A stretch of DNA of 64,000 bases from Usitatibacter rugosus (GTDB lineage Bacteria > Pseudomonadota > Gammaproteobacteria > Burkholderiales > Usitatibacteraceae). The notes beneath the pieces are model-generated. The model saw only the letters and a list, made by a program, of their open reading frames with translations. It made no database searches and was not told the origin of the DNA. Where the stretch lies: NCBI RefSeq assembly GCF_013003965.1, contig NZ_CP053069.1, positions 899,419 through 963,418 on the forward strand. Direction: 5' to 3'. Numbering within the stretch: position 1 is the first letter of the stretch; each line of letters starts with the position of its first letter. This document shows positions 1-64,000 of the stretch, one piece after another. The translations under genes were made by a program, and so were the position numbers.

Positions 1-1056
1 GGGCTGGCCCATCAGGGTCTGCTCGCCGAACCACTTCGACGTGACCTTCTTCAGCATGCCGAGGTGCTGCACCTGCGGCTCGGCGAAGGCTTCCTGCATG
101 TTGTTGATGCGGCCGCAGGCGACACCCGCGGCGTTGAGCTTCTCGATCCAGTAGTCGCTGCCCTGCGCGGCGAGCTTCTTCTCGATCTCGGCATTCAGCC
201 AGTCGCGATGCACGGAGCGGTTGGACTTCGACTTCGAGCGATCGTCGGTGATCCAGTCCGGCGAGCCGAGCGCCTCGCAGAAGCGCTCCCAGATCTTGCC
301 GCCGAAGACCGCGATGTTGATGAAGCCGTCCTTCGTCTTGTAGACGCCGGTCGGGATGCTCGTCGGGTGGAAGTTGCCCGCCTGCGTGGGCACGTCGCCG
401 TCGAGGGTCCAGCGCGAGGTCTGGAAATCCATCATGTAGAGCATCGCTTCGAGCAGCGACGTGTGGACCCACTGGCCGCGGCCCGAACGTTCGCGTTCCA
501 GAAGCGCGACCGTGACGCCGTACGCGGCGAAGATGCCGCCGCACAGATCCGCGATCGGGATGCCCACTCGCATCGGTCCGTCGCCCTGCGCGCCGGTGAC
601 GGACATGAGGCCGCCCATGCCCTGCGCGATCTGGTCGAAGCCGGGGCGCGTCGCGTACGGGCCGGTCTGGCCGAAGCCGGAGATGCTCGCGTACACGAGG
701 CGCGGGTTGATCTTCGAGAGCGATTCGTAGTCGATGCCGAGGCGCGACTTCACGTCGGGCCGGAAATTCTCGAGGAGCACGTCGGCTTTCTCGACGAGCT
801 TCTTCAGTACGGTGACGCCGTCGGGTTCCTTCAGGTTCAGCGTGATCGAGCGCTTGTTGCGGTGCGTGTATTGATAGTCCGAGCCCTCCTGGCCGCCGAG
901 CGTGTCGTCGCCGCGCATGTGCTCGGGCATCTGGACCTGGATCACGTCCGCGCCCCAATCGGCGAGCTGGCGTGCGGCGGTGGGACCGGCGCGGACCTGG
1001 GTCAGGTCTATCACGCGAAACGCGGAAAGCGCTTGAGATGCGGGCATGTGGGGCAT
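1..1056 (-). CDS. Type III CoA-transferase (CaiB/BaiF family), 3' end outside the window
   Basis: Acyl-CoA transferase of the formyl-CoA/carnitine CoA-transferase family, which moves CoA between carboxylic acids. The reverse strand reads open for 352 codons to the window edge, so the C-terminus is missing. Visible family marks are the N-terminal RVIDLTQVRAGP segment, the GADVIQVQ Rossmann strand, the HRNKRSITLNLK segment, and the conserved Asp in PGFDQIAQG, which forms the acyl intermediate in this family. The start is either of two in-frame ATGs (1056 or 1047). It diverges from the DapA-like gene with only about 20-30 bp between them. The substrate cannot be read from sequence. The second CoA-transferase at 4.8 kb suggests a shared organic-acid catabolic region. 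Confidence 0.88.
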   Translation of the reverse strand, partial: MPHMPASQALSAFRVIDLTQVRAGPTAARQLADWGADVIQVQMPEHMRGDDTLGGQEGSDYQYTHRNKRSITLNLKEPDGVTVLKKLVEKADVLLENFRPDVKSRLGIDYESLSKINPRLVYASISGFGQTGPYATRPGFDQIAQGMGGLMSVTGAQGDGPMRVGIPIADLCGGIFAAYGVTVALLERERSGRGQWVHTSLLEAMLYMMDFQTSRWTLDGDVPTQAGNFHPTSIPTGVYKTKDGFINIAVFGGKIWERFCEALGSPDWITDDRSKSKSNRSVHRDWLNAEIEKKLAAQGSDYWIEKLNAAGVACGRINNMQEAFAEPQVQHLGMLKKVTSKWFGEQTLMGQP

Positions 1057-1085
1057 GCCGGCAAGGTTATCGCATAATGACGGGC

Positions 1086-2015
1086 ATGAAACTCGACGAA
1101 AAAGCTAAAGGGGTATTCGTCATCACGGTGACGCCCTTCAAGGACGACGGCTCGCTGGACGACGCCAGCACCGACCGCGTGATCGACTTCTACCTTGAGA
1201 AGGGCGCCACCGGATTGACCGTCCTCGGCGTGATGGGCGAGGCGCCCAAGCTCACGGCCGCCGAATCGCAGCAGTACGTGAAACGCGTGCTCGCCCGCGT
1301 GAAGGGCCGCATTCCCACGATCGTCGGCGTCTCCGCGCCGGGCTTCGCGGCCATCGGCGAGCTCTCGAAGAGCGTGATGGACATGGGCGCCGCCGGCGTG
1401 ATGGCCGGGCCCGCGACGACGGTCAAGACCGACGACCAGGCCTACGCCTACTACGAGATGGTCGCGGAAACGCTCGGCCCGGGCATTCCCTTCTGCGTGC
1501 AGGACCATCCGCTGGCGTACGGCGGCGTGCAGCTGCCGGTCCCCGTGATGAAGAAGATCTTCGACAACATCCCCACCGCCGTGATGCTGAAGCACGAGGA
1601 CTGGCCGGGGCCGGGGTTGAACAAGGTCGCGGCCATTCGCGCCGGCCTGAAGCGCAGGATCTCGATTCTTTCAGGGAACGGAGGCGGTTTGTTCCTTCCC
1701 GAGGAGCTCTCACGCGGCTGCGACGGCGCCATGACGGGCTTCGGCTATCCCGAGATGATGGTGGACGTGTGGAAGGCCCACTCGGCCGGCAACGTCGAAC
1801 GCGCGCACGACCTCTTCGATGCGTATCTCCCGCTCGCTCGCTACGAGCAGCAGACGGCGCTCGGCCTCGCCGTGCGCAAGTACATGCTGATGAAACGCGG
1901 CGCCATCGCCACGATGGCCATCCGCAAGCCCGGCCCCAAGCTCTCGCCCGCGGACATCGCCGACATCGATCGGTTGATCGCGCGCCAGGAGAAGCGGCTG
2001 AAGGAGCTCGGCTAG
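1086..2015 (+). CDS. Dihydrodipicolinate synthase-family lyase (DapA-like)
   Basis: Class I aldolase-type TIM barrel of the DHDPS/N-acetylneuraminate lyase family. These enzymes make or break C-C bonds through a Schiff base on lysine. The start GVFVITVTPFKDDGSLD and the segment VLGVMGEAPKL are family hallmarks. MLKHEDWPG probably carries the Schiff-base lysine (about residue 170). The protein is 309 residues, normal for the family. The start at 1086 (MKLDEK) is chosen over an in-frame ATG at 1077; neither has a clear ribosome site. The context of CoA-transferases and Bug transport proteins argues for a catabolic lyase or hydratase rather than lysine synthesis. The last 30 bp are duplicated in tandem just past the stop. 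Confidence 0.85.
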   Translation: MKLDEKAKGVFVITVTPFKDDGSLDDASTDRVIDFYLEKGATGLTVLGVMGEAPKLTAAESQQYVKRVLARVKGRIPTIVGVSAPGFAAIGELSKSVMDMGAAGVMAGPATTVKTDDQAYAYYEMVAETLGPGIPFCVQDHPLAYGGVQLPVPVMKKIFDNIPTAVMLKHEDWPGPGLNKVAAIRAGLKRRISILSGNGGGLFLPEELSRGCDGAMTGFGYPEMMVDVWKAHSAGNVERAHDLFDAYLPLARYEQQTALGLAVRKYMLMKRGAIATMAIRKPGPKLSPADIADIDRLIARQEKRLKELG

Positions 2016-2045
2016 CAGGAGAAGCGGTTGAAGGAGCTCGGCTAG
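1986..2045 (+). repeat. 30-bp tandem duplication of the dapA-like 3' end
   Basis: The last 30 bases of the DapA-like gene including its TAG stop (1986-2015) are repeated directly at 2016-2045 with a single C/T difference. The second copy abuts the stop of the convergent SeqA-like gene (2042). It looks like a recent slippage duplication. It has no coding effect because the first stop is kept. Confidence 0.9.
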
Positions 2046-2626
2046 AGAGTCGCGGCCGGGATCCGCCCTCGCAGGAGGTATTCGCGAGCGGCCAGCATGG
2101 CCTCCTCCTCGAAGTCCAGGATCGTCATCACGTTGCGCAGGACTCGCTCCTTGTCGCGCGTGGGAAGGTTCGTGAGCGTCCAATAGCCGGTGCCGGCGAT
2201 GGCTTGGGGATGCGTTGCGTTGCCCGAGGCTTCGATCTCGCGAGCAGACTTCGCGAAGTAGCGGCGGCTTTTGCCGCCGACCTGCAGCACCCGGCCGAAG
2301 TCCTTGGGTCTCGCGTCGCGAATGCAGCGCAGCAGGAAGAGGTAGCGCTGGACGTCGAACGGATACCACGGCGCGCCACCGATCGCGGCCGCAAGCTCAT
2401 GGCGGTGCTCGACCCTCTTCCGGGGGCTGGCCACACCCGCGACACCCGCGGCACCCGCGACACGCGCGACTCGAGCCACTCGCGACTCGCGGGCGCCGAT
2501 GCGCAGCAACCGGCGCAGGATCGCCGACGGCTCGTCCTCGAAAGCCGTCGCGCGAGAGAGGAGGTACCAGTACACATCCTCCTCGAGGAAAACCATCTTC
2601 GACGGATAGCGCCGGGTGCGGGGCAT
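2042..2626 (-). CDS. SeqA-like replication-initiation regulator
   Basis: A 194-residue protein that aligns along its length with Escherichia coli SeqA (181 residues), which sequesters hemimethylated GATC sites at the origin. The N-terminal segment VFLEEDVYWYLLSRATAFEDE followed by SAILRRLL matches SeqA's oligomerisation domain (IEVDDELYSYIASHT...ILRRML). After a low-complexity Arg/Val/Ala linker (about residues 48-68), the C-terminal half has SRRYFAKSA, ASGNATHPQAIAGTGYW and TLTNLPTRDK. These match SeqA's DNA-binding domain (TRVYFA, NGNQTKPKHVPGTPYW, ITNTNTGRK). Of the GATC-contacting residues, Arg118 and Asn150 equivalents are kept, Arg116 becomes Lys, Thr117 becomes Ser, and Asn152 becomes Pro. 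The start at 2626 is the first ATG. No dam gene is in the window. Confidence 0.75.
   Translation of the reverse strand: MPRTRRYPSKMVFLEEDVYWYLLSRATAFEDEPSAILRRLLRIGARESRVARVARVAGAAGVAGVASPRKRVEHRHELAAAIGGAPWYPFDVQRYLFLLRCIRDARPKDFGRVLQVGGKSRRYFAKSAREIEASGNATHPQAIAGTGYWTLTNLPTRDKERVLRNVMTILDFEEEAMLAAREYLLRGRIPAATL
2423..2484. repeat. GC-rich microsatellite inside the SeqA-like gene
   Basis: Short tandem units related to CACCCGCGA and ACTCGCG encode the Arg-Val-Ala and Gly-Val-Ala linker between the two SeqA-like domains. The linker length is therefore likely to vary between strains by slippage. Confidence 0.7.
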
Positions 2627-2647
2627 GTCTCACCTTCGCGGGAATGG

Positions 2648-2684
2648 AACTTCATGGACTTAAGTCGCTTAAGTCCATGAAGTT
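2648..2684. repeat. 17-bp perfect inverted repeat upstream of the SeqA-like gene
   Basis: AACTTCATGGACTTAAG, a TCG spacer, then its exact complement. It lies 22 bp upstream of the SeqA-like start in an otherwise empty 351-bp gap (2627-2977). Either an operator for that gene or a small palindromic repeat; it lacks the GTCAGAC core of the other palindromes here. The A/T-rich CTTAAG centre would suit a dimeric regulator. Confidence 0.75.
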
Positions 2685-2778
2685 GCATGTTCTCAATAGG
2701 GCTTGATAGACGCGTACTGGTGCAACCGCTCCGGGACTCGATAGGGCGCGCCCGCGACCGCGCCAGCACTCGACAGGA

Positions 2779-2837
2779 TGGGCACGGCCGCAACTGGTGG
2801 GCACGGCCGCAACTGGGTGGGCACCGCAGCAACTGGG
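2779..2837. repeat. Three tandem 19-20-bp repeats
   Basis: Units TGGGCACGGCCGCAACTGG, a second copy plus G, and a third with two substitutions, followed by a partial fourth. They fill the middle of the gap between the SeqA-like gene and the CitE-like gene. No ORF uses them. Could be an iterated regulatory site or a neutral minisatellite. Confidence 0.75.
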
Positions 2838-2977
2838 TGAGCAGGCGCCGCATTTGTACGGAAACTAACGGACGTTTGTGCTCCCGGGCTGGCAGATTTC
2901 GATCCAGAAACTTGCAATTTCGCCGGCCTGTTTTTTTTGCCGGGACGGCGTCACACTGCCAGCTGGAGGAAGGAACC

Positions 2978-3808
2978 ATGAGAACGAAACTCTTCGTGCC
3001 GGGATCCCGGCCGGAGCTCTTCGCCAAGGCCATGGCCGGTGAAGCCGACGCCCTTTCGATCGACCTCGAGGACGCCGTCGACGAGAAGCGCAAGGACGAA
3101 GCGCGCCTCGCCGTGCGCGATTTCCTCCGCTCGCTGCCCGCGAACAAGGACAAGACGATCATCGTCCGCGTGAACGGCATCGACACGCCGCACTTCGAGG
3201 CGGACATCGAGGCGATCCGCGGCTCCGGCCTCGACATCGTGAATCTCCCGATGATCGAGTCCGCCGGCGACGTGCAACGCGCCGTGGAGGTCACGAAGGA
3301 CCTCGCCCTCATGGCGAACATCGAGACCGCGAAGGGCTTTCGCAACGCGGCCGAGATCGCCGCGGCGGATCCGTGCGTGAAAGGCCTGCAGCTCGGCTTC
3401 GGCGACCTGCTCGAGCCGCTGGGCATCGAGCGCTACAACCTCGCGGTGATCCTGCACTTCCAGCTCGGCGTGCGGCTCGCGGCGGGCGAGGCGGGCGTCT
3501 TCGCGTACGACTCGGCGCTCGCCAACGTGAAGGACATGGATCTCCTCAAGCGCGAGGCGGAGCAGGCCCGGCGCCTGGGCTTCCTCGGCAAGTCGGCGAT
3601 CCATCCGAGCCAGGTGCCGGTGATCAACCAGGTCTTCCGCCCGACCGAGGAGGAGATCGCGCATTCATTGAAGGTCGTGGAGAGCGCGAAGGACAACGTG
3701 GCGAAAGGCGTCGGCGCCTGGATGGTCGACGGCAGGATGATCGACGCGCCGTTCGTCGTGCGCGCGGAAAACATACTCACGACAGCCCGGAGGCTGAAGC
3801 TCCTATGA
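2978..3808 (+). CDS. CitE-like CoA-ester lyase (HpcH/HpaI family)
   Basis: A 276-residue lyase of the citrate-lyase beta/malyl-CoA lyase family, which cleaves or hydrolyses 3-hydroxyacyl-CoA esters such as citramalyl- or malyl-CoA with Mg2+. The start TKLFVPGSRPELFAKA, DALSIDLEDAV (Mg region), the RVNGIDTPHFE segment and GFLGKSAIHPSQV are diagnostic. The ATG at 2978 has a good ribosome site (GGAGGAAGGA). It opens a five-gene operon and overlaps the next gene by ATGA. With the downstream CoA-transferase it suggests that a dicarboxylic or hydroxy acid is activated to its CoA ester and then cleaved. The exact substrate is unknown. Confidence 0.88.
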   Translation: MRTKLFVPGSRPELFAKAMAGEADALSIDLEDAVDEKRKDEARLAVRDFLRSLPANKDKTIIVRVNGIDTPHFEADIEAIRGSGLDIVNLPMIESAGDVQRAVEVTKDLALMANIETAKGFRNAAEIAAADPCVKGLQLGFGDLLEPLGIERYNLAVILHFQLGVRLAAGEAGVFAYDSALANVKDMDLLKREAEQARRLGFLGKSAIHPSQVPVINQVFRPTEEEIAHSLKVVESAKDNVAKGVGAWMVDGRMIDAPFVVRAENILTTARRLKLL

Positions 3809-4776
3809 AAAACATCCTTCTCTCGGCGCTTGCCGCGCTGCTGCTGGTGGCGACCCCGATGGCCGTGATCGCGCAGGCGAAGTATCCGGCCAAGGCCGTC
3901 ACGATCATCGTTCCCTATCCGCCCGGTGGCTCGAACGACACGTTCGCGCGCTCGATCGGCAAGAAGCTCGGCGATGTGTGGGGCCAGCCCGTCATCATCG
4001 AGAACCGCGGCGGCGCCGGCGGCAGCATCGGCGCGGCCTACCTCTCGAAGCAGGCGGCCGACGGCTACACGCTGATCCTGATGTCGAACTCGTTCACCAC
4101 GAACGCCGCGATCCAGCCCAACCTGCCGTTCGACGCGGTGAAGGACTTCACGCCCGTCACGATGGTCGCGCGCGGCCCGATGATCCTCGCCGTCGCGAAC
4201 CGGATGGCGCCGAAGACGATCGCCGAGCTGATCGCGCTCGCGAAGTCGCAGCCGGGCAAGCTCAACTTCGGCTCCTCCGGCGCGGGCAGCACCAACCAAT
4301 TCGCCACCGAGCTGTGGATGGCCGCCGCCGGCGTGCAGATGACGCATGTTCCGTACAAAGGCATGGCTCCCGCCGTCACCGATCTCGTCGGTGGCCACGT
4401 GGACGTGCTCTTCGCGAGCCTGCCGTCGGTGTACGCGCACACGAAAGCGGGCAAGGCACGCGCGCTGGGCGTCACGTCCCTCACGCCGTTCTCCGCAGCG
4501 CCCGAGCTGCCCGCGCTCGCGCAGAACGGAGCGCCCGGCTTCCAGTTCGACAACTGGTGGGGCGTGTGGGGCCCGCCGGGCCTCCCGCCGGAGATCGTCG
4601 CGAAGATCAATGCCGACCTCCAGAAGATCCTCGTCTCCGCGGACATGAAGGAGATCTTCCTGCGCGAAGGGGCGGAGGCTGTGCTGATGGCGCCGGCGGA
4701 CTTCACTCGCACCATCACCTCCGAGATCGACCAATGGAGGAAGGTGGCCGTGAAAGCGGGCATCAAGCCGGAGTAG
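3805..4776 (+). CDS. Bug-family tripartite tricarboxylate transporter receptor (TctC-like)
   Basis: A 323-residue periplasmic solute-binding protein of the Bug family, greatly expanded in betaproteobacteria, which binds small carboxylates. It has a Sec signal peptide (about residues 1-24, ending VIAQA), then YPAKAVTIIVPYPPGGSNDT, which carries the ligand-carboxylate loop. Other marks are IIENRGGAGGSIGA, FGSSGAGSTNQ, and the MTHVPYKG segment. Translation is coupled to the lyase by an ATGA overlap. No TctA or TctB membrane subunits are encoded nearby, as is common for Bug proteins. These may be orphan receptors or may use a transporter encoded elsewhere. Confidence 0.9.
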   Translation: MKNILLSALAALLLVATPMAVIAQAKYPAKAVTIIVPYPPGGSNDTFARSIGKKLGDVWGQPVIIENRGGAGGSIGAAYLSKQAADGYTLILMSNSFTTNAAIQPNLPFDAVKDFTPVTMVARGPMILAVANRMAPKTIAELIALAKSQPGKLNFGSSGAGSTNQFATELWMAAAGVQMTHVPYKGMAPAVTDLVGGHVDVLFASLPSVYAHTKAGKARALGVTSLTPFSAAPELPALAQNGAPGFQFDNWWGVWGPPGLPPEIVAKINADLQKILVSADMKEIFLREGAEAVLMAPADFTRTITSEIDQWRKVAVKAGIKPE

Positions 4777-4778
4777 GC

Positions 4779-5945
4779 ATGGGTCCGCTCTCGGGCATCA
4801 CGGTCCTCGACCTCTCCAGCTATATCGCGGGCCCGTACGGCTGCACGCTGCTCGCCGATCTTGGCGCCGACGTGATCAAGATCGAAGCGCCCGGCGGCGA
4901 CACGCTGCGCAAGTACCCCTCGACGCTCGCCGCCGAGAGCCGCGCCTTCCTCGGCGTGAACCGCGGCAAGCGCGGCCTGGCGCTCGACCTCAAGAAACCC
5001 GAGGGCCTCGAGGTGCTGAAGCGCCTGGTGAAAGACGCCGACGTGCTGGTCCACAACTTCCGTCCTTCGGTGCCGCCGCGCCTCGGCGTCGACTACGAAA
5101 CGCTGAAGGCCGTGAACCCGCGCCTCGTCTATTGCGCGATGACGGGCTACGGCGAAACCGGCCCGTTGAAGGACAAGGCCGGCTACGACCAGGTGCTGCA
5201 AGCGATGACCGGCATCTGCGTCATGCAGGGCACCGAGAACGCGCCGCAGATCGCCTACGGGTCGGTCGTCGACTACTACGCCGCTTCGATGGTCGCTTAC
5301 GGCGTTTCTTCGGCGCTCTACCAACGCGAGCGCACCGGCGAGGGCCAATACGTGGGCGTCTCGCTGCTGCGCAGCGCCTTGGCCATGCAGTCGGCACGAT
5401 TCATCTGGGCCGAAGGCGAAGGCCGCGACGTCGGCCGCGACATGCGCTCCGGCGGCATCACGGGCCTGCATCCCACGAAGCAGGGCAGCCTCTACATTTC
5501 CGCCAACACGCCGCACTTCTGGAAGGATCTCTGCGAGCTGGTGGGACTTCCGCACCTGGCCGCCGATCCCCGCTACGACTCGGTGCGCAAGCGCAACCAG
5601 GAAGCCGCGGTGATCGTCCCGGCGATCCGCGCGGCGCTCGCGGCGAAGACGGCGCTCGAATGGGAAACGGTCTTCGGCGAGCGGGTTCCCTGCGCGGCGG
5701 CACGTCCGGTCGAGGACATGTTCGACCATCCGCAGGTCGTGGCCGAGGGCCTCATCGACACGTACGAGCATCCGACGGCGGGGCGCTTCCGCGGCATTCG
5801 CGATCCCATCCATTTTTCGGCGGCGGCCTCCGAGCGTCCGCGCGCCGCGCCGGCTTTCGGCGAGCACTCTTCCGAGATCCTGGCCGAAGCCGGTTACTCG
5901 AGCGACGAGATCAGCAAGCTGAAGAGCGGTGGGGCCATCCCGTGA
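4779..5945 (+). CDS. Type III CoA-transferase (CaiB/BaiF family)
   Basis: A complete 388-residue acyl-CoA transferase. The N-terminus GITVLDLSSYIAGP, GADVIKIEAPGGDTLR, VNRGKRGLALDLK and NPRLVYCAMTGYGETGP are family marks. The Asp in AGYDQVLQAMTG is the expected acyl-accepting residue. It starts two bases after the Bug-protein stop and overlaps the amidohydrolase by GTGA, so it is firmly in the operon. It probably activates the acid that the Bug proteins bind, for cleavage by the CitE-like lyase. It is clearly related to, but distinct from, the partial CoA-transferase at the window start. Confidence 0.9.
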   Translation: MGPLSGITVLDLSSYIAGPYGCTLLADLGADVIKIEAPGGDTLRKYPSTLAAESRAFLGVNRGKRGLALDLKKPEGLEVLKRLVKDADVLVHNFRPSVPPRLGVDYETLKAVNPRLVYCAMTGYGETGPLKDKAGYDQVLQAMTGICVMQGTENAPQIAYGSVVDYYAASMVAYGVSSALYQRERTGEGQYVGVSLLRSALAMQSARFIWAEGEGRDVGRDMRSGGITGLHPTKQGSLYISANTPHFWKDLCELVGLPHLAADPRYDSVRKRNQEAAVIVPAIRAALAAKTALEWETVFGERVPCAAARPVEDMFDHPQVVAEGLIDTYEHPTAGRFRGIRDPIHFSAAASERPRAAPAFGEHSSEILAEAGYSSDEISKLKSGGAIP

Positions 5946-6706
5946 GCGCGTGCGATTCGCACATCCACATCAACGACGCCGCTGCGGTCGAGGCCTACCG
6001 CCGCGTGCAGGCCGTGCAATGCACCTCGCGCGTGGTGATCGTGACGCCGCGCGTGCACGTCACCGACAACACCGTCACGATGAATGCGATCGCCACGCTC
6101 GGCATCCGCAAAGCGCGGGGCGTCGGCGTGGTGAGACCCGACGTGACCGACGCGAAGTTGCGCGAGATGGACGCGGCGGGTATCCGCGGCATCCGCTTCA
6201 CCGTGTACCAGCCGGTGGGGCAGGTGGTCAGCATCGACATGATCGAGCCGCTCTCGAAGCGCATCGCGCCGCTCGGATGGCACGTGCAACTCCACATGCG
6301 TGCCGACCAGGTCGTCGACAACGCCGCGATGCTGGAGCGCTTGCCTTCGGCGATCGTCTTCGACCACATGGGCCGCCTGCCGGCCGGTGAAGGCGCGAAG
6401 CACCCGGCCTTCGGCGTGATCCGCGGCCTCATCGACCGCGGCCGCACGTGGGTGAAGCTCTCCGGCCCTTACCTCGACGAGCCCGAAGGCCGCCCGCGAT
6501 TCGCCGGCGCCGTGCCGGTCGCGAAGGCGTGGATCGCCGCCGCTCCGCACCGGCTCGTGTGGGGCAGCGACTGGCCGCATCCCCTCGCGCAGGATCCGAA
6601 ACCGAAAGGCCGCGAGCTGATCGACCTGCTCGACGACTGGGCGCCGGACGCGGCGACGCGAGCGCGCATACTGGTCGAAAACCCCTCGGAGCTCTACTTC
6701 GGATGA
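5942..6706 (+). CDS. Amidohydrolase-2 family TIM-barrel hydrolase
   Basis: A 254-residue metal-dependent hydrolase of the amidohydrolase-2 group, which includes 2-pyrone-4,6-dicarboxylate lactonase (LigI) and lactone isomerases. Visible are the metal-binding CDSHIHIND start, QLHMRADQV, IVFDHMGRLP, VKLSGPY and the terminal WGSDWPHP. The GTG start overlaps the preceding stop by 4 bp. The likely role is ring-opening of a lactone or hydrolysis of a cyclic intermediate, upstream of or parallel to the CoA-ester step. It is shorter than LigI (about 290) but complete in its motifs. Confidence 0.85.
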   Translation: MSACDSHIHINDAAAVEAYRRVQAVQCTSRVVIVTPRVHVTDNTVTMNAIATLGIRKARGVGVVRPDVTDAKLREMDAAGIRGIRFTVYQPVGQVVSIDMIEPLSKRIAPLGWHVQLHMRADQVVDNAAMLERLPSAIVFDHMGRLPAGEGAKHPAFGVIRGLIDRGRTWVKLSGPYLDEPEGRPRFAGAVPVAKAWIAAAPHRLVWGSDWPHPLAQDPKPKGRELIDLLDDWAPDAATRARILVENPSELYFG

Positions 6707-7668
6707 AGACCGCCCGCTCGCTGCTCGCGTTCCTGCTCGTGTCGCTCGCCGCTTCCGCCGCGGCGCAGGACTGGCCCTCGAAGCCGGTGAAGATCATCGT
6801 CCCGTTCCCGCCGGGCCAGGCGACGGACACGCTCGCGCGCCTCGTCGCCGAGAAGCTCACGACCGCGCTCGGCCAACCCTTCATCATCGACAACCGTCCC
6901 GGCGCGGGCGGCGTGCTCGGCACCGAGGTCGCGAAGAACTCGGCTCCCGACGGCTACACGCTCGTGATGGCGCCGATCTCGTCGTTCGCGATCAACGTGG
7001 CGCTGCAGCCCAAGCTGCCGTACGACCCGCTGAAGGACTTCGCGCCGATCGCCAACATCGGCCTCACGCCGCAAGTGATCATGGCGAACCCGAAGGCGGG
7101 CATCACGTCGATCAAGGATCTCGTGGCGAAAGCCAAGGCCAAGCCGGGCGAGCTCTTCTTCGCATCGTCGGGCAACGGGTCGGCGAGCCACCTCGCGATG
7201 GAATCGCTGCAGCTCGCCGCGGGCATCAAGCTCACGCACGTCCCCTTCAAGGGCAACTCGGACGCGTTCGCGCAAGTGATGGGCGGGCAGATTCCGATCA
7301 TCTCCGACGCGGTGCCGGGCGCCGTGCCGCAGGTGAAGGGCGGGAAGCTCGTGGCACTCGGCGTCGCTTCCCTGCAACGCTCGCCGTACTTGCCCGACGT
7401 TCCGACCGTCGCGGAGCAGGGCTACCCGGGCTTCGAGGTCGTGGGCTGGATCGGCATCGCGGCGCCGGCGAAGGTGCCCGCGCCGATCCTCGATCGCCTG
7501 AACGCGGAGATCCGCAAGGCGCTCGAGCAGCCCGACGTGAAGGAGAAGCTCACCGCCGCGTCGTTCGTGACCGCCGGCGGTTCGCGCGCCGAGTTCACGG
7601 AATTCATCCGCGCCGAGATCGCGCGCTGGACGAAGGTCGTGAAGGAAGCGAACGTCAAGACCGACTAG
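6703..7668 (+). CDS. Bug-family solute-binding protein, second copy in operon
   Basis: A 321-residue periplasmic carboxylate-binding protein with a Sec signal peptide (about residues 1-22, ASAAAQD). It shows the Bug marks KIIVPFPPGQATDT, FIIDNRPGAGGVLG and LTHVPFKGNSDA. The ligand loop reads PPGQATDT where the first copy has PPGGSNDT, so the two receptors may bind different acids. Translation is coupled by ATGA to the amidohydrolase. A REPIN palindrome begins at the last base of its TAG stop. Confidence 0.9.
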   Translation: MKTARSLLAFLLVSLAASAAAQDWPSKPVKIIVPFPPGQATDTLARLVAEKLTTALGQPFIIDNRPGAGGVLGTEVAKNSAPDGYTLVMAPISSFAINVALQPKLPYDPLKDFAPIANIGLTPQVIMANPKAGITSIKDLVAKAKAKPGELFFASSGNGSASHLAMESLQLAAGIKLTHVPFKGNSDAFAQVMGGQIPIISDAVPGAVPQVKGGKLVALGVASLQRSPYLPDVPTVAEQGYPGFEVVGWIGIAAPAKVPAPILDRLNAEIRKALEQPDVKEKLTAASFVTAGGSRAEFTEFIRAEIARWTKVVKEANVKTD

Positions 7669-7754
7669 GAAAAATAATTGGGGTCAGACTCCCATTTGCG
7701 TTTCTGTCCGATTCACGGGACTGCAAATGGGAGTCTGACCCCAATTATTTTTCC
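7668..7754. repeat. REPIN palindrome 1 (GGGGTCAGACTCCCATTT type)
   Basis: Two inverted copies of an arm of about 32 bp beginning GGAAAAATAATTGGGGTCAG, separated by about 23 bp. It is the longest-armed member of the family. It lies between convergent genes: the left arm starts at the Bug-protein stop, and the right arm encodes the last two residues and TAA of the cupin. The GGGGTCAGAC core is typical of REP sequences mobilised by RAYT-type Y1 transposases; no such transposase gene is in the window. Confidence 0.88.
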
Positions 7755-8158
7755 AGCGCGACCTTTTGCTCCGCTGTCGGCAGTTGAGGCCTGTCCCTCT
7801 CCGTCGACACCATGCAAAGAAATCCGAGCGGTTCGTCCGCTGCCGCACGGAATTGATGCCACGTCATCGGAGGCACGCTCACGAGATCGTTCTGCCCGAT
7901 GTCGTGGTCCTTGCCCTCGATCACGCAGCGTCCGTGTCCGCGGATCACCATCACGGCATGGGTGTGCTCGTGGCGCTCCAACGTCGTCCATCCCCCAGGC
8001 TGCACCTCGAAGTAGCGAAGCTGCGCCGGGAACATGGGATCGCCGAAGAGCACCTGGCGCGTCACGTCCCTGAAGGGCGCGCTGCCTTCGTCCTTGTACT
8101 CGAGGACGTCCACGTCCTTCCAGTGGAAGTCGCCGCTGTGCTTTCGAACCAGGTCCAT
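7745..8158 (-). CDS. Cupin-domain protein
   Basis: A 137-residue single-domain beta-barrel cupin. Metal-site motif 1 is seen in GGWTTLERHEHTHAVMVIRGHG (about residues 55-76), with Glu and two His. Motif 2 is in VPPMTWHQFRAAADEPLGFL. Such proteins serve as dioxygenases, isomerases or ligand sensors, and the substrate is not readable. The C-terminal Glu-Lys and the TAA stop lie inside REPIN 1, so the original C-terminus was probably a little different. The esterase gene lies immediately upstream on the same strand (4-bp gap), so the two are probably cotranscribed. Confidence 0.8.
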   Translation of the reverse strand: MDLVRKHSGDFHWKDVDVLEYKDEGSAPFRDVTRQVLFGDPMFPAQLRYFEVQPGGWTTLERHEHTHAVMVIRGHGRCVIEGKDHDIGQNDLVSVPPMTWHQFRAAADEPLGFLCMVSTERDRPQLPTAEQKVALEK

Positions 8159-8162
8159 GGCG

Positions 8163-8834
8163 CTATTTTACGCCGAGGAAGAACCGGACCAGCGCCTCCG
8201 TGGGATCGGGCTTGCGGGACCAGACGTGGGCACCGCCCTTGAAGGTGATCGTCGGCACCCCCCGATCGGCTCCGCGAAGGGATGCGACGGTCGGTGAGGA
8301 ATGAATGGCGGCGCCCGCGAAGAGATCCGGATACGCAGCGGCGAGAATCGCCGCCATCGCGCCACCCGCCGAGAAGCCGGCGACGAAGACGCGCTTCCGA
8401 TCGATGCCGTAGCGCTCGACGATCGCCTTCGTCATGCTGGCCAGCATCGCGGGCTCGCCGCGGCCCCGTTCCTGGTGCCGCGATTGAAACCAGTTCCAGC
8501 ACCCCATGGCGTTCGCCTTTCGCGACTGCGCCGGATACAGCACGTACAAGCCCCGCTCGCGAGCCAGCGCGTTCATGCGCGTGCTCGTGGCGAAGGTGTC
8601 CGGATCCTGCGTGCATCCATGCAGCATCACGAGCAGGGGGGCACCGCTCTCCGCAGCTGCCGGCGGGATGTAGAGCTTGTAGCGATGTCCCTTCGAGCGA
8701 TACGCGTGCGTCCCCGCCGCGAATCGTTCGCCACTCCGCGGTGGGCGATTAACGGCCGGAACGTACGTAGCCGCATCGACCCACGCGCGTTGCAGGGCGA
8801 TGCCCTGGCGCATGAGGCGGCGGAAGGAACGCAT
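8163..8834 (-). CDS. PHB-depolymerase-family esterase, internally shortened
   Basis: A 223-residue alpha/beta hydrolase of the PHB depolymerase/LpqC group. The oxyanion segment LLVMLHGCTQDPDTFA, the AMGCWNWF segment and the nucleophile elbow GFSAGGAMA are intact. Family members are usually about 300-400 residues and have a further block with the acidic triad residue (HGxxD) before a terminal His (GHxW). Here the sequence runs straight from VPTITFKGGAHVW to the end. The Asp block and roughly 50-70 residues appear deleted in frame. It may be inactive or use another acid. No export signal is obvious. It sits just upstream of the cupin gene. Confidence 0.75.
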   Translation of the reverse strand: MRSFRRLMRQGIALQRAWVDAATYVPAVNRPPRSGERFAAGTHAYRSKGHRYKLYIPPAAAESGAPLLVMLHGCTQDPDTFATSTRMNALARERGLYVLYPAQSRKANAMGCWNWFQSRHQERGRGEPAMLASMTKAIVERYGIDRKRVFVAGFSAGGAMAAILAAAYPDLFAGAAIHSSPTVASLRGADRGVPTITFKGGAHVWSRKPDPTEALVRFFLGVK

Positions 8835-8984
8835 GGGAAGTTAGGACGCTTCGCGCTCGCTTGGTTCAGCCCGCGCAAGTCGAGGCGATTTCCTACAAGC
8901 CTGCAGCTCAAACGCCTACTTGGCCGTGGCATGCACGCGCCTAGCATCGTCCATCGCCTCTCAAATACGGAAAATTCCCGCGCC

Positions 8985-9917
8985 ATGAGCTCTCCCGCCT
9001 ACAGTGCCCCCGACCTCGTCGTCGACTCGGTTCGTCCCAGCGCCAGCGCCGTTTCCTGGGGCGCGATCTTTGCAGGTGCCGCTGCCGCCGCGGCCCTGTC
9101 GTTGATCCTGCTGCTCCTCGGTGTCGGCCTCGGACTCTCTTCTGTCTCGCCCTGGGCGTACGACGGCGTGAGTGCCACGACCTTCGGCGTATCCAGCATC
9201 CTGTGGGTCACATTCATGAGCCTGGCGGCATCCGCCGTCGGCGGCTATCTCGCGGGCCGGCTTCGCACGAAGTGGGTGTCGGTCAATACCGACGAGGTGT
9301 ACTTCCGCGACACCGCGCACGGCTTCCTCGCCTGGGCTGCCGCAACGCTCCTCACCGCCGCACTGCTGACCTCGGCGATCGGCTCGATGATCGGCGCGGG
9401 TGCGAAGGCCACGGCCGCAGTTGCCGGCGGTGTTGCCACGACCGCTGCCGCGGGTGCCGCCGGTGCCGCCACGGGCGCAACGCAGGCTACGGACGCCAAG
9501 CCGTCGCTCGACCCGTCCGCCTACTTCGTCGACTCGCTGTTCCGTCGTGACGGAGCCGCCGCCCCCACGACAACCACCTCTCCGCAGGAAAACGCCGCCT
9601 CGGCTTCGGAGACGACTCGCATCTTCGCCAATGCGATTCGTACCGGCTCGCTGCCGCAGGATGACCAGCGCTACCTGGGGCAACTCGTCGCGCAACGCAC
9701 GGGTCTTGCCCCGGCGGATGCCGAGAAGCGGGTCGCCGATACGTTCGCCCGCCTGCAGACCAAGCTCCGCGAAGCCGAAGCCACCGCCAAGGAAGCGGCT
9801 GACAAGGCACGCAAGGCCTCGGCCTACACCGCGCTCTGGCTCTTCATCTCGCTGCTGGCGGGCGCGTTCGTCGCGAGCCTTTCCGCCACGTTCGGCGGCC
9901 GCCGCCGCGACGACTGA
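8985..9917 (+). CDS. Multi-pass membrane protein of unknown function
   Basis: A 310-residue protein not recognised by family. It has a hydrophobic segment at about residues 22-48 (GAIFAGAAAAAALSLILLLL), another at about 65-85, a glycine/alanine-rich pair at about 110-150, and a final helix at about 280-300. Between the last two lies a polar region with Gln/Asp/Ala-rich, probably coiled-coil, stretches (about 215-275, AEKRVADTFARLQTKLREAE). It is followed closely by a 24-residue membrane peptide and then the catalase, so it may belong to a stress-related envelope unit. Confidence 0.75.
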   Translation: MSSPAYSAPDLVVDSVRPSASAVSWGAIFAGAAAAAALSLILLLLGVGLGLSSVSPWAYDGVSATTFGVSSILWVTFMSLAASAVGGYLAGRLRTKWVSVNTDEVYFRDTAHGFLAWAAATLLTAALLTSAIGSMIGAGAKATAAVAGGVATTAAAGAAGAATGATQATDAKPSLDPSAYFVDSLFRRDGAAAPTTTTSPQENAASASETTRIFANAIRTGSLPQDDQRYLGQLVAQRTGLAPADAEKRVADTFARLQTKLREAEATAKEAADKARKASAYTALWLFISLLAGAFVASLSATFGGRRRDD

Positions 9918-9944
9918 CCCTTCTCATTCGTTCAGGAGACATAC

Positions 9945-10019
9945 ATGCGTTCGATCCTCTTGCTGTTGCTGGGCGTTCCCCTCCCGATCATCATCCTCAT
10001 CGCGCTGTTCTCGCACTGA
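9945..10019 (+). CDS. 24-residue membrane micropeptide
   Basis: A tiny ORF with a good ribosome site (CAGGAG, 7 bp upstream of ATG) encoding MRSILLLLLGVPLPIIILIALF plus Ser-His. It is one hydrophobic helix with a Pro kink and one N-terminal Arg. It sits 27 bp after the membrane protein and 2 bp before the catalase ATG. The spacing and ribosome site argue for real translation, and very similar micropeptides occur in proteobacteria as orphan small proteins. Function unknown. Confidence 0.65.
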   Translation: MRSILLLLLGVPLPIIILIALFSH

Positions 10020-10021
10020 TC

Positions 10022-12301
10022 ATGGCCACGAAGAAAGCCGCAGGTAAGACGACCGCGGGCGGCCCCGCTCGCGGCGCAACGCCGCCCGGCGACGCCGCAG
10101 CCCGCAAAGCGGCCGCAACGCAGAAGCTTGCCGCCGCCTTTCCCTTCAACGCGAACAAGCCGAACGAGATCGGCGAGCAGAAGCCGAAGGCGGGTGTCCA
10201 TGCGCCGCTGCCCGATCCGTCGGTGGGTGCCAGCACGCTCATGGAGGGCAACTCGACCGGCAAGCCGCAGCTCGAAGCCGCACGCATCGACGCCGAAGGC
10301 GCCGTGCTGACCACGAACTTCGGAGCTCCGGTCGCGGACAACCAGAATTCGCTCAAGGCGGGTCTGCGCGGCCCGACGCTCCTGGAGGACTTCATCCTCC
10401 GCGAGAAGATCACGCACTTCGACCACGAGCGCATCCCGGAGCGCATCGTGCACGCACGTGGCTCCGGCGCGCACGGCTACTTCGAGTGCTACGACTCGCT
10501 CGCCCGCTTCACGCGCGCGGAGTTCCTGTCGGCGAAGGGCAAGCGCACGCCCGTCTTCGTGCGCTTCTCCACGGTGGCCGGCGAACGCGGCTCCACCGAC
10601 ACGCCGCGCGACGTGCGCGGCTTCGCGACCAAGTTCTACACCGGCGAGGGCAACTTCGACATCGTCGGCAACAACATCCCCGTATTCTTCATCCAGGACG
10701 CGATGAAGTTTCCGGACCTGGTCCACGCCGTGAAGCCCGAGCCGCACAACGGCATGCCGCAGGCGGCCAGCGCCCACGACACGTTCTGGGACTTCGTTTC
10801 ACTCATGCCGGAGACGACCCACATGCTGATGTGGGTGATGTCGGATCGCGCTCTGCCGCGCAGCCTCAAGACCATGCAGGGCTTCGGCGTGCACACGTTC
10901 CGGTTCGTGAACGCGAAGGACGAGTCGCGCTTCGTGAAATTCCACTGGAATCCGGTCGCGGGAACGCACTCCCTCGACTGGGACGAGTGCATCAAGATCT
11001 CCGGCGCCGACTCGGATTTCCACCGGCGCGACCTCTGGGAATCCATCGAGGCCGGGGTGTTCCCCGAGTGGGAGCTGGGCGTGCAAGTGTTCACCGAGGC
11101 GCAGGCCGAGAAGTACAGCTTCGACGTGCTCGACGCCACGAAGATCGTCCCGGAGGAGCTGGTGCCGGTGGTGCCGGTCGGGCGCATGGTGCTCGACCGC
11201 AATCCCGACAACTTCTTCGCCGAGACCGAGCAGGTGGCCTTCGGCGTGCAGAACCTCGTGCCCGGGATCGACTTCTCGAACGACCCGCTGCTGGCCGGGC
11301 GCATCCATTCGTATTTCGACACGCAGCTCTCGCGCCTGGGCGGTCCGAACTTCCACGAGATCCCGATCAACGCCCCGGTCGCGCCGGCGAACAACAACCA
11401 GCGCGACGGCATCCACCGGCACGCGGTGAATCGTGGCCGCGTGGCGTACGAGCCGAACTCGCTCGGCGGCGGTTGCCCGTTCCAGGCGGGCGCTGCGGGC
11501 TTTCGGTCCTTCCCGCAGCCGATGGAGGGCGACAAGGTGCGCGGCAAGCCCGAGCGCTTCGCCGACCACTACTCGCAGGCGACGCTCTTCTGGAACAGCC
11601 AGACGGAGTACGAGAAGGCCCACATCGTCCGCGCGTTCCGATTCGAGCTCACCAAGGTGACGGTGCCGGCCATTCGCGAGCGGACGCTCTCGATGCTTCG
11701 CAACGTCACCGACGAGCTGGCGGGCCAGGTGGCCGAAGGGCTCGGCATGGCGCTGCCGAGGGCGATGCCGAAGCTGGTCGCTTCGGTGAAAGTGGAGGTC
11801 CAGGAGTCTCCGGCGCTCTCGCTCACCGCGCGCCCCGGCAATGGCGACCTGCGGGGCAGGCACGTCGCGATCCTCGTCGCGCCCGGCGTCGATGCGAAAT
11901 CCGTGAAAGCCACGACAACCGCCTTGCAGAAGGAAGGCGTCGTGGTGCACACGCTCGCCGCCCGCCTGGGTGACGTTGCGGGCAAAGGCGGGACGATCAC
12001 GCCCGACGGCACGCTCGAGACGATGCCCTCGGTGCTTCACGACGGCGTCGTCGTTCCGGATGGAGAAGAGGGCGCGGACGAGCTGGGCTCGCTCGGCCAG
12101 GCGCTCGAGTTCCTGAAGGACCAGTACCGCCACGCGAAGCCGATCCTCATGCTCGGCGCGGGCCGTGCGGTTCTCGAGGAGGCGGGCATTCCGGTGGATG
12201 ACGACACCGATTGGGCGATCGCCTCGCAGGCCGCGTCCTTCATCGACGCGCTGCGCAAGCACCGCCACTGGGACCGGCAGATCGATCCCCCGCCGATCTG
12301 A
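10022..12301 (+). CDS. katE: Large-subunit (clade 2) catalase, HPII type
   Basis: A 759-residue heme catalase (2 H2O2 to O2 and water) of the KatE/HPII class. After a lysine/alanine-rich N-terminal extension come the catalytic-His segment IVHARGSGAHGYFE (about residues 142-155), the GNNIPVFFIQDA core, and the proximal heme-Tyr segment RIHSYFDTQLSRLG. From about residue 610 on is the flavodoxin-like C-terminal domain typical of large-subunit catalases (GRHVAILVAPGVDA). The length matches E. coli HPII (753). It starts 2 bp after the micropeptide and ends 3 bp from the convergent RuBisCO-like gene. Confidence 0.93.
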   Translation: MATKKAAGKTTAGGPARGATPPGDAAARKAAATQKLAAAFPFNANKPNEIGEQKPKAGVHAPLPDPSVGASTLMEGNSTGKPQLEAARIDAEGAVLTTNFGAPVADNQNSLKAGLRGPTLLEDFILREKITHFDHERIPERIVHARGSGAHGYFECYDSLARFTRAEFLSAKGKRTPVFVRFSTVAGERGSTDTPRDVRGFATKFYTGEGNFDIVGNNIPVFFIQDAMKFPDLVHAVKPEPHNGMPQAASAHDTFWDFVSLMPETTHMLMWVMSDRALPRSLKTMQGFGVHTFRFVNAKDESRFVKFHWNPVAGTHSLDWDECIKISGADSDFHRRDLWESIEAGVFPEWELGVQVFTEAQAEKYSFDVLDATKIVPEELVPVVPVGRMVLDRNPDNFFAETEQVAFGVQNLVPGIDFSNDPLLAGRIHSYFDTQLSRLGGPNFHEIPINAPVAPANNNQRDGIHRHAVNRGRVAYEPNSLGGGCPFQAGAAGFRSFPQPMEGDKVRGKPERFADHYSQATLFWNSQTEYEKAHIVRAFRFELTKVTVPAIRERTLSMLRNVTDELAGQVAEGLGMALPRAMPKLVASVKVEVQESPALSLTARPGNGDLRGRHVAILVAPGVDAKSVKATTTALQKEGVVVHTLAARLGDVAGKGGTITPDGTLETMPSVLHDGVVVPDGEEGADELGSLGQALEFLKDQYRHAKPILMLGAGRAVLEEAGIPVDDDTDWAIASQAASFIDALRKHRHWDRQIDPPPI

Positions 12302-12304
12302 AGC

Positions 12305-13399
12305 CTATCGCGCGGCGGCGACCTTCTTCACGAACTCTCGCGCGCGATCGCCCAGGCGGTCGCCCGCGGAGAGCAGCCCGCCGCCGATGAGCAGCATGGT
12401 GTCCGCTCCGTAACCCGCGACCATTTCATCCACGCGGTCCACGGTCATCCCGCCCGCGGGGACGGGCAGCGACGGCGCGAGCTCGGAGAAGGGACGGCGC
12501 GCCGCCGCGGCGATGTCGAGGCACGTCGCGCGGCTGTAGCTGAAGCGGCCACCATGATTCGGGAAGATCGTGGCGTCGGCGCCGAGGAGCCGGAAGAGCG
12601 TGCCCAGCAGCACGGAGGGCGCGACACGGTTCGCACCGGCGAAGGCAGGGTGCGCCATCACGGGAATGTCGAGCTGGTCGCACACGAGCTCCGCGAAGAC
12701 CGGAAGGCCGACCAGCATCGGGGCGACGAGCGCCATGCGCACGCCGCTCGCCTTGGCGATGCGCACTTGCTCGGCGAGCGCCGCGGGGCCGCCCGAGAAG
12801 GTGGGCGCATAGATCGTTCGGTTGCCGTGCTCGAGATTCGCCTCGTCCACGGCGCGCTGCACGGCGGGCACGCGTTCCGCGAACGGCGAGAACGCCTGGT
12901 TCGCAAGGCCGTGGTCGTCCTTGATCACGTCGATGCCGGCGCTGGCAAAAGTGCGCGCGAGCTTGGCGAGGTGCTCGATGGTCGAGCCCTGCGGCTTCAG
13001 CGCCGTGCAGGTGAGCGGCCGCGATGGCGCGCCGACCAGCTTGCGGATGCCCTCGATGCCGAAGCGCGGGCCGGGAAAGGCCTTCGCGTATCCGGTGGGG
13101 AATTGCACATCCACCAGCTCGACCTCGGGCTGCATCGAGCAGTTGCCGAAGAGCATGTTCACGAGCTGCGACGCTTCGTGGCCCGTCGTCACCGGTGCTA
13201 TTCCAAGAACGACCTCGAACCCGTCGCCATGCGGGCGGATCGCTTCGACGCGAGCGACGATCTCCTGCAGCACGCGCGGGTCGGTGACAGCGGCCAGCGG
13301 CATCTCCACGCTCTGCTCCGTGGCCAGCGCCTCGGCGCGCACCTTGCTCTCCGTCTCAGGCGCATTGATGCGATACGTTGCCAGGATCCGATCGCTCAT
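12305..13399 (-). CDS. RuBisCO-like protein (form IV type)
   Basis: A 364-residue protein of the RuBisCO large-chain superfamily, shorter than true RuBisCO. It keeps the TALKPQG segment (catalytic Lys175 region) and the metal-site segment GIDVIKDDHGLANQAFSPF, but the carbamate-site triad KDDE reads KDDH, and the carboxylase loop-6 signature is not evident. It should therefore act on another enol or beta-keto acid. Known RuBisCO-like proteins work in methionine salvage (MtnW) or in apionate breakdown as decarboxylases or transcarboxylases. It is coupled by ATGA to the upstream arylformamidase-like hydrolase, so the two probably share one pathway. Confidence 0.85.
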   Translation of the reverse strand: MSDRILATYRINAPETESKVRAEALATEQSVEMPLAAVTDPRVLQEIVARVEAIRPHGDGFEVVLGIAPVTTGHEASQLVNMLFGNCSMQPEVELVDVQFPTGYAKAFPGPRFGIEGIRKLVGAPSRPLTCTALKPQGSTIEHLAKLARTFASAGIDVIKDDHGLANQAFSPFAERVPAVQRAVDEANLEHGNRTIYAPTFSGGPAALAEQVRIAKASGVRMALVAPMLVGLPVFAELVCDQLDIPVMAHPAFAGANRVAPSVLLGTLFRLLGADATIFPNHGGRFSYSRATCLDIAAAARRPFSELAPSLPVPAGGMTVDRVDEMVAGYGADTMLLIGGGLLSAGDRLGDRAREFVKKVAAAR

Positions 13400-14202
13400 T
13401 CGAACAACTCCAGCGTCGCGTCGTGGAGCCGTTGCCCTCGTTCGGTGAAAGCGTCGAGGATCGAGAAGTGGTTGTAGCCCGCGGGAATATGGCAATCGCG
13501 AGCCTGGGGCGCCCACGCGGTGGCGAAGTCGCGCGATTGGCGCTGGAACTCGGACGTCTCATCCCCGCCGGCACACACGAAGAGCGGCGCCTGGATGGTG
13601 CGCTCGACGTCCATCATGCCGACGCTGCGCGCCTCGGCGTCGTCGAGGCGAAGGTCGGCGTTCGCGCTGTAGTGCGGCAACGGGGTCAGGTCGTAGACGC
13701 CGCTGATCGGCACGCCACCGATCACGCGCTTCGGGTCGAACGCCAGCTTCTTCGAAGCGAAGATCGCCGCGGCGAGGTGGCCGCCGGCCGAATGTCCGCT
13801 CACCACTACGCGGTCCTTCGCGATGCCCTGCGCGAAGAGCCAGTTGGTGGCCGCCACCACGTCGTCGATGATGTCGGCGATTCGCACCTCGGGGCAAAGC
13901 CGGTAGCCGATGTTCGCGACACCCAGGCCCGAGGCGACGAACGGCGGCGCGATCCACGCGTGCGAGTCCTTGTGCAGGGCGCGCCAATAGCCACCGTGGA
14001 TGAAGACGAGCAGGCCGCGCTCGTTCCTGGCGGGAAAGTAGTCGATGCGATGCCGCGCGTGCGGGCCGTAGGCCAGGTCGAGCCGGCCTTCCAGCGTCTT
14101 GCGGGCGTAGTCGGAATCGCGGTCCCAGCGCGCGAAGTACTTCGGATGGTCCGGGACGGCCTGGCGGTTGTTGTACTCGCGTTCGATCTGCTCGGGGGTC
14201 AT
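13396..14202 (-). CDS. Alpha/beta hydrolase, arylformamidase-like
   Basis: A 268-residue serine hydrolase with the HGGYWRAL oxyanion motif typical of kynurenine formamidase-like enzymes (about residues 68-75), the nucleophile elbow SGHSAGGHLAAA, an acidic CAGGDETSEF segment, and the final His in AGYNHFSILD. That set gives an intact Ser-Asp/Glu-His triad. The genetic partner is a RuBisCO-like protein rather than tryptophan-pathway genes, so a role in N-formylkynurenine hydrolysis is doubtful. An ester or lactone made in the same pathway is more likely. The start at 14202 gives the usual length. Confidence 0.82.
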   Translation of the reverse strand: MTPEQIEREYNNRQAVPDHPKYFARWDRDSDYARKTLEGRLDLAYGPHARHRIDYFPARNERGLLVFIHGGYWRALHKDSHAWIAPPFVASGLGVANIGYRLCPEVRIADIIDDVVAATNWLFAQGIAKDRVVVSGHSAGGHLAAAIFASKKLAFDPKRVIGGVPISGVYDLTPLPHYSANADLRLDDAEARSVGMMDVERTIQAPLFVCAGGDETSEFQRQSRDFATAWAPQARDCHIPAGYNHFSILDAFTERGQRLHDATLELFE

Positions 14203-14212
14203 GCCCCGCAGT

Positions 14213-14800
14213 TTACCGCCGGATCGTGGCGGCGATCTCCGCGGCCATGCGCGCGAGCGCTCGGCTGTGCGCCGCGGCGATGCCGGCCGCGTCGCGCGAG
14301 GGCAGCGGCTCCGTGACCGCCGTGCGCCCGGACTTGCGCGCGCCCGCCGAAGCGTTCGCGCCCGTGGGCGTTACGGTCCACATGGCTTCCAGCGTGGCGC
14401 CCGCGTCCAACGACGAATCGAAACGCTGCACGTCGACGGTCACGGCGAAGTCCGGGGCGTACGGGCCGAAGCGGCCCGAGGTGACGCGACTCGTCCCGAG
14501 CTCCGCGCGAAGGTCTTCCGCCAGCACGCGCGGGATGGCCGCTTTCAGGGGCTCGACCCACCGGTTCGCATCGTCGATCTCGACACGGTTGGGGCCGGTA
14601 CGAATCACCATGGCGTTGCGGTCGACGGCTTCCGGAACGGTGGCGACGCCTACGTGGATGGCAGGGCCGGAGCTGGTCGCGGGCGACGGTGCGTTGCCCG
14701 GCGCGGCCGAGAGGTTGAAGTAGCTCTCCTTCACCGCCGAGCCGCCGAAGCAGCCGGAGAGCACGAGGGGAGCGACCAGCAGCGTGAGTGCGCGCTTCAT
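14213..14800 (-). CDS. pqiC: PqiC-type outer-membrane lipoprotein (ABC transport auxiliary)
   Basis: A 195-residue lipoprotein with a lipobox LVLSGC at about residues 12-17. The segment YFNLSAAPG followed by VGVATVPEAVDRNAMVIR is the PqiC/DUF330 pattern. PqiC sits in the inner leaflet of the outer membrane and receives the PqiB tunnel that carries lipid across the periplasm. The ATG overlaps the pqiB stop (ATGA). It is the last gene of the pqi operon. Confidence 0.88.
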   Translation of the reverse strand: MKRALTLLVAPLVLSGCFGGSAVKESYFNLSAAPGNAPSPATSSGPAIHVGVATVPEAVDRNAMVIRTGPNRVEIDDANRWVEPLKAAIPRVLAEDLRAELGTSRVTSGRFGPYAPDFAVTVDVQRFDSSLDAGATLEAMWTVTPTGANASAGARKSGRTAVTEPLPSRDAAGIAAAHSRALARMAAEIAATIRR

Positions 14801-16455
14801 TTCGACTCCGTCCGCTTGCCGCGGATCAGCGATTCGGGATGGCGTTCGAGGTAGTCCGTGAGTTGGCGCACCGAGTCCGCGGCGCGACGCACTTCGTCCA
14901 GGGCGCCGCGGAGGTCGCCTCCGATCGGGGAATCCGACGACAGCGTCTGCTCCGCGGTACCGAGCGTCTTGCGGGCGGACTCGAGCGTCATGCGCAGCTC
15001 CGGCGCGACTTCGTTGGAGAGCTTCGCCATCACCGCGTCGGCATTCTTGAGCGAGGTCTGCAGTGCCGCCATCGAGGCGCGCAGGTCCGCCGCGATCTTG
15101 TCGAAGGGCACCTTCTCGAGGTTCGCGGCGATCGCGGCGACCGAGTCCTGCAGCTCGCCGGGCCCGCCGCCCATCACCGGGATCTCGGGCGGGGTCTTCG
15201 TGAAGTCGACCGTGGCCTTCGGTGCCTGCGGGAAGAACTCGAGGTTCACGTAGAGCGCGCCCGTCAGCAGGTTGGAGCTCTTCAGCTGCGCGCGCATGCC
15301 GCGATCGACGAAGCGGCCGATGCGCTGCTGGGGCGTGAGGTTCGGGAGCGGTGCACGCGCGGGATCGCGGAAGCGCGAGCGCAGCCGCTCGGGGTAGAGG
15401 TCGATCTCCACCAGCATGAGGAAGCGCGACTGCTGCGACTCGAAGTCGAGGTCGATGCGCTTCACCTCGCCCACGGTGATGCCGCGGAAGTCGACCGGCG
15501 AGCCCACCTGCAGGCCCTTCACCGATTTCGTGAAGCGCACGACGAACTTCTCGACCACCGTCTCGCGCGGCGCCATCGCCTTGGTGCGGTTGTCGAAGAG
15601 CCAGTACTCCGCCTTCGCCGCCGCCTCGGGACGCGTCACGGATTCGGTCGGCGTCTCGAACGCGATGCCGCCCAGCAGCACCGTGATCAGCGACTGCACC
15701 TGCACGCGCACGCCGTTGGAGTCGAGCGAAAGCTCCGCGCCGCTCGCGTTCCAGAAGCGCGTGTCGTCGTTCACGAGCTTGTCGTAGGGCGCCTCGACGA
15801 AAATGCCGACGCGCACCTCCTCGCCGTGGCCCGGAACTTCGGTCGAGACGACCTTGCCCACCACGACGCCGCGGAAGTAGATCGGCGAGTTGATGTCGAG
15901 CGATCCGAGGTCGTCGGTACGGACCGTGAAGATGCGCCCCGCTTGATCCGCGACCAGCACGGGCGGCGTCTCGAGGCCGACGAACTCCTTCTTCGAGGAC
16001 TTCGAGGTTCCCGGCTCGGCACCGATGTACGAGCCGGCGAGCAACGTGCCCAGGCCCGAGACCTGTCCGCCGGCGATGCGCGGGCGCACCACCCAGAACT
16101 TCGTGTCCTCGACCAGGAAGAGGCTCGCGGTCTGGCGATCCACCTCGGCGCTCACCACGACGGACTTCCCGTCCTCGGACAGGCGTACCGACTTCACGAT
16201 GCCGATGTCCACGGCCTTGTGGCGGATGCGTGTCTTCCCGGGCTCGATGCCCTCGGCCGACTTGAAGGTGATCGTCACGTCGGGGCCGCGATTGAGGAAG
16301 TGCTCGATCGCGAGCCAGCCGCCGATCAGGAGGGCCAGGACCGGGACGATCCACACCAGTTGCGGCGTGCGCGGCCCGCCCCGCTTGGAGACCGCGCGCG
16401 GAATCGCCGACTCACTGCTCGGGATTGCGGGTTCGTTCGTCGTGCCCTCAGCCAT
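14797..16455 (-). CDS. pqiB: PqiB, MCE-domain intermembrane lipid transport tunnel
   Basis: A 552-residue protein with one N-terminal membrane helix (LVWIVPVLALLIGGWLAIEH, about 33-52). Three MCE repeats follow, beginning near GPDVTITFKSAEGIEPGKT, SPIYFRGVVVGKV and GSPVDFRGITVGEV. A long C-terminal helix then runs from about residue 440 to 540; in PqiB this helix forms a needle reaching the outer membrane. The length agrees with E. coli PqiB (546). The first 8 bp overlap the upstream pqiA gene. Confidence 0.93.
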   Translation of the reverse strand: MAEGTTNEPAIPSSESAIPRAVSKRGGPRTPQLVWIVPVLALLIGGWLAIEHFLNRGPDVTITFKSAEGIEPGKTRIRHKAVDIGIVKSVRLSEDGKSVVVSAEVDRQTASLFLVEDTKFWVVRPRIAGGQVSGLGTLLAGSYIGAEPGTSKSSKKEFVGLETPPVLVADQAGRIFTVRTDDLGSLDINSPIYFRGVVVGKVVSTEVPGHGEEVRVGIFVEAPYDKLVNDDTRFWNASGAELSLDSNGVRVQVQSLITVLLGGIAFETPTESVTRPEAAAKAEYWLFDNRTKAMAPRETVVEKFVVRFTKSVKGLQVGSPVDFRGITVGEVKRIDLDFESQQSRFLMLVEIDLYPERLRSRFRDPARAPLPNLTPQQRIGRFVDRGMRAQLKSSNLLTGALYVNLEFFPQAPKATVDFTKTPPEIPVMGGGPGELQDSVAAIAANLEKVPFDKIAADLRASMAALQTSLKNADAVMAKLSNEVAPELRMTLESARKTLGTAEQTLSSDSPIGGDLRGALDEVRRAADSVRQLTDYLERHPESLIRGKRTESK

Positions 16456-17071
16456 TGCGATGCTCCACGGGATCCCACGTAAGCCGCGGGTCGAAGCTCA
16501 TCGAGGCCAGCATCGTGAGGACCACCACCGCGCAGAAGGCCACCGCGCCCGGTGCGGGCTCGACGGATGCGAATACCTTGAACTGGACCAGCGCCACGAG
16601 GACGGCGCCCACGTAGATGTCGACCATCGACCAGCGGCTGATGTAGGCCGTTGCACGGTAGATCATGGCACGCGTGCGAGGTTGCCAGAGGGAACCGCGC
16701 TTCGCCATCGCGATGAGCAGGGCCAGCGTCGCGATCTTGAACGCGGGCACGACGATGCTCGCAATGAAGAGGATCCCCGCGAGGAGCTTCGCTTCCGTGC
16801 GCCACAGGTGCATCACGCCGCTCATGATCGTGTCGGACTGCGCGACGAAGAGCTGCCCCGTCGTGACCACGGGCACCAGGTTCGCGGGAATGTAGAGCAC
16901 GGCGGCCGCGGCGAGGAAGGCGGCCGAACGCGTGAGGCTGCTGGGCTTGCGCTCGTGGATCGCGGCACCGCAACGCGAGCAGAAGGCGCGCGCCGTCCCG
17001 GGCTCCACGCGCTGGAGTTGCTCACACGTCAGGCAGGACCACAGGCCCTGGTCGGCGGCGAGGGCGGTCAC
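16448..17071 (-). CDS. pqiA: PqiA half, second copy
   Basis: A 207-residue inner-membrane protein corresponding to the C-terminal half of E. coli PqiA. It carries its own zinc-ribbon pair (SCLTCEQLQR and FCSRCGAAI), then four hydrophobic segments. GTG at 17071 is chosen because it overlaps the stop of the first half (GTGA) and starts just before the first Cys motif. E. coli has both halves fused in one protein of about 417 residues; here they are two coupled genes. Confidence 0.87.
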   Translation of the reverse strand: MTALAADQGLWSCLTCEQLQRVEPGTARAFCSRCGAAIHERKPSSLTRSAAFLAAAAVLYIPANLVPVVTTGQLFVAQSDTIMSGVMHLWRTEAKLLAGILFIASIVVPAFKIATLALLIAMAKRGSLWQPRTRAMIYRATAYISRWSMVDIYVGAVLVALVQFKVFASVEPAPGAVAFCAVVVLTMLASMSFDPRLTWDPVEHRNG

Positions 17072-17724
17072 GGCCGGGCTTCCGCCGGTTCGCGATCGGT
17101 CGCGCGCGCGGATTCGATCTCCGCCACGCGGCGCCACACCTCGTTCGGTTCATAGGCCTGCATCGCCATCGCACGCAGCAGGACATAGCCGCCCAGCGCA
17201 TACAGCCCGTTCCCGACCTCGGCCGTGGCGAGCTGCGACAGGCGCGATGTCGCGATGATCGTCGCGAGGAGGTAGACGTCCAGCATCACCCAGGCCCGAA
17301 CCCATTCGGCACTGCGGAAGGTCACGGCGAGCCACGGCGGCACGGTTCCCAGGCGGAGCGGCAGGAGCATCGCCAGCATCACGACCAGCTCGGCGGCCGG
17401 CAGGAGGAGCGCGGAGAAGAGCGTGATCAGGGCGAGGCTCGCCATGCCGTGGTCGCGGAGCGCCGCGATGGTCTGGAAGATGTTGGCCGAGGTCTCGATG
17501 CCGTTGGAGTCCAGGCGAATCAGGTCGTGGGCGTTGGCTCCGATGAAAAGCACCGCGGCGCCGGTGAGCAGGGCCAGCGTGCGGTCGAGGCTGGCCGGCT
17601 GGAAGCGATGCAGCTCGGCGCCGCACCGGAAGCAATGCGCGGCCGCGCTGCGGCGCAGCTGCGGGATCCGCTGCAGGGCGTCGCATTCCGGGCATGCGGT
17701 GAGATCGCGGGTTTGTAATTCCAT
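17068..17724 (-). CDS. pqiA: PqiA half, first copy
   Basis: A 218-residue inner-membrane protein, N-terminal PqiA half. It starts with a zinc ribbon (ACPECDALQRIPQL, HCFRCGAEL) and four hydrophobic segments, with DLIRLDSNGIETSANIFQ between the first two. ATG 17724 is preferred over 17733 because a GGGGG ribosome site sits just upstream. It is the first gene of the pqiA-pqiA-pqiB-pqiC operon, in which every junction overlaps. It diverges from the M20 hydrolase with about 36 bp between starts, so the two promoters must overlap. Confidence 0.87.
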   Translation of the reverse strand: MELQTRDLTACPECDALQRIPQLRRSAAAHCFRCGAELHRFQPASLDRTLALLTGAAVLFIGANAHDLIRLDSNGIETSANIFQTIAALRDHGMASLALITLFSALLLPAAELVVMLAMLLPLRLGTVPPWLAVTFRSAEWVRAWVMLDVYLLATIIATSRLSQLATAEVGNGLYALGGYVLLRAMAMQAYEPNEVWRRVAEIESARATDREPAEARP

Positions 17725-17760
17725 GACCCCCATTAGTCCGGTGCTAGACTCGGTCGTTCC

Positions 17761-18993
17761 ATGGATGTCCTACATCTTGCCGCTTCGCTGGCCCGCCACA
17801 GCGACTCCGCCGACCACTACACGCGTCTCTATCTCACCTCCGCGCACCGCGCGGCGGCGAAAGAATTGCAATCGTGGATGGTAGAAAGCGGCCTGCGTGT
17901 GCGCGTCGATTCGGTCGGCAACGTGATCGGCCGCTACGACGGCGCGACGCGGGATGCGAAGACGTTGCTGCTCGGCTCGCATTTCGATTCGGTGAGGAAT
18001 GGCGGCAAGTACGACGGCGTGCTCGGAATTCTCGTTCCCATGGCCTGCGTGGCGGAGCTGCATCGCCGCGGTGAGCGGTTGCCCTGCGCCATCGAAGTGG
18101 CCGCCTTCGCGGACGAGGAGGGCGCTCGCTTCGCGACGGGCTTCCTCTCCAGCCGGGCGATGATCGGCGACTTCGACCGCACGTGGCTCGACCGGCGCGA
18201 TGCCGATGGCGTTTCCATGCGCGAGGCGATGCGCGACGCGGAGCTCGATCCCGAGGCGGCGGGGTCCGATCCGCTGAACCGCAAGGCGCTCGCGGGCTAC
18301 CTGGAGTTGCACATCGAGCAGGGGCCGGTGCTCCTGGATGCGGGGCTGGCGCTCGGCGTGGTCACGACGATCTCGGGCGGCAATCGCCACTCGGTGGTGG
18401 TGATCGGCGAGGCGGGGCACGCGGGCACGGTGCCGATGCAGCGGCGGCACGACGCACTCACGGCGGCTTCGGAGATGGTGCTGGCGATCGAGCGGCGCTG
18501 CGGCGTGACCGTCGAAGGCTCGCGCCTGGTCGGAACCGTCGGCATCCTCAAGGTTGTCGACGGCTCGAGCAACGTGATCCCGGGACGCATCGAGTTCTCG
18601 CTCGACATCCGCGCGGGCGACGACGCGACGCGCATCGCCGCCGAGGACGACATCTTCGCGGAGCTCGAGGCGATCGCGAAGCGCCGCGGCGTGCGCGTCG
18701 AGATGAAGCGCCACAGCGAGTCGACCGTGATCCGCTGCGCCGACCGGATGCAGGACCTCGTGGCCGCGAGCATCGCCGCCGTGGGTCTCGAGCCGCTGCG
18801 GCTACCCAGCGGCGCCGGTCACGACGCGATGATGTTCGCGCGCATCTGCGACGTCGGGATGATGTTCGTGCGCTGCGGCGCGGGCGGCGTAAGCCACAAC
18901 CCCGCCGAGACCGTGACCGCCGAGGACGTCGACCTCGCCCGGCGGGCCGTCCTCGAATTCATGCGGCGGTTCGGCACCGTCGTCCCCGCGTAG
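17761..18993 (+). CDS. M20-family amidohydrolase (allantoate deiminase/N-carbamoyl amino acid hydrolase type)
   Basis: A 410-residue dimeric metallo-hydrolase of the AllC/HyuC/UraD-type M20 group, which hydrolyses ureido groups. Metal ligands are visible in LGSHFDSV, the GGKYDGVLGI segment (Asp), FADEEGARF (Glu-Glu), LELHIEQGPVL (His) and VSHNPAETV (His). SGAGHDAMMFARI is the substrate loop. The length is usual for the group (about 410). Allantoate, N-carbamoyl-beta-alanine or N-carbamoyl amino acids are all possible; no purine or pyrimidine genes lie beside it. Its TAG stop lies inside a palindromic dRS3-like repeat. Confidence 0.88.
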   Translation: MDVLHLAASLARHSDSADHYTRLYLTSAHRAAAKELQSWMVESGLRVRVDSVGNVIGRYDGATRDAKTLLLGSHFDSVRNGGKYDGVLGILVPMACVAELHRRGERLPCAIEVAAFADEEGARFATGFLSSRAMIGDFDRTWLDRRDADGVSMREAMRDAELDPEAAGSDPLNRKALAGYLELHIEQGPVLLDAGLALGVVTTISGGNRHSVVVIGEAGHAGTVPMQRRHDALTAASEMVLAIERRCGVTVEGSRLVGTVGILKVVDGSSNVIPGRIEFSLDIRAGDDATRIAAEDDIFAELEAIAKRRGVRVEMKRHSESTVIRCADRMQDLVAASIAAVGLEPLRLPSGAGHDAMMFARICDVGMMFVRCGAGGVSHNPAETVTAEDVDLARRAVLEFMRRFGTVVPA

Positions 18994-19027
18994 GCGGGGA
19001 CCCATGGATTCCCGCCTTCGCGGGAAT
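18982..19027. repeat. Pair of dRS3-like palindromes
   Basis: Two adjacent 20-bp palindromes: GTCCCCGCGTAGGCGGGGAC (18982-19001) and ATTCCCGCCTTCGCGGGAAT (19008-19027). The second fits the neisserial dRS3 format ATTCCC-N8-GGGAAT exactly. The first holds the stop codon of the M20 hydrolase. They lie between convergent genes, where such repeats accumulate. A third copy is at 53644. Confidence 0.85.
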
Positions 19028-19032
19028 GACGG

Positions 19033-19464
19033 TCAGGCAACGGCCTGCGAGAACGCGGGATCGTTCGCCGCATCCTTCATCACGTTGGCGAGCGTCGTGT
19101 ACGCGACGGTCCAAGCCTCGCGCAGCTCGGGCGTGAAGTCGGTGTCGAGCGCCTGCTCGAGCGTCCACAGGAACGCTTCGGCGACGGAATCGTAGTGCTC
19201 GTCCTTCACGCCATAGGCGGCATGGCGGCGGCCCAGGTCCCCGGCGGTGGCGGTGATCTCGCCCATGCGGCCGAGGCAGCCGACGGCGGTGCCGAGCATG
19301 CCCATCAGCTTGCGGCCCTGCTGGTCGAGGGGCTTGCGGAAATGCGGGCGAAGCGAGGGATCCAGCTCGAAGAGGCGCGCGTAGAAGAGCAGGGCGGCCA
19401 TGTCGCGGATGGGGACGATCTTCTTCCAGCTGTCCTGCACGAGTGCGATCTGTTGGGGCGTCAT
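19033..19464 (-). CDS. Single-domain globin (first of two)
   Basis: A 143-residue heme globin of the flavohemoglobin/vitreoscilla class without a reductase domain. It starts MTPQQIALVQDSWKKI; the B10/CD region LFYARLFELDPSLRPHF and proximal-His helix segment DLGRRHAAYGVKDEHYDSV (His at about 87) are clear. Likely roles are NO detoxification or O2 binding. It is about half identical by eye to the globin in the nitrate operon (31666-32082). The start at 19464 fits the family; an upstream in-frame GTG is possible. It is convergent with the M20 hydrolase. Confidence 0.87.
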   Translation of the reverse strand: MTPQQIALVQDSWKKIVPIRDMAALLFYARLFELDPSLRPHFRKPLDQQGRKLMGMLGTAVGCLGRMGEITATAGDLGRRHAAYGVKDEHYDSVAEAFLWTLEQALDTDFTPELREAWTVAYTTLANVMKDAANDPAFSQAVA

Positions 19465-19562
19465 TTTCTTGGTGGGTTCGGATGCAGCGGCAACATCGCC
19501 GCCACCCTTGGATACGCCCACCCCCGTGTTCCGGATTGCGGAATATTCGGCAGAAAGACTGC

Positions 19563-20102
19563 CTATTTCCCCAACGCCGCCAGCTCTTTGTCGATCTCGT
19601 CGTAGAGGTGCTGGAGGTCGAATGCCACGTCGAACGGCTTGCCGTTGATGAAGATCGTCGGCGTCGACCGGACGCCGCTCTTCCGGCCGTCGGCGGCCAT
19701 CGCCTTGATCCGCGTGAGGCTCACGTGGCCGTCCATCGCGAGCGAGAAGGCGGCCAGGTCGAGCTTGATCTCCCGGGCCACGGCGTTGAGATCGCTGCGC
19801 GTGAGGTTGCGCTGGCGGCGGAAGAGCCGGTCGTGCATCGGCCAGAACTTCCCCTGGATGGCCGCGGCCTCGGAAGCCTCGGCGGCGAGTACGGCGTGGG
19901 GATGGACGTCTTCCTGCGGGAAGTGGCGGAACGCGAAGCGCACGCTGCCGGGGTAGCGCAGCAACATCAAATGAATCCCCGAGGAGGCTTCCGCGCAGTA
20001 CGGGCACTCGAAGTCGCCGTACTCGACCACGGTGACCGCGGCGCTGGCCTCACCGATGACATGGTCGGAAGCGCCGACCGGTGTGCGTAGGACACGCTTC
20101 AT
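19563..20102 (-). CDS. DsbA-family thioredoxin-fold protein
   Basis: A 179-residue thioredoxin-fold oxidoreductase with CPYC active site in YGDFECPYCAEAS (about residues 27-39) and the cis-Pro segment RSTPTIFINGKPF. A helical insert lies between, as in DsbA-type proteins. No signal peptide is seen, so it is probably cytoplasmic, like FrnE or 2-hydroxychromene isomerase-type relatives. Start choices are ATG 20102, ATG 20126 or TTG 20132; 20102 is chosen as closest to the conserved region. It is divergent from the arsR promoter. Confidence 0.8.
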   Translation of the reverse strand: MKRVLRTPVGASDHVIGEASAAVTVVEYGDFECPYCAEASSGIHLMLLRYPGSVRFAFRHFPQEDVHPHAVLAAEASEAAAIQGKFWPMHDRLFRRQRNLTRSDLNAVAREIKLDLAAFSLAMDGHVSLTRIKAMAADGRKSGVRSTPTIFINGKPFDVAFDLQHLYDEIDKELAALGK

Positions 20103-20125
20103 TCCGGAAAGGATACCCGACCCCA

Positions 20126-20154
20126 TTGACAACGGGGGACGCCAGGGATTTAAT
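20126..20154 (+). promoter_or_regulatory. Sigma-70 promoter of the arsR-desaturase operon
   Basis: A perfect -35 TTGACA (20126-20131), a 17-bp spacer and -10 TTTAAT (20149-20154, five of six bases). It is placed 26 bp before the arsR ATG. This is one of the few near-consensus promoters in the window. Confidence 0.75.
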
Positions 20155-20176
20155 TATTAACAAATGTGCTAATTAA
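20150..20176. promoter_or_regulatory. Candidate ArsR operator overlapping the -10 box
   Basis: An inverted repeat TTAATTA, 13 bp, TAATTAA inside an A/T-rich patch in GC-rich DNA. It covers the -10 element and the start region of the arsR transcript, so a dimer bound here would block transcription. This is the usual arrangement for an autorepressing ArsR-family regulator. Confidence 0.6.
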
Positions 20177-20179
20177 TGA

Positions 20180-20503
20180 ATGATGCAACTCGACCTCGTC
20201 TTCGACGCCCTCGCTTCCCGGCCGCGCCGGCAGATCCTCGCGTATCTCTCCGAAGTGGAGCTCTCCACCTCGGATCTCGCAGAACGTTTCGCGATGACGG
20301 CACCGGCCATTTCGCGGCACCTCTCCGTGCTCGAGAAGGCCGGGCTCGTGACCAGCGAGCGCCGCGGGCAGTTCGTGTTCTACAAGCTGAACGGCGACAA
20401 CCTCGTGAACACCCTGACTGGCTATGCCTTCGAGGTGTGTCCGGTGGGGCGGCCCCTCAAGCAGGAAGCCCGAGCGCTCAAGAAGCGCACGGCCAAAGGC
20501 TGA
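20180..20503 (+). CDS. ArsR-family winged-helix repressor
   Basis: A 107-residue dimeric winged-helix regulator: LVFDALASRPRRQILAYLSE, the recognition helix TAPAISRHLSVLEKAGLV, and wing SERRGQFVFYKL. No Cys cluster is found apart from one Cys near the C-terminus (EVCPVGRP), so it is probably not a classical metal sensor. Members without metal sites often control stress or membrane genes. Start is ATG 20180 or 20183. Seven bases separate its stop from the first desaturase, so it heads that operon. Confidence 0.87.
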   Translation: MMQLDLVFDALASRPRRQILAYLSEVELSTSDLAERFAMTAPAISRHLSVLEKAGLVTSERRGQFVFYKLNGDNLVNTLTGYAFEVCPVGRPLKQEARALKKRTAKG

Positions 20504-20510
20504 CGCGACC

Positions 20511-21440
20511 GTGCGGCACCACGTCTGGCGTGTCGATGGAACCGAGGCCGATGCCAGCGCCGGCCGTGTCGAGTGGTCTCCCGCCAAGTCGATCTGGAAC
20601 ACGTCGATGCTCGCCGCGGCGCTCGTCCTCGCACCCCTCACGGCGACCCCCGCTGCGATCCTCGTCTTTGCCGTACTGACCTACACCACCCTGTTGCTGG
20701 GGCACTCGGTCGGGATGCATCGCTATCTCATCCACCGAACCTTCGAGACGAATCCGTGGCTCGCGCGGCTGCTCATCTATCTCGGAGTGCTCGTGGGCAT
20801 GGCGGGACCGTACGGCATCCTGCGCATCCACGACACGCGCGACTGGGCGCAAAGGCAGCTCGATTGCCACGATTTCTTTTCGCACAGACGCGGCTTGCTC
20901 GTCGATGCGCTCTGGCAACTTCATTGCCGCTTTGCGTTCGATCGGCCGCCGGCGTTCCGAATCGAGGCCGACCTTCTCGCCGACCCGTGGCTCAAAGCCA
21001 TGGAAAGGACATGGATGCTTCATCAGGTCCCGCTCGCGATTGCCCTCTACCTGGCCGGAGGATGGGGCTGGGTCGCGTGGGGCGTCTTCGCGCGAGTCTC
21101 GGTGAGCGTCGCGGGCCATTGGATCGTGACGTACTACTGCCACAACCCCGGCCCCGGCCGCTGGTGGGTCGAGGGCGCGGGAGTGCAAGCGGCCAACCTG
21201 CCTGGGTGGGGTCTGCTCACGCTCGGCGAATGCTGGCACAACAACCACCACGCGTTTCCGGAATCCGCTCGCATGGGCCTGGAGCCCCACGAGCTGGATC
21301 CGGGCTATTGGGTCATCGAACGCCTCCAGCGCGCGGGCCTCGCATGGAACGTCGGTGCGCCGCGCGCCGAGATGCTGCAAGACGACATCCACCCCGTTGA
21401 GTACATCCATGGAACAGAGCGCATCTCGTCCGCGGCCTGA
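20511..21440 (+). CDS. Fatty-acid desaturase-like membrane protein, first of tandem pair
   Basis: A 309-residue di-iron membrane desaturase of the acyl-CoA desaturase type. His boxes are GHSVGMHRYLIHRTF (about residues 60-74) and ECWHNNHHAFPES (about 240-252). The middle region RDWAQRQLDCHDFFSH departs from the usual HRxHH. Hydrophobic stretches flank the boxes. GTG 20511 is the likely start, 7 bp after arsR; no ATG is well placed. It is closely related to the next gene (same boxes, same lengths between them), indicating tandem duplication. It probably alters membrane lipid unsaturation under ArsR control. Confidence 0.8.
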   Translation: MRHHVWRVDGTEADASAGRVEWSPAKSIWNTSMLAAALVLAPLTATPAAILVFAVLTYTTLLLGHSVGMHRYLIHRTFETNPWLARLLIYLGVLVGMAGPYGILRIHDTRDWAQRQLDCHDFFSHRRGLLVDALWQLHCRFAFDRPPAFRIEADLLADPWLKAMERTWMLHQVPLAIALYLAGGWGWVAWGVFARVSVSVAGHWIVTYYCHNPGPGRWWVEGAGVQAANLPGWGLLTLGECWHNNHHAFPESARMGLEPHELDPGYWVIERLQRAGLAWNVGAPRAEMLQDDIHPVEYIHGTERISSAA

Positions 21441-22395
21441 GGCGGCCCTCGCCTCGCTCGATCCTTATCGGGTCAATTCCCTCATTCTCGACGCGAACGT
21501 GGATCCCGTGGCGGGACGCGCGCGCTGGGATCCGGCACGATCGGCCTGGAACGGCGGAATGCTCCTCGCTGCGATAGCGCTCGGTCCGCTCTACTTCACG
21601 TGGGGCGCCTTTACCGCATTCGTGGTGCTGCTCGCGCTGACCATGTGCGCCGGACACTCGGTCGGTTTCCACCGCCGCTTGATCCATCGCACATTCAAGT
21701 GTCCCAAGTGGCTCGAACGCGCGATGGTGTGGTCGGGCACGCTGGTCGGCATGCAAGGTCCCCTCTGGGTGATCCAGTCGCACGACATTCGCGACTGGGC
21801 CCAGCGCCAGCCCGATTGCCATGACTTCCTGAAGCATGGACGCGGCCCCTGGATGGACGCGTGGTGGAACCTGCATTGCCGGCTGTACCTCGATCGTCCA
21901 CCGGGTTTCGATCCCGGCCCCGGCATCGGTGACGATCCCTTCTATCGCTTCCTCCAGCGCACGTGGATGCTGCAGCAGATCCCCGTCGCGCTCGTGCTCT
22001 TCGCGATCGGCGGCGTTCCGTGGGTGATCTGGGGCGTGTGCGTCCGCGTGACGGTCGGAGTCACGATGCACTGGTTCGTGGGCTACCTGTGCCACACGCA
22101 CGGCCCGCAGAGCTGGCTCGTCGACAAGGGGGCCGTACAGGCCCACGACGTCCCTTGGGCGGCGATTCCGTCGATGGGTGAAAGCTGGCACAACAACCAT
22201 CACGCCTTTCCGGCATCGGCGCGCCACGGTCTCTATCCGGGGCAAGTCGATCTCGGCTATGAGTTCGTCCTCCTGCTCGAGCGATGCGGGCTCGCGTGGG
22301 ATATCCAGACGCCGGACCGTTTGCCGGCGCGGCCCGGTATCACGCCGATCGCGGCGCACTCGGTGGAGAGGATCCATGGACGACAAACCCGCTAA
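21409..22395 (+). CDS. Fatty-acid desaturase-like membrane protein, second of tandem pair
   Basis: A 328-residue paralogue of the preceding gene: GHSVGFHRRLIHRTF, RDWAQRQPDCHDFLKH and ESWHNNHHAFPAS line up with the same spacing. Its N-terminus is longer by about 20 residues and its first 32 bp overlap the end of the upstream gene. The altered middle box is shared by both copies, so it is a feature of this subfamily and not a defect. It possibly has a different acyl position or chain-length preference. Confidence 0.8.
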   Translation: MEQSASRPRPEAALASLDPYRVNSLILDANVDPVAGRARWDPARSAWNGGMLLAAIALGPLYFTWGAFTAFVVLLALTMCAGHSVGFHRRLIHRTFKCPKWLERAMVWSGTLVGMQGPLWVIQSHDIRDWAQRQPDCHDFLKHGRGPWMDAWWNLHCRLYLDRPPGFDPGPGIGDDPFYRFLQRTWMLQQIPVALVLFAIGGVPWVIWGVCVRVTVGVTMHWFVGYLCHTHGPQSWLVDKGAVQAHDVPWAAIPSMGESWHNNHHAFPASARHGLYPGQVDLGYEFVLLLERCGLAWDIQTPDRLPARPGITPIAAHSVERIHGRQTR

Positions 22396-23347
22396 GCGCC
22401 GTTGGCTGCGCTGGGGCGCGCCGCTCCTCGCGGGCGCGGTGGTAGGCATAGCGATGCGGTTCGTCTTCTCGGGCTACCCGGACAGCATGACCCATGCCAT
22501 GACGGCCGGGTTCATCTACTTCGTCCCGGTCGTGGTTGGAGCCGTAGCGGTCTACGTCTCGGAAAGGCTGTCTCCAACGGCCTCGGGATGGCATTTCAAC
22601 ATCGGCGCGCTGGCGAACGTGTTCTTCGTCATCGGAACGTTGCTGATCCTGATCGAAGGATTCGTTTGCGCCATCATCATCGTTCCTCTCTTCGCGGTCA
22701 TCGGCGGCCTGTCGGGCCTTGCGATGGGCGCCATCTGCCGGAGGGTGACGAAATCGAAAGAGACGCTCTACGCGATCGCCATGCTCCCGTTCCTTGCCAC
22801 GCCCATGGAGTCCCAGGTGCCGCTCCCGGTGGAACTGGCGAACGTCGAGCGCACGATCGTCATTCACGCCTCACCCGAGCGAGTGTGGAATGAGCTGCTC
22901 AATGCGCGCGACATCCGGCCCGAGGAGGTCGAACGCGCCTGGATCTACCGGATTGGCGTGCCCGTTCCACAAAGTGGAGCGACAAGCGAAACGCCCGAGG
23001 GACGCGTGCGCCACGTCACGATGGGTAAGGACATTTCGTTCGACGAGGTCATCACGCATTCCGTGGAGAACCGCTACTTGCGATGGACGTACCGCTTCAC
23101 GCCGGAATCCTTTCCGCCCTACGCGCTCGATGAGCATGTCGTGATCGGCGGCCACTACTTCGACGTCCGGGACACGTCCTATGTGCTGAGGCCCGTCGCG
23201 GGCGGCACGGAACTGACGGTGCGGATCGGGTATCGGGTGAGCACGCGGTTCAACTGGTACGCTGCGCCGGTGGCGCGGTTCCTGATGGAAGACCTTGGCG
23301 ACTCGAACCTCGGCTACTACCGGGGGCGGGCGGAGCGTGCAACGTGA
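22376..23347 (+). CDS. Membrane protein with C-terminal SRPBCC (START-like) domain
   Basis: A 323-residue fusion. The N-terminal half has four hydrophobic segments (about residues 14-30, 43-62, 76-100 and 105-125). The C-terminal half (about 155-320) begins VERTIVIHASPERVWNELL, the typical start of an SRPBCC lipid/hydrophobic-ligand binding fold, and ends with AAPVARFLMEDLGDSN. It overlaps the desaturase by 20 bp and the next gene by GTGA. A membrane-tethered ligand-binding domain beside two desaturases suggests lipid handling or sensing. Confidence 0.75.
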   Translation: MDDKPAKRRWLRWGAPLLAGAVVGIAMRFVFSGYPDSMTHAMTAGFIYFVPVVVGAVAVYVSERLSPTASGWHFNIGALANVFFVIGTLLILIEGFVCAIIIVPLFAVIGGLSGLAMGAICRRVTKSKETLYAIAMLPFLATPMESQVPLPVELANVERTIVIHASPERVWNELLNARDIRPEEVERAWIYRIGVPVPQSGATSETPEGRVRHVTMGKDISFDEVITHSVENRYLRWTYRFTPESFPPYALDEHVVIGGHYFDVRDTSYVLRPVAGGTELTVRIGYRVSTRFNWYAAPVARFLMEDLGDSNLGYYRGRAERAT

Positions 23348-23640
23348 CGACGAATCTCGTGTTCTCCTTCGACGAATCCGCGAAGCGCTATCGCGCCAGC
23401 CAGGATGCGCGGGAGGTCGCCTTCATCGAAGCGGACCGCATCGGCACCGATTCCCTGCTCATCAAGCACACCGAAGCGCACGAGGAAGGCCAGGGTTTCG
23501 CGGGGGCGCTGCTCCGTCACGTGCTGGAGGAAGCGCGCGCGTGCGGCCGCAAGGTCATCCCGATCTGCCCCTACGCGGCGGGATTCATGCGGAAGCATCC
23601 CGAATACCACGACGTCCTGCGGCCCGGCTACCCGCTCTAG
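23344..23640 (+). CDS. Small GNAT-like acetyltransferase (YjdJ type)
   Basis: A 98-residue minimal GCN5-type fold as in the YjdJ family: FIEADRIGTDSLLIKHTEAHEEGQGFAGALLRHV contains the acetyl-CoA loop (GQGFAGAL). The tail VIPICPYAAGFMRKHPEYHDVL is the family's conserved C-terminus. The GTG start overlaps the preceding stop. It is the last gene of the arsR-desaturase operon, and its stop overlaps the convergent reductase stop by 3 bp. Confidence 0.83.
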   Translation: MTTNLVFSFDESAKRYRASQDAREVAFIEADRIGTDSLLIKHTEAHEEGQGFAGALLRHVLEEARACGRKVIPICPYAAGFMRKHPEYHDVLRPGYPL

Positions 23641-25196
23641 TACACGTCGCGCAGGTAGCGGCCTTCCTTCGCCAGCCCCGCAAGCCACGCCTTGGCACCC
23701 GCCGCGTCGAGCCCACCCTGTGTGGTCGCTACGCTGACCAGCGCATGCTCGACATCAGCAGCCATGTGCTTCGCATCGCCGCACACATAGAAATACGCAC
23801 CGTCCTTCAGCCACTGCCAGAGCTCCGCGGCCTGCTCGGCCATGCGGTGCTGGACGTAGATCTTCTGCGACTGGTCGCGCGAGAAGGCCGTCGAGAGGCG
23901 CGTGAGCAGCCCCTTGTCGCGCCAGGCTTCCATCTCGTCGCGATAGAGGAAATCCGTCGCCTCGTGCTGCGCGCCAAAGAAGAGCCAGTTGCGGCCGGTG
24001 GCCCCCGCGGCTTCGCGTTCCTGGAGGAAGGCGCGGAACGGCGCGATGCCGGTGCCGGGGCCGACCATCACGATCGGCGTGGCGGCATTCGTCGGCAAGC
24101 GGAAGCCGTGCGACTTCTGCAGGAAGACCGGCACCGGGCGGCCCGGCGAGAGGTGCTCGGCGAAGTAGCCAGAACCCAGGCCGAGGTAACCCCGGCCACC
24201 CTCGTCGTAGCGGACGACGCCCACGGTGAGATGGATCTCGCCCGGGTAGCGTTTCGCCGACGAGGCAATGGAGTAGAGCCGCGGCTGCATGCGCGAGAGC
24301 GACTGGATGAAGGCACCCACGGGCGGACGAGCCGAGCGGAATTTCACGAGCGTGTCGAAGACGTCGCGGATGCCGTAGCTCGGCGCTCGCTCGTCATCCT
24401 CGGCGAGAAGGGCGAGGCGCTGTGCTTCGAACTCCAGCTTGGCGTGGTCGGCCATCAGCGCGAAGAGCTCCGCCGTCGGCTCGCGCAGGCTCACGCGTGA
24501 CGTGAGCGCTTCGCGCGCGGTCCACGTCGCGCCTTCGAGCATCACGGCCTTGTTGCCCTTGGTTTTGAGGATCGACAGGATCAGCTCGACCACCTGCGGG
24601 TCGTTGCCCGCCCAGATGCCGAGGGAGTCGCCGGGCTCGTGCTCGAGGCCCAGGCCGGCCGTCGCGACGCTCACCGCTCGCGTGTCGCGGTCTCCCTTCG
24701 TGAGCGGATAGCTCACGATCAACCGGGCACGGGCGGGGCGATCTCGGGAAGGTCCGGGGGGAAAGTCGGGCAAGACGGCGGTCGGGGCCTCGTGGGCCAA
24801 CGCCGCCGTCCCGGCCGGTTCCTCCTCCAGTAACCGTTTCAGTGCCTTCGTCGTCTGCTTGCCGCCGGGGACGCACTTGCCGACGTCCTTCTCGGCCCCT
24901 TCGGCAATGGACTGCGCGTAGCTCTTGCACAGGTAGCCGCACTGCCCGCAATCGAGCTGGCCCATGGCGGACATCAGCTTCAGGCGGAGCGGCTTGCCCT
25001 TCGACAACTCCAGGCGCTGGGGCAACTCCAGGACCGGATCATGCCACGGAAGCTCGCCATCGTCTTCCGGGGCGGGGGCGCTCGTGGCGGCCGCTCCGTT
25101 GCCTGCCGCCATGCCGAGCATGCCGGCGAAGAAACCGTTCAGCCACGCACGCTGCTCGGGCGAAAAGGGGGCGGTGTCGGGCAGGACGGGAATCAT
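23637..25196 (-). CDS. NADPH-dependent reductase with Fe-S motif (CysJ-like, nitrite reductase partner)
   Basis: A 519-residue flavoprotein annotated in relatives as sulfite reductase alpha subunit. It lacks a flavodoxin domain. Instead the N-terminal third has a Cys cluster CGQCGYLCKSYAQSIAEGAE, followed by KC (about residues 83-110), likely a 4Fe-4S site. The C-terminal two thirds are a CysJ-type FAD/NADPH module: FAD segment RLYSIASSAKRYPGEIHLTV, NADPH segments GPGTGIAPFRAFLQER and YVCGDAKHMAADVE. It probably passes NADPH electrons through FAD and the cluster to NirA. ATG 25196 overlaps the nirA stop. It is the last gene of the nitrate operon. Confidence 0.83.
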   Translation of the reverse strand: MIPVLPDTAPFSPEQRAWLNGFFAGMLGMAAGNGAAATSAPAPEDDGELPWHDPVLELPQRLELSKGKPLRLKLMSAMGQLDCGQCGYLCKSYAQSIAEGAEKDVGKCVPGGKQTTKALKRLLEEEPAGTAALAHEAPTAVLPDFPPGPSRDRPARARLIVSYPLTKGDRDTRAVSVATAGLGLEHEPGDSLGIWAGNDPQVVELILSILKTKGNKAVMLEGATWTAREALTSRVSLREPTAELFALMADHAKLEFEAQRLALLAEDDERAPSYGIRDVFDTLVKFRSARPPVGAFIQSLSRMQPRLYSIASSAKRYPGEIHLTVGVVRYDEGGRGYLGLGSGYFAEHLSPGRPVPVFLQKSHGFRLPTNAATPIVMVGPGTGIAPFRAFLQEREAAGATGRNWLFFGAQHEATDFLYRDEMEAWRDKGLLTRLSTAFSRDQSQKIYVQHRMAEQAAELWQWLKDGAYFYVCGDAKHMAADVEHALVSVATTQGGLDAAGAKAWLAGLAKEGRYLRDVY

Positions 25197-26953
25197 GCGG
25201 CGGCGCTGATCTTGAGGTTGAACAGGTTGCGCAGCGCCTCGGCATCGTGGCGGTTCGCGAATGATTGGAACGTCTCGTCGGGCGTGAGGCGATTGGCGAG
25301 ATACGCGGCGAGCATCCTGCGAATCGTTTCGGGCGCCTCGCCGGCGGGCACGTCGCGATAGACCTCGCGGGCGAGCGCCTGGTCCTCGCCACTGCCGCCG
25401 CCGACATACAGGTGATAACCCTCGATCGCCTCCTCGCCGCCGGTGTCCACCTTCGCGGCGAGCAGGCCGATGTCGCCGATGTAGTGCTGAGCGCACGAGT
25501 GGTGGCAGCCGGTGAGGTGGATGTTGACGGGCGTATCCATCGCGACGCGCGGCTCGAGGTAGTTCGCGATCGTCATCGCGTGGCCCTTGGTGTCCGAAGC
25601 CGAGAACTTGCAGCCGCGATTGCCGGTGCAGGCGACGAGCCCCGCGCGGATCGGCGTGGCCTGCCAGTCGAGACCCATGGACAGGATGTCGCGCTTCACC
25701 GCATCGATCGACTCGCGGGGAATGTTGGTGATCAGCAGGTTCTGCCAGACGGTGAGGCGGATCGATCCGTCGTAGCGCGCTGCGAGCGTGGCGATGGAAC
25801 GCATTTGCGCGGAGGTGAGCTTGCCCACGGGCAGCGAGAGGCCGACATAGAAACGGTCCGGCTGCTTCTGCGCGTGGAAACCGATGTGGCCTTCGCGCGC
25901 GACGCGCGGGCGGGCCTCGCAATCTTCCTCGGGCAGGCGGGCGAGCTTGCGGCCGAGCTTCTCCTCGACCCAGGCCATGTACTGCTCGTGCCCGACCTTG
26001 TCGATCACGTACTTCATGCGGGCCTTGAGGCGGTTGGTGCGGTCGCCGTGCTCGACGAAGACCTTCACGACGGCCTCGGCGACCTTCACGCATTCGGCGG
26101 GCGGGATGACCACGCCTTCGTCGCGCGCGAAGTCGTGGTGGCCCGTGATGCCGCCGAGTCGCATGCGGTAGTAGACGCCGGCGGGAACGGACTTGCCCTC
26201 GGGAACGCGCACCGCGTAGAAGCCGATGTCGTTGGTGTCGTCCACGCTCGACACGCGCCCGCCGCCGTCGAAGGCGATGTTGAACTTGCGGGGCAGGCCG
26301 TACATTTCGCGGTGGTTGAGGATATGGTGGTGCATCTCGCGGCACAGCGGCTGCGTGTCGATCAACTCCTGCGCGTCGATGCCCGACGTGGGCGAGCCGG
26401 TGACGTTGCGGATGTTGTCGGCGCCGGAGCCCTTCGACGTGAGGCCCAGCTCGGCCAAGCCCATCAGCAGGCCCGGCGTCTGGCTCGCCGTGATCTCGCG
26501 CAGTTGCAGGTTGGCGCGCGTGGTGACGTGCGAGTAGCCGCCCGCGTGCAGGTCGGCGAGATCGGCGAGGCCGGACATCTGGTGCGGCGAGAGCTGGCCG
26601 CCGGGAATGCGCAGGCGGCACATGAAGCTGTCCTGCGCGGGCGCCACGTAGAAGAGGCCGTGGAATTTCCACAGGAAGACGTCCGTGCCCTTGGGGAACT
26701 TGCCTTCGTCCGCCAGCTTGCGGATCTCGTCCCAGATGTCGAGGCCGTTCTTCTTCGCCTTCGCGTCCTCTTCGGCGACGAGCTTTCCGCCCGCGGCCAC
26801 GGTTCGGGCGCGGGCTTCGTCGTGGATGCGATCGGGGCCTGTTGCGGCGGGCGCCACCGGCTTGGCGCCACCCAGGTTGAGGCGCGCGATGCCCTGGCCG
26901 GCCGCGAAGCCCTCGAGGTAGCGTTTCTGCTCGGGCGTGAAGTCGTCGGTCAT
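25193..26953 (-). CDS. nirA: Siroheme-dependent nitrite reductase (NirA type)
   Basis: A 586-residue nitrite/sulfite reductase of the ferredoxin-dependent class, reducing nitrite to ammonia with siroheme and a 4Fe-4S cluster. The two half-repeats are visible. Cluster/siroheme cysteines lie in CTGNRGCKFSASDTKGHA and HLTGCHHSCAQHYIGDIGLL (about residues 440-510). The substrate-region segments TTRANLQLRE and RLTVWQNLLITNI are also clear. Start and stop overlap both neighbours by ATGA. SUMT for siroheme synthesis and a dedicated reductase lie in the same operon. Confidence 0.92.
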   Translation of the reverse strand: MTDDFTPEQKRYLEGFAAGQGIARLNLGGAKPVAPAATGPDRIHDEARARTVAAGGKLVAEEDAKAKKNGLDIWDEIRKLADEGKFPKGTDVFLWKFHGLFYVAPAQDSFMCRLRIPGGQLSPHQMSGLADLADLHAGGYSHVTTRANLQLREITASQTPGLLMGLAELGLTSKGSGADNIRNVTGSPTSGIDAQELIDTQPLCREMHHHILNHREMYGLPRKFNIAFDGGGRVSSVDDTNDIGFYAVRVPEGKSVPAGVYYRMRLGGITGHHDFARDEGVVIPPAECVKVAEAVVKVFVEHGDRTNRLKARMKYVIDKVGHEQYMAWVEEKLGRKLARLPEEDCEARPRVAREGHIGFHAQKQPDRFYVGLSLPVGKLTSAQMRSIATLAARYDGSIRLTVWQNLLITNIPRESIDAVKRDILSMGLDWQATPIRAGLVACTGNRGCKFSASDTKGHAMTIANYLEPRVAMDTPVNIHLTGCHHSCAQHYIGDIGLLAAKVDTGGEEAIEGYHLYVGGGSGEDQALAREVYRDVPAGEAPETIRRMLAAYLANRLTPDETFQSFANRHDAEALRNLFNLKISAAA

Positions 26954-28155
26954 CGCAGGAACATGAGCTCTTTGCGCAGCGGTCCGAGGCTCGCCTTGGT
27001 GCGGATCAGGTCGGCGTAGCGGCTGGCTCCTGCGCTGTCGCCGACGAGGATGCCGCCCACGAGGCGGTCGTCTTCGAGAACGAGGCGGCGGTAGATGCCG
27101 TTCACGGGATCGCGCAGCACCTGGCTCTGGCGGCGCGGGGCGTCGGAGAGGTCGCCGGCGGAGAAGACGTCGATGCCGGTGACTTTGAGGTGCGTGGATT
27201 GCGTGGAGCCGGAATAGTAGTGGCTGCCCACGCCGGCCAGGTGCGTGGCGCATACCTTGGCCATGTCGTAGAGCGGTTGCACCAGGCCGTAGCAGGTGCC
27301 GCGATGGCGCACGCACTCGCCCACCGCGTAGATGCGTGGGTCGTAGGTGAGCAGCGTGTCGTCGACGACGATGCCGCGATCGACGCGTAGGCCTGCTGCG
27401 CCGGCGAGCGCGGTGTCGGGGCGGATTCCCACGGCCATCACCACGAGGTCCGCGGGGAGGCTGATGGGATCGGCACCGGTACGCTGGATGGTGACGCTGC
27501 GCGCGCTGCGGTCGCCCTCGATGGCGAGCGTCTGCGCACCGAGATGGAAACGGATGCCGCGCGACTCGAGCTTGCGCTGCACGACGGCTGCGGCGGCTTC
27601 GTCGAGCTGGCGCTCCATCACCCACGGCATCACGTGGACGACGTCGACTTCCATGCCGCGCGTGCGCAGGCCGCTCGCCGCTTCGAGGCCGAGGAGCCCA
27701 CCCCCGATCACGACCGCACGTGGATAGACCTCCGAGGCACGGATCATCGCCTCGGTGTCGGCGAGGTCGCGATACGTGGCCACGCCCTCGAGCTCCGCAC
27801 CGGGGATGGGCAATCGAACAGGACGCGATCCGGTTGCGAGGAGCAGGGTGTCGTACGGCGTACGCACGCCGTCATCCGTCACGATCTCGCGCGGCCCGCG
27901 CAGGATCGCGGTCGCCTTGCGCCCGAGCTTGAGCCGGATGCCGTGGCGCGTGTACCACTCCGCGCCCTGGAGCTGCAGCTCTTCCTTCGTCATCTCGCCG
28001 GCAAGCACCGGCGACAGGAGAATGCGGTTGTAGCCCGGCACCGGCTCCGCGCCGATCACCGTCACGTCGTGTCGCCCAGGCGCGATCGCCATGAGGTGCT
28101 CCAGCGTCCTCGCGGCCGCCATGCCGTGCCCGACGACGACGAGGCGCGGCTTCAT
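26950..28155 (-). CDS. FAD-dependent NAD(P)H oxidoreductase (NirB N-terminal-like)
   Basis: A 401-residue two-dinucleotide-fold flavoprotein. The FAD motif GHGMAAARTLEHL is at about residues 9-21, the NAD(P) motif VIGGGLLGLEAASGL at about 149-163, and FAD-binding IYAVGECVRHRG at about 277. It resembles the N-terminal half of NADH-nitrite reductase NirB, which regenerates reduced flavin for nitrite or nitrate reduction. With NasA and NirA it probably feeds electrons to NasA, as NasC/NasB-like reductases do. It overlaps SUMT upstream by ATGA, at a point where the SUMT end is made of REPIN sequence. Confidence 0.87.
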   Translation of the reverse strand: MKPRLVVVGHGMAAARTLEHLMAIAPGRHDVTVIGAEPVPGYNRILLSPVLAGEMTKEELQLQGAEWYTRHGIRLKLGRKATAILRGPREIVTDDGVRTPYDTLLLATGSRPVRLPIPGAELEGVATYRDLADTEAMIRASEVYPRAVVIGGGLLGLEAASGLRTRGMEVDVVHVMPWVMERQLDEAAAAVVQRKLESRGIRFHLGAQTLAIEGDRSARSVTIQRTGADPISLPADLVVMAVGIRPDTALAGAAGLRVDRGIVVDDTLLTYDPRIYAVGECVRHRGTCYGLVQPLYDMAKVCATHLAGVGSHYYSGSTQSTHLKVTGIDVFSAGDLSDAPRRQSQVLRDPVNGIYRRLVLEDDRLVGGILVGDSAGASRYADLIRTKASLGPLRKELMFLR

Positions 28156-28943
28156 GCGGCGCTCCGGGGAATAAAGGGGTCAGACCACTTTATTGCTTGG
28201 TATTGGGCAATAAGGTGGTCTGACCCCTTTATTCCCATGCTCACAACCTCACCGACGACGATCAACGCCGGTGCCGAGAGACCCTCGGTGTCGATCGGAA
28301 GCCGATCCAACGTGGTGACGACCGAGACCTGCGACGGCAACGTCCCGTTCGCGATCGCGCACGCGGGCGTATTGGGCGAGAGGCCGCCAGCGACGAGGCC
28401 TTTCGAGATCGCGTCGACGGCGTTCAAGCCCATGTAGAAGACGAGCGTGCCGCCGACGCGGGCGAGCGCCGCGTAGTCGGGGCCGCTTCCGTCGCGCGTG
28501 TGGGCTGTCACGAAGGTCACGCTGCGGGAGACCTCGCGATGCGTGACCGGAATGCCGAGGGCGGCGGGCACGGCGCAGCCCGCGGTGATGCCGGAGACCA
28601 CTTCGACGTCGATTCCTGCAGCGCGCAGGGCCAGCACCTCCTCGCCACCGCGGCCGAAGACGAAGGGATCGCCGCCCTTCACGCGGCCGACAATCGCGCC
28701 GGCTCGTGCGTAGCGGATCATCGCGCGCTCGATGAATTCTTGTGGCGTCGACTTGCAACGCGCGCGCTTGCCCACCGCGATGAACCGCGCATCGGGGCGC
28801 GCGTGCGCAAGAACGGCGGGATTCGCGAGGTCGTCCACGAACAGCACGTCGCATTCCCCGAGCGCGCGCACCGCCTTCAGCGTGAGCAGCTCGGGATCGC
28901 CCGGGCCGGCGCCGATCAGCCAGGCTTTGCCGGGGCGCTTCAT
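28152..28943 (-). CDS. cobA: Uroporphyrinogen-III C-methyltransferase (SUMT), with REPIN-encoded tail
   Basis: A 263-residue SAM-dependent methyltransferase making precorrin-2 for siroheme, needed by NirA. Visible are IGAGPGDPELLTLKA, the VKGGDPFVFGRGGEE segment, GITAGCAVPAALGIPVTHR and the end APALIVVGEVV. At that point REPIN 2 begins. About 22 residues (IKGSDHLIAQYQAIKWSDPF and Ile-Pro) are its direct translation, after which Arg-Ser-Ala-Ala and an ATGA overlap with the next gene remain. The insertion stayed in frame and preserved coupling. The native family ends near this point, so function is probably intact. Confidence 0.9.
   Translation of the reverse strand: MKRPGKAWLIGAGPGDPELLTLKAVRALGECDVLFVDDLANPAVLAHARPDARFIAVGKRARCKSTPQEFIERAMIRYARAGAIVGRVKGGDPFVFGRGGEEVLALRAAGIDVEVVSGITAGCAVPAALGIPVTHREVSRSVTFVTAHTRDGSGPDYAALARVGGTLVFYMGLNAVDAISKGLVAGGLSPNTPACAIANGTLPSQVSVVTTLDRLPIDTEGLSAPALIVVGEVVSMGIKGSDHLIAQYQAIKWSDPFIPRSAA
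28167..28236. repeat. REPIN palindrome 2 (inside cobA 3' end)
   Basis: Arms of 30 bp starting GGGAATAAAGGGGTCAGACC and ending TTATTGC, around a 10-bp loop; one mismatch between arms. It is the only copy translated through: the cobA frame runs across both arms without a stop. Confidence 0.9.
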
Positions 28944-31660
28944 GCGGCGACCGCCTCGCGCTTGCGTGCCGAGCAGAGGCGCTTCAGCGCGGGCACGCAC
29001 GAGCCGCACCCGGTGCCGCACTTGAGCGTGGACTGGAGCGCGGCGAGGTCGAGGCCTGCTTCGATGCCCTCGGCAACGCGCGCTTCGGGAACGTCGTGGC
29101 AGGTGCAGAGGATGCGACCGCGAGAGGCGGCGCCCTCGGGTGCCACGGCGCTCGGCGCGAGGAGTTGATAGCCGAGCCCCGCGACGTTGGTGCCCTGCGT
29201 GATGAGATCGACGAGCCACTCGCTGCCCGTGCTTTCACCCAGCAGGCGCACGGCCGCGAGGCGCGTGCCCAGGCGGCGTGCGACGCGAGAGAAGCCGGCG
29301 CTGCGATCGTCGTACGAGAGACCGCCCCGGGTCGCGGGGAATCCGAACACGCGATCGACCTGCGCCACGAGATGCTCCGGGATCGCGTTCGCGCACGCGG
29401 CGCGCAGGATCACCGCGGGATACTCACCGCCCGCGAGCCCGCAACTCGCGTAGGCGAAGCGATCGAGCAGCGGTGCCAGCGCGGCGAGGGCCCGGTCCGG
29501 ATCCGCGACGACGCCCATCGCGAGCAGCGCATGCGGAAGCACGACGCCTTCGACCTCGGCGATCGCGTGCTTCAGCTCCGGTTGAAACGAATGCGGGTCG
29601 TAGCGGGAGATGGTGAGCGCGTTGACGCCGCCGCCCGCGAGGAACCGCCCGCCCCAGTGCATCGGGATGAAGAGATCGCCGCGCCGCACCTCGTCGCTCG
29701 AGCGCGCGCGGAGCGTGAGCGTGCCCCGCGGGCCGCGAACCCTCACCAGCGCGCCGTCCTCGACGCCCCGCGTGGCGAGGTCCTCGGGATGCATCGTGAC
29801 GCGCGGCTCGGGCTCGTGATCGTGCAGCGACGCGGCGCGGCCGGTGCGGGTCATGCCGTGCCACTGGTCGCGCAGCCGCCCGGTCGTGAGGCGCAGCGGA
29901 AAGAGCTCGGTCGGCACTTCGGCGGGCGCGGTGTAGCCGGCGACGTGGAAGCGGGCGCGGCCGCTCGCCGTCGGGAAACGACCTTCGGTGTAGAGGCGGG
30001 CCAGACCCTCGGCAGCGCCTTCGGGAAACGGCCATTGCTGCGGGCCGCGCTCCTCGATCACGGCATACGAGAGTCCCGTGATGTCGAGATCGCGGCCGCG
30101 CGTGGTCTCGCAATGCTCGGCGAAGACCTCCTCGGCGCTCGTGTACGGGAACAGCCGTTCACCGTCGCGGCCGAGCTGGTGGCCGAGACGGTGCGCGAAA
30201 TCGCACGCGATCTCCCAGTCGGCGCGCGCCTCGCCGGGGGGCGCCACCGCGGCACGCACGCGCGAGATGCGCCGCTCGGAATTGGTGACCGTGCCTTCCT
30301 TCTCACCCCACGTGGCCGCGGGCAGCAGCACGTCGGCGAAGCGCGCGGTCTCGATGTCGGCGTAGCAATCCTGCAGCACCACCAGTTCGGCCCGGGCGAG
30401 GGCCGCGCGCACGAGCGCCTGGTCCGGCATCGACTGGGCGGGGTTGGTGCACGCGATCCACACGCAGCGCACCGTGCCTTCGTTCAGCGCCTCGAAGAGC
30501 TCCACCGCCGTCTTCCCGCGCTTGTCGGGAACGGACTTCACGCCCCAGAGCTTCGCGACCTCTTCGCGATGAGCCGCATTGGAGAGATCGCGATGCGCGG
30601 AGAGCAGGTTCGCCATGCCACCCACTTCGCGTCCGCCCATCGCATTGGGCTGGCCCGTGAGCGAGAACGGCCCCGCGCCCGGCCGGCCAATCTGCCCGGT
30701 GGCGAGATGGAGGTTCACGAGCGTCGCGTTCTTGTCGGTGCCGGAGGTGGACTGGTTCAGGCCCTGGCAGTAGAGCGAAAGCGTCGGTCCCTCGGCGAAC
30801 CAGCGGGCCGCGAGACGAATGTCGTCGGCCGAAATCTCGCAGACTCCCGCGGCCCATTCCGGCGTGCATGCGGAGAGCTCGCGCTCGAGCGGTTCGAATC
30901 CTTCGGTGTGCGCCTCGATGTAGCCGCGATCGACGCGCTTCTCGGCAAGCAGCACGTGCAGCATTGCGTTGAAGAGCGCGACGTCGGTGCCGGGCGCGAT
31001 CGCGAGATGGAGATCGGCTTCGGCGGCCGTATCCGTACGCCGCGGGTCGACGACGATGGTCTTCAGGTCCGGGCGCTTGCGGCGGGCTTCCTCGATGCGG
31101 CGGTAGAGGACCGGATGCGCGAACGCCATGTTGGAGCCCGCGATGAAGAGGCAGGCCGCGTGGTCGAGATCCTCGTAGCAAGCGGGCGGCGCGTCGGCGC
31201 CGAGCGTGGCCTTGTAGCCCGCGACCGCCGACGACATGCAAAGCCGCGAGTTCGTGTCGACGTTGTTGGTGCCGATCAGGCCCTTCGCGAGCTTGTTGAA
31301 GACGTAGTAGTCCTCGGTGAGGAGCTGGCCCGAAATGTAGAAGGCGACGCTGTCCGGGCCATGCCGCTCGATCGAGCCCGCGAAACGGTCGGCGATGTGG
31401 TCGAGGGCTACGTCCCAGGAGACGGGGACGCGAGGCTCGCCGCGCGAAGCGCGCACTTGCGGTTGCAGCAGACGCGAGGAGCGCGAGAGCGTCTTCGGCA
31501 GAGCGAGGCCCTTGCTGCAGAGCTTGCCGAAGTTGGCGGGATGCGTCTCATCTCCCGCGACGGCGGTGATGTGGCCCGCCGCATGCGAGATGCGAACGCC
31601 GCATCCCACACCGCAATACGGGCAGGTGCTGCGAACCTCGCCGGCGTCGCTCGCGCCCAA
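28940..31660 (-). CDS. nasA: Assimilatory nitrate reductase, molybdopterin catalytic subunit
   Basis: A roughly 906-residue enzyme reducing nitrate to nitrite in the cytoplasm. The N-terminal 4Fe-4S motif CPYCGVGC with a later CSKGLALPK is followed by molybdopterin-guanine dinucleotide segments: TNNVDTNSRLCMSSAVAGY, LSLYCQGLNQSTSGTDKNA, and the GQIGRPGAGPFSLTGQPNAMGGREVGG segment. The C-terminus has a BFD-like 2Fe-2S domain (CTCHDVPEA, CGTGCGSCVP), the usual electron entry site in NasA. No ATG lies near the expected start. TTG 31660, 6 bp after the globin stop, gives the normal 16 residues before the first Cys. CTG 31669 is an alternative. Confidence 0.92.
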   Translation of the reverse strand: MGASDAGEVRSTCPYCGVGCGVRISHAAGHITAVAGDETHPANFGKLCSKGLALPKTLSRSSRLLQPQVRASRGEPRVPVSWDVALDHIADRFAGSIERHGPDSVAFYISGQLLTEDYYVFNKLAKGLIGTNNVDTNSRLCMSSAVAGYKATLGADAPPACYEDLDHAACLFIAGSNMAFAHPVLYRRIEEARRKRPDLKTIVVDPRRTDTAAEADLHLAIAPGTDVALFNAMLHVLLAEKRVDRGYIEAHTEGFEPLERELSACTPEWAAGVCEISADDIRLAARWFAEGPTLSLYCQGLNQSTSGTDKNATLVNLHLATGQIGRPGAGPFSLTGQPNAMGGREVGGMANLLSAHRDLSNAAHREEVAKLWGVKSVPDKRGKTAVELFEALNEGTVRCVWIACTNPAQSMPDQALVRAALARAELVVLQDCYADIETARFADVLLPAATWGEKEGTVTNSERRISRVRAAVAPPGEARADWEIACDFAHRLGHQLGRDGERLFPYTSAEEVFAEHCETTRGRDLDITGLSYAVIEERGPQQWPFPEGAAEGLARLYTEGRFPTASGRARFHVAGYTAPAEVPTELFPLRLTTGRLRDQWHGMTRTGRAASLHDHEPEPRVTMHPEDLATRGVEDGALVRVRGPRGTLTLRARSSDEVRRGDLFIPMHWGGRFLAGGGVNALTISRYDPHSFQPELKHAIAEVEGVVLPHALLAMGVVADPDRALAALAPLLDRFAYASCGLAGGEYPAVILRAACANAIPEHLVAQVDRVFGFPATRGGLSYDDRSAGFSRVARRLGTRLAAVRLLGESTGSEWLVDLITQGTNVAGLGYQLLAPSAVAPEGAASRGRILCTCHDVPEARVAEGIEAGLDLAALQSTLKCGTGCGSCVPALKRLCSARKREAVAA

Positions 31661-31665
31661 GGTGA

Positions 31666-32082
31666 TCAGGCGGCCGCTTTCGCCGCGGCCGACTTCATCA
31701 CGCCGGCCAGCGTGACGTACGTCTCGGTCCATGCCTGCTTCACCTCCGGCGTGAACGCGGTGCCCAGGCCCTGCTCGAGTGTCCAGAGGAGGGCCGTGGC
31801 CACGGTGTCGTAGTCCTTGTCCTCGACACCATAGCCAACGTGGCGGCGGCCGAGGTCTTCTACCGCGGGGATGAGCGCACCGAGATCCTCGAGGCCGCCG
31901 ACCGCGACGCCGATCATCTTCATCAGCTTCTCGCCCTGCGAAGCGATATCGGCCTTGAAGAGCGGGCGCAGTTCCGGGTCCAGCTCGAAGAGCTTGCCGT
32001 AGAAGAGCGCGGCGGCGGTGGGCGCGATCGGAACCACCTTCGCCCACGTGGTCTGCACCAACGCGACTTGGCTCGGAGTCAT
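31666..32082 (-). CDS. Single-domain globin in the nitrate operon
   Basis: A 138-residue heme globin starting MTPSQVALVQTTWAKV, with CD region LFYGKLFELDPELRPLF and proximal-His segment DLGRRHVGYGVEDKDYDTV. ATG 32082 has a strong ribosome site (AGGAGGG). It lies between the transporter ATPase gene (whose stop it almost touches) and nasA, so it is made only with the nitrate-assimilation proteins. The probable role is removal of NO formed from nitrite, or protection of NasA/NirA from oxygen or NO. It is a paralogue of the globin at 19033. Confidence 0.9.
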   Translation of the reverse strand: MTPSQVALVQTTWAKVVPIAPTAAALFYGKLFELDPELRPLFKADIASQGEKLMKMIGVAVGGLEDLGALIPAVEDLGRRHVGYGVEDKDYDTVATALLWTLEQGLGTAFTPEVKQAWTETYVTLAGVMKSAAAKAAA

Positions 32083-32083
32083 G

Positions 32084-32881
32084 TCAGGCAGCCCTCCTGG
32101 CTTGGCGGTCGTAGAGGAATTCGAGCACCTCGCGGCGGCACTCGATGTAGCGGGGATTCGTGGCGAGGGCGAGGCGCTCGCGCGGACGCGGAAGACCAAC
32201 CTCGAGGATGCCGCCGATAGTCGCCGCCGGTCCGTTGGTCATCATCACGATGCGATCGGAGAGGAGCACCGCTTCGTCCACGTCGTGCGTGACCATCACG
32301 ACCGTGCTGCCGGTCGTGGCGACGATGCCCATCAGCTCGTCCTGCAGGTGGGCACGCGTCAACGCATCGAGCGCGCCGAACGGTTCGTCGAGGAGCAGCA
32401 TCTTCGGCTCCATCGCCAGCGCGCGCGCGATGCCCACGCGCTGTTTCATGCCGCCGGAGATCTCCTCGGGATGCTTCTGCGCCGCATGCTCGAGGTGCAC
32501 GAGCTCGAGCGCCTTCATCGTGCGTTCCTGCAGCTTCGCCTTCGGCTCCTTGCCGCCGAACACGCGCTCGACCGCGAGGTACACGTTGCCCGCGCAGGTG
32601 AGCCACGGCAGCAGCGAGTGGTTCTGGAACACCACGCCGCGCTCGGGACCCGGGCCGCCGATCTCCTTGTTGGCGAGGATGAGGTGACCCTGCGTCGGCA
32701 TCAGGAGGCCGGCCACCAGGTTCAGCAGCGTGGACTTCCCGCAACCGGAATGCCCGATCAGCGAGACGAACTCGCCCTGGCGCACGACGAGGTCGATCTC
32801 GCGCAGCGCCTCGAAGCGCACGCCGCGCTTCTCGAAGGCCATGCCGACTTGCTCGACCTGCAGGTATTTGTCCGCGCTCAT
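32084..32881 (-). CDS. Nitrate ABC transporter ATP-binding protein (NrtC/NrtD, NasD type)
   Basis: A 265-residue ABC ATPase: Walker A GHSGCGKST, Q-loop VFQNHSLLPWLT, signature ISGGMKQRVGIARAL, Walker B MLLLDEPFGALD, H-loop VMVTHDVDEA. The FQNHSLLPWLT loop and the long segment before the signature are typical of nitrate/sulfonate/taurine importers. It lacks the C-terminal substrate-binding extension found in cyanobacterial NrtC. Overlaps the permease gene by ATGA. Confidence 0.9.
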   Translation of the reverse strand: MSADKYLQVEQVGMAFEKRGVRFEALREIDLVVRQGEFVSLIGHSGCGKSTLLNLVAGLLMPTQGHLILANKEIGGPGPERGVVFQNHSLLPWLTCAGNVYLAVERVFGGKEPKAKLQERTMKALELVHLEHAAQKHPEEISGGMKQRVGIARALAMEPKMLLLDEPFGALDALTRAHLQDELMGIVATTGSTVVMVTHDVDEAVLLSDRIVMMTNGPAATIGGILEVGLPRPRERLALATNPRYIECRREVLEFLYDRQARRAA

Positions 32882-33771
32882 GCGTTCACCCCGTGGCTGA
32901 AGCGTTTCGCGATGAAGACCAGCATCTGCTCGAGCGCGAGCCCGACGATGCCGATGACGAAGATGGCGATGAGGATGTGGTCGACCTTGAGGTTGTTCCA
33001 CTCGTCCCACACCCAGAAGCCGATACCGACACCGCCGGTGAGCATCTCCGCGGCGACGATCACCAGCCAAGCGACGCCAATCGAGAGGCGCACGCCGGTG
33101 AGCATGTATGGCAGCACCGCGGGGAAGAGGATCTTCGTGAAGATCTTCCACTCGGAGAGGTTCAGCACGCGCGCGACGTTGAGGTAGTCCTGCGGGATCT
33201 GGCGCACGCCCACGGCGGTGTTCACGATCATCGGCCAGAGCGAGCAGATGAAGATCACGTAGATCGCCGCGGGGTCGGCCTTCTTGAAGAGCAGCAGGCC
33301 GATGGGCAGCCACGCGAGCGGCGACACGGGCTTCAGCAGCGCGATGATCGGGGCGGCCATGTCGGAGAGGAAACGGAAGCGTCCGATGGCGAAGCCGAGC
33401 GGAATGCCCACGGCCGCCGCGGCCCCGAAGCCGATGGCCACGCGTCCCAACGAGGTGAGGATGTTCCAGCCGATGCCCTGGTCGTTCGGCCCGTTCTTGT
33501 AGAACGGGTTCGAGAAGAGCACGACGGCTTCCTTGAACACCGACAACGGATCGGGGATACGGCCGAACTTCGCGACGAACGCCCAGAGCGCCACGAAGAC
33601 CACGAGGCCGGTGGTCATCGCGATCACTTGCACCACCCAAGCAGGCGGGGGCTTCCGCGGCGCCGGCAGGGGGATCGCGTCGGCTCGCGCGATCGGTCCC
33701 GGGCCGGGCACCGTGACCTTCACTTTCAAAGCGGACGGGTGTGCGACGACCACTCGGCTCACTGCGCTCAT
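32878..33771 (-). CDS. Nitrate ABC transporter permease (NrtB type)
   Basis: A 297-residue inner-membrane permease with six predicted helices after a proline-rich cytoplasmic N-terminus (about residues 1-45). The EAA-type coupling loop is seen in NVARVLNLSEWKIFTKILFPAVLPYMLTG (about 195-223). SPLAWLPIGLLLF and GFWVWDEWNNL are characteristic of the NrtB/NasE group. It pairs with the adjacent ATPase and the Tat-exported binding protein. Confidence 0.9.
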   Translation of the reverse strand: MSAVSRVVVAHPSALKVKVTVPGPGPIARADAIPLPAPRKPPPAWVVQVIAMTTGLVVFVALWAFVAKFGRIPDPLSVFKEAVVLFSNPFYKNGPNDQGIGWNILTSLGRVAIGFGAAAAVGIPLGFAIGRFRFLSDMAAPIIALLKPVSPLAWLPIGLLLFKKADPAAIYVIFICSLWPMIVNTAVGVRQIPQDYLNVARVLNLSEWKIFTKILFPAVLPYMLTGVRLSIGVAWLVIVAAEMLTGGVGIGFWVWDEWNNLKVDHILIAIFVIGIVGLALEQMLVFIAKRFSHGVNA

Positions 33772-33781
33772 CGGGACCTCC

Positions 33782-35032
33782 TCAAGCGACCTTCACCTTG
33801 AATCCGCCCGCGTACTTCACCGGGTCCTTGCCATCCCACACGACGCCATCCATCAGCTTGGAGGTGCGCATCACGTCCTTCGGCACCGGGACCTTCGCCG
33901 CGGCAGCCGCCTGCTTGTAGATCTCGATCTGGTTCACCTTCTTCGCGACGGCGACGTAATCGGGGTCTTCCTTCAGCAGGCCCCAGCGCCGGTGCTGCGT
34001 CATGAACCACATGCCGTCGGAGAGGTAGGGGAAGTTCACCGCACCGTCGTTGCAGAACTTCATGTAGTCGGGGTCCTGCCACTTCTTGCCGTTGCCGTCC
34101 TCGTACGCGCCGAGGAAGCGGCCGAGGATCACGTCGGTGTCGGTGTTCACGTAGGACTTCTGTGCGATCACCTCCGCCGTCTCCTTGCGGTTGGCGGGCG
34201 AGGCGTCGATCCACTTGCCGGCTTCGAGGACGGCGGCCGTCATGGCGCGCGCGGTGTTGGGATACTTCTGGACGAACTCGGCCGTGGTGCCGAGCGTCTT
34301 CTCGGGGTGGTCCTTCCAGATCGCCTGCGTGGTGATGCTGGTGAAGCCGATCTTGTCGGCGATGGCGCGCGCGCCCCAGGGCTCGCCCACGCAGAAGCCG
34401 TCCATGTTGCCGACGCGCATGTTGGCCACCATCTGCGGCGGTGGGACGGTGATGGTCTTCACGTCCTTCATCGGGTTGATGCCGGCCGCGGCGAGCCAGT
34501 AGTAGATCCACATGGCGTGCGTGCCGGTGGGGAAGGTCTGCGCGAACGTGTACTCGCGCTTCTCCTTCGCGATGAGCGCGGCGAGCGAGGCGCCGTCGAT
34601 CGCGCCCTTCTCCTTCAGCTGCTGGGAGAGCGTGATGGCCTGGCCGTTGTTGTTGAGGTTCATCATCACGGCCATGTCCTTCTTCGGGCCGCCGATGCCC
34701 ATCTGCACGCCGTAGATGAGGCCGTAGAGGACGTGCGCCGCGTCGATCTCGCCGTTCACGAGCTTGTCGCGCACCGCGGCCCACGAGGCTTCCTTGGTCG
34801 GCGTGATGGTGATGCCGTACTTCTTGTCGAAGCCCTTCACGTTGGCCATCACGACGGAGGCGCAATCGGTGAGGGGGATGAAGCCGATCTTGAGGTCCGT
34901 CTTCTCGGGCGCGTCGGAGCCCGCGGCCCAGACCGAGGCGCGCAGCTGCGGCGTGAGCGTGGCCATCAGGGCCGCTCCGCCCTGCGCGAGGAACTTGCGT
35001 CGTGCGCCATGGTTCATCCCCTTCTTCTTCAT
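33782..35032 (-). CDS. Nitrate-binding ABC transporter protein (NrtA/NasF type)
   Basis: A 416-residue CmpA/NrtA-family solute-binding protein. It starts with a twin-arginine signal (RRKFLAQGG, about residues 11-19), so it is exported folded. The mature part begins LKIGFIPLTDCASVVMANVKG; TFPTGTHAMWIYYWLAAAGI and GNMDGFCVGEPWGARAI are nitrate-pocket segments. It is the first structural gene after the NasT-responsive leader. Because it is exported it is unlikely to double as the cytoplasmic nitrate sensor NasS, which belongs to the same family. Confidence 0.92.
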   Translation of the reverse strand: MKKKGMNHGARRKFLAQGGAALMATLTPQLRASVWAAGSDAPEKTDLKIGFIPLTDCASVVMANVKGFDKKYGITITPTKEASWAAVRDKLVNGEIDAAHVLYGLIYGVQMGIGGPKKDMAVMMNLNNNGQAITLSQQLKEKGAIDGASLAALIAKEKREYTFAQTFPTGTHAMWIYYWLAAAGINPMKDVKTITVPPPQMVANMRVGNMDGFCVGEPWGARAIADKIGFTSITTQAIWKDHPEKTLGTTAEFVQKYPNTARAMTAAVLEAGKWIDASPANRKETAEVIAQKSYVNTDTDVILGRFLGAYEDGNGKKWQDPDYMKFCNDGAVNFPYLSDGMWFMTQHRRWGLLKEDPDYVAVAKKVNQIEIYKQAAAAAKVPVPKDVMRTSKLMDGVVWDGKDPVKYAGGFKVKVA

Positions 35033-35059
35033 GCGTCGTCTCCCGTGTCACCGCAAAAC

Positions 35060-35104
35060 AAAAAGGCGTCGGTCGCCGCGAATGGTCGCGGGACGGACGC
35101 CTTT
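35060..35104 (-). terminator. Intrinsic terminator in the nrtA leader (antitermination target)
   Basis: Read on the minus strand: AAAGGCGTC (35104-35096), an inner CCGCG/CGCGG stem, then GACGCCTTT followed by TTGTTTT. This is a classic GC stem with a U-run, 28 bp before the nrtA start. It can only stop transcription that should enter the operon, so it must be regulated. NasT encoded just upstream is an ANTAR-type antiterminator. Confidence 0.82.
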
Positions 35105-35260
35105 GTCGTGTGCCCGTGCCGCCGTTGGCTCGGGCTTCGGCCTACTTATCGCAATGGGCGTGCCAAATGCACTAAGTCGCTGACCGGAAACGGGAAGGGG
35201 ATTGCGGACGAAGTCGGGGTGACAATTTCCTGCGCCAAAACGGCGCGGCCATGCACCAAG
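35105..35260 (-). promoter_or_regulatory. Nitrate-operon leader RNA, probable ANTAR (NasT) binding region
   Basis: This untranslated stretch between nasT and the terminator holds several short GC-rich self-complementary segments just before the terminator stem (for example AGGCCGAAGCCCGAGCC and CAACGGCGGCACGGGC on the minus strand). ANTAR proteins bind a pair of small hexaloop stems that overlap such terminators. I could not assign the two hexaloops with certainty by eye, so the element is inferred from position and partner protein. Confidence 0.55.
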
Positions 35261-35325
35261 ATGAATAAAGGGGTCAGACCACTTCATTGCTCCGGGCAAT
35301 GAAGTGGTCTGACCCCTTTATTCAT
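35261..35325. repeat. REPIN palindrome 3 (between nasT and the nrtA leader)
   Basis: Perfect 30-bp arms (ATGAATAAAGGGGTCAGACC...CATTGC) around a 5-bp loop. The TGA stop of nasT is inside the distal end. The hairpin sits in the transcript between nasT and the leader and could act as an RNA-stabilising or processing element. Confidence 0.9.
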
Positions 35326-35900
35326 CCGAGGAGTGAGGAGATGGAGATGACCTGGCGAGCGATGTCGCCGAGCTTCTGGTTCTTTTCCATCGCGAGGTTG
35401 CGCAGCGCCCGGAAGGCCTCCTCTTCGGTGAAGCCACGCTGTTTCATGATGATGCCCTTCGCGCGCTCGATCACCTTGCGGTCGGCGAGCTGCGACTTGG
35501 CGTCGGAGAGCTCCGCGAGCAGCTTCTGGTCGGCCTCGAAGCGCTCGATCGCCACGCGCATCACGGGCTCCAGGCGGCTGGCGCTCACGCCTTCAACGAC
35601 ATAGGCCGAGACGCCCGCCTTGATCGCGGCGCGGATGGAGTCGTTCTGCGAGTCGTCGGAGAAGAGCACGACCGGGCGCGGCGCACTCGAGGAGACGGCG
35701 GCGAGCTGTTCCAGCACGTCGCGGCTGGGCGAATCCGTGTCGATCAGGACGATGTCGGGCCGGTGCTCGGCCACCCGGTCGAAGAGCTCGAGCGGCGATT
35801 CGAGCGTGCATGCGACCTCCACGCCCGGCATCGACGACAGCGCCTGGCGGAGGGAGGAGGCCCGCCCGGGAGTGTTGTCGACGACCAGCACCTTGAGCAT
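35322..35900 (-). CDS. nasT: NasT-type ANTAR antiterminator
   Basis: A 192-residue protein with an N-terminal receiver-like domain (KVLVVDNTPGRASSLRQAL; VLIDTDSPSRD in place of the phosphoacceptor region). A coiled-coil linker follows (about 115-140), then a C-terminal ANTAR RNA-binding domain: SDAKSQLADRKVIERAKGIIM and RGFTEEEAFRALRNLAMEKN. In other proteobacteria the nitrate sensor NasS holds NasT until nitrate binds. No nasS lies beside this gene. A consensus sigma-54 promoter precedes it, so nitrogen limitation and nitrate both gate the operon. Its stop lies in REPIN 3. Confidence 0.9.
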   Translation of the reverse strand: MLKVLVVDNTPGRASSLRQALSSMPGVEVACTLESPLELFDRVAEHRPDIVLIDTDSPSRDVLEQLAAVSSSAPRPVVLFSDDSQNDSIRAAIKAGVSAYVVEGVSASRLEPVMRVAIERFEADQKLLAELSDAKSQLADRKVIERAKGIIMKQRGFTEEEAFRALRNLAMEKNQKLGDIARQVISISSLLG

Positions 35901-35932
35901 GGGGGCTTTCTTGCACGAGACTTATGTTGCAA

Positions 35933-35948
35933 TGCAACATCCGTGCCA
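35933..35948 (-). promoter_or_regulatory. Sigma-54 promoter of nasT
   Basis: Minus strand reads TGGCACGGATGTTGCA: a full match to the sigma-54 consensus (GG-N10-GC, TGGCACG-N4-TTGCW). It lies about 35 bp upstream of the nasT ATG. The -12 part also overlaps a perfect 17-bp palindrome ATGTTGCAATGCAACAT (35924-35940). I saw no clear NtrC site upstream. Confidence 0.8.
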
Positions 35949-36076
35949 CGCCCACGGGCGGCCGGATGCGTGAATATTCGACAAGCCCCCGTCCACTGCG
36001 CCCCTCATGCCGGGGCCTGCCCTGCGGCAAGATGCCGGTGTACGATCACAACGCATTCCCCAAGGAGCAGCGAAAA

Positions 36077-36310
36077 ATGTCGACCAAAGAGCAGAAGCCC
36101 GGCGAACTCTCCGACCAGCAACTCGACCAGGTGTCGGGCGGCCAGGAGATCCGCAAGATGGAGAAGATCGTCGTCACCGCGAAGCGCAGCGACGTGAACC
36201 CCCAGCAAGTGGTGAAGATGGACAAGATCGTCGTCAGCGCGCGCCGCGACGACAAGGACCCGGCAGGCATCGCCGGCGCCCAGGTCGCGCAAGCCGACAC
36301 CAAGAAGTGA
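36077..36310 (+). CDS. Double-glycine precursor peptide with two TonB-box-like core repeats
   Basis: A 77-residue peptide with a strong ribosome site (AAGGAG). Residues 1-22 are a typical double-glycine leader: PGELSDQQLDQVSGG, cut after Gly22 by C39 peptidases. The predicted 55-residue core has no Cys and contains a 16-residue unit twice, 20 residues apart: KMEKIVVTAKRSDVNP (27-42) and KMDKIVVSARRDDKDP (47-62). KIVVTAKR-like strings after an acidic residue look like the TonB box of TonB-dependent receptors (consensus about D/E-x-IVVTA). The gene is convergent with, and 13 bp from, a C39/NHLP-type export operon. It is not a recognised bacteriocin family. No immunity gene is obvious. Confidence 0.75.
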   Translation: MSTKEQKPGELSDQQLDQVSGGQEIRKMEKIVVTAKRSDVNPQQVVKMDKIVVSARRDDKDPAGIAGAQVAQADTKK

Positions 36311-36323
36311 GCGTGGGGGCCGC

Positions 36324-38483
36324 TCAGGCCCCTTGCGTGGAGAGCATCGACTGGAAGTGTCCGGGAACCGCGGCCAGCTCCGCGTAAGTCCCGGACTGGG
36401 CGATCCGCCCGCCGTCGAGCACCACGATGCGGTCGGCATTGCGCACGGTGTTCAGCCGATGCGCGACGACGATCCGGGTCGCCGCCAATCCCCGTAGCGA
36501 TTCCAGCACCGCGGCCTGCGCCACGTTGTCGAGCGCGCTCGTCGCTTCGTCCAGCAGCAGCACGCGCGGCTTCGTCGCCAGCGCGCGCGCCAGCATCACG
36601 CGCTGGCGTTGCCCGCCGGAGATGGTCGAGAGTCCCTCGCCCACCAGCGTATAGAGACCCATCGGCATCGCCTCGATCTCGGCGGCGATGCCGGCGAGGC
36701 GCGCCGCTTCCCACGCGCTCTCCACGTCGAGGTTCGCCGCACCCGCGATGTTGGTGAAGAGGTCGCCGGCCCACAGCGTGCCGCTTTGCAGGACGGTGCC
36801 GATGCCGCGGCGAAGCCTGCGCACGTCCAGCGTCGCGAGATCTTTCCCGTCGTAGAGCACGCGGCCTTGCGCCGGCGCTTCGAACCCCAGCAGCAGCCGG
36901 ATCAGCGTGGATTTGCCCGATCCGCTCGCGCCGACGATCGCGACGAACTCGCCGGGCCGGATCTCGAGGTCGACGCCGCGCAGCACTTCCGCGCCGCCGG
37001 GATAGGCGAACGAAATCCCCTGCAGGTGGATGTGGCCCTGCGGCTCGTGGCGCTGTCCGCGTGCCGTGTCGTTCTCGGGCACGGTCGCGAGGATCGGGCG
37101 CGCGCGTTCCCACAAGGGCTTCAGGCGCAGCACCGCCATCCAGGTACCGACGAGCGAATGCACGGCGCCCAGCACCGCGAAGAGCGCGGCCTGGAATGCG
37201 ATGAACTGCCCTGTCGTCAGCGCGGTCCCGCGCAACGCTCCGATGTCGAGGCGCCACGCGAGGTCGTAGAGGAGGATCGCCGAGGCCGGAAAGAGCAGGC
37301 TCAACGCCACCATCTCGAGGTTCGCGAGCTTGGTGCTGCGCCGGTTCAGCGCCCGCAGCGTCTCGTAGTCCACGAAGTAGTTGTCGTAGGCGCGCGATTC
37401 CGCCGCCGCGGCGCGCAGCTTCGCAACGCCGGTGAGGTATTCGACGCTGAGGCCATTGAGCTTTCCATCGAGGGCCTCGATCGTGCGTCCCAACCTCAGG
37501 CGCAGGAGCCCGACCGCGGCGGGAATCGCGATCGCCGCGAGGATGAGCACGACCGACGCGGCCGCGAGCGTGCCGCTGTACTTGAAGAGCAGCGCGGTGT
37601 TGGCGAGCAGGAAGAGCCCGGTGACGATCGTGCCGATCGCCGCACCCGCGATGGAGCGCTGCACCGCGTTGGCCGCGGACATGCGCAGCGCCAGGTCCCC
37701 GCTCGCGAAGGCGCGGAAGAACGTGGCCGGCGCGGCGATCACGCGATCGAGCATCGCGGCCTGCACGGCGATGGTCGTGCGCGCTTCGAAGCGCTGCACC
37801 GCGAGCGAACGCAACACCTCGAGCCCGACGAGCGCGAGACCCGCGCCCGCGAGCCCGGCGATGAGCTGGCCCACCAGGCCGAGCGCCGCTGTGGGAATCG
37901 CGCGGTCGATGAGGAAGCCGGTCGCGATCGGCGTGAGAAGCCCCACCAGCGCGGCGGCGACGCCCGTGGCGATCACCGTGCTCGCGTCGGCGCGGTTGTG
38001 GCGCCACGCGAAGCGCAGCACGTCGATCGTGCCGAGGGCGCGGCGCTCGAAGCGGCGATGGAACGTGTACGCGAAGGGCGAGAGGCGCGCGGCCGTCGCT
38101 TCATCGACCACCCACTCCACTTCATCTTTCGAGTCGGCCGCATACATCCGGTAGCCGGAGACCGGATGCGGAACGAGCGCGACCCAGCCCGTGCCTGCGG
38201 GTGAGCGCGTCACATCGGGGTCGGTGGCGCGCGCCTTGCTGCGGCGCTCGGCCACGCGAGCCAGCATCGGCAGGCCCGCGCCCTCCCACCAGCGGCCGTC
38301 GAGGATCACGCGCCGCGCGAGCAGGCCCGCGCCGGCCGCGGTCTCTTCGACCGCATCCCAGGGATCGACCGCGCTGGAGAGCTCGGGCGACGCTTCGAAG
38401 CGGATGCCGATCGCCGTCTCCAGCAGGCGCAGCGCCGCGGGCAGCGTCGTCGAGCGAAGCGAGAGCCCGGGATCGTGGCTCAT
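36324..38483 (-). CDS. NHLP-type peptide-export ABC transporter, permease/ATPase without peptidase
   Basis: A 719-residue ABC exporter half. An N-terminal cytoplasmic region of about 150 residues, typical of the second NHLP-family transporter, is followed by six membrane helices (about 165-440). The ATPase has Walker A IVGASGSGKST, signature ISGGQRQRVMLARAL, Walker B VLLLDEATSALD and AHRLNTVRNAD. The start overlaps the C39 transporter stop by ATGA. It probably forms a heterodimer with the peptidase-bearing partner to export the processed peptide. The stop is 13 bp from the convergent precursor gene. Confidence 0.87.
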   Translation of the reverse strand: MSHDPGLSLRSTTLPAALRLLETAIGIRFEASPELSSAVDPWDAVEETAAGAGLLARRVILDGRWWEGAGLPMLARVAERRSKARATDPDVTRSPAGTGWVALVPHPVSGYRMYAADSKDEVEWVVDEATAARLSPFAYTFHRRFERRALGTIDVLRFAWRHNRADASTVIATGVAAALVGLLTPIATGFLIDRAIPTAALGLVGQLIAGLAGAGLALVGLEVLRSLAVQRFEARTTIAVQAAMLDRVIAAPATFFRAFASGDLALRMSAANAVQRSIAGAAIGTIVTGLFLLANTALLFKYSGTLAAASVVLILAAIAIPAAVGLLRLRLGRTIEALDGKLNGLSVEYLTGVAKLRAAAAESRAYDNYFVDYETLRALNRRSTKLANLEMVALSLLFPASAILLYDLAWRLDIGALRGTALTTGQFIAFQAALFAVLGAVHSLVGTWMAVLRLKPLWERARPILATVPENDTARGQRHEPQGHIHLQGISFAYPGGAEVLRGVDLEIRPGEFVAIVGASGSGKSTLIRLLLGFEAPAQGRVLYDGKDLATLDVRRLRRGIGTVLQSGTLWAGDLFTNIAGAANLDVESAWEAARLAGIAAEIEAMPMGLYTLVGEGLSTISGGQRQRVMLARALATKPRVLLLDEATSALDNVAQAAVLESLRGLAATRIVVAHRLNTVRNADRIVVLDGGRIAQSGTYAELAAVPGHFQSMLSTQGA

Positions 38484-40657
38484 GACACGGCGTCCATCGC
38501 CACCAGTGCGGCATAGCGCCCGTCGGGAATCTTCACGAGGTCCTCGTGGCGGCCGCGTTCCACGACGCGGCCCGTGTCGAGCACGACGATCTCGTCGGCG
38601 GCTCGCACGGTCGAGAGGCGGTGAGCGATCACGAGGCAGGCGATGCCGCGGCGCTTGAGGCTCGCGTCGACCGTGGCTTCGGTCAGCGGGTCGAGGGCAC
38701 TCGTCGCTTCATCGAGGATGAGGATGGAGGGCGAGGCGGCGAGGGCGCGAGCGATCTCCAGCCGCTGGCGTTGGCCGCCGCTGAGATTGCGCGCGCCTTC
38801 CTGCAGCGGAGCCTCGAGCGCACCGGGGCGTCCGAGGATTTCCTGTTCCAGGGCTGCGTCGCGAAGCGCTTCGCGGATCGCGTCCTCGCCGATGCGCGGA
38901 TCCCACAGCGCGAGGTTGTCCCGCACGCTGCCCTGGAAGAGAACGACGTCCTGGTCCACGTACGCAACCGAGCGGGCGAGCGCGACGCGGTCCCATTCCG
39001 AGCGAGGTTTGCCGTCGAAGAGGACTTCCCCTTGCCACGGTGAGTAGAGGCCGACGGCGAGGCGACCCAGCGTCGACTTGCCGCATCCGGAAGCGCCCAC
39101 CAGTGCGACCCGCTGCCCGGCCTTCAGCGTGAGCGAGAAATCCTCGACCAGCGGCGGCTCCCCACGGTTGTAGCCGAAGGTGACGCCGCGGAATTCGAGC
39201 GTCGCGGCTTTCTCCAGGGGCGCCTCCTGCTTTGGCCGCGTCATCGTGACCTTCGCGTCGCCCTTGTAGTGCAGCACGTCGTCCAGGCGCGCGAGGTCGC
39301 CGGTCAGCGTCTGCATGTGCTGCGTGGCCGCGAAGAGCGCGTGCACCGGCGCCGTGAAACCCGCGAGCAGGACCTGGAAGGCCACGAGGTTGCCGACCGT
39401 GAACGTCCCTTCGATGATGCGCAGCGATCCGAGCCCCAGCACCGCGAGGTACGCGACGAGCGAGAGCAGTCCCGGCACCTGGCCCAGCGTGAGCGACAGC
39501 CGCTGAGCCTGCACCGTGGCATTCGAGAGCTGCACCTGCAAGCCCATCCAGCGGGCGAAGAGCACGGGCTCGAGTCCGGCGGCCTTGATGCCCTCGATGT
39601 TGGCGAGCGCACCCGAGGCCGCGCCCGCAAGCTTGCCCGCGCGCGTGGAGAGCTGCCGCGAGATCTCCGCGGTGCGCTCGGCGAGCACGCGCCAGACGAA
39701 GAGCTCGAGCGCGAGGCATGCCACGACGATGATCGCGAGACCGGCCTCGAGCTGCACCATGAGGATGAGATAGAAGCTCGCGGTGAGCAGGCTCAGCGCC
39801 AGGTGAGCGAGGTCGTTGGAGATCGTCTCGGCCACGCGCTCGTTGAGATCCACGCGCGAGGCGATCTCGCCCGGCGAGCGCTGCACGAAGAACTCCATCG
39901 GCAGCGAGAGCGCGTGGCCCACGAAGCGGCGCGAGGCCTGCGCCGCGGCGCGCCCGTACGTATCCATCAACAAGTGCGCCTGGATCCAGAGCAGCGCGGA
40001 GCGGGCGAGGGCTGCCAACCCGAGGCCGATCAGGAGCGGCCCCGCAACGCCGCCCATCTTCCCGACCAGCACCTCGTCGACGAAGCGGCCCATGAACCAC
40101 GGCAACAGCAATCCGGGAGGGACCAGCAGCACGCCCAGCACGATCGCGAATGCGATGGACGGGTGCATGCCCTCGAGGTACTGCGCGAGGGATCGCATGA
40201 TGGAGGGCTTGTCCCCGCCCGGCTGGAACTCGGGTCCGCGCTCGAACGTGAGCACGACGCCCGTGAACGCGGAGTCGAACTCCTCGGAACCAACCTTGCG
40301 GCGGCCGAGCGCCGGGTCGCTGATCCACGCCTGGCCGTCCTCGAAGCCCTCGAGCACGACGAAGTGGTTGAAGTTCCAGAACAGGATCGACGGGAAGGGC
40401 AGCTCGGCGAGATCCCTCGGTTCCTTCTTGAAGCCGCGCGCGATCAATCCGAACGTGCGAGCCGCGCGCAGGATGTTGCCCGCCTTGCTGCCGTCGCGAG
40501 AAACACCGCAGGCCACGCGCAGCACTTCGAGCGGCACCCAGCGGCCGTGATGCGCAAGCACCATGGCCAGCGCGGCCGCGCCGCATTCGACGCTTTCGAG
40601 CTGGAGAACCGCCGGGACGCGACGGATCGCGGTGTTCAGCGAGCCGTCAGCAGCCAT
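38480..40657 (-). CDS. C39 peptidase-containing ABC exporter (PCAT, NHLP type)
   Basis: A 725-residue transporter that removes double-glycine leaders and exports the peptide. The N-terminal C39 domain is complete: QLESVECGAAALAMVLAHHG (catalytic Cys at about 25), the NFNHFVVLEGFE segment (His at about 97), then WISDPALG (Asp). Six membrane helices follow (about 165-440), then Walker A LVGASGCGKST, signature LSGGQRQRLEIARAL, Walker B ILILDEATSALD. All protease residues are present, so it should be active. The start lies inside the end of the 58-residue stub gene. Confidence 0.9.
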   Translation of the reverse strand: MAADGSLNTAIRRVPAVLQLESVECGAAALAMVLAHHGRWVPLEVLRVACGVSRDGSKAGNILRAARTFGLIARGFKKEPRDLAELPFPSILFWNFNHFVVLEGFEDGQAWISDPALGRRKVGSEEFDSAFTGVVLTFERGPEFQPGGDKPSIMRSLAQYLEGMHPSIAFAIVLGVLLVPPGLLLPWFMGRFVDEVLVGKMGGVAGPLLIGLGLAALARSALLWIQAHLLMDTYGRAAAQASRRFVGHALSLPMEFFVQRSPGEIASRVDLNERVAETISNDLAHLALSLLTASFYLILMVQLEAGLAIIVVACLALELFVWRVLAERTAEISRQLSTRAGKLAGAASGALANIEGIKAAGLEPVLFARWMGLQVQLSNATVQAQRLSLTLGQVPGLLSLVAYLAVLGLGSLRIIEGTFTVGNLVAFQVLLAGFTAPVHALFAATQHMQTLTGDLARLDDVLHYKGDAKVTMTRPKQEAPLEKAATLEFRGVTFGYNRGEPPLVEDFSLTLKAGQRVALVGASGCGKSTLGRLAVGLYSPWQGEVLFDGKPRSEWDRVALARSVAYVDQDVVLFQGSVRDNLALWDPRIGEDAIREALRDAALEQEILGRPGALEAPLQEGARNLSGGQRQRLEIARALAASPSILILDEATSALDPLTEATVDASLKRRGIACLVIAHRLSTVRAADEIVVLDTGRVVERGRHEDLVKIPDGRYAALVAMDAVS

Positions 40658-40812
40658 GCGGCAAAGGCGGCGGTGCCGGCGAGCAGCACCGCGAGGGCGA
40701 GCAACACGCTGCGCGGATAACCGAGGAGCTGCAGGCGTGCATCGAGCTTCTCGGGGGATGCGAGGCGCGCCAGCGCCGCGTCGCGGTACAGGGGGCTCTT
40801 GTCGCGGGCCAT
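40636..40812 (-). CDS. Stub of NHLP-type membrane fusion protein (58 residues)
   Basis: Small ORF overlapping the C39 transporter by 22 bp. Its start KSPLYRDAALARLASPEKLD, then about ten residues and a hydrophobic helix (about 36-55), matches only the first part of NHLP secretion adaptor proteins (pattern RxxALxRLSSPEQLD...PRGWLALLAL). Those continue for some 200-300 periplasmic residues. Here translation stops right after the helix with Thr-Ala-Arg. The overlap with its neighbour shows this is the settled gene form. It may anchor or assemble the ABC pair without a periplasmic channel. Confidence 0.65.
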   Translation of the reverse strand: MARDKSPLYRDAALARLASPEKLDARLQLLGYPRSVLLALAVLLAGTAAFAAWLLTAR

Positions 40813-40816
40813 GGCT

Positions 40817-41341
40817 CTAGCCCGCGAGGCGCTTCAGCATGCGGTCGAAGCGCGCACCCGCCAGGTGGACGGTGTCGAGCAGGTCGTCGTTCAGCTCGTC
40901 CGCGGAGTGCTTGTCGAGGGCGCCCGTGCCGTAGCCCATGCGCAGCGTCGTGTTGCGCATGCGGTCGGCGAGGAACACGCAGAGCGCGCGATAGAAGCGC
41001 GCGGCGAAAGCCGTATCGGACGCGAGCTTGGCGCGCACTTTCGAATCGGGAATGCGCAGCAGCGTCGCATCGGCGTCGATCTCCACGGAGACGACGGTGG
41101 GCGCCGGATCGACGAGCGACATCTCGCCGATCACCTCGCCGGATTCGAGCAGGCGGATCACGTCGCCCTTCGCGGTCTTGATCGCGAGCCGGCCGTCGAG
41201 CACGAAGTAGATGCTGTCGACGCGCACGTTGTTGCCGATCAGCACCGCACCCTTCTCGAGGTGGATCCGGTCGCCGGCAGTCGAGAGCCACTCGACGTCG
41301 CCGTCGGTGAGCTCGCTGAAGATGAGCAGGACCTTGCGCAT
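40817..41341 (-). CDS. Cyclic-nucleotide-binding protein of the peptide-export operon
   Basis: A 174-residue cNMP-binding beta-barrel domain: RIHLEKGAVLIGNNVRVDSIYFVLDGRL, GEVIGEMSLVDPAPTVVSVEI (phosphate-binding cassette region; the family's second Arg is not evident), then helices with ARFYRALCVFLADRMRNT. No helix-turn-helix follows, so it is not a CRP-type regulator. Such cNMP proteins recur beside bacteriocin-type ABC exporters. It is the first gene of the four-gene export operon, with 4 bp to the stub. It may gate transport by a nucleotide or simply be a structural partner. Confidence 0.82.
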   Translation of the reverse strand: MRKVLLIFSELTDGDVEWLSTAGDRIHLEKGAVLIGNNVRVDSIYFVLDGRLAIKTAKGDVIRLLESGEVIGEMSLVDPAPTVVSVEIDADATLLRIPDSKVRAKLASDTAFAARFYRALCVFLADRMRNTTLRMGYGTGALDKHSADELNDDLLDTVHLAGARFDRMLKRLAG

Positions 41342-41383
41342 GCGGCCTCCCCTTTAAGGATGGCCGCTAGTGTACGGGAGACC

Positions 41384-41629
41384 TCAGTCGTGCACGGGCC
41401 AGTACGGGCCGATGATCCCGGACACCTCGTCGCCGCGGCCTTCGATCTTCGCGATGGCCGTGTCGATCATCGTGCGGCAGACGGACTCGGCTTCGTCCTT
41501 CTTCGCCGCGGTCACCTCGTCGAGCTCTCCGCTCAACGGCCAGGCCGTGCGCGGCGCCGTCGCGACCATGACGAGATAGCCGCCCAGGCGAGTGGGGACG
41601 ACGGAAGCAAGGACGTTGAATTTGGCCAT
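41384..41629 (-). CDS. Small hypothetical protein upstream of the export operon
   Basis: An 81-residue protein beginning MAKFNVLASVVPTRLGGYLVMVATAPRT, followed by an acidic helical part (AAKKDEAESVCRTMIDTAIAKIE) and ending GPYWPVHD. No family recognised. ATG 41629 gives the most compact protein; in-frame ATG 41695 and GTG 41725 would add 22 or 32 residues with poor ribosome sites. It lies 42 bp before the cNMP gene on the same strand and may be cotranscribed with it. Confidence 0.6.
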   Translation of the reverse strand: MAKFNVLASVVPTRLGGYLVMVATAPRTAWPLSGELDEVTAAKKDEAESVCRTMIDTAIAKIEGRGDEVSGIIGPYWPVHD

Positions 41630-41713
41630 CTGCGGATCGTAGGGGGCGACGTCCGCACGGCCTGTGAGGTGGTTCACAGGTGGTTCACGGGCCATCTTGC
41701 AACCGTAACCTTC

Positions 41714-41729
41714 GTAGGTGCGCACCTAC
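41714..41729. promoter_or_regulatory. Perfect 16-bp palindrome between divergent genes
   Basis: GTAGGTGCGCACCTAC is fully self-complementary. It is located between the small minus-strand gene and the DUF3606-like gene. Nearby is a direct repeat AGGTGGTTCAC twice (41667-41688). The position suggests an operator controlling the export operon, the small ORF at 41816, or both. Confidence 0.5.
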
Positions 41730-41815
41730 ATCCTTGTTTGCGAAGGGGTGTCACGCTTCCCTTGCGCTCGGCCCTCCGGCCGTTCGCAGGAGTCCCCAAA
41801 CAACAGAGGACCGAC

Positions 41816-42067
41816 ATGACTGCTGCCGAACTGACCACCCCTGCGGTGGCGATTACGCCCGACCGCGCCGCGCGTGCCCCCAAAGGCCGCAACGATTCCC
41901 CGATCTTTCTGGACCTCAGCTTGCCCGGCACGGCGCTGTACTGGACCACGCGCTGGGGCGTCACGCTCGAAGTGCTCCAGCAAGCCGTCGCGATCGTCGG
42001 CTCGAACTCGGCCGATGTCGCCGCGCACCTGGGCCTGCCGAAACGGAAGTCCGCGCTCGCGTCGTAA
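41816..42067 (+). CDS. DUF3606-like small protein
   Basis: An 83-residue protein with ribosome site AGAGGA. After a Thr/Ala-rich disordered N-terminus (about 1-45), the segment YWTTRWGVTLEVLQQAVAIVGSNSADVAAHLG fits the short DUF3606 pattern (W-x-V-T..L..AV..VG....V..HL). Function unknown. It lacks a double-glycine leader, so it is not a second precursor. It is divergent from the export operon and is the last gene with the local high GC before the island. Confidence 0.65.
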   Translation: MTAAELTTPAVAITPDRAARAPKGRNDSPIFLDLSLPGTALYWTTRWGVTLEVLQQAVAIVGSNSADVAAHLGLPKRKSALAS

Positions 42068-42160
42068 GTGATGTCAAGACAGGGAGCCATGGCCTTGTCC
42101 GTTTCGCCCCGCTGATCCGACTTGGGAGGGGCTGGGCCTGCTGGGCATTCCCTGAAGAGT

Positions 42161-42191
42161 CCAACGCCGGAAACGGTACGCCGGGCGTTGG
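42161..42191. repeat. Hairpin at the left edge of the island
   Basis: CCAACGCC (42161-42168) pairs with GGCGTTGG (42184-42191). A related TCCGGCGTT follows at 42231-42239. It lies in the 180-bp gap where base composition changes. It could be a terminator for the 41816 gene (no U-run) or an element end. Confidence 0.4.
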
Positions 42192-42247
42192 CGACTAAAT
42201 TTACCTGCCTTACGTCGCTCCGGTACCCTCTCCGGCGTTAGTCTCAT

Positions 42248-42949
42248 ATGACCATGAGCCAGCTAACCCGGCGGGAGCGCGCAGTGACCTATGAACGATG
42301 GGATCGTCTCGCCAAGGTTCTCTTGGGCGACCTAGTCCGCGCCTCCCTACCTGATCTATTTGCTCCCCTAGAGGATGTCGCCAAGCGAATCGCCCTTCGG
42401 TATCGCTTGTCAGGAATAGAGACTAGCGAACTGGCGGACTTTCTGAGAGATCGGTTAGAGCAGTGGAATGCTCCGACGCGCCTCGGCTTATCGATTGGTG
42501 AGGGTCTTTTCCGCTGGTCCTTTCGAGTTGCTGACAATAGGGCGAAGAGCGTCGTTCGTTCGAGGGTTCGAAAAGGAAAGATCGAATTAGATGCACCTTG
42601 TTCGCTGAGCGAAGGTACTGATGTTCACGATGCCCTGGTCGCGCGCGTGGTGGATCAAAACGAAAGTACAGGCAAGGAACTTGCGCTAATTCAGATAAGC
42701 CGTTTCGTGGATTGGCTGCGTAGTGTAGAAAATAGAAATGAGGAGTTGGCGCTCTTGGCCCAAAGGCTGGGCCTCGAAGGTGAGGATCGTGCGCCAGTCG
42801 AATGTCCCAAATGGGATGAGCTGAAAACCAAGGCCGTTGCTAAGCGGCTGAGAAGTTTGTGGGTGGCCTTTGATTCGGGTGGCCCCATGCCGGCCGCGCG
42901 CACGCGCAGAGCCGTTCGGATCCCCACAAAAGCGAAGGATATGACATGA
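42248..42949 (+). CDS. Unknown protein, faint sigma-70-like pattern
   Basis: A 233-residue basic protein of unknown family. The segment ETSELADFLRDRLEQW...GEGLFRWSFRVADNRAKSVVRSRVRK loosely resembles region 2 of ECF sigma factors (DLxQexxlrl...f..Wl..iarN...d..R). A later LAQRLGLEG...WDELKTKAVAKRLRSL could be a degenerate region 4. This is pattern reading only. It overlaps the next gene by ATGA. Codon use is less G/C-biased than in the flanking chromosome, in keeping with acquisition. Confidence 0.5.
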   Translation: MTMSQLTRRERAVTYERWDRLAKVLLGDLVRASLPDLFAPLEDVAKRIALRYRLSGIETSELADFLRDRLEQWNAPTRLGLSIGEGLFRWSFRVADNRAKSVVRSRVRKGKIELDAPCSLSEGTDVHDALVARVVDQNESTGKELALIQISRFVDWLRSVENRNEELALLAQRLGLEGEDRAPVECPKWDELKTKAVAKRLRSLWVAFDSGGPMPAARTRRAVRIPTKAKDMT

Positions 42950-43386
42950 AAAAAGTGCGCCCCACGGATCTGGCCATCGACAGAATCCAGGGCATGGTCG
43001 CCGGGCCGGTAATCCCGAAACACGCCCGGACGATTCTGTCCGGCGTTAAATCCGACGCCCTCAATGACACGGCAACAGGTAACGTGAGCCTAAATCTCGG
43101 CTTCATTGTTGGCACGGGAAGCGATGAAGAGCCAATGAAGAACGATATTGTCGCCGAGGTCATGTCCCGGTTTGCCATATCGCGAGAGGCCGCAATAGTT
43201 CGCCTAGTCGGGCTGCGGATGGCACTGCATGATTTCTTTGTGTCAGGGGTTGCGGGTGGCATTGGCGATCGGAGCATGACCGATAGCTGCCGGAGGCTGG
43301 TTGAACGCCTCGACGAGAATGACTCTGTTCTGATGGCAATTCCGTCCGAGCGATTGGACGAGTTGCTTGAGTTTCAGCGGCGGTAG
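42946..43386 (+). CDS. Unknown 146-residue protein coupled to the preceding gene
   Basis: No family recognised. The N-terminal half is mixed (KVRPTDLAIDRIQGMVAGP). The central segment VMSRFAISREAAIVRLVGLRMALHDFF is helical and could be a short DNA- or protein-binding bundle. The C-terminus is acidic and helical. Start overlaps the preceding stop by ATGA, so the two products are probably made together and may interact. A/T-richer than the core genome. Confidence 0.55.
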   Translation: MKKVRPTDLAIDRIQGMVAGPVIPKHARTILSGVKSDALNDTATGNVSLNLGFIVGTGSDEEPMKNDIVAEVMSRFAISREAAIVRLVGLRMALHDFFVSGVAGGIGDRSMTDSCRRLVERLDENDSVLMAIPSERLDELLEFQRR

Positions 43387-43404
43387 CGGTTTGTAGGAGA
43401 GCTG

Positions 43405-43563
43405 CTATTGAAGGCGCGTTGGATTGCCTCCATAATGTCGGTGGATGGGTAACTCCTAGGCAATCCGCGACGCCTGAAAGGGTATCGTAAGCACGCTGTA
43501 AGCGTGCCGGCCCTAGGGTCCATCCAGTCATTCAAAGGGGCCCCCATGTGGGGCCCCTTTTCC
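43405..43563 (+). ncRNA. Candidate structured small RNA ending in a terminator
   Basis: The 192-bp gap after the 146-residue gene holds no ORF. It contains a long-range stem (GGATTGCC at about 43423 pairs with GGCAATCC at about 43465, with GGCG/CGCC extending it), then a hairpin GCACGC-tgtaa-GCGTGC (about 43491-43507), then the strong terminator. Alternatively it is just the 3' untranslated region of the upstream pair. Confidence 0.4.
43534..43563 (+). terminator. Strong intrinsic terminator
   Basis: AAAGGGGCCCC, CATG loop region, GGGGCCCCTTTT followed by CC and TT: an 11-bp near-perfect stem with a T-run. It ends transcription of the 42248-43386 pair (or the candidate RNA) 15 bp before the DUF3800 gene. 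Confidence 0.85.
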
Positions 43564-43578
43564 TTGGGAAGCTGACAT

Positions 43579-44235
43579 ATGCCTTCGTCAATAATCTATC
43601 TCGATGAAAGCGGTGACCTGGGATGGACGTTCTCTGCGCCCTATCGAAACGGAGGTTCTAGCCGCTTTCTGACCATTTCAGCCCTTTGTACGCCGGTAGA
43701 ACACAAACATCGGCCAAAGCGCGTGGTCAAGAAGGTCTATGAACACGCCAAACGGCCCGCCAGCAAAGAGCTGAAATGGGTAGATCTTGCCCCCAATGAT
43801 CGACGCTACTTTGTCGAGCAAACGCGTGCGATGTGTGATGCATATCCGGAGATTGGGCTTCACGCGATCGTAGTCAACAAACAGAACGTGCTCGAACACA
43901 TCCGTAAAGACTCGAACAAACTCTATAACTACATGATCAAGTTGGCGCTGCTAGACCGAATGGCAACCAATGATGTTGTGACCCTTGTTCCTGATCCGCG
44001 ATCAATCAAGGTTGAAAGCGGCAACAGTCTGCATGACTATTTGCAGACGGAGCTTTGGTTCACGAAAAAGGCGAATACAAAGCTCAACACGCAGCCATGC
44101 GATAGTCAAAACTCAAAAGGGGTGCAATTCGCGGACTTTCTGGCGGGGGTTGTCCAGAGTCGATTCGAAGACAATGATGCCTCGCTAGTTCAGCTGCTTG
44201 GAACCAGATTGCACCTCAACCGGCTGTTTTGGTAG
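43579..44235 (+). CDS. DUF3800 protein (RNase H-like fold)
   Basis: A 218-residue protein with the DUF3800 signature: N-terminal SIIYLDESGDLGWTF (acidic Asp-Glu pair) and C-terminal KGVQFADFLAGVVQSRFED, with a central HAIVVNKQNV strand. DUF3800 proteins are predicted nucleases of RNase H-like fold, found often on plasmids, prophages and defence islands. It stands between a terminator and a serine protease gene in A/T-richer DNA. A self-standing defence or toxin role is possible but unproven. Confidence 0.82.
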   Translation: MPSSIIYLDESGDLGWTFSAPYRNGGSSRFLTISALCTPVEHKHRPKRVVKKVYEHAKRPASKELKWVDLAPNDRRYFVEQTRAMCDAYPEIGLHAIVVNKQNVLEHIRKDSNKLYNYMIKLALLDRMATNDVVTLVPDPRSIKVESGNSLHDYLQTELWFTKKANTKLNTQPCDSQNSKGVQFADFLAGVVQSRFEDNDASLVQLLGTRLHLNRLFW

Positions 44236-44266
44236 TTCTTGATCGCCAACGCGTGCTCAAGAGAGA

Positions 44267-45148
44267 GTGGGGCCAAGAGTGGCTAGAGACGATCCACCGG
44301 GATTCCACCCAACTGATCCGACTCAAAGCATTGGCCCGTTCGTCCTCCAGCTTGTGACTATTCATGAGGGTGTCGCCCATTGCATGGGCACGGCCACACT
44401 CATTGGTCGAGGCTTGGCGCTCACTGCTGGGCACGTGATGGCGGCATGCAAGCAGGCCTATGGTTTGCGAACGACCGGCGAAGGCGAAGTCGAGGGCGAC
44501 TTTCGTCTTTACGGGTGCCAGCACGTTGGAGGAGAGGTCAGACAGTTTCTGATTGACATGTTTTTTGCCCAGGAACAGACCGACGTGGCCGTACTTCGCC
44601 TTCGACTTGGAGAGGCGGAGTGGCTTCCGACGGGATTTCCGCGATGGACGCTGCTTCCACCGAAAATAGGAGAGCGAGTGTTTGCCTTCGGCTATGCCGG
44701 CATTGCGACTCAGGACGTCGACGGCAACACCCTAATAACGAGAGACGCCCGTACGAGTGTGGGAGAGGTCAAGGAACACCATCTCGGTGGGCGAGATCGT
44801 CTACTGGCGCCGTTCCCGTGCTTCAGAACAAACAACAGATTCGATGATGCGATGAGCGGCGGGCCTGTGTTTACGGAGGGCGGCCGCTTATGCGGGGTGA
44901 TCTGCGCTAACCTCCCTCCAGCCCAGGAGGGCGAGGAGCACAGCTCACTGGTCAGCCTTCTCTGGCCGATACTTGGAGCAAACGTGGAACTGTTGCGAGC
45001 CGACACGACGTCAGATAGCAGCCGTCTCATTGACGTGATGCCCAGAGACAACGCAAGCATCGAAGGCATTGATCGGGTATTCGTTGCGGGCAAATTGATT
45101 GGGATCGACCTTACCGAAAGGCTCTCTAGCGCCGAAGGTCCGAGCTGA
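44267..45148 (+). CDS. Trypsin-like serine protease
   Basis: A 293-residue chymotrypsin-fold protease: His in ALTAGHVMAACKQ (about 57), Asp in EQTDVAVLRLRL (about 104) and Ser in DDAMSGGPVFTEGG (about 196) form a complete triad. No signal peptide is evident, so it may work in the cytoplasm. The start is GTG 44267 or GTG 44279; no ATG is near. It follows the DUF3800 gene by 31 bp on the same strand. Cytoplasmic trypsin-like proteases beside nucleases occur in several phage-defence modules. That link is inference here. Confidence 0.8.
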   Translation: MGPRVARDDPPGFHPTDPTQSIGPFVLQLVTIHEGVAHCMGTATLIGRGLALTAGHVMAACKQAYGLRTTGEGEVEGDFRLYGCQHVGGEVRQFLIDMFFAQEQTDVAVLRLRLGEAEWLPTGFPRWTLLPPKIGERVFAFGYAGIATQDVDGNTLITRDARTSVGEVKEHHLGGRDRLLAPFPCFRTNNRFDDAMSGGPVFTEGGRLCGVICANLPPAQEGEEHSSLVSLLWPILGANVELLRADTTSDSSRLIDVMPRDNASIEGIDRVFVAGKLIGIDLTERLSSAEGPS

Positions 45149-45206
45149 AGCGCATACCTGCTGGGAGTTTCGGTGCAGACTGCTGCTCAGTCCGCAAGCG
45201 TCGTAA

Positions 45207-45225
45207 GTGGTGCCGGGAGCGGGAA
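45207..45225. repeat. Distal copy of the tRNA-Leu 3' end (candidate attachment site)
   Basis: GTGGTGCCGGGAGCGGGAA, identical over 19 bp to 48484-48502, which covers the CCA end and acceptor stem of tRNA-Leu. The match stops there, so this is a tRNA fragment. It marks the far edge of DNA inserted at the tRNA. Confidence 0.72.
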
Positions 45226-45313
45226 CCACAGCACCGCGCCGCTTCCCTCGGACGAAGGGTTGGCACGCATACCCCCAAATCTACCCCTTGTGGGCTTCGA
45301 TACCCGCCGTCGG

Positions 45314-45961
45314 TCAACCGTTAGGACGTCTTGCACTCCGGGCGGGAGGCGCTTTTACAGCGACCATGTAGAGGCGTTGCTTGGTGAACCAGAGCTGTAG
45401 GTTCAAATCGGGATAGTCCAGCGTCTTTGTAGCGCCTTCGATGCTCGCCGTCGCCGGCGCTCCCAAGTGCGCTATCACTGTCTCCTCTGAAACGCCGGTT
45501 GAAAGGCCTACCACCGGCGGACAAAGACGATCGCCGGAATAGCACCTGATCCTAGTAACTATCTTGGGCTCTCCGGCGAAGTCCACCTCAATGCGAGGAT
45601 TCTCTGAGAATGACCATTCCGCATAGTTGTGAATCGTCTTGTCCTTCGGGATTGCGTCGGTACGGATGACCTCCGTCCAATTGTCGGTCCCGGTGAGATA
45701 AACGTTGTCAGGATAGCCCTTGATGTAGAGCACTTCCTTGGGCGACATCCCCGGAGACAGGCCGCTATACATGGTTTGCGGCGTCGGGCGGTCCTTGAAT
45801 TTCTCGTATCCAATGAGAGTAATCGTCAGGGTCCCGGCAATGAGGACAAGGCTCGCCGCGAACCATGCGGCGATGCGACGCCAGCGCCAGCGGTCACGCG
45901 TCCACCTATACAAAAGCAAGATCGCCACAACGACAGTGGAGAGAAATAAGCCGTCGCCCAT
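45314..45961 (-). CDS. Membrane-anchored hypothetical protein
   Basis: A 215-residue protein with two N-terminal hydrophobic segments (about 4-20, LFLSTVVVAILLLYRW; about 32-52, AAWFAASLVLIAGTLTITLIG) and an extracytoplasmic domain. The domain contains TMYSGLSPGMSPKEVLYIKGYP and GLSTGVSEETVIAHLGAP, two similar short units (G-x-S-x-x-V-x-x-x-x-G-x-P). These recall the repeat in BamE/SmpA-like small beta proteins. Two Cys (RCYSGDRLCPP) may pair. ATG 45961 is chosen before the first helix. Function unknown; in the island. Confidence 0.65.
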   Translation of the reverse strand: MGDGLFLSTVVVAILLLYRWTRDRWRWRRIAAWFAASLVLIAGTLTITLIGYEKFKDRPTPQTMYSGLSPGMSPKEVLYIKGYPDNVYLTGTDNWTEVIRTDAIPKDKTIHNYAEWSFSENPRIEVDFAGEPKIVTRIRCYSGDRLCPPVVGLSTGVSEETVIAHLGAPATASIEGATKTLDYPDLNLQLWFTKQRLYMVAVKAPPARSARRPNG

Positions 45962-46132
45962 CGTCACAATTTGCCTCCATTGCCCGACTTGTGTGGCAAA
46001 TCCTACTCCGTGGTAACTGATGGCTCGAACAGCAAAGGGCCGCTGAACGCGCAGTGCCACTCCCGCTTGCAGGCCGGTCTCGGAGTCAGCCCCCGCGCGC
46101 AAGCGACGACGCCAACTGATCGAGACCCCGAA

Positions 46133-46162
46133 AGAACAGGGGCGCCGAAGCGCCCCTGTTCT
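46133..46162 (-). terminator. Intrinsic terminator after the repeat protein gene
   Basis: A perfect 12-bp stem AGAACAGGGGCG / CGCCCCTGTTCT with a 6-base loop, followed on the minus strand by TTCG. It is 20 bp past the stop of the secreted repeat protein. Confidence 0.7.
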
Positions 46163-46182
46163 GCCAAATCCAGTCAACGCAC

Positions 46183-46572
46183 CTAGTTGCAGTAGCGCTG
46201 GCTCCCGATCGTTTGGCAGGTCACCTGACGGCCGTCGGGCATCGTGTAGTAGGTCTGGTTGCCGATCCGCTGGCCCGTGACTTGGGTGCCATTGGAGTTG
46301 TTCTGGTACGTCTGGTTGCCGATGCGCTGAACCGTCGCGGAGGAACCATCCGATCGGTTGATGTAAGTCTGGTTGCCGATTTGCTGAGCGGTGGAGCTCG
46401 AGCCGTCAGAGCGGTTCGTGTACACCTGGTTGCCGATCCTCTGGCTGGTGCTTGAGGTGCCGTCCGGGTTGTTGCAGTACGTGATCTGTCCGATCACCTG
46501 GCAGGTCTGCGCTTGGGAGGCGCCGGCGGCAAGCGCCAGGCCGAAGGCGGCAATGAGAGTGCGTGTGCGCAT
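46183..46572 (-). CDS. Secreted short-repeat protein
   Basis: A 129-residue exported protein: signal peptide about residues 1-21 (ASQAQ), then about six tandem units of roughly 18 residues with the pattern QRIGNQTYxNRSDGSSxT. The first and last units carry Cys pairs (TCQVIGQITYC and CQTIGSQRYC), which probably cap the array by disulfides. The regular Gly-Asn-Gln-x-Tyr strands and Asp-Gly turns suggest a small beta-solenoid or beta-hairpin ladder. Function unknown; surface adhesion or binding is plausible. A good ribosome site (GGAG) precedes the ATG. Confidence 0.78.
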   Translation of the reverse strand: MRTRTLIAAFGLALAAGASQAQTCQVIGQITYCNNPDGTSSTSQRIGNQVYTNRSDGSSSTAQQIGNQTYINRSDGSSATVQRIGNQTYQNNSNGTQVTGQRIGNQTYYTMPDGRQVTCQTIGSQRYCN

Positions 46573-46729
46573 GGCGGGCTCCTTGACGGCTTGTTGTCGG
46601 ATCAGGATACACCTCGATCAACGCGTGCGCGCTGCCCCTACATACGCAGGTAGGATTGGCGCCACAACGGCTGCGCCCTCAGAGGCGTATTCTTCTGCCA
46701 CAGATCGGCGAAACCGACGGGAGGTGCGC

Positions 46730-47077
46730 ATGAAGATTGGCAGCGCGACTCTGTTTGCTCTCTTGGCAATCGGCGCCGTTGAGGCTGAAGCCCAGGTTGC
46801 ATTGGCTTGCAGCTACCAGATGGGGACGGCGTACAGCTTTAAGGGAATCAAAGTAGAGAAGTTCACCCTCATCTTCGATGAGGCAACCCAGACCATCTCA
46901 ATCGACGGGGCTGCACCGCAGCCCGCGAAGATTAACGCGGCAGCAATTGAGTTCCCTAGCAATCGCAAGGGGTACACGGTTCTGATCAGTCGCGTGAGTG
47001 GTGCCGTCGCGATTGGAACGCAGCAAAACCCCCGCGCGATGCAGGGTAGTTGCAAGCGCAGCGCGCAGAAGTTTTAG
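46730..47077 (+). CDS. Exported hypothetical protein
   Basis: A 115-residue protein with signal peptide (about 1-22, VEAEAQV) and ribosome site GGGAGG. The mature part has strand-rich sequence (VEKFTLIFDEATQTISIDG) and two Cys. It resembles small periplasmic proteins that carry no named domain. Divergent from the repeat protein, which is also exported. Confidence 0.65.
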   Translation: MKIGSATLFALLAIGAVEAEAQVALACSYQMGTAYSFKGIKVEKFTLIFDEATQTISIDGAAPQPAKINAAAIEFPSNRKGYTVLISRVSGAVAIGTQQNPRAMQGSCKRSAQKF

Positions 47078-47088
47078 TGCCTCGCAGA

Positions 47089-47931
47089 ATGGAGAACTCG
47101 GATCGCATCGTTAAGGTGAACTGCGACTCGCGCGGCGCTCTCCTCCTAATGGAGCCAAACGGTAAGGAAACCAAGTTCGAGCGAACGTATCGGTCCGCCT
47201 ATTTGGTGGCTCAAGACCTTAGGGTTGTCCAAGGATATTCCGGCCTGGGCGAGAAGATTCTCCCCGTGACGACTGCTTACATTCGCGGAACATTCGCTTT
47301 CGAAGACGGAGGGGCATTCCAGGTCATCGGGCACGAGTGGAGTGCGGGCATGAGTATCGACGTGTCTTTCCTGGCTATCGATAGCGGAGAGTTTGAGCGA
47401 GATGTCGAGGAGCAACGGAATCGGAAGCTGCCCGAGCAAGAGCAGCCGCGTACACTTCTTGGCGGAGCTAAGCCACTTAATGTGAATATTGGATTCAGCG
47501 TCCATGATTGGGAGATCGGCTACAAGGACGAATGGTGGGCCACAGTGCTCGTGACTCCGGAGGAGTTCGAGAAGTTGGCCACCACCATCGAGAGCGAACG
47601 TCTTCGCTCGATGTTTCTGAGCCTGAGTTCCGTTAGTTTCTACACGAATGACCCTTACGCTGCTCCCAGCGCGAAAGGGATCATTTCCTACTTGAGGCCA
47701 AGCGAAGACGGGAAGGCCGACGTATCGACGACCGCGACCACCGGGAACCTCAGCTATTCGACCGCCATATGGAACCCACCGCCTCCTCTTGCCAGCGATT
47801 CCAAGCGGAATGACGGGGCCGCAGTGACCGAGCCATTCACGCCACCGCACAACTACGGCGAGGACCTCGCAAGTGCGCGGAACGCATTGTGGGCCATCGC
47901 GGCAGTCCTGGTGCTTCTCCTGTTCAAGTAG
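47089..47931 (+). CDS. Hypothetical protein with C-terminal membrane anchor
   Basis: A 280-residue protein of unknown family. It has a soluble, strand-rich body (about 1-240), then a Pro/Ser-rich stretch and a single C-terminal helix ALWAIAAVLVLLLFK reaching the last residue, like a tail anchor. ATG 47089 is used; an in-frame TTG at 47050 is possible but less likely. Eleven bases separate it from the exported protein upstream and nine from the membrane protein downstream, so the three look like an operon. Confidence 0.6.
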   Translation: MENSDRIVKVNCDSRGALLLMEPNGKETKFERTYRSAYLVAQDLRVVQGYSGLGEKILPVTTAYIRGTFAFEDGGAFQVIGHEWSAGMSIDVSFLAIDSGEFERDVEEQRNRKLPEQEQPRTLLGGAKPLNVNIGFSVHDWEIGYKDEWWATVLVTPEEFEKLATTIESERLRSMFLSLSSVSFYTNDPYAAPSAKGIISYLRPSEDGKADVSTTATTGNLSYSTAIWNPPPPLASDSKRNDGAAVTEPFTPPHNYGEDLASARNALWAIAAVLVLLLFK

Positions 47932-47940
47932 CGCCGAACA

Positions 47941-48381
47941 ATGGAGAAGGCACCCAACATGGAGCACACGGAGGAAGACCTTCTGGACTGGTGGTCTCCA
48001 CCAAAGGCTGCAACACGAAAGCAACTGATCTGGCACTACGTGCAGCTGGCGCTGCTGGTGCCAATTGGAACGGCCTTTGCCGTGAGCCTGGCTTTTATCA
48101 TGCTCGGCACCGTCATTCTGGTGTTGGGCCTGCTACTTTTTCTCCCCCAACTCGCGATCAGTTACCTCGCGGACAGGGCAGATGTACCGGAGGCAATGGC
48201 TCAGATGATTTCGGCACTCGCCCTGACCATCTGCACCGTCGATCTGGTGCGCTCTCGGCGCGCTTTCGAAAGGAGGCGGTCGGAGGTTTTCCAAGAGATC
48301 GCCTCCAATGTGTTTAGGCAACAGACTCCCTTAGGAATAGCGCCTGCGGGCGAGTCGCACGATCGCATCGAACCCCAGTAG
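47941..48381 (+). CDS. Small membrane protein
   Basis: A 146-residue protein with an acidic N-terminus (about 1-25), two adjacent hydrophobic segments (about 35-55 and 58-78), a third weaker one (about 88-104), and a basic cytoplasmic tail (RSRRAFERRRSEVFQEIASN). No family recognised. Last protein gene of the island before tRNA-Leu. Confidence 0.6.
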   Translation: MEKAPNMEHTEEDLLDWWSPPKAATRKQLIWHYVQLALLVPIGTAFAVSLAFIMLGTVILVLGLLLFLPQLAISYLADRADVPEAMAQMISALALTICTVDLVRSRRAFERRRSEVFQEIASNVFRQQTPLGIAPAGESHDRIEPQ

Positions 48382-48483
48382 CCTTAGCCGCCGATGCGGA
48401 TGAAGTCTCCAAGCTGGGCAGCCTGTCTCTCGAATGCCTGGGCGCTCTCACCGTCCAGCCGACGCAGGTCGCCTGCGTTTGAT

Positions 48484-48502
48484 GTGGTGCCGGGAGCGGG
48501 AA
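48484..48502. repeat. Proximal attachment repeat at the tRNA-Leu 3' end
   Basis: GTGGTGCCGGGAGCGGGAA, the tRNA 3' terminus plus one base, repeated identically 3.28 kb away at 45207. tRNA 3' ends are classic targets of tyrosine integrases. No integrase gene is seen between the copies. Confidence 0.72.
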
Positions 48503-48571
48503 TCGAACCCGCACGATGTTGCCACCGCGGGATTTTGAGTCCCGTGCGTCTACCAATTCCGCCATCCCGGC
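48485..48571 (-). tRNA. tRNA-Leu (CAA anticodon)
   Basis: Class II tRNA of 87 nt read on the minus strand. Acceptor GCCGGGA/TCCCGGC with discriminator A and encoded CCA, D-loop GGCGGAATTGGTAGACGC, anticodon loop CTCAAAA giving CAA, a variable arm, and T-loop GGTTCGATTCC. Its 3' end is the integration site of the adjacent island (19-bp repeat at 45207). Confidence 0.95.
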
Positions 48572-48614
48572 TTTGGGCTTGCCCCTCAGGACGAGGGGCA
48601 GGCGAAGAGGTCAA

Positions 48615-48622
48615 ATTATAAT
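48615..48622. promoter_or_regulatory. Overlapping divergent -10 boxes of queA and tRNA-Leu
   Basis: ATTATAAT gives TATAAT on the plus strand (48617-48622), about 7 bp before the queA GTG, and TATAAT on the minus strand (48620-48615), about 44 bp before the tRNA. No good -35 is visible for either. If used, queA mRNA would begin at or within a base or two of its start codon. Confidence 0.45.
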
Positions 48623-48628
48623 CGTTCG

Positions 48629-49654
48629 GTGCGCCTCGCCGACTTCGATTACGACCTTCCCTCCGAATTGATCGCCCAGCATCCGGCCGCGGATCGTTCC
48701 GCGAGCCGCTTGCTGCACCTCGACGGCCGTACCGGCACGCTCGAAGACCTCGCTTTCCACGATTTCTCGCGCCTCGTCGGGCCGCAGGACATCCTCGTCT
48801 TCAACGACACCAAGGTGATCAAGGCGCGCCTTCGCGGCCACAAGGACACGGGTGGCGAGGTGGAGGTGCTGGTCGAGCGCGTTCTGGATGAGCATCGCGC
48901 CCTGGCCCACGTGCGGGCGAGCAAGACACCCAAGGCGGGACGCAAGCTCGTGCTCACCGGCGGCATCGAAGCGGAGGTGCTGGGGCGGAAGGACGATCTC
49001 TACGAGCTGCGCTTCGAAGGCGGCGCGACGGTGCTCGATCAGCTCGCGGCGCACGGTGAAGTGCCGCTGCCGCCGTACATCACGCACAAGCCCGATGCCG
49101 CGGACGAATCGCGCTACCAGACGGTGTATGCGAGGGAGCCGGGCGCAGTGGCCGCGCCGACGGCGGGGCTGCACTTCGACACGGCGACACTGGAGGGATT
49201 GAAATCGCGCGGCATCCCGCTCTGCCACGTGACGCTGCACGTGGGTGCGGGCACGTTCCAGCCGGTGCGCGGCGACGATGTCGCGACACACGTGATGCAT
49301 TCGGAGTGGTACAGCATTCCGGAGGCGACGGTCACGGCCATCGCGAAGGCCAGGGCGAACAACGGTCGCGTGATCGCGGTGGGCACCACGACGCTGCGAG
49401 CACTCGAAGCGCGGGCCTCCGAAGGCCCGCTACGCGGAGGGGGGAGCGAGACGCGAATCTTCATCACGCCCGGCTTCGAGTTCAAGGTCGTCGACCGGCT
49501 GCTCACGAATTTCCACCTGCCGAAGTCGACGCTGCTCATGCTGGTGTCCGCATTCGCGGGCCTGGACAACGTTCGCGCCGCCTACTCGCACGCGGTGCGC
49601 GAGCGCTATCGGTTCTTCAGCTACGGCGACGCGATGCTGCTGGAGCGGGGCTAG
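48629..49654 (+). CDS. queA: S-adenosylmethionine:tRNA ribosyltransferase-isomerase
   Basis: A 341-residue enzyme of queuosine synthesis that transfers and isomerises the ribose of SAM onto preQ1-tRNA to give epoxyqueuosine. Signatures are [17 protein letters not shown], the [14 protein letters not shown] segment, [34 protein letters not shown] and [21 protein letters not shown]. The length is normal. The GTG start has no ribosome site and lies just after a TATAAT box, consistent with a leaderless message. Ends 4 bp inside the convergent small gene. Confidence 0.95.
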
Positions 49655-49851
49655 TAGCCGTTCTGGACGCGGAAGCGCGCGTCGTACAGGAATTCCTCGA
49701 CGGGCTTGTACTCGGGAGCCCGTTCGTCGGCGAGATAGTGCGCGCTCTGCGAGCGTTCGATCGAGTCGGCGGCGTCCTGGAGCAGGCCCGCGATCCAGCG
49801 CAGCCCTTCGGCGCGCCAGGTGCGGTATTCGGGGGTGTTGGCGTAGTACAT
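49651..49851 (-). CDS. 66-residue hypothetical protein
   Basis: Small Trp/Tyr-rich protein ([35 protein letters not shown], then [15 protein letters not shown]). It looks amphipathic, with an N-terminal helix like DUF1127-type small proteins but without their Arg-rich core. It lies downstream of the DUF2917 gene on the same strand with a 14-bp gap, so it is probably cotranscribed. Function unknown. Confidence 0.6.
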
Positions 49852-49865
49852 GGTGTTCCTCTTCT

Positions 49866-50108
49866 TCAAGCGAACTGCGTGGGGCGGATGGAAACCCAGG
49901 AGGTCTGCATGGCCTGGATCAGGGTGCGGCCGCGGCTGGCGATGACGCGTCGCTCGCCGGCGCCGAGGACGAAGTCCTGCGTCTGTCCTTCCTCGGTGAG
50001 CCAGAGGGCGCCGCAGCGCGCACGCACGCTGGTGCCTTGCGCGTCGTCGAGGGCGATCACCTGCCCGGGTTGCAGCTCCAGTACGGCCGATTCGGTCCTG
50101 AGATCCAT
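49866..50108 (-). CDS. DUF2917 protein
   Basis: An 80-residue all-beta protein: VLELQPGQVIALDDAQGTSVRARCGALWLTEEGQTQDFVLGAGERRVI is the DUF2917 core, a cupin-like half barrel. Such genes are regularly found divergent from GcvA-type LysR regulators, as here, and are probably their targets. ATG 50108 has a GGAG ribosome site. Biochemical role unknown. Confidence 0.8.
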   Translation of the reverse strand: MDLRTESAVLELQPGQVIALDDAQGTSVRARCGALWLTEEGQTQDFVLGAGERRVIASRGRTLIQAMQTSWVSIRPTQFA

Positions 50109-50204
50109 GGGTGCTCCTTGTGGGATTCCTGGGGCGCATGCAAAATGGGGCGCTCCCAGGACGCCATTCTCCATAGGCACCGGGATAGGGACAAACGAAT
50201 TCGG

Positions 50205-50217
50205 TGCATTCCCTGCA
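50205..50217. promoter_or_regulatory. Candidate LysR-type operator
   Basis: TGCATTCCCTGCA, an inverted TGCA pair with 5-bp spacer, lies 12 bp before the lysR start in the 121-bp divergent intergenic region. A related GCATGC is at about 50139-50144. The position suits autoregulation and control of the DUF2917 gene. Confidence 0.4.
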
Positions 50218-50229
50218 TGAGGATTAGGA

Positions 50230-51162
50230 ATGGCTAAAAACGGCCGGGCGCTGCCTCCGCTGGACCTCCTCGTGGGCTTCGAGGCGGCCGCGCGCCACCT
50301 GTCGTTCACGCGGGCCGCGGCGGAGCTTTTCCTCACGCAGTCCGCCGTGAGCCGGCAGATCCTCGCGCTGGAGGAGTTCCTGGGCGTGCCGTTGTTCGAG
50401 CGGCGGCATAAAGCGCTCGCGCTCACGGAAGCGGGGCAGGCGTACTTCCGGACGGTGGGCCCGATCCTCGAGCAGCTTCGCGATTCGACGCGGCGCCTCC
50501 GTGAATCGCGGTCGGGACGCCTGCTCACGGTCACCACCACGATCTCGTTCGCGTCGATGTGGCTGGTGCCGCGGCTGGCGCGCTTCCGGAAGGATCATCC
50601 GCACGTGGATGTGCGCGTGGCGGCGAGCACGGACGTCGTGGATATCGAGCGGGAGGGCATCGACCTCGCGATACGCGACTGCCGGCCGGAAGCGGCGCCA
50701 CCGGGAGCGATCGTGCTCATGGGCGATCACGTGGCGCCTGTCTGCAGTGCGGCTTACCTCAAGGAGCATCGTGCGGCGAAGCAGCCGCTCGCGAAGCCCG
50801 AGGACCTGCGCCACCACGTGCTGCTCCACATGCACGACCCCAACGGCCGCTTCCCCTTCATCTCCTGGCCGAGCTGGCTCGAGGCGCACGGCCTCGCCGA
50901 TCTCGCCCACGAAGGCTCGCTCGTCTTCGGCCAGTACGACCAGGTGATCCACGCGGCAATGCACGGGCAGGGCGTGGCGCTGGGACGAATGTCGTTGCTG
51001 CAGCAGGACCTTCGCGACAAGCGGTTGGTCGCCCTTTTCGGCAAGAGCCAGCGCATCTCGCGCGCCTTCCACGCCATCTATTCGAAAGGCGCGGCCTCGC
51101 GTCCCGAGGCGAAGGAATTCGTGCAGTGGATCAAGCAGGAAATCGCCAAGGACGGAAACTAG
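50230..51162 (+). CDS. LysR-family regulator (GcvA-like)
   Basis: A 310-residue regulator. The N-terminal helix-turn-helix has AARHLSFTRAAAELFLTQSAVSRQILALEEFLGVPLFER. The effector domain begins LLTVTTTISFASMWLVPRL, and IDLAIRDCRP is typical of the GcvA clade. It is divergent from the DUF2917 gene. Its stop TAG is 2 bp before REPIN 4. Confidence 0.9.
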   Translation: MAKNGRALPPLDLLVGFEAAARHLSFTRAAAELFLTQSAVSRQILALEEFLGVPLFERRHKALALTEAGQAYFRTVGPILEQLRDSTRRLRESRSGRLLTVTTTISFASMWLVPRLARFRKDHPHVDVRVAASTDVVDIEREGIDLAIRDCRPEAAPPGAIVLMGDHVAPVCSAAYLKEHRAAKQPLAKPEDLRHHVLLHMHDPNGRFPFISWPSWLEAHGLADLAHEGSLVFGQYDQVIHAAMHGQGVALGRMSLLQQDLRDKRLVALFGKSQRISRAFHAIYSKGAASRPEAKEFVQWIKQEIAKDGN

Positions 51163-51164
51163 GA

Positions 51165-51236
51165 GCAATAAACGGGTCAGGACAACTTATTCGTACGCCT
51201 CTTTTTTCGAATAAGTTGTCCTGACCGCTTTATTGC
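51165..51236. repeat. REPIN palindrome 4 (GGGTCAGGACAACTTATT variant)
   Basis: Arms of 29 bp with core GGGTCAGGAC instead of GGGGTCAGAC, around a 14-bp loop that includes TTTTTT. It is a diverged member of the family, between convergent genes. It supplies the Gln codon remnants and the TAA stop of the DUF4861 gene. Confidence 0.85.
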
Positions 51237-52420
51237 CTCTCATTGCCGATGACTTCCACTCGCAACGGCGCCGCGAGCTTCTTCGCGAACGTGTTCACGT
51301 ACGCGTCGAAATCGGCGACGCCGGGGAAGTCGCCGCTGCGGTCCCAGCCCGTGCCGACGTAATAGGCCGACGGTCCGCGAAAGGTGAGCAGCACGTTGCC
51401 GTCCGCCTCGGGCGTGGCAACGAGGCGCGAAGGGTCGATCACGATCGCGCAGCCCAGGTGGCCGTCCTGAGCGTAACTGTCGAGCGTCTCCCAACTGCGA
51501 ACCACGCCGCCCGCGACGTCGATCCTGAAAGCTCCGCTCTTCGCCTTCTTGATACCCGCGGCGTACTGGACGGAGGCGGCCAGGGGAGCACCATCCTGCG
51601 TGGCGTAGAGACTTTCGAACTTCACGAAATTGGATCCCGCGTCGAGGCTGACCCGCTTGGTCTCGCGCACCTTCACGCCGCCGACATCCCATGCTTCGTA
51701 GTCCAGCTCGAAGAGCAGGCGGATCGGTCCGCGCGAGAGGACGCGCGAGCGGCGGAAGTTCTTCGAGGTGTAGAGACGCCCGCCCGCGTAGAGGCCGCTG
51801 CCGCCGCACCCGCGTGACTTGCCCGCCGAGTAGAAGTCGCCGCCCTCGCCATGGTCGCGGTGATAGTCGTCGGCGAGATACCAGCGGTCCACCACCAGCC
51901 GCGGCGTCTTCTTCACCCACGCGTCGACGGTGCTGCTGGTGAGGGGCTCCTGCTCCCAGGTCTCGAGCGCCTCGCCGTACATGCGGAAGGCGACCTTGTC
52001 GTTCTCCCAGGCGAAGTCGTCGAAGCGCTCGCGCACGAAGCGGCCGTAGACCCTGAAATCCTCCGGCTTGAACGCGCGCTTCTCGCCCAGGGTGATCCTG
52101 TATTCGGTCGTTCCCTTCGCCGCGACGTCGGCCTGGAAGGCGATCGCGTCATCGCGGTGATCGCCGGTGAGATCCATCGGCTGCACGAGGAGGTCCTTGC
52201 CCGATGCATCGATGACATGCACGCGCTCGAGGTCCGCGGACTTGATCGCGGGGCCCAGCGACGCGAGCGAGATCTCGATGACCTCGCCCCGCCGCGCGAT
52301 GGTGCTGTCGTTGCGCACGACGATGCGCCCGAGGCTCGTGGGCAATTGCGCCCACGCGGGCAGGAGGATTGCGGAGAGAACGAGGCCGAGCGCCGCCCGG
52401 GCCGCGGCCGGGCGAGCCAC
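51230..52420 (-). CDS. DUF4861 secreted protein
   Basis: A 396-residue exported protein: signal peptide about 1-24 (LPAWAQ), then IVVRNDSTIARRGEVIEISLASL and the DUF4861 body with VYGRFVRERFDDFAWENDKVAFRMYG, WYLADDYHRDHGEGGDFYSAGKSRGCGG and DYEAWDVGGVKVRETKRVSLDAGSNF. The fold is predicted to be a galactose-mutarotase-like beta sandwich and is linked to polysaccharide use in Bacteroidetes. It is rarer in betaproteobacteria, so possibly acquired. The GTG start overlaps the HNH gene stop by one base; no sugar-catabolic genes are adjacent. Confidence 0.82.
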   Translation of the reverse strand: MARPAAARAALGLVLSAILLPAWAQLPTSLGRIVVRNDSTIARRGEVIEISLASLGPAIKSADLERVHVIDASGKDLLVQPMDLTGDHRDDAIAFQADVAAKGTTEYRITLGEKRAFKPEDFRVYGRFVRERFDDFAWENDKVAFRMYGEALETWEQEPLTSSTVDAWVKKTPRLVVDRWYLADDYHRDHGEGGDFYSAGKSRGCGGSGLYAGGRLYTSKNFRRSRVLSRGPIRLLFELDYEAWDVGGVKVRETKRVSLDAGSNFVKFESLYATQDGAPLAASVQYAAGIKKAKSGAFRIDVAGGVVRSWETLDSYAQDGHLGCAIVIDPSRLVATPEADGNVLLTFRGPSAYYVGTGWDRSGDFPGVADFDAYVNTFAKKLAAPLRVEVIGNERQ

Positions 52421-52998
52421 TATTGGCCGTGCAGGCGCGAGTTCGCCGAGACGTGCTGCTTCAGGAATTCCATCTGGTCCACGAGGATGCGGCGGTTGGC
52501 CAGGATGAGGAATTCCGCGCGGTTCGGGATGTAGGGCGCGTAGAGGAGCTGCATGTGCGCTTCCTCCGGCGTGCGGCTGCCCTTCTTCTGGTTGCAGTTG
52601 CGGCACGCAGTGACGACGTTCATCCACGTGTCGCGGCCGCCGCGCGACATCGGCAGGATGTGGTCGCAGGTCAGCTTGAAATGCGAGAAATGGCCGCCGC
52701 AGAAGCCGCAGATGGAACGGTCGCGATGGAAGAGCTCGCGATTGTTCAGCGGCGGGATGGCGTTGAAGCCCTTGAAGGCGAGCGCCTTGCCCTTGATCGC
52801 GATGATCGAATTGGAGGTGATGCTGGAGCGTTCACCGGTGATGTGCGAGCGTCCGCCATACACGGTGAAGGCATGCTGGCCCAGCTCCCAGGCGACGCGT
52901 TCCTTTGCGTAGTACCAAACCGCTTGCTGCCAGGTGATCCAGCGGTGCGGCACGCCGTGGGTGTCCAGCGTGAGGATGAGGGGAAGCGTCCGGTTCAT
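52420..52998 (-). CDS. HNH endonuclease family protein
   Basis: A 192-residue protein with an N-terminal strand-rich domain (LILTLDTHGVPHRWITWQQAVWYYAKERVAW) and a zinc-bound HNH domain: CGFCGGHF (about 106-113), TCDHILPMSRGGRDTWMNVVTACRNCNQKKG (about 118-148). These chromosomal HNH proteins are widespread and not tied to phage. They may act in DNA repair or restriction. ATG 52998 fits the family start; ATG 53025 would add nine residues. Confidence 0.85.
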   Translation of the reverse strand: MNRTLPLILTLDTHGVPHRWITWQQAVWYYAKERVAWELGQHAFTVYGGRSHITGERSSITSNSIIAIKGKALAFKGFNAIPPLNNRELFHRDRSICGFCGGHFSHFKLTCDHILPMSRGGRDTWMNVVTACRNCNQKKGSRTPEEAHMQLLYAPYIPNRAEFLILANRRILVDQMEFLKQHVSANSRLHGQ

Positions 52999-53085
52999 GG
53001 GTGAAAGACTGTTTTTGCCAGTCAAATCGAGAACTTGGATAATGCTCCTCAGAAGCTGGATCCAATATTACACGGAAAAAATCCC

Positions 53086-53634
53086 ATGGCCCTCGACCGC
53101 GTTTCCTCCGGGAAGAAGCTCCCCAACGACTTCAACGTCATCATCGAGATCCCGGCCCAGGCCGATCCGATCAAGTACGAGGTCGACAAGGAGAGCGGGG
53201 CCCTGTTCGTGGACCGCTTTGTCTCCACGGCCATGCACTACCCGTGCAACTACGGGTACATCCCCCACACCCTCTCGGATGATGGCGATCCGGTCGACGT
53301 GTTGGTGGTCACTCCGTTTCCCCTGCACCCGGGCGTGGTGGTGCGCTGCCGGCCGGTCGGCATGCTCGCGATGACGGACGAGGCGGGCGTGGACACGAAG
53401 CTGCTCGCGGTGCCGGTCGACAAGCTCACGCCCCTCTACCGGGGCGTCGAGACGCCCCGCGACCTGGCGCCCGAGACCCTGGCGCAGATCCAGCACTTCT
53501 TCGCGCACTACAAGGACCTCGAGCCCGGCAAGTGGGTGAAGGTCGAAGGCTGGCTGGGGCCCGAGGAGGCGAAGAAGGAAATCACGAACGGCGTGAAACG
53601 CTACAAGGCGCAGAAGAAGAAGCCGGCGTTCTAA
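53086..53634 (+). CDS. ppa: Inorganic pyrophosphatase (family I)
   Basis: A 182-residue soluble pyrophosphatase. It contains [37 protein letters not shown], and the Mg2+-binding signature [10 protein letters not shown] (about 64-73), with [11 protein letters not shown] and KWVKVEGW later. It hydrolyses pyrophosphate to drive biosynthesis. ATG 53086 is chosen; the frame is open upstream without a better start. A dRS3-like palindrome follows the stop. Confidence 0.95.
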
Positions 53635-53643
53635 CGCGTTGTC

Positions 53644-53663
53644 ATTCCCGCGAAGGCGGGAAT
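53644..53663. repeat. dRS3-like palindrome
   Basis: ATTCCCGCGAAGGCGGGAAT, exactly ATTCCC-N8-GGGAAT, between the convergent ppa and SET-domain genes. Same family as 19008-19027. In Neisseria such repeats are integration sites for filamentous phage. Confidence 0.85.
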
Positions 53664-53667
53664 CCAG

Positions 53668-54078
53668 TCAGATCTTCCCGCGACAGTTCTTCGCGCCGCA
53701 TTGGCAGGGGAGCTGCCCGTTGTGGTGGCTCTCTTCGTAGTCCACCGTGAGCTCCTCGCCCTTGCGGATGTCGCGCAGGGCGTAGAACTCGGCTCGCGTG
53801 TCGGTGACCCGCGTGAACGTGTTGGGATCGCAGGAGTGGTTGATGAAGCGGAAGCCGCGCTTCGAATCCGTGGCGTCCAGCGCGTAGAGGCCGCATTCGA
53901 CGATGGCGATGACCTCCTTCGTCTTCGCGCGCCGCCGGGCCTCGCGGATGCTCACCTGCTCGCCTTCGAACTCGCCGATCTTCGCCTTCGCCTTGATGGA
54001 CGTTCCGGCATAGAGCCCCTGGCCGACGATGCGGCTCGGGGCGACGTACATCGCTTCGTAGGTCTTCTTCCAGTTCAT
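53668..54078 (-). CDS. SET-domain protein-lysine methyltransferase-like
   Basis: A 136-residue minimal SET domain: SRIVGQGLYAGTSIKAKAKIGEFEGEQVS (start of SET), RFINHSCDPNTF (SAM/catalytic loop, about 86-97), AEFYALRDIRKGEELTVDYEE (catalytic Tyr), and post-SET-like Cys CQCGAKNCRG. All key elements are present, so it should bind SAM and methylate a protein lysine. The target is unknown. It overlaps the upstream transporter gene by ATGA. Confidence 0.88.
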   Translation of the reverse strand: MNWKKTYEAMYVAPSRIVGQGLYAGTSIKAKAKIGEFEGEQVSIREARRRAKTKEVIAIVECGLYALDATDSKRGFRFINHSCDPNTFTRVTDTRAEFYALRDIRKGEELTVDYEESHHNGQLPCQCGAKNCRGKI

Positions 54079-54953
54079 GTTCGTGCGGCGTTCCTGAGAT
54101 TGAGCCAGGCGAGAAGGGCGAGCGCGAAACCGATCAGCAGCATGCCCGCCAGCTCGAGCCCGGGCGGGCGCTCGCCGAGCTGCACCCACGACGACATGAC
54201 CGCGACAACCGGAATGCCGAGCGAGTTGAGGCCCGCGATGCCGGCCGGGGTGTTCTGCAGGATGTAGGTCCAGAGCCACCAGCCGATGGCCGTTGCGGCG
54301 ATCGTCGAGAAGGCGAGGGCGTAGATGTATTCATGCGTCCACTCGATGGGCCGATCCGATGTCGTGGCGGCGAGCGCGGCGAGGACGATCGCCCCGAAGA
54401 GCAATTGCCAGGCCGTGAACGTGAGCGGATCGGTCCCCGGCGTGGGCCAGCGTTTCGACATCACGGCCGAGATCGCCCAGACCGCGCCCCCCGCGACCGC
54501 AAGCAGGCTTCCGTACACGCTGGTGAGATCCCACGGCGCGACGATCAGCGTGAGGCCCGCGAAGGCGATCGCTACGGCGATCCACTGCGTGCCCCGCATC
54601 CGCTCGCCGATCAGGAAATGCGCGAACACGATCATCCAGAACGGCATCGTGAAGACCAGCACGGAGGTCTTGCCCGGGCCGGCCTTGAGGAGAGCGAAGT
54701 GCGAGAGCGCCACGAAGAGCGCGACCTGCGTGCAGCCGAGCAGCACCGCCATGCGGTAGCGAGGCAGCAAGAGCTTGCGGCCGGTGAGCTTCACGAGGAG
54801 GAACAGGAACGCGGAGCCGAGGCCCACGCGCCAGGCGGCGAAGTCGAAGGGGTGCGCGTGGCGAAGGGCGATCTTCATGACCACCCACGAGTAGCCCCAG
54901 ATCAGCACCATCGCGACGAGCGCGGCCACCGGGGTCGAGCGGGAAGGCGTCAC
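54075..54953 (-). CDS. DMT-superfamily transporter (EamA)
   Basis: A 292-residue inner-membrane protein with ten predicted helices in two EamA repeats (starting at LVAMVLIWGYSWVVMKIAL and at GSLLAVAGGAVWAISAVMSKRW). These proteins export metabolites such as amino acids. The start is GTG 54953. Nothing in the context fixes the substrate. Divergent from the acetyltransferase. Confidence 0.88.
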   Translation of the reverse strand: MTPSRSTPVAALVAMVLIWGYSWVVMKIALRHAHPFDFAAWRVGLGSAFLFLLVKLTGRKLLLPRYRMAVLLGCTQVALFVALSHFALLKAGPGKTSVLVFTMPFWMIVFAHFLIGERMRGTQWIAVAIAFAGLTLIVAPWDLTSVYGSLLAVAGGAVWAISAVMSKRWPTPGTDPLTFTAWQLLFGAIVLAALAATTSDRPIEWTHEYIYALAFSTIAATAIGWWLWTYILQNTPAGIAGLNSLGIPVVAVMSSWVQLGERPPGLELAGMLLIGFALALLAWLNLRNAART

Positions 54954-55047
54954 GCTAGAATTCTACATGGCCACTCGCCCCCGTCCTTCCCGCGGAGCCC
55001 GCCCCCGAGAGTCTCAATCGGGGGGCGGGAATCCAGACTACTTCGTC

Positions 55048-55458
55048 ATGATCGTCCCGTGGAGCGACTCGGGCGTGATGCTCTCCGACGTCCGCACCAC
55101 CGTCTTCGTCGACGAGCAGTCCGTGCCCGTGGAGATCGAGCGGGACGGACGCGACGCGGAATGCGTCCACGTCCTCGCACGCGACCTCGATGGCCAGCCC
55201 ATCGGTGCGGGCCGCCTCATGCCCGACGGCCGCATCGGCCGCATGGCGGTACTGAAGGATTGGCGCGGCTCGGGCGTCGGCGGCGCGATGCTGACCGAGC
55301 TGATGGCGGAGGCGAAGCGTCGCGGCATGCCGGAGGTCTACCTCCACTCCCAGTCCCATGCGAAAGCCTTCTACGAGCGGCATGGCTTTGCCGTCGAGGG
55401 CGAGGAGTACATGGAGGCCGGCATCCCGCACATCGCCATGCGGGCAACGACCAAATAA
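55048..55458 (+). CDS. GNAT-family N-acetyltransferase
   Basis: A 136-residue acetyltransferase of the YjcF/ElaA-like group: VRTTVFVDEQSVPVEIERDGRD, GRIGRMAVLKDWRGSGVGGAMLTEL (acetyl-CoA loop RGSGVGGA), and the tail AKAFYERHGFAVEGEEYMEAGIPHIAM. ATG 55048 starts just before the conserved domain. ATG 54967 would add 27 residues encoded by an inverted repeat (CCCGCCCCCGA near 54998, complement near 55018), so it is less likely. Its TAA stop is the end of REPIN 5. Confidence 0.83.
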   Translation: MIVPWSDSGVMLSDVRTTVFVDEQSVPVEIERDGRDAECVHVLARDLDGQPIGAGRLMPDGRIGRMAVLKDWRGSGVGGAMLTELMAEAKRRGMPEVYLHSQSHAKAFYERHGFAVEGEEYMEAGIPHIAMRATTK

Positions 55459-55543
55459 AGGGGTCAGACCACTTTATTCAATCGTCGCCGGGCCACAGCC
55501 CGGTTGAACCGATCGAATAAAGTGGTCTGACCCCTTTATTTGG
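55451..55543. repeat. REPIN palindrome 5 (stops for two convergent genes)
   Basis: Arms CCAAATAAAGGGGTCAGACC...TTTATTC on both sides of a 34-bp spacer. Each outer end encodes Lys-TAA of the gene that runs into it: the acetyltransferase on the plus strand and ygfZ on the minus strand. Confidence 0.9.
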
Positions 55544-56480
55544 GGACGTCGTATGGCAGTGGCTTCAGTTCTACCGCCGGGCCGTCGAGCGATTTCCAGT
55601 GGAGATCGTTGGTGGCGAGGCTCTCCAGTTGCGCGACGACCAGCGCGTCGAAGCCACCTTCGGGTACCGCGGCGACGTTCGCGATCTCGCCCGCGGCTTG
55701 CTCGCCAAAAGCGGTGCTGAAGAGTGCGTCGCCGGGCTTCGGTGCCTCGCCGGCAGCAAAGTGCGCCAGCGCCATGCGCCGCTTCAGTCCACCGCGATAG
55801 TGCATCCGGGCGACGATCTCCTGCCCCGGATAGCAGCCCTTCTTGAAGCTCACGCCGCCGATCAGCTCGTAGTTGACCATCTGCGGGACGAACGCCTCCT
55901 GCGTGGCGGCAACGATGGTCGGTACGCCGGCGCGGATGTTCGCCGCCTCCCACGCTTCGGCACCAGCGGCGGCGCCGCCCTGCGTGAGGGCTTCGCGAAC
56001 GCGATCGGCCATCGCAACGGGAGCGAACACCACGAAGCGTTCCGCCTCGAGGGCGACGCAGATCGCATCGTCACGCCGGGTCACGCGCATGGGCTCGGGC
56101 ACGCTTTCGAAGAATGACGCGATCGCCGGGCGAGCAGCCTCTCCGGCAACACCGAAACGCACATGAGCCGCCGTCACGTCCTCGATCTTCACCTTCGAGC
56201 GCAGCACGAACATGCGCAACCGCTTCGCCACGGGCTCGACGATCTCGGTGGGAAGCATCAGCAGGAAATCCTCCGCGCGCCGCACCAGCAGGAAGCTCGC
56301 GAGCATGCGGCCCTTCGCGGTCAGCCAGCCGCTCCACTGCGCCGCGTCGACGGGCAGCGCCTCCACGTCGTTCGTGAACTGGCCGTGCAGGAACGCGGCC
56401 GCGTCGTCACCCGTAACGCGGAGCAGCGCGTTATGCGTGAGTTCGGCCGTGATCGTGGCGCGGTGTGGAGTGTCGGGCAT
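55536..56480 (-). CDS. ygfZ: Folate-binding Fe-S cluster repair protein YgfZ
   Basis: A 314-residue GcvT-like tetrahydrofolate-binding protein that supports Fe-S enzyme assembly or repair. The family motif K-G-C-Y-x-G-Q-E is present in SFKKGCYPGQEIVARMHYRG (about 215-234). Also seen: LLRVTGDDAAAFLHGQFTNDV and the terminal all-beta domain. The final Lys and the stop come from REPIN 5. Divergent from the membrane protein at 56486. Confidence 0.93.
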   Translation of the reverse strand: MPDTPHRATITAELTHNALLRVTGDDAAAFLHGQFTNDVEALPVDAAQWSGWLTAKGRMLASFLLVRRAEDFLLMLPTEIVEPVAKRLRMFVLRSKVKIEDVTAAHVRFGVAGEAARPAIASFFESVPEPMRVTRRDDAICVALEAERFVVFAPVAMADRVREALTQGGAAAGAEAWEAANIRAGVPTIVAATQEAFVPQMVNYELIGGVSFKKGCYPGQEIVARMHYRGGLKRRMALAHFAAGEAPKPGDALFSTAFGEQAAGEIANVAAVPEGGFDALVVAQLESLATNDLHWKSLDGPAVELKPLPYDVPK

Positions 56481-56485
56481 GGGAT

Positions 56486-56959
56486 ATGGAGATGGATGCG
56501 GCTTCCGGTTCCTTCAAGTATAGCGACGCGGTCGAGCTTCGCCTCGTACCGTCTCGCATTGCCGCCCTGGGGCTGGTTCTCGCAGGTACCGGCACGATCG
56601 CGGTCCTCCTCCAATTGCCCCTTTCACCCGTGTGGCATTGGGCCGCCCTGGCCGGTGTCCTGGGGCTCACTGGCGAGGCGCTGCTCACGGTCGCCGCACG
56701 CCGGAGCCGCTGGGGCGTTCACGGGATGCGTCTCGACCGTTGGGGCGCCATCACGGTGCGTGCCGGCGGCACTTTCCGAAGCGGCCTCGTGCAGCCGCGC
56801 TCGTTCGTGGCCCCTTGGCTCACCATCGTGCGCTGGCGTCCGGAGGGAGCGCGCTTCGACCGCACCTTCGTCGTGCTCCCCGACATGGCGGATGCCGAAG
56901 GCTTTCGCCGGGTGAGGGTGCTCCTGAAATGGGGGGAGACCGGAGCTAGAAAGAATTAG
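56486..56959 (+). CDS. Membrane protein, possibly YgfX/CptA-like
   Basis: A 157-residue protein with two close hydrophobic segments (about 26-44 and 48-68) and a soluble strand-rich tail ([47 protein letters not shown]). This layout matches YgfX/CptA proteins, and the neighbour ygfZ fits, though sdhE (ygfY) is absent. Assignment is tentative. ATG 56486 is chosen; GTG 56465 overlaps ygfZ's start. The last codons and TAG are REPIN 6 sequence. Confidence 0.65.
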
Positions 56960-57016
56960 GGTCAGACCACCATTTCACGGGTGCGGAAGAAATGGTGGTC
57001 TGACCCTAATTCTTTC
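56949..57016. repeat. REPIN palindrome 6 (upstream of purL)
   Basis: Perfect 28-bp arms GAAAGAATTAGGGTCAGACC...CCATTTC around a 12-bp loop. The left end holds the stop of the preceding gene; the right end supplies CTGACC, 17 bp before the purL TATAAT. Confidence 0.9.
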
Positions 57017-57028
57017 TTTCCGTATAAT
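57000..57028 (+). promoter_or_regulatory. purL promoter with REPIN-derived -35
   Basis: -10 TATAAT at 57023-57028 is perfect. At 17-bp spacing upstream lies CTGACC (57000-57005, four of six to TTGACA), which is part of the REPIN arm. The predicted start of transcription is at or next to the purL ATG (57036), so the message would be leaderless. Confidence 0.6.
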
Positions 57029-57035
57029 TGCACCC

Positions 57036-60000
57036 ATGAATCCGCATGACGCGCCCCTGCGGCCAGTCGTTACGCTGCCGGGCGCTGTCGCGCTCAGCCC
57101 CTTCCGCGTCGAGAAGCTCCTCGCCTCCCTCGATCCGCGCCTCGGCGCCGCCGTCGAGCTCGACACGCGCTTCATCCACTTCGTCTCCTGCAACGCTGCC
57201 CTGGATGCCGCCGAAATGCGCGTGCTCCAGCGCCTGCTCGTCTACGGCACCGCCGCGAAGGCCGAGCCCAAGGGCGAACTCCGCCTGGTCCTCCCGCGCT
57301 TCGGCACCGTCTCGCCGTGGTCGTCGAAGGCCACGGACATCGCGCGCAACTGCGCCCTCTCCAAGATCGAGCGCATCGAGCGAGGCGTGGCGTACTACTT
57401 CCGCGCCAAGGACGGCAAGCCTCTTCGCGACAAGGCATTCGAAGGCCTCATCCCCGCGATCCACGACCGCATGACGGAGACCGTCGTCGAGCATCTCGAG
57501 GACGCGCAGCGCCTCTTCGAGCAGCACGCCCCGCAGCCCATGGCCACGGTGGATATCGTCGGCGGCGGCTACGCGGCCCTCGAGCGCGCCAACGCCGAGA
57601 TGGGCCTCGCGCTCGCCCCGGACGAGATCGACTACCTCGTCGACAACTTCACGGCGATGGGCCGCAATCCCACCGACGTCGAGCTGATGATGTTCGCGCA
57701 GGCCAACAGCGAGCACTGCCGCCACAAGATCTTCAACGCGTCGTGGACCGTCGACGGGGAAGCGAAGGACAAGTCGCTCTTCCAGATGATCCGCAACACG
57801 CACCAGGAAAGCCCGCGCGGCACGGTGATCGCGTACTCGGACAACTCCGCGGTGATGGAAGGCGCGGAGATCGACCGCTACTACCCCGATGCGAGCGGCG
57901 CGTGGAAGTACAACACCGACACCACGCACATCCTCATGAAGGTGGAGACGCACAACCACCCGACGGCGATCGCGCCCCACCCCGGCGCGGGCACGGGCGC
58001 GGGCGGGGAGATTCGCGACGAGGGCGCGACCGGCATCGGCGGCAAGCCGAAGGCGGGGCTGGTCGGCTTCTCCGTGTCGAACCTGCGCATCCCCGGTGCC
58101 GTGCAGCCCTGGGAAGTGGACTACGGCAAGCCCGGGCGTATCGCCTCGGCGCTGCAGATCATGATCGACGGGCCCATCGGCGGCGCGTCGTACAACAACG
58201 AGTTCGGCCGCCCCGCGCTCGCCGGTTACTTCCGAACGTACGAGCAGCGCGTCGGCAACGAAGTGCGGGGCTATCACAAGCCCATCATGCTGGCGGGCGG
58301 CTACGGCAACATCTCGGCGAAGCACACGGCCAAGCACGCGCTGAACGGCAACACCCTCTTCATCCAGCTGGGTGGTCCCGGCTTCCTCATCGGGCTGGGC
58401 GGAGGCGCGGCGTCCTCGATGGCGAGCGGCCAGAACACGGAGGCGCTCGACTTCGATTCCGTGCAGCGCGCCAACGCGGAGCTCGAACGCCGTTGCCAGG
58501 AAGTGATCGACGCCTGCTGGCAGATGGGCGACGCCAATCCGATCCTCGCGGTGCACGACGTCGGTGCGGGTGGTCTCTCGAACGCGTTCCCCGAGCTCGC
58601 GCACGGCGGCGGCGTGGGTGCCAAGTTCAACCTGCGCACCGTGCCGATCGAAGAGCCGGGCATGACGCCGATGCAGATCTGGTCGAACGAGGCGCAGGAA
58701 CGCTACGTCCTCGCGATCGACCAGTCCCGCCTCGCCGACTTCAAGCGCATGTGCGAGCGCGAGCGCTGCCCTTTCGAGGTGGTCGGGCAAGCGACGCAGG
58801 AGCACCAGCTCATCGTCGACGATCCGTTGCAGTCCTCGCGGCCGGTGGATATGCAGCTCGAGGTGCTTCTCGGCAAGCCGCCGCGCATGCATCGGGATGT
58901 GGCGAGCATTGAACGCAAGGGCACGGCGGTCTCGATCGGCAAGATCGATCTCAAGGACGCGGCGTACCGCGTGCTTCGCCTTCCGACCGTCGCGGACAAG
59001 ACGTTCCTCATCAGCATCGGCGACCGCACCGTCGGTGGCTTCAGCGTGCGCGACCAGATGGTCGGCCCGTGGCAGGTCCCGGTGGCGGATTGCGCCGTCA
59101 CCGCGATGGGCTACACGACGTTCCGCGGCGAAGCCATGGCGATCGGCGAGCGCACGCCCGTGGCACTCATCGACGGTCCCGCCTCCGGGCGCATGGCCGT
59201 GGGCGAGGCCATCACCAACATCGCCGCCGCGCCGATCCACGAGCTGGGCGACGTGAAGCTCTCCGCCAACTGGATGTGCGCCGCTGGCCACCCGGGTGAA
59301 GACGCCGCGCTCTTCGAGACGGTGCGCGCCGTGGGCATGGAGCTTTGCCCGCAGCTCGGCATCGCGATCCCGGTCGGCAAGGACTCGATGTCCATGAAGA
59401 CCGCGTGGCGCGATTCGGCGAGCGGCGAGGACAAATCCGTCACCGCGCCGCTCTCGCTCGTGATCTCCGCCTTCGCACCGGTCACCGACGTGCGCGGCTC
59501 GCTCACGCCGCAGCTTCGCTACGACCTCGGCGAGACGGAGCTGATCCTCATCGATCTCGGCGGCGGCCGGAATCGCCTCGGTGCCTCCGCTCTCGCGCAG
59601 GTGTTCGGCGAGATCGGCCATGAAGCGCCCGACCTCGACCATCCGGCCAAGTTGAAGGGCTTCTTCGACGCGATCCAGAAGCTCAACGCCGCCGATCGCA
59701 TCCTCGCCTACCACGACCGCTCCGATGGCGGCCTCTTCGCCACGGTGTGCGAGATGGCCTTCACCTCGCGCGGCGGCGTCACGATGTATCTCGATGCGCT
59801 CGCGATGGATCAAGCCGGCCTCGACGTCGACGGCCACGAGCGCCAGTCCGATGTGCTCGCGGGCAACCTGCAGGAGCGCCTGCTGGGCATCCTCTTCAGC
59901 GAGGAGCTCGGTGCGGTGATCCAGGTTCGCAAGGACGACCGCGCGACGGTGATGCACGCGCTCCGCGAAGCGGGCCTCTCTCGCGACACGCACGTGATCG

Positions 60001-61016
60001 GCCATCCCAATCGCGATTCGAAGGTCCGCGTCGTCGTGAACGGCAAGGCTCTGCTCGACGAGTCGCGCATCGACCTCCATCGCGCCTGGTCGGAGGTCAC
60101 GCACCACATCCAGCGCCTGCGAGACAACCCGGTGTGCGCGGACCAGGAATACGACCGCCTGTTGGACGGCAGCGATCCGGGCCTGCACGCCAAGCTCACG
60201 TTCGAGCCCGCGGAAGACATCGCGGCTCCGTTCATCAAGACCGGCGCGCGGCCCAAGGTCGCGGTCTTGCGCGAGCAGGGCGTGAACGGCCAGATGGAGA
60301 TGGCCGCCGCCTTCGACCGCGCCGGCTTCGCGCCCTTCGACGTGCACATGAGCGACATCATCGCCGGGCGCGTGAAGCTCTCCGACTTCAAGGGCTTCGC
60401 GGCGTGCGGCGGCTTCAGCTATGGCGACGTGCTCGGCGCCGGCGAGGGCTGGGCGAAATCGATCCTCTTCAATTCACGGGCCCGCGACGAGTTCGAGGCG
60501 TTCTTCAAGCGCGGCGACTCCTTCGCCATCGGCGCCTGCAACGGCTGCCAGATGATGTCCAACCTGAAGGAGATCATCCCGGGCGCGCAGAACTGGCCGC
60601 ACTTCGAGCGCAACGTCTCCGAGCAATACGAGGCGCGCCTCGCGATGGTCGAGGTGCAGAAGTCGCCGTCGGTGTTCTTCGCCGGGATGGAAGGCAGCCG
60701 CCTGCCGATCGTGATCGCGCACGGCGAAGGCCAAGCCGTGTTCGCGGACAAGGCGCAGATGGATGCGGCGCAGTACCTGGTGAGCCTGCGATTCGTCGAC
60801 AACCGCGGCAAGGTCACCGAGACCTACCCGTACAACGCGAACGGCTCGCCGCAGGGCATCACCGGCATCACCACGCCGGACGGCCGCTTCACGATCTTCA
60901 TGCCGCATCCGGAGCGCGTGTTCCGCTCGGTGCTGTTTTCGTGGAAGCCCGAAGGTTGGCCCGAGGAATCCCCGTGGATGCGGATGTTCCGCAACGCGCG
61001 GAAGTGGATCGGCTAG
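57036..61016 (+). CDS. purL: Phosphoribosylformylglycinamidine synthase, single-chain
   Basis: A 1326-residue purine-synthesis enzyme that makes FGAM from FGAR, glutamine and ATP. Domains in order: N-terminal PurS-like region (about 1-150), linker, two AIRS-type ATPase halves ([59 protein letters not shown]), and C-terminal glutaminase (about 1060-1326). The glutaminase has nucleophile [23 protein letters not shown] and the His-Glu end MPHPERVF. Length agrees with E. coli PurL (1295). No ribosome site is seen, and the promoter suggests leaderless translation. Long antisense ORFs here are codon shadows. Confidence 0.96.
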
Positions 61017-61023
61017 CGCGCCG

Positions 61024-61500
61024 CTAGGCGGCTTCCGCCACCGCGGCGGTGCCGGCCATCGTCCTGAAGAGCGCGGCCACGTCCACCACCATCAGCATCG
61101 CGCCGTCGTGCGTGGCGAGGCCCGTGAGGTAGTCCGCGTCGAACCCGTTCATCTCGGGTACCGGCCGTATGTCTTTCGCGCCGATGCGCATCACGTCGGA
61201 GACGCCGTCCACCACCATGCCGACCATGCGTTGTCCGAGGTCCAGGATGATCACGACCGTCGAGTCGTCCAGCTTTGGATTGGCGAACCCGGCATGGATG
61301 CGCATGTCGACGATGGGCACGATGGTGCCGCGCAAGTCGATCACGCCGCGGATGTGGGCCGGAGCCCCGGCGATGCGCGTGGGCGGCTCGTAGCCGCGGA
61401 TTTCGCGCACCTTGAGGATGTCCACGGCGAAGCCTTCCTCGCCGAGCGAATAGGCGAGGTACTCGTGCAGGGAAGCCTGCTCGATCGTGTTGGCAGTCAT
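61024..61500 (-). CDS. cheW: CheW-like chemotaxis coupling protein
   Basis: A 158-residue CheW: EYLAYSLGEEGFAVDILKVREIRGY, IAGAPAHIRGVIDLRGTIVPIVDMR (the conserved NLRG-type loop, here DLRG) and VDGVSDVMRIGAKDIRPVPEM. It links receptors to CheA. No other chemotaxis gene is nearby, so it is a stand-alone copy. Convergent with purL, 7 bp apart. Confidence 0.9.
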   Translation of the reverse strand: MTANTIEQASLHEYLAYSLGEEGFAVDILKVREIRGYEPPTRIAGAPAHIRGVIDLRGTIVPIVDMRIHAGFANPKLDDSTVVIILDLGQRMVGMVVDGVSDVMRIGAKDIRPVPEMNGFDADYLTGLATHDGAMLMVVDVAALFRTMAGTAAVAEAA

Positions 61501-61599
61501 GGCGCCATTGTCGGTTGCGGCAGCCGGCGGCCCTTGTGACCTTTCACATAGGGTGGGCTCGCGGACTATTGCATCTGCAAGAGTCCCGCGGCGACGGGG

Positions 61600-62121
61600 C
61601 TACTTCCGGACGTATTTACCGTCGAATGAAACTTTCCACGTCTTGCCGCCGTCCTCGGACGTGCGCCAGAGCTGGCGAACGGAGCCATCGGCATTCTTCG
61701 ACCAGGCGATCTCGTTCACCTTCTTCGGGTCCTTCTTGCCGGGCAACGTCGCGTCCGAGAGCGTCATCACGCCGTCCTTGAACGCGCCCTCGATCATGAG
61801 GATGCCGCCCGAGGAATCGACCCAGGTCTGGTGCCACACGCCGCGCTCGGCGTCGTAGCGGTTGAAGCTCTGGCCCTCGTAGCCGCCGCGGCCCTTCCAC
61901 GATTCGTGCAGCACGCAGCCGTAGACGGCGGTGATGTCGTTGGTGCCCGCCTGCTTGCCGTCGGGCTGGAACACGTTCCAGGAGCCGAGCCAGAAGTCGA
62001 ACTGCTTCGCCTCAGGGGCGGTGCAGGGTTTCGGAGCGGGCGCGGGCGAGGGCGCAGGCGTTTGAGCGGCGGCGGTCGCGGCACCGAGGAGGGCGAACAG
62101 CAAGGCGATCGTTTTCTTCAT
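61600..62121 (-). CDS. Exported DUF1579-like protein
   Basis: A 173-residue protein: signal peptide (about 1-19), a Pro/Ala-rich spacer, then KQFDFWLGSWNVF, the usual start of a calycin/DUF1579-type barrel. The rest is strand-rich with YDAERGVWHQTWVDSSGGI and NADGSVRQLWRTSEDGGKTWKVSFDG. Likely binds a small hydrophobic ligand in the periplasm; function unknown. Six bases downstream of the LytTR gene on the same strand. Confidence 0.72.
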   Translation of the reverse strand: MKKTIALLFALLGAATAAAQTPAPSPAPAPKPCTAPEAKQFDFWLGSWNVFQPDGKQAGTNDITAVYGCVLHESWKGRGGYEGQSFNRYDAERGVWHQTWVDSSGGILMIEGAFKDGVMTLSDATLPGKKDPKKVNEIAWSKNADGSVRQLWRTSEDGGKTWKVSFDGKYVRK

Positions 62122-62127
62122 GGGGGG

Positions 62128-62526
62128 TCACCGTGGGGAGTCGTCGAGGAAGAGTGCGGCATTCACGCGCGGCCGGTAGGTTCGCGACATCACGAGCTCC
62201 GTGCCGTCCTGCAGCGTCACGAGATGGTCGCCCGCGTGGATGGGCTCGATCGACTTCACGCGGTCGAGGTTCACGAACGTGGACTTGTGGATGCGCACGA
62301 TGTTGGCCGCGGCGAGGCGAGGTTCCATCTCGCGCATCGTGAGACGCACCGTGTAGCGCTCGCGGCCGGCATGGAAGACGAGGTAGTTGCCCGCGGCCTC
62401 CACCCAATCGACCTGCTCCACGTCCACGAGGAACGTGCGCGAGCCCGACTTCAACGCGAGCCGGCGGCGCTTCGAGGTGCTTTCCGGTCCGCGGTGCGCG
62501 GCTTCCCATCCGATGGCGCTTTCCAT
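62128..62526 (-). CDS. Stand-alone LytTR DNA-binding regulator
   Basis: A 132-residue protein consisting almost wholly of a LytTR domain: VDVEQVDWVEAAGNYLVFHAGRERYTVRLTMREMEPRL and IVRIHKSTFVNLDRVKSIEPIHAGDHLVTLQDGTELVMSRTY. There is no receiver domain, only about 30 basic N-terminal residues. ATG 62526 is chosen; longer in-frame starts read intergenic sequence. Probably controls itself and the exported protein downstream. Confidence 0.88.
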   Translation of the reverse strand: MESAIGWEAAHRGPESTSKRRRLALKSGSRTFLVDVEQVDWVEAAGNYLVFHAGRERYTVRLTMREMEPRLAAANIVRIHKSTFVNLDRVKSIEPIHAGDHLVTLQDGTELVMSRTYRPRVNAALFLDDSPR

Positions 62527-62692
62527 GGACGCATCATGCGGGATAATGGCACCGCCACCGGGCCAATTTGGTGGAATTGCCAGGGCCATTACCGGGGCAA
62601 GGGCGGTTTTCCAGAGGGAAAAGCGGCGGCGGGCGCCGTGGCCCCGGAATGTCGCGAAATGTGACGGCTTCTTTGCGTGAAAGACGGTGACG

Positions 62693-64000
62693 ATGGCCAA
62701 GGCCGCGGGCGGGCAGCTCTTCACGCTGCTGGAAGGACCGGAGAGCGCCGGCCACACGCGCCGCTCTCAGGTCTACAAGAGCTGCCTCAAGGCCATCCTC
62801 GACGGGCGCCTGGCACGCGGGTCCCGCCTGCCGTCGGCCCGCGAGCTGGCGCGCGACTGGCGCATCTCGCGCAACACCATCGACGAAGCGCTGCTGCAGC
62901 TCCAGGCCGACGGCTTCCTCGAGCGGCGGGTCGGCGACGGCACGTACGTCTCGCGCGATCTCCCGTCCACCGCTTCCCGCAAGCCCGCCGCGATGCGCCC
63001 GGCCAGCCGCGCCGCGCAGGCGAGCTACTCGGCGTGGGCGCAGCGCGCCTTGCATTCGCGCCTGCCCGGCGGTTCGCCGCAACCGCGCGCGTTCTTCGCC
63101 GGCTTCCCGGCGCTCGAGTTCTTTCCGCTCGATCTCTGGCAGCGGCTCACCACGCGCCGCTATCGCACCGGAGGCCGCGACCTGCTCGGCTACATGCCTT
63201 CGATGGGTTTGCCGGCATTGCGCGAGGCGACCGCGCGCCACCTCGCCATCTCGCGCGGTGTCACCTGCGCGCCCGAACAGGTGATGATCCTCAACAGCCT
63301 CATCCAGGGCGTGGAGCTGCTCTCGCGCGTGCTCTTGGAGCGCGACGACGCCGTGTGGGTGGAAGAGGCGGGCTATCCCAATGTGCGCACGGCCCTCTCG
63401 ATGTCCGGAGCGCGGCTGGTCCCGGTCCCGATGGATGAGGAGGGTCTCGACGTGGCCGCCGGGCAGGAACTGGCGCCCAAGCCGGCGCTCGTGCATGTCA
63501 CGCCGGCATTCCAGTATCCGAGCGGAACGCGCATGTCGCTCCAGCGGCGCCTGGCGCTGCTCGAATGGGCCAACCGCTCGGGGGCGTGGATCGTCGAGGA
63601 CGACTACCAGGGCGACTTCAACTACGAGGCGCGCAATATCGAACCGCTGCAGGCGCTCGACCGGGCCTCGCGCGTGATCCACCTCGGCACCTATACGAAT
63701 GCCGTGTTCCCGTCGCTGCGGCTCGCGTACATGGTGATCCCGCCGCCGTTGTGCGCCGTCTTCGAGGCCGTGCGCTCCCAGCTCGACGACCACACGCACG
63801 GCATCCAGCAGGCGGTGCTCGCCGACTTCATCGACGGCGGGCACCTGAGCTCGCACATGCGCCGGATGCGCTCCATCTATAAATCCCGCCGCGACACGCT
63901 GCTGGGCGAGCTGCATGCGACGCTGCGAGACGAGTATCCCCTCGGACCGGCGCACGGCGGCATGAACGTCGCGATGCACCTGCCCAAGGCGATGCGCGAT
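62693..64000 (+). CDS. MocR-family regulator lacking the PLP lysine (3' end outside window)
   Basis: 436 codons to the window edge. The N-terminal GntR-type winged helix has SQVYKSCLKAILDGRLARGSRLPSARELARDWRISRNTIDEALLQLQADGF, GDGTYVS. A linker precedes a fold-type I aminotransferase domain: GLPALREATARHLAISRGV, VWVEEAGYPN, WIVEDDYQGDF. In MocR proteins the Schiff-base Lys lies in GTFSKxLxPxLRLGY. Here the segment reads GTYTNAVFPSLRLAY, so Lys is Asn and Ser is Thr. It cannot form the internal aldimine and may sense another ligand. Divergent from LytTR. Confidence 0.88.
   Translation, partial: MAKAAGGQLFTLLEGPESAGHTRRSQVYKSCLKAILDGRLARGSRLPSARELARDWRISRNTIDEALLQLQADGFLERRVGDGTYVSRDLPSTASRKPAAMRPASRAAQASYSAWAQRALHSRLPGGSPQPRAFFAGFPALEFFPLDLWQRLTTRRYRTGGRDLLGYMPSMGLPALREATARHLAISRGVTCAPEQVMILNSLIQGVELLSRVLLERDDAVWVEEAGYPNVRTALSMSGARLVPVPMDEEGLDVAAGQELAPKPALVHVTPAFQYPSGTRMSLQRRLALLEWANRSGAWIVEDDYQGDFNYEARNIEPLQALDRASRVIHLGTYTNAVFPSLRLAYMVIPPPLCAVFEAVRSQLDDHTHGIQQAVLADFIDGGHLSSHMRRMRSIYKSRRDTLLGELHATLRDEYPLGPAHGGMNVAMHLPKAMRD

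Follow-up and report, generated by a model that had tools for sequence, protein, structure and literature searches.

A double-glycine peptide with two TonB-box-like units beside a C39 exporter with a truncated adaptor: a possible brake on TonB-driven uptake in Usitatibacter rugosus

TonB drives the import of nutrients, iron complexes and vitamin B12 among them, and also serves phages and bacteriocins as a gate. To our knowledge, how cells share TonB among their many receptors is an open matter. A peptide-export locus in Usitatibacter rugosus raises a related question: what would an exported peptide do with two units that read like the TonB boxes of outer-membrane receptors? The locus lies in the window, by which we mean the whole 64,000-nucleotide stretch of DNA that was analysed, and has the following features (window coordinates).

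35968..35983, no strand assigned: palindrome-like GAATATTC site upstream of the precursor, with related sites upstream of several homologues
36077..36310 (stop included), plus strand: double-glycine precursor of a tandem TonB-box peptide, 77 aa, with homologues in 12 of the 28 genomes of the bacterial family
36077..36142, plus strand: leader, 22 aa, with ELSDQQLDQVSGG at its end, carrying most of the NHLP/N11P pre-GG motif as given in PMC2887384
36155..36187, plus strand: TonB-box-like unit 1, KMEKIVVTAKR, residues 27-37, 21.6 bits with the host receptor-box matrix
36215..36247, plus strand: TonB-box-like unit 2, KMDKIVVSARR, residues 47-57, 13.7 bits with the same matrix
36324..38483, minus strand: second ABC protein, a permease-ATPase without peptidase, NHLM ABC2-like (TIGR03797, 682.8 bits)
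38480..40657, minus strand: C39 peptidase-permease-ATPase exporter, NHLM ABC1 (TIGR03796, 895.6 bits)
40636..40812, minus strand: NHLM HlyD adaptor stub, 58 aa (stub profile against a full NHLM HlyD, L091, E 8.1e-9)
40817..41341, minus strand: cNMP-binding protein of the NHLM-associated TIGR03896 kind (PF00027, E 1.3e-13)

The precursor starts at the ATG at 36077, with AAGGAG upstream at 36062-36067, and its Gly-Gly, read from the translation, occupies residues 21-22. The predicted mature part has a net charge of +4; as a preliminary description of this DNA had said, it has 55 residues and no Cys, and its two units stand 20 residues apart. We place it among the double-glycine peptides by its GG leader, recognised by reading, and by its linkage to an NHLM-type C39-ABC exporter, which lies tail to tail with the precursor gene in 12/12 members. 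No NCBIfam or Pfam model exceeded its cut-off for the 77-residue protein. The NHLP leader model TIGR03793 scored 12.6 bits (cut-off 50.9), the bacteriocin signal model TIGR01847 scored 13.7 bits (cut-off 15.7), and no Nif11 leader model was over its cut-off. At E up to 1, Pfam gave no family in the precursor: no Plug, no barrel, and no recognised receptor-binding or killing domain. An AlphaFold model from 11 sequences was of no use (mean pLDDT 54.9).

The exporter genes largely bear out the preliminary description. The C39-ABC protein exceeds the TIGR03796 cut-off of 853.3, matches Pfam Peptidase_C39 at E 2.7e-34 and retains the claimed triad (Cys25, His98 and Asp114 in the translation). The neighbouring protein had been called a second NHLP-type ABC exporter; TIGR03797 is its best family by far, with a score just under the cut-off of 709.4. 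The cNMP-binding protein is present as described, and TIGR03896 matches it at 124.4 bits (cut-off 161.05) over the C-terminal half of the model only. What the preliminary description had overlooked is the 58-residue HlyD gene. No modifying enzyme was recognised in the cassette, no immunity gene was recognised either, and we saw no conserved partner gene beside the exporter.

The overlooked gene encodes the N-terminal cytoplasmic tail and membrane helix of an HlyD adaptor, and the periplasmic part is absent. In 12/12 loci where it could be read, the protein ends after the helix. Outside the family, the stub profile gave four matches among 399 genomes of the order, all in frames of 422-581 aa. 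No full HlyD adaptor (TIGR03794) was over the cut-off in the host genome, where the best score was 63.9 (cut-off 156.2). Five weak matches to HlyD-type proteins occur there, and another HlyD-type protein could replace the missing adaptor.

How closely do the two units resemble TonB boxes? The scoring matrix was built from 20 of 24 host receptors, with boxes placed by eye; L053, L058, L061 and L068 were excluded because no box stood out clearly in them. Unit 2 scores below the lowest receptor box used for the matrix (15.0 bits), and its place and form are kept in homologues. We shuffled the cores of nine of the 12 GG peptides, omitting near-identical ones and using assumed background frequencies. 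The best-unit score was reached by at most one of 20,000 shuffles in eight of the nine and by seven of 20,000 in the ninth (G014); the scores of both units were matched by no shuffle in any of them. Pooled pN/pS, taken from four chosen pairs out of ten printed and based on small counts, was 0.14 for the units, 0.34 for the leader, 0.84 for the tail and 1.09 for the linker, so the units are the most constrained part; in two of the ten pairs the leader was under stronger constraint than the units. Conserved units amid a varying linker and tail are what the preliminary description had suggested looking for, as was the exporter beside the peptide in every member.

A search with the core alone, also suggested there, points to receptors, at the position of their TonB box. 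In the host genome, at E up to 1, the core profile gave six matches: the precursor itself and five at that place in receptors, 6-18 nt before Plug matches or overlapping them. Ten further matches in long frames (seven in the family, three outside) have a Plug directly behind the box in every case. By profile and by matrix, the core thus has the likeness of a receptor TonB box. Chance likeness is disfavoured by the shuffles and by the constraint on the units. The whole precursor as query gave two weak matches in its own genome, neither a receptor and one ClpB-like by eye. The core profile had no match among solved structures at E up to 10 or among viral contigs, and the precursor had none among plasmids.

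The same pair of units also occurs without the double-glycine leader. The sister genus has 16 small two-unit proteins with an N-terminal signal-like stretch, spread over nine genomes, and one genome carries both kinds. In these Sec-type relatives, whose signals were judged by eye, the order is signal, short spacer, box, as it is in receptors. The spacing of the two boxes is fairly constant, at 18-22 residues in eight GG peptides and 15-16 in seven Sec-type proteins. An exporter of this kind was absent from the 15 Sec-type loci searched, which gave only ATPase-part matches of 26-31% identity. No two-unit gene was found in the well-covered g2 genomes G006, G011 and G013, nor in G008, G007 and others; these absences refer to two-unit genes, and the core profile at E 0.001 cannot tell one-box proteins from receptors. 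In the other genomes sampled, the core profile matched receptors only; the samples for order and phylum share some genomes, and only 13 genomes of the family are in the order sample. Eight relatives (six Sec-type, two GG) were compared with named precursor families, and none of them exceeded the cut-off of an NCBIfam or Pfam model; one Sec-type protein weakly matched (0.063) the N-terminal part of a model for TonB-dependent receptors. One Sec-type protein used as query had no match among plasmids and phages.

For the TonB machinery itself, the host genome gave 24 matches to Plug and seven to TonB_C over cut-off. At up to two mismatches, a scan of the genome found 34 sites of the upstream palindrome and 12 of a reversed control. 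We claim no regulon because a comparison of coordinates placed none of the Plug or TonB_C matches within 1 kb of a listed site. A simple scan found no sigma-70-like promoter.

We propose, at slightly less than an even chance, that the exported peptide has two stand-alone TonB boxes as its working part and acts as a periplasmic competitor of receptors. The sequences show that the units are TonB-box-like and constrained; beyond that we infer TonB binding, periplasmic release and braking, and the peptide may be a natural brake on TonB-driven uptake. The C39 domain would cleave the precursor after Gly-Gly, and the 55-residue core would be freed in the periplasm for lack of an adaptor that extends to the outer membrane. 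Its boxes would then compete with the cell's own receptors for TonB. In the sister genus, two-box proteins with a Sec-like signal would reach an equal outcome. The truncated adaptor and the signal-bearing relatives favour, at the level of sequence, this periplasmic version over one in which the peptide is sent outward to rivals. The preliminary description had left both directions possible; the sequence tests support its reading of the units, and its claims about function stay conditional.

We regard it as an evenly balanced proposition that genes of this family encode a class of free-standing TonB-box peptides not described before, each with one or two boxes, and that these peptides act as intrinsic competitors of TonB-dependent transport or as its regulators. 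Candidate routes to the periplasm for this class would be a C39-NHLM exporter minus its adaptor, Sec-like signals and perhaps membrane anchors. In the literature searched, as titles and the starts of abstracts with few subscription papers, we found no description of a natural stand-alone TonB-box peptide. If the proposal is true, a natural peptide consisting of TonB boxes only would be a direct means to set the competition of receptors for TonB, and a peptide exporter would have been adapted for delivery inside the envelope.

Conservation and likeness would suit any TonB-binding role, and the fairly constant box spacing would also suit a peptide that uses TonB rather than restrains it, by anchoring or presenting something, reporting TonB occupancy or bridging two TonB proteins. 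We consider this unlikely, since neither another domain in the peptide nor a conserved partner gene was seen and there is little constraint on tail and linker. The boxes might instead serve a partner other than TonB, such as the host's soluble double TonB_C proteins or a processing protease that acts at the basic pairs, with the peptide as a signal. The host does encode two proteins that look secreted, one of them with two stretches of TonB_C, and in the window peptide as well as in several relatives the last two residues of a unit are KR, RR or QR. A basic residue after the box is common in receptor boxes too, so a processing role is needless, and we think this reading improbable.

Where a double-glycine peptide has a C39 exporter, it is often a bacteriocin. 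The peptide studied here could accordingly be sent out against rivals, to jam their TonB or to be pulled in through its boxes in the manner of TonB-dependent colicins, which enter by TonB boxes (ETLTV in colicin M, PMC11658791). We think this improbable too: the adaptor that would lead outward is reduced to a stub in every readable locus, the sister genus has Sec-like signals and no such exporter at its Sec-type loci, and neither an immunity gene nor a killing domain was recognised, though a killing activity of a novel type is conceivable. Very improbable, in our judgement, is an ordinary double-glycine bacteriocin with TonB-box likeness by chance. The weak leader matches to bacteriocin models would fit it, but all of these models are under cut-off, and the shuffles, the unit constraint and the same pair of units behind unrelated N-termini argue against it.

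Several known systems come close to the periplasmic competitor that we prefer. With the NHLM/NHLP cassette (HlyD TIGR03794, TIGR03796, TIGR03797; PMC2887384), the locus shares a C39-ABC protein over cut-off, a second ABC protein, a similar pre-GG motif and a TIGR03896-like cNMP protein. It differs in an HlyD cut to its tail and membrane helix, in the lack of an NHLP or Nif11 leader over cut-off, and in the absence of a recognised modifying enzyme. With receptors it shares the sequence of the TonB box (for example KLENIVVTAQRR, or KVEKIEVTGS in the family's receptors); unlike TonB-dependent receptors, the peptide has no plug or barrel, and the doubled box makes up most of its mature product. 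TonB-dependent colicins, of which PMC11658791 gives the colicin M box, are likewise non-receptor polypeptides bearing a TonB box, but here neither a receptor-binding or killing domain was recognised nor an outward route seen. Comparable in its predicted effect is the synthetic pentapeptide ETVIV, credited to Tuckman and Osburne 1992 and reported to inhibit TonB in vivo when its concentration is high; it has also been used as a TonB block (PMC11308372 and PMC5413942). Both would be free TonB-box peptides competing for TonB; the one described here is encoded by a gene, carries two boxes and would be delivered by an exporter from inside. ETVIV works only at high concentration, and natural sequences would therefore be of use.

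The double-glycine (GG) precursor gene occupies the following position.

36077-36310, + strand: double-glycine precursor gene, 77-aa product

AAGGAG stands nine bases 5' of its ATG. The leader terminates in ELSDQQLDQVSGG. In the core, the two units KMEKIVVTAKR and KMDKIVVSARR stand at a spacing of 20 residues, and a 20-residue tail follows them. Tail to tail with this gene, on the opposite strand, lies an operon for a cNMP-binding protein, a 58-aa protein, a C39 peptidase-ABC exporter (ABC1) and a second ABC protein (ABC2). The window sequence and domain matches thus contained every component named in the preliminary description: precursor, units, both ABC proteins and cNMP-binding protein. 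The 58-aa gene was absent from that account.

Other features lie 5' of the precursor. An ANTAR-domain response regulator (35322-35900, - strand; domain match) adjoins what appears by eye to be a nitrate-type ABC uptake operon (33782-35032, - strand), and an ANTAR regulator is also near the precursor in G004 and G003. The palindrome GAATATTC at 35968-35983 recurs 5' of most GG precursors aligned. An exact TGNNGAATATTCNNCA site is also present at 19537-19552 of the window, and palindrome sites number 34 genome-wide versus 12 for a reversed control.

We searched the precursor against 61 genomes, its own and 60 relatives. Twelve clear members were found (E 2.1e-43 to 1.5e-6), all inside the 28 genomes of the host family. 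When every match with E no higher than 1 is counted, 39 of the 61 genomes had one; matches beyond the 12 were weak, most fell in long frames, and some looked ClpB-like by eye. In all 12 loci (window and 11 relatives) the precursor is tail to tail with the ABC2 gene. The full cassette of cNMP gene, 58-aa gene, ABC1, ABC2 and precursor lies on a single contig in 9/12, including one with its cNMP gene cut by the contig end; three of the 12 run off contig ends, with further pieces recovered for two. Co-occurrence of peptide and exporter, proposed earlier as a check, was borne out across the 28 family genomes: an ABC1 orthologue was present in 12/12 with the precursor (in G018 as a cut piece only) versus 1/16 without it. 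That single genome, G020, has a contig that stops within ABC2, short of the precursor's place. The ABC1 of G017 is distant (31% identical).

Related systems were also seen. The same-genus genome G001 also has a second NHLM system, which is full and includes a complete HlyD adaptor (L165, G001:C160). GG precursors with a GELSDxQLEAVxGG leader and unrelated cores occur in G194, which has four (L085, L087, L089, L090), and in G374 (L086). JAMPXV010000180.1 (L075), titled 'Lysobacter sp.', holds the same gene as G016 of the host's betaproteobacterial family; the title is perhaps a misnomer.

We then compared constraint along the peptide by Nei-Gojobori counts. Pooled over four pairs, pN/pS was 0.14 for the units (from small counts, 14.3 synonymous and 6.7 non-synonymous changes), 0.34 for the leader, 1.09 for the linker and 0.84 for the tail. 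In the ten printed pairs the units were below the leader in seven, above it in two (window peptide with L035, 0.57 versus 0.31; with L034, 0.20 versus 0.17) and undefined in one. The pooled values and the seven pairs therefore indicate that the units are kept, and not the leader alone; the main refuting condition named earlier, a kept leader with lost units, was not borne out. Both units within one peptide may change together, reading VTG twice in G014 and LDTMVVTATR twice in G019.

The units resemble receptor TonB boxes. A core profile (A2) was built from 13 two-unit cores and run over the 28 family genomes. In the own genome six matches had E no higher than 1; one was the precursor at 1.4e-19, and the other five were weak, ranging from 0.009 to 0.19 (L047, L052, L055, L057, L067). 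Each of these five is placed either 6-18 nt ahead of a Plug match or overlapping its beginning, which is the TonB-box place of receptors. After 28 two-unit rows came 115 others, 81 of them in frames of at least 550 aa (hand-typed list); a Plug lay directly behind the match in 7/7 of the long-frame rows tested. Among 399 genomes sampled from the order and 398 from the phylum, E 0.001 was passed by three rows outside the family, and all three had a Plug directly behind. With a matrix made from the 18 unique boxes of 20 among the host's 24 receptors, the window units scored 21.6 and 13.7 bits; the second is the weaker match, since the source boxes scored 15.0-28.4. None of 20000 shuffles reached both units in any of nine peptides tested.

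The same core profile found two-unit genes with a signal-like N-terminus (Sec-type) in g2, the sister genus. These small proteins have a hydrophobic N-terminal stretch, many with an AxA-like site, then two units; in seven of them the spacing was measured and is 15-16 residues. There were 16 such genes in 9/13 g2 genomes (E up to 2.1e-7; all 16 read), and 12 GG genes in 12 genomes. As G019 has both kinds, at least one two-unit gene is present in 20/28 family genomes. With this profile no two-unit gene was found in other g2 genomes, among them G006, G011 and G013, or in G008 and G007 of other genera; these absences count against the proposed reading. Weaker rows included L194, a two-unit form from a genome of the host's own genus, and L155, whose second unit is degenerate. 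Sec-type loci share neighbours in pairs (L143 with L144, L140 with L141); no common neighbour gene was found across the nine listed loci, and no NHLM-type exporter in 15; in four of these, matches of 26-31% identity to the ATPase part were all that turned up. Also among the weaker rows were small g2 proteins in which a hydrophobic N-terminal stretch is followed by just one TonB box, placed at the C-terminus or close to it (L196, L197, L199, L200, L201, and L148 at 7638-7826 and 8143-8367).

The 58-aa protein is a truncated HlyD adaptor. Among 633 sequences, a profile of nine such stubs, the window's included, matched residues 8-53 of a full NHLM HlyD (L091) at E 8.1e-9; the next match, the window's own stub aside, was 0.037. 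The frame stops directly after the membrane helix in 12/12 loci read. Among 399 order genomes the stub occurred in six family genomes, and four extra-family matches lay in frames of 422-581 aa. In the own genome no TIGR03794 match over cut-off was found (best 63.9 of 156.2), and five weak matches were to other HlyD-type proteins. Loss of the adaptor suggests that the peptide is let out into the periplasm, although another HlyD-type protein could substitute.

Exporter linkage, unit constraint, receptor-box likeness, the stub and the signal-bearing counterparts are direct observations. The peptide design proposed at the outset is real and conserved. That proposal placed its action in the periplasm or outside; we favour the periplasmic reading over the outward one. 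The precursor would be cut after GG and the mature peptide released in the periplasm, where its units would bind TonB and compete with receptors for it. That the peptide might act on TonB is plausible. In the host, 24 Plug and seven TonB_C matches cleared the cut-off. For one of the TonB proteins, the solved TonB chains matched included 2grx and 2gsk, structures of TonB with a receptor box. Two adjacent secreted-looking TonB_C proteins (L171, L172; G000:C1:868205-869478) are encoded about 30 kb before the window; no membrane anchor was seen by eye, and one has two TonB_C stretches. They are possible soluble partners of the peptide.

No Pfam or NCBIfam model matched the peptide family over cut-off, and no natural stand-alone TonB-box peptide was found described in the literature searched. 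We rate the product as new in category, and the exporter as a variant of the NHLM kind whose HlyD adaptor is here reduced to a stub. A chemical precedent for inhibition by a TonB-box peptide is the synthetic pentapeptide ETVIV, which a passage in PMC11308372 reports to inhibit TonB at high concentration and one in PMC5413942 describes as applied at 200 ug/ml as a TonB block.
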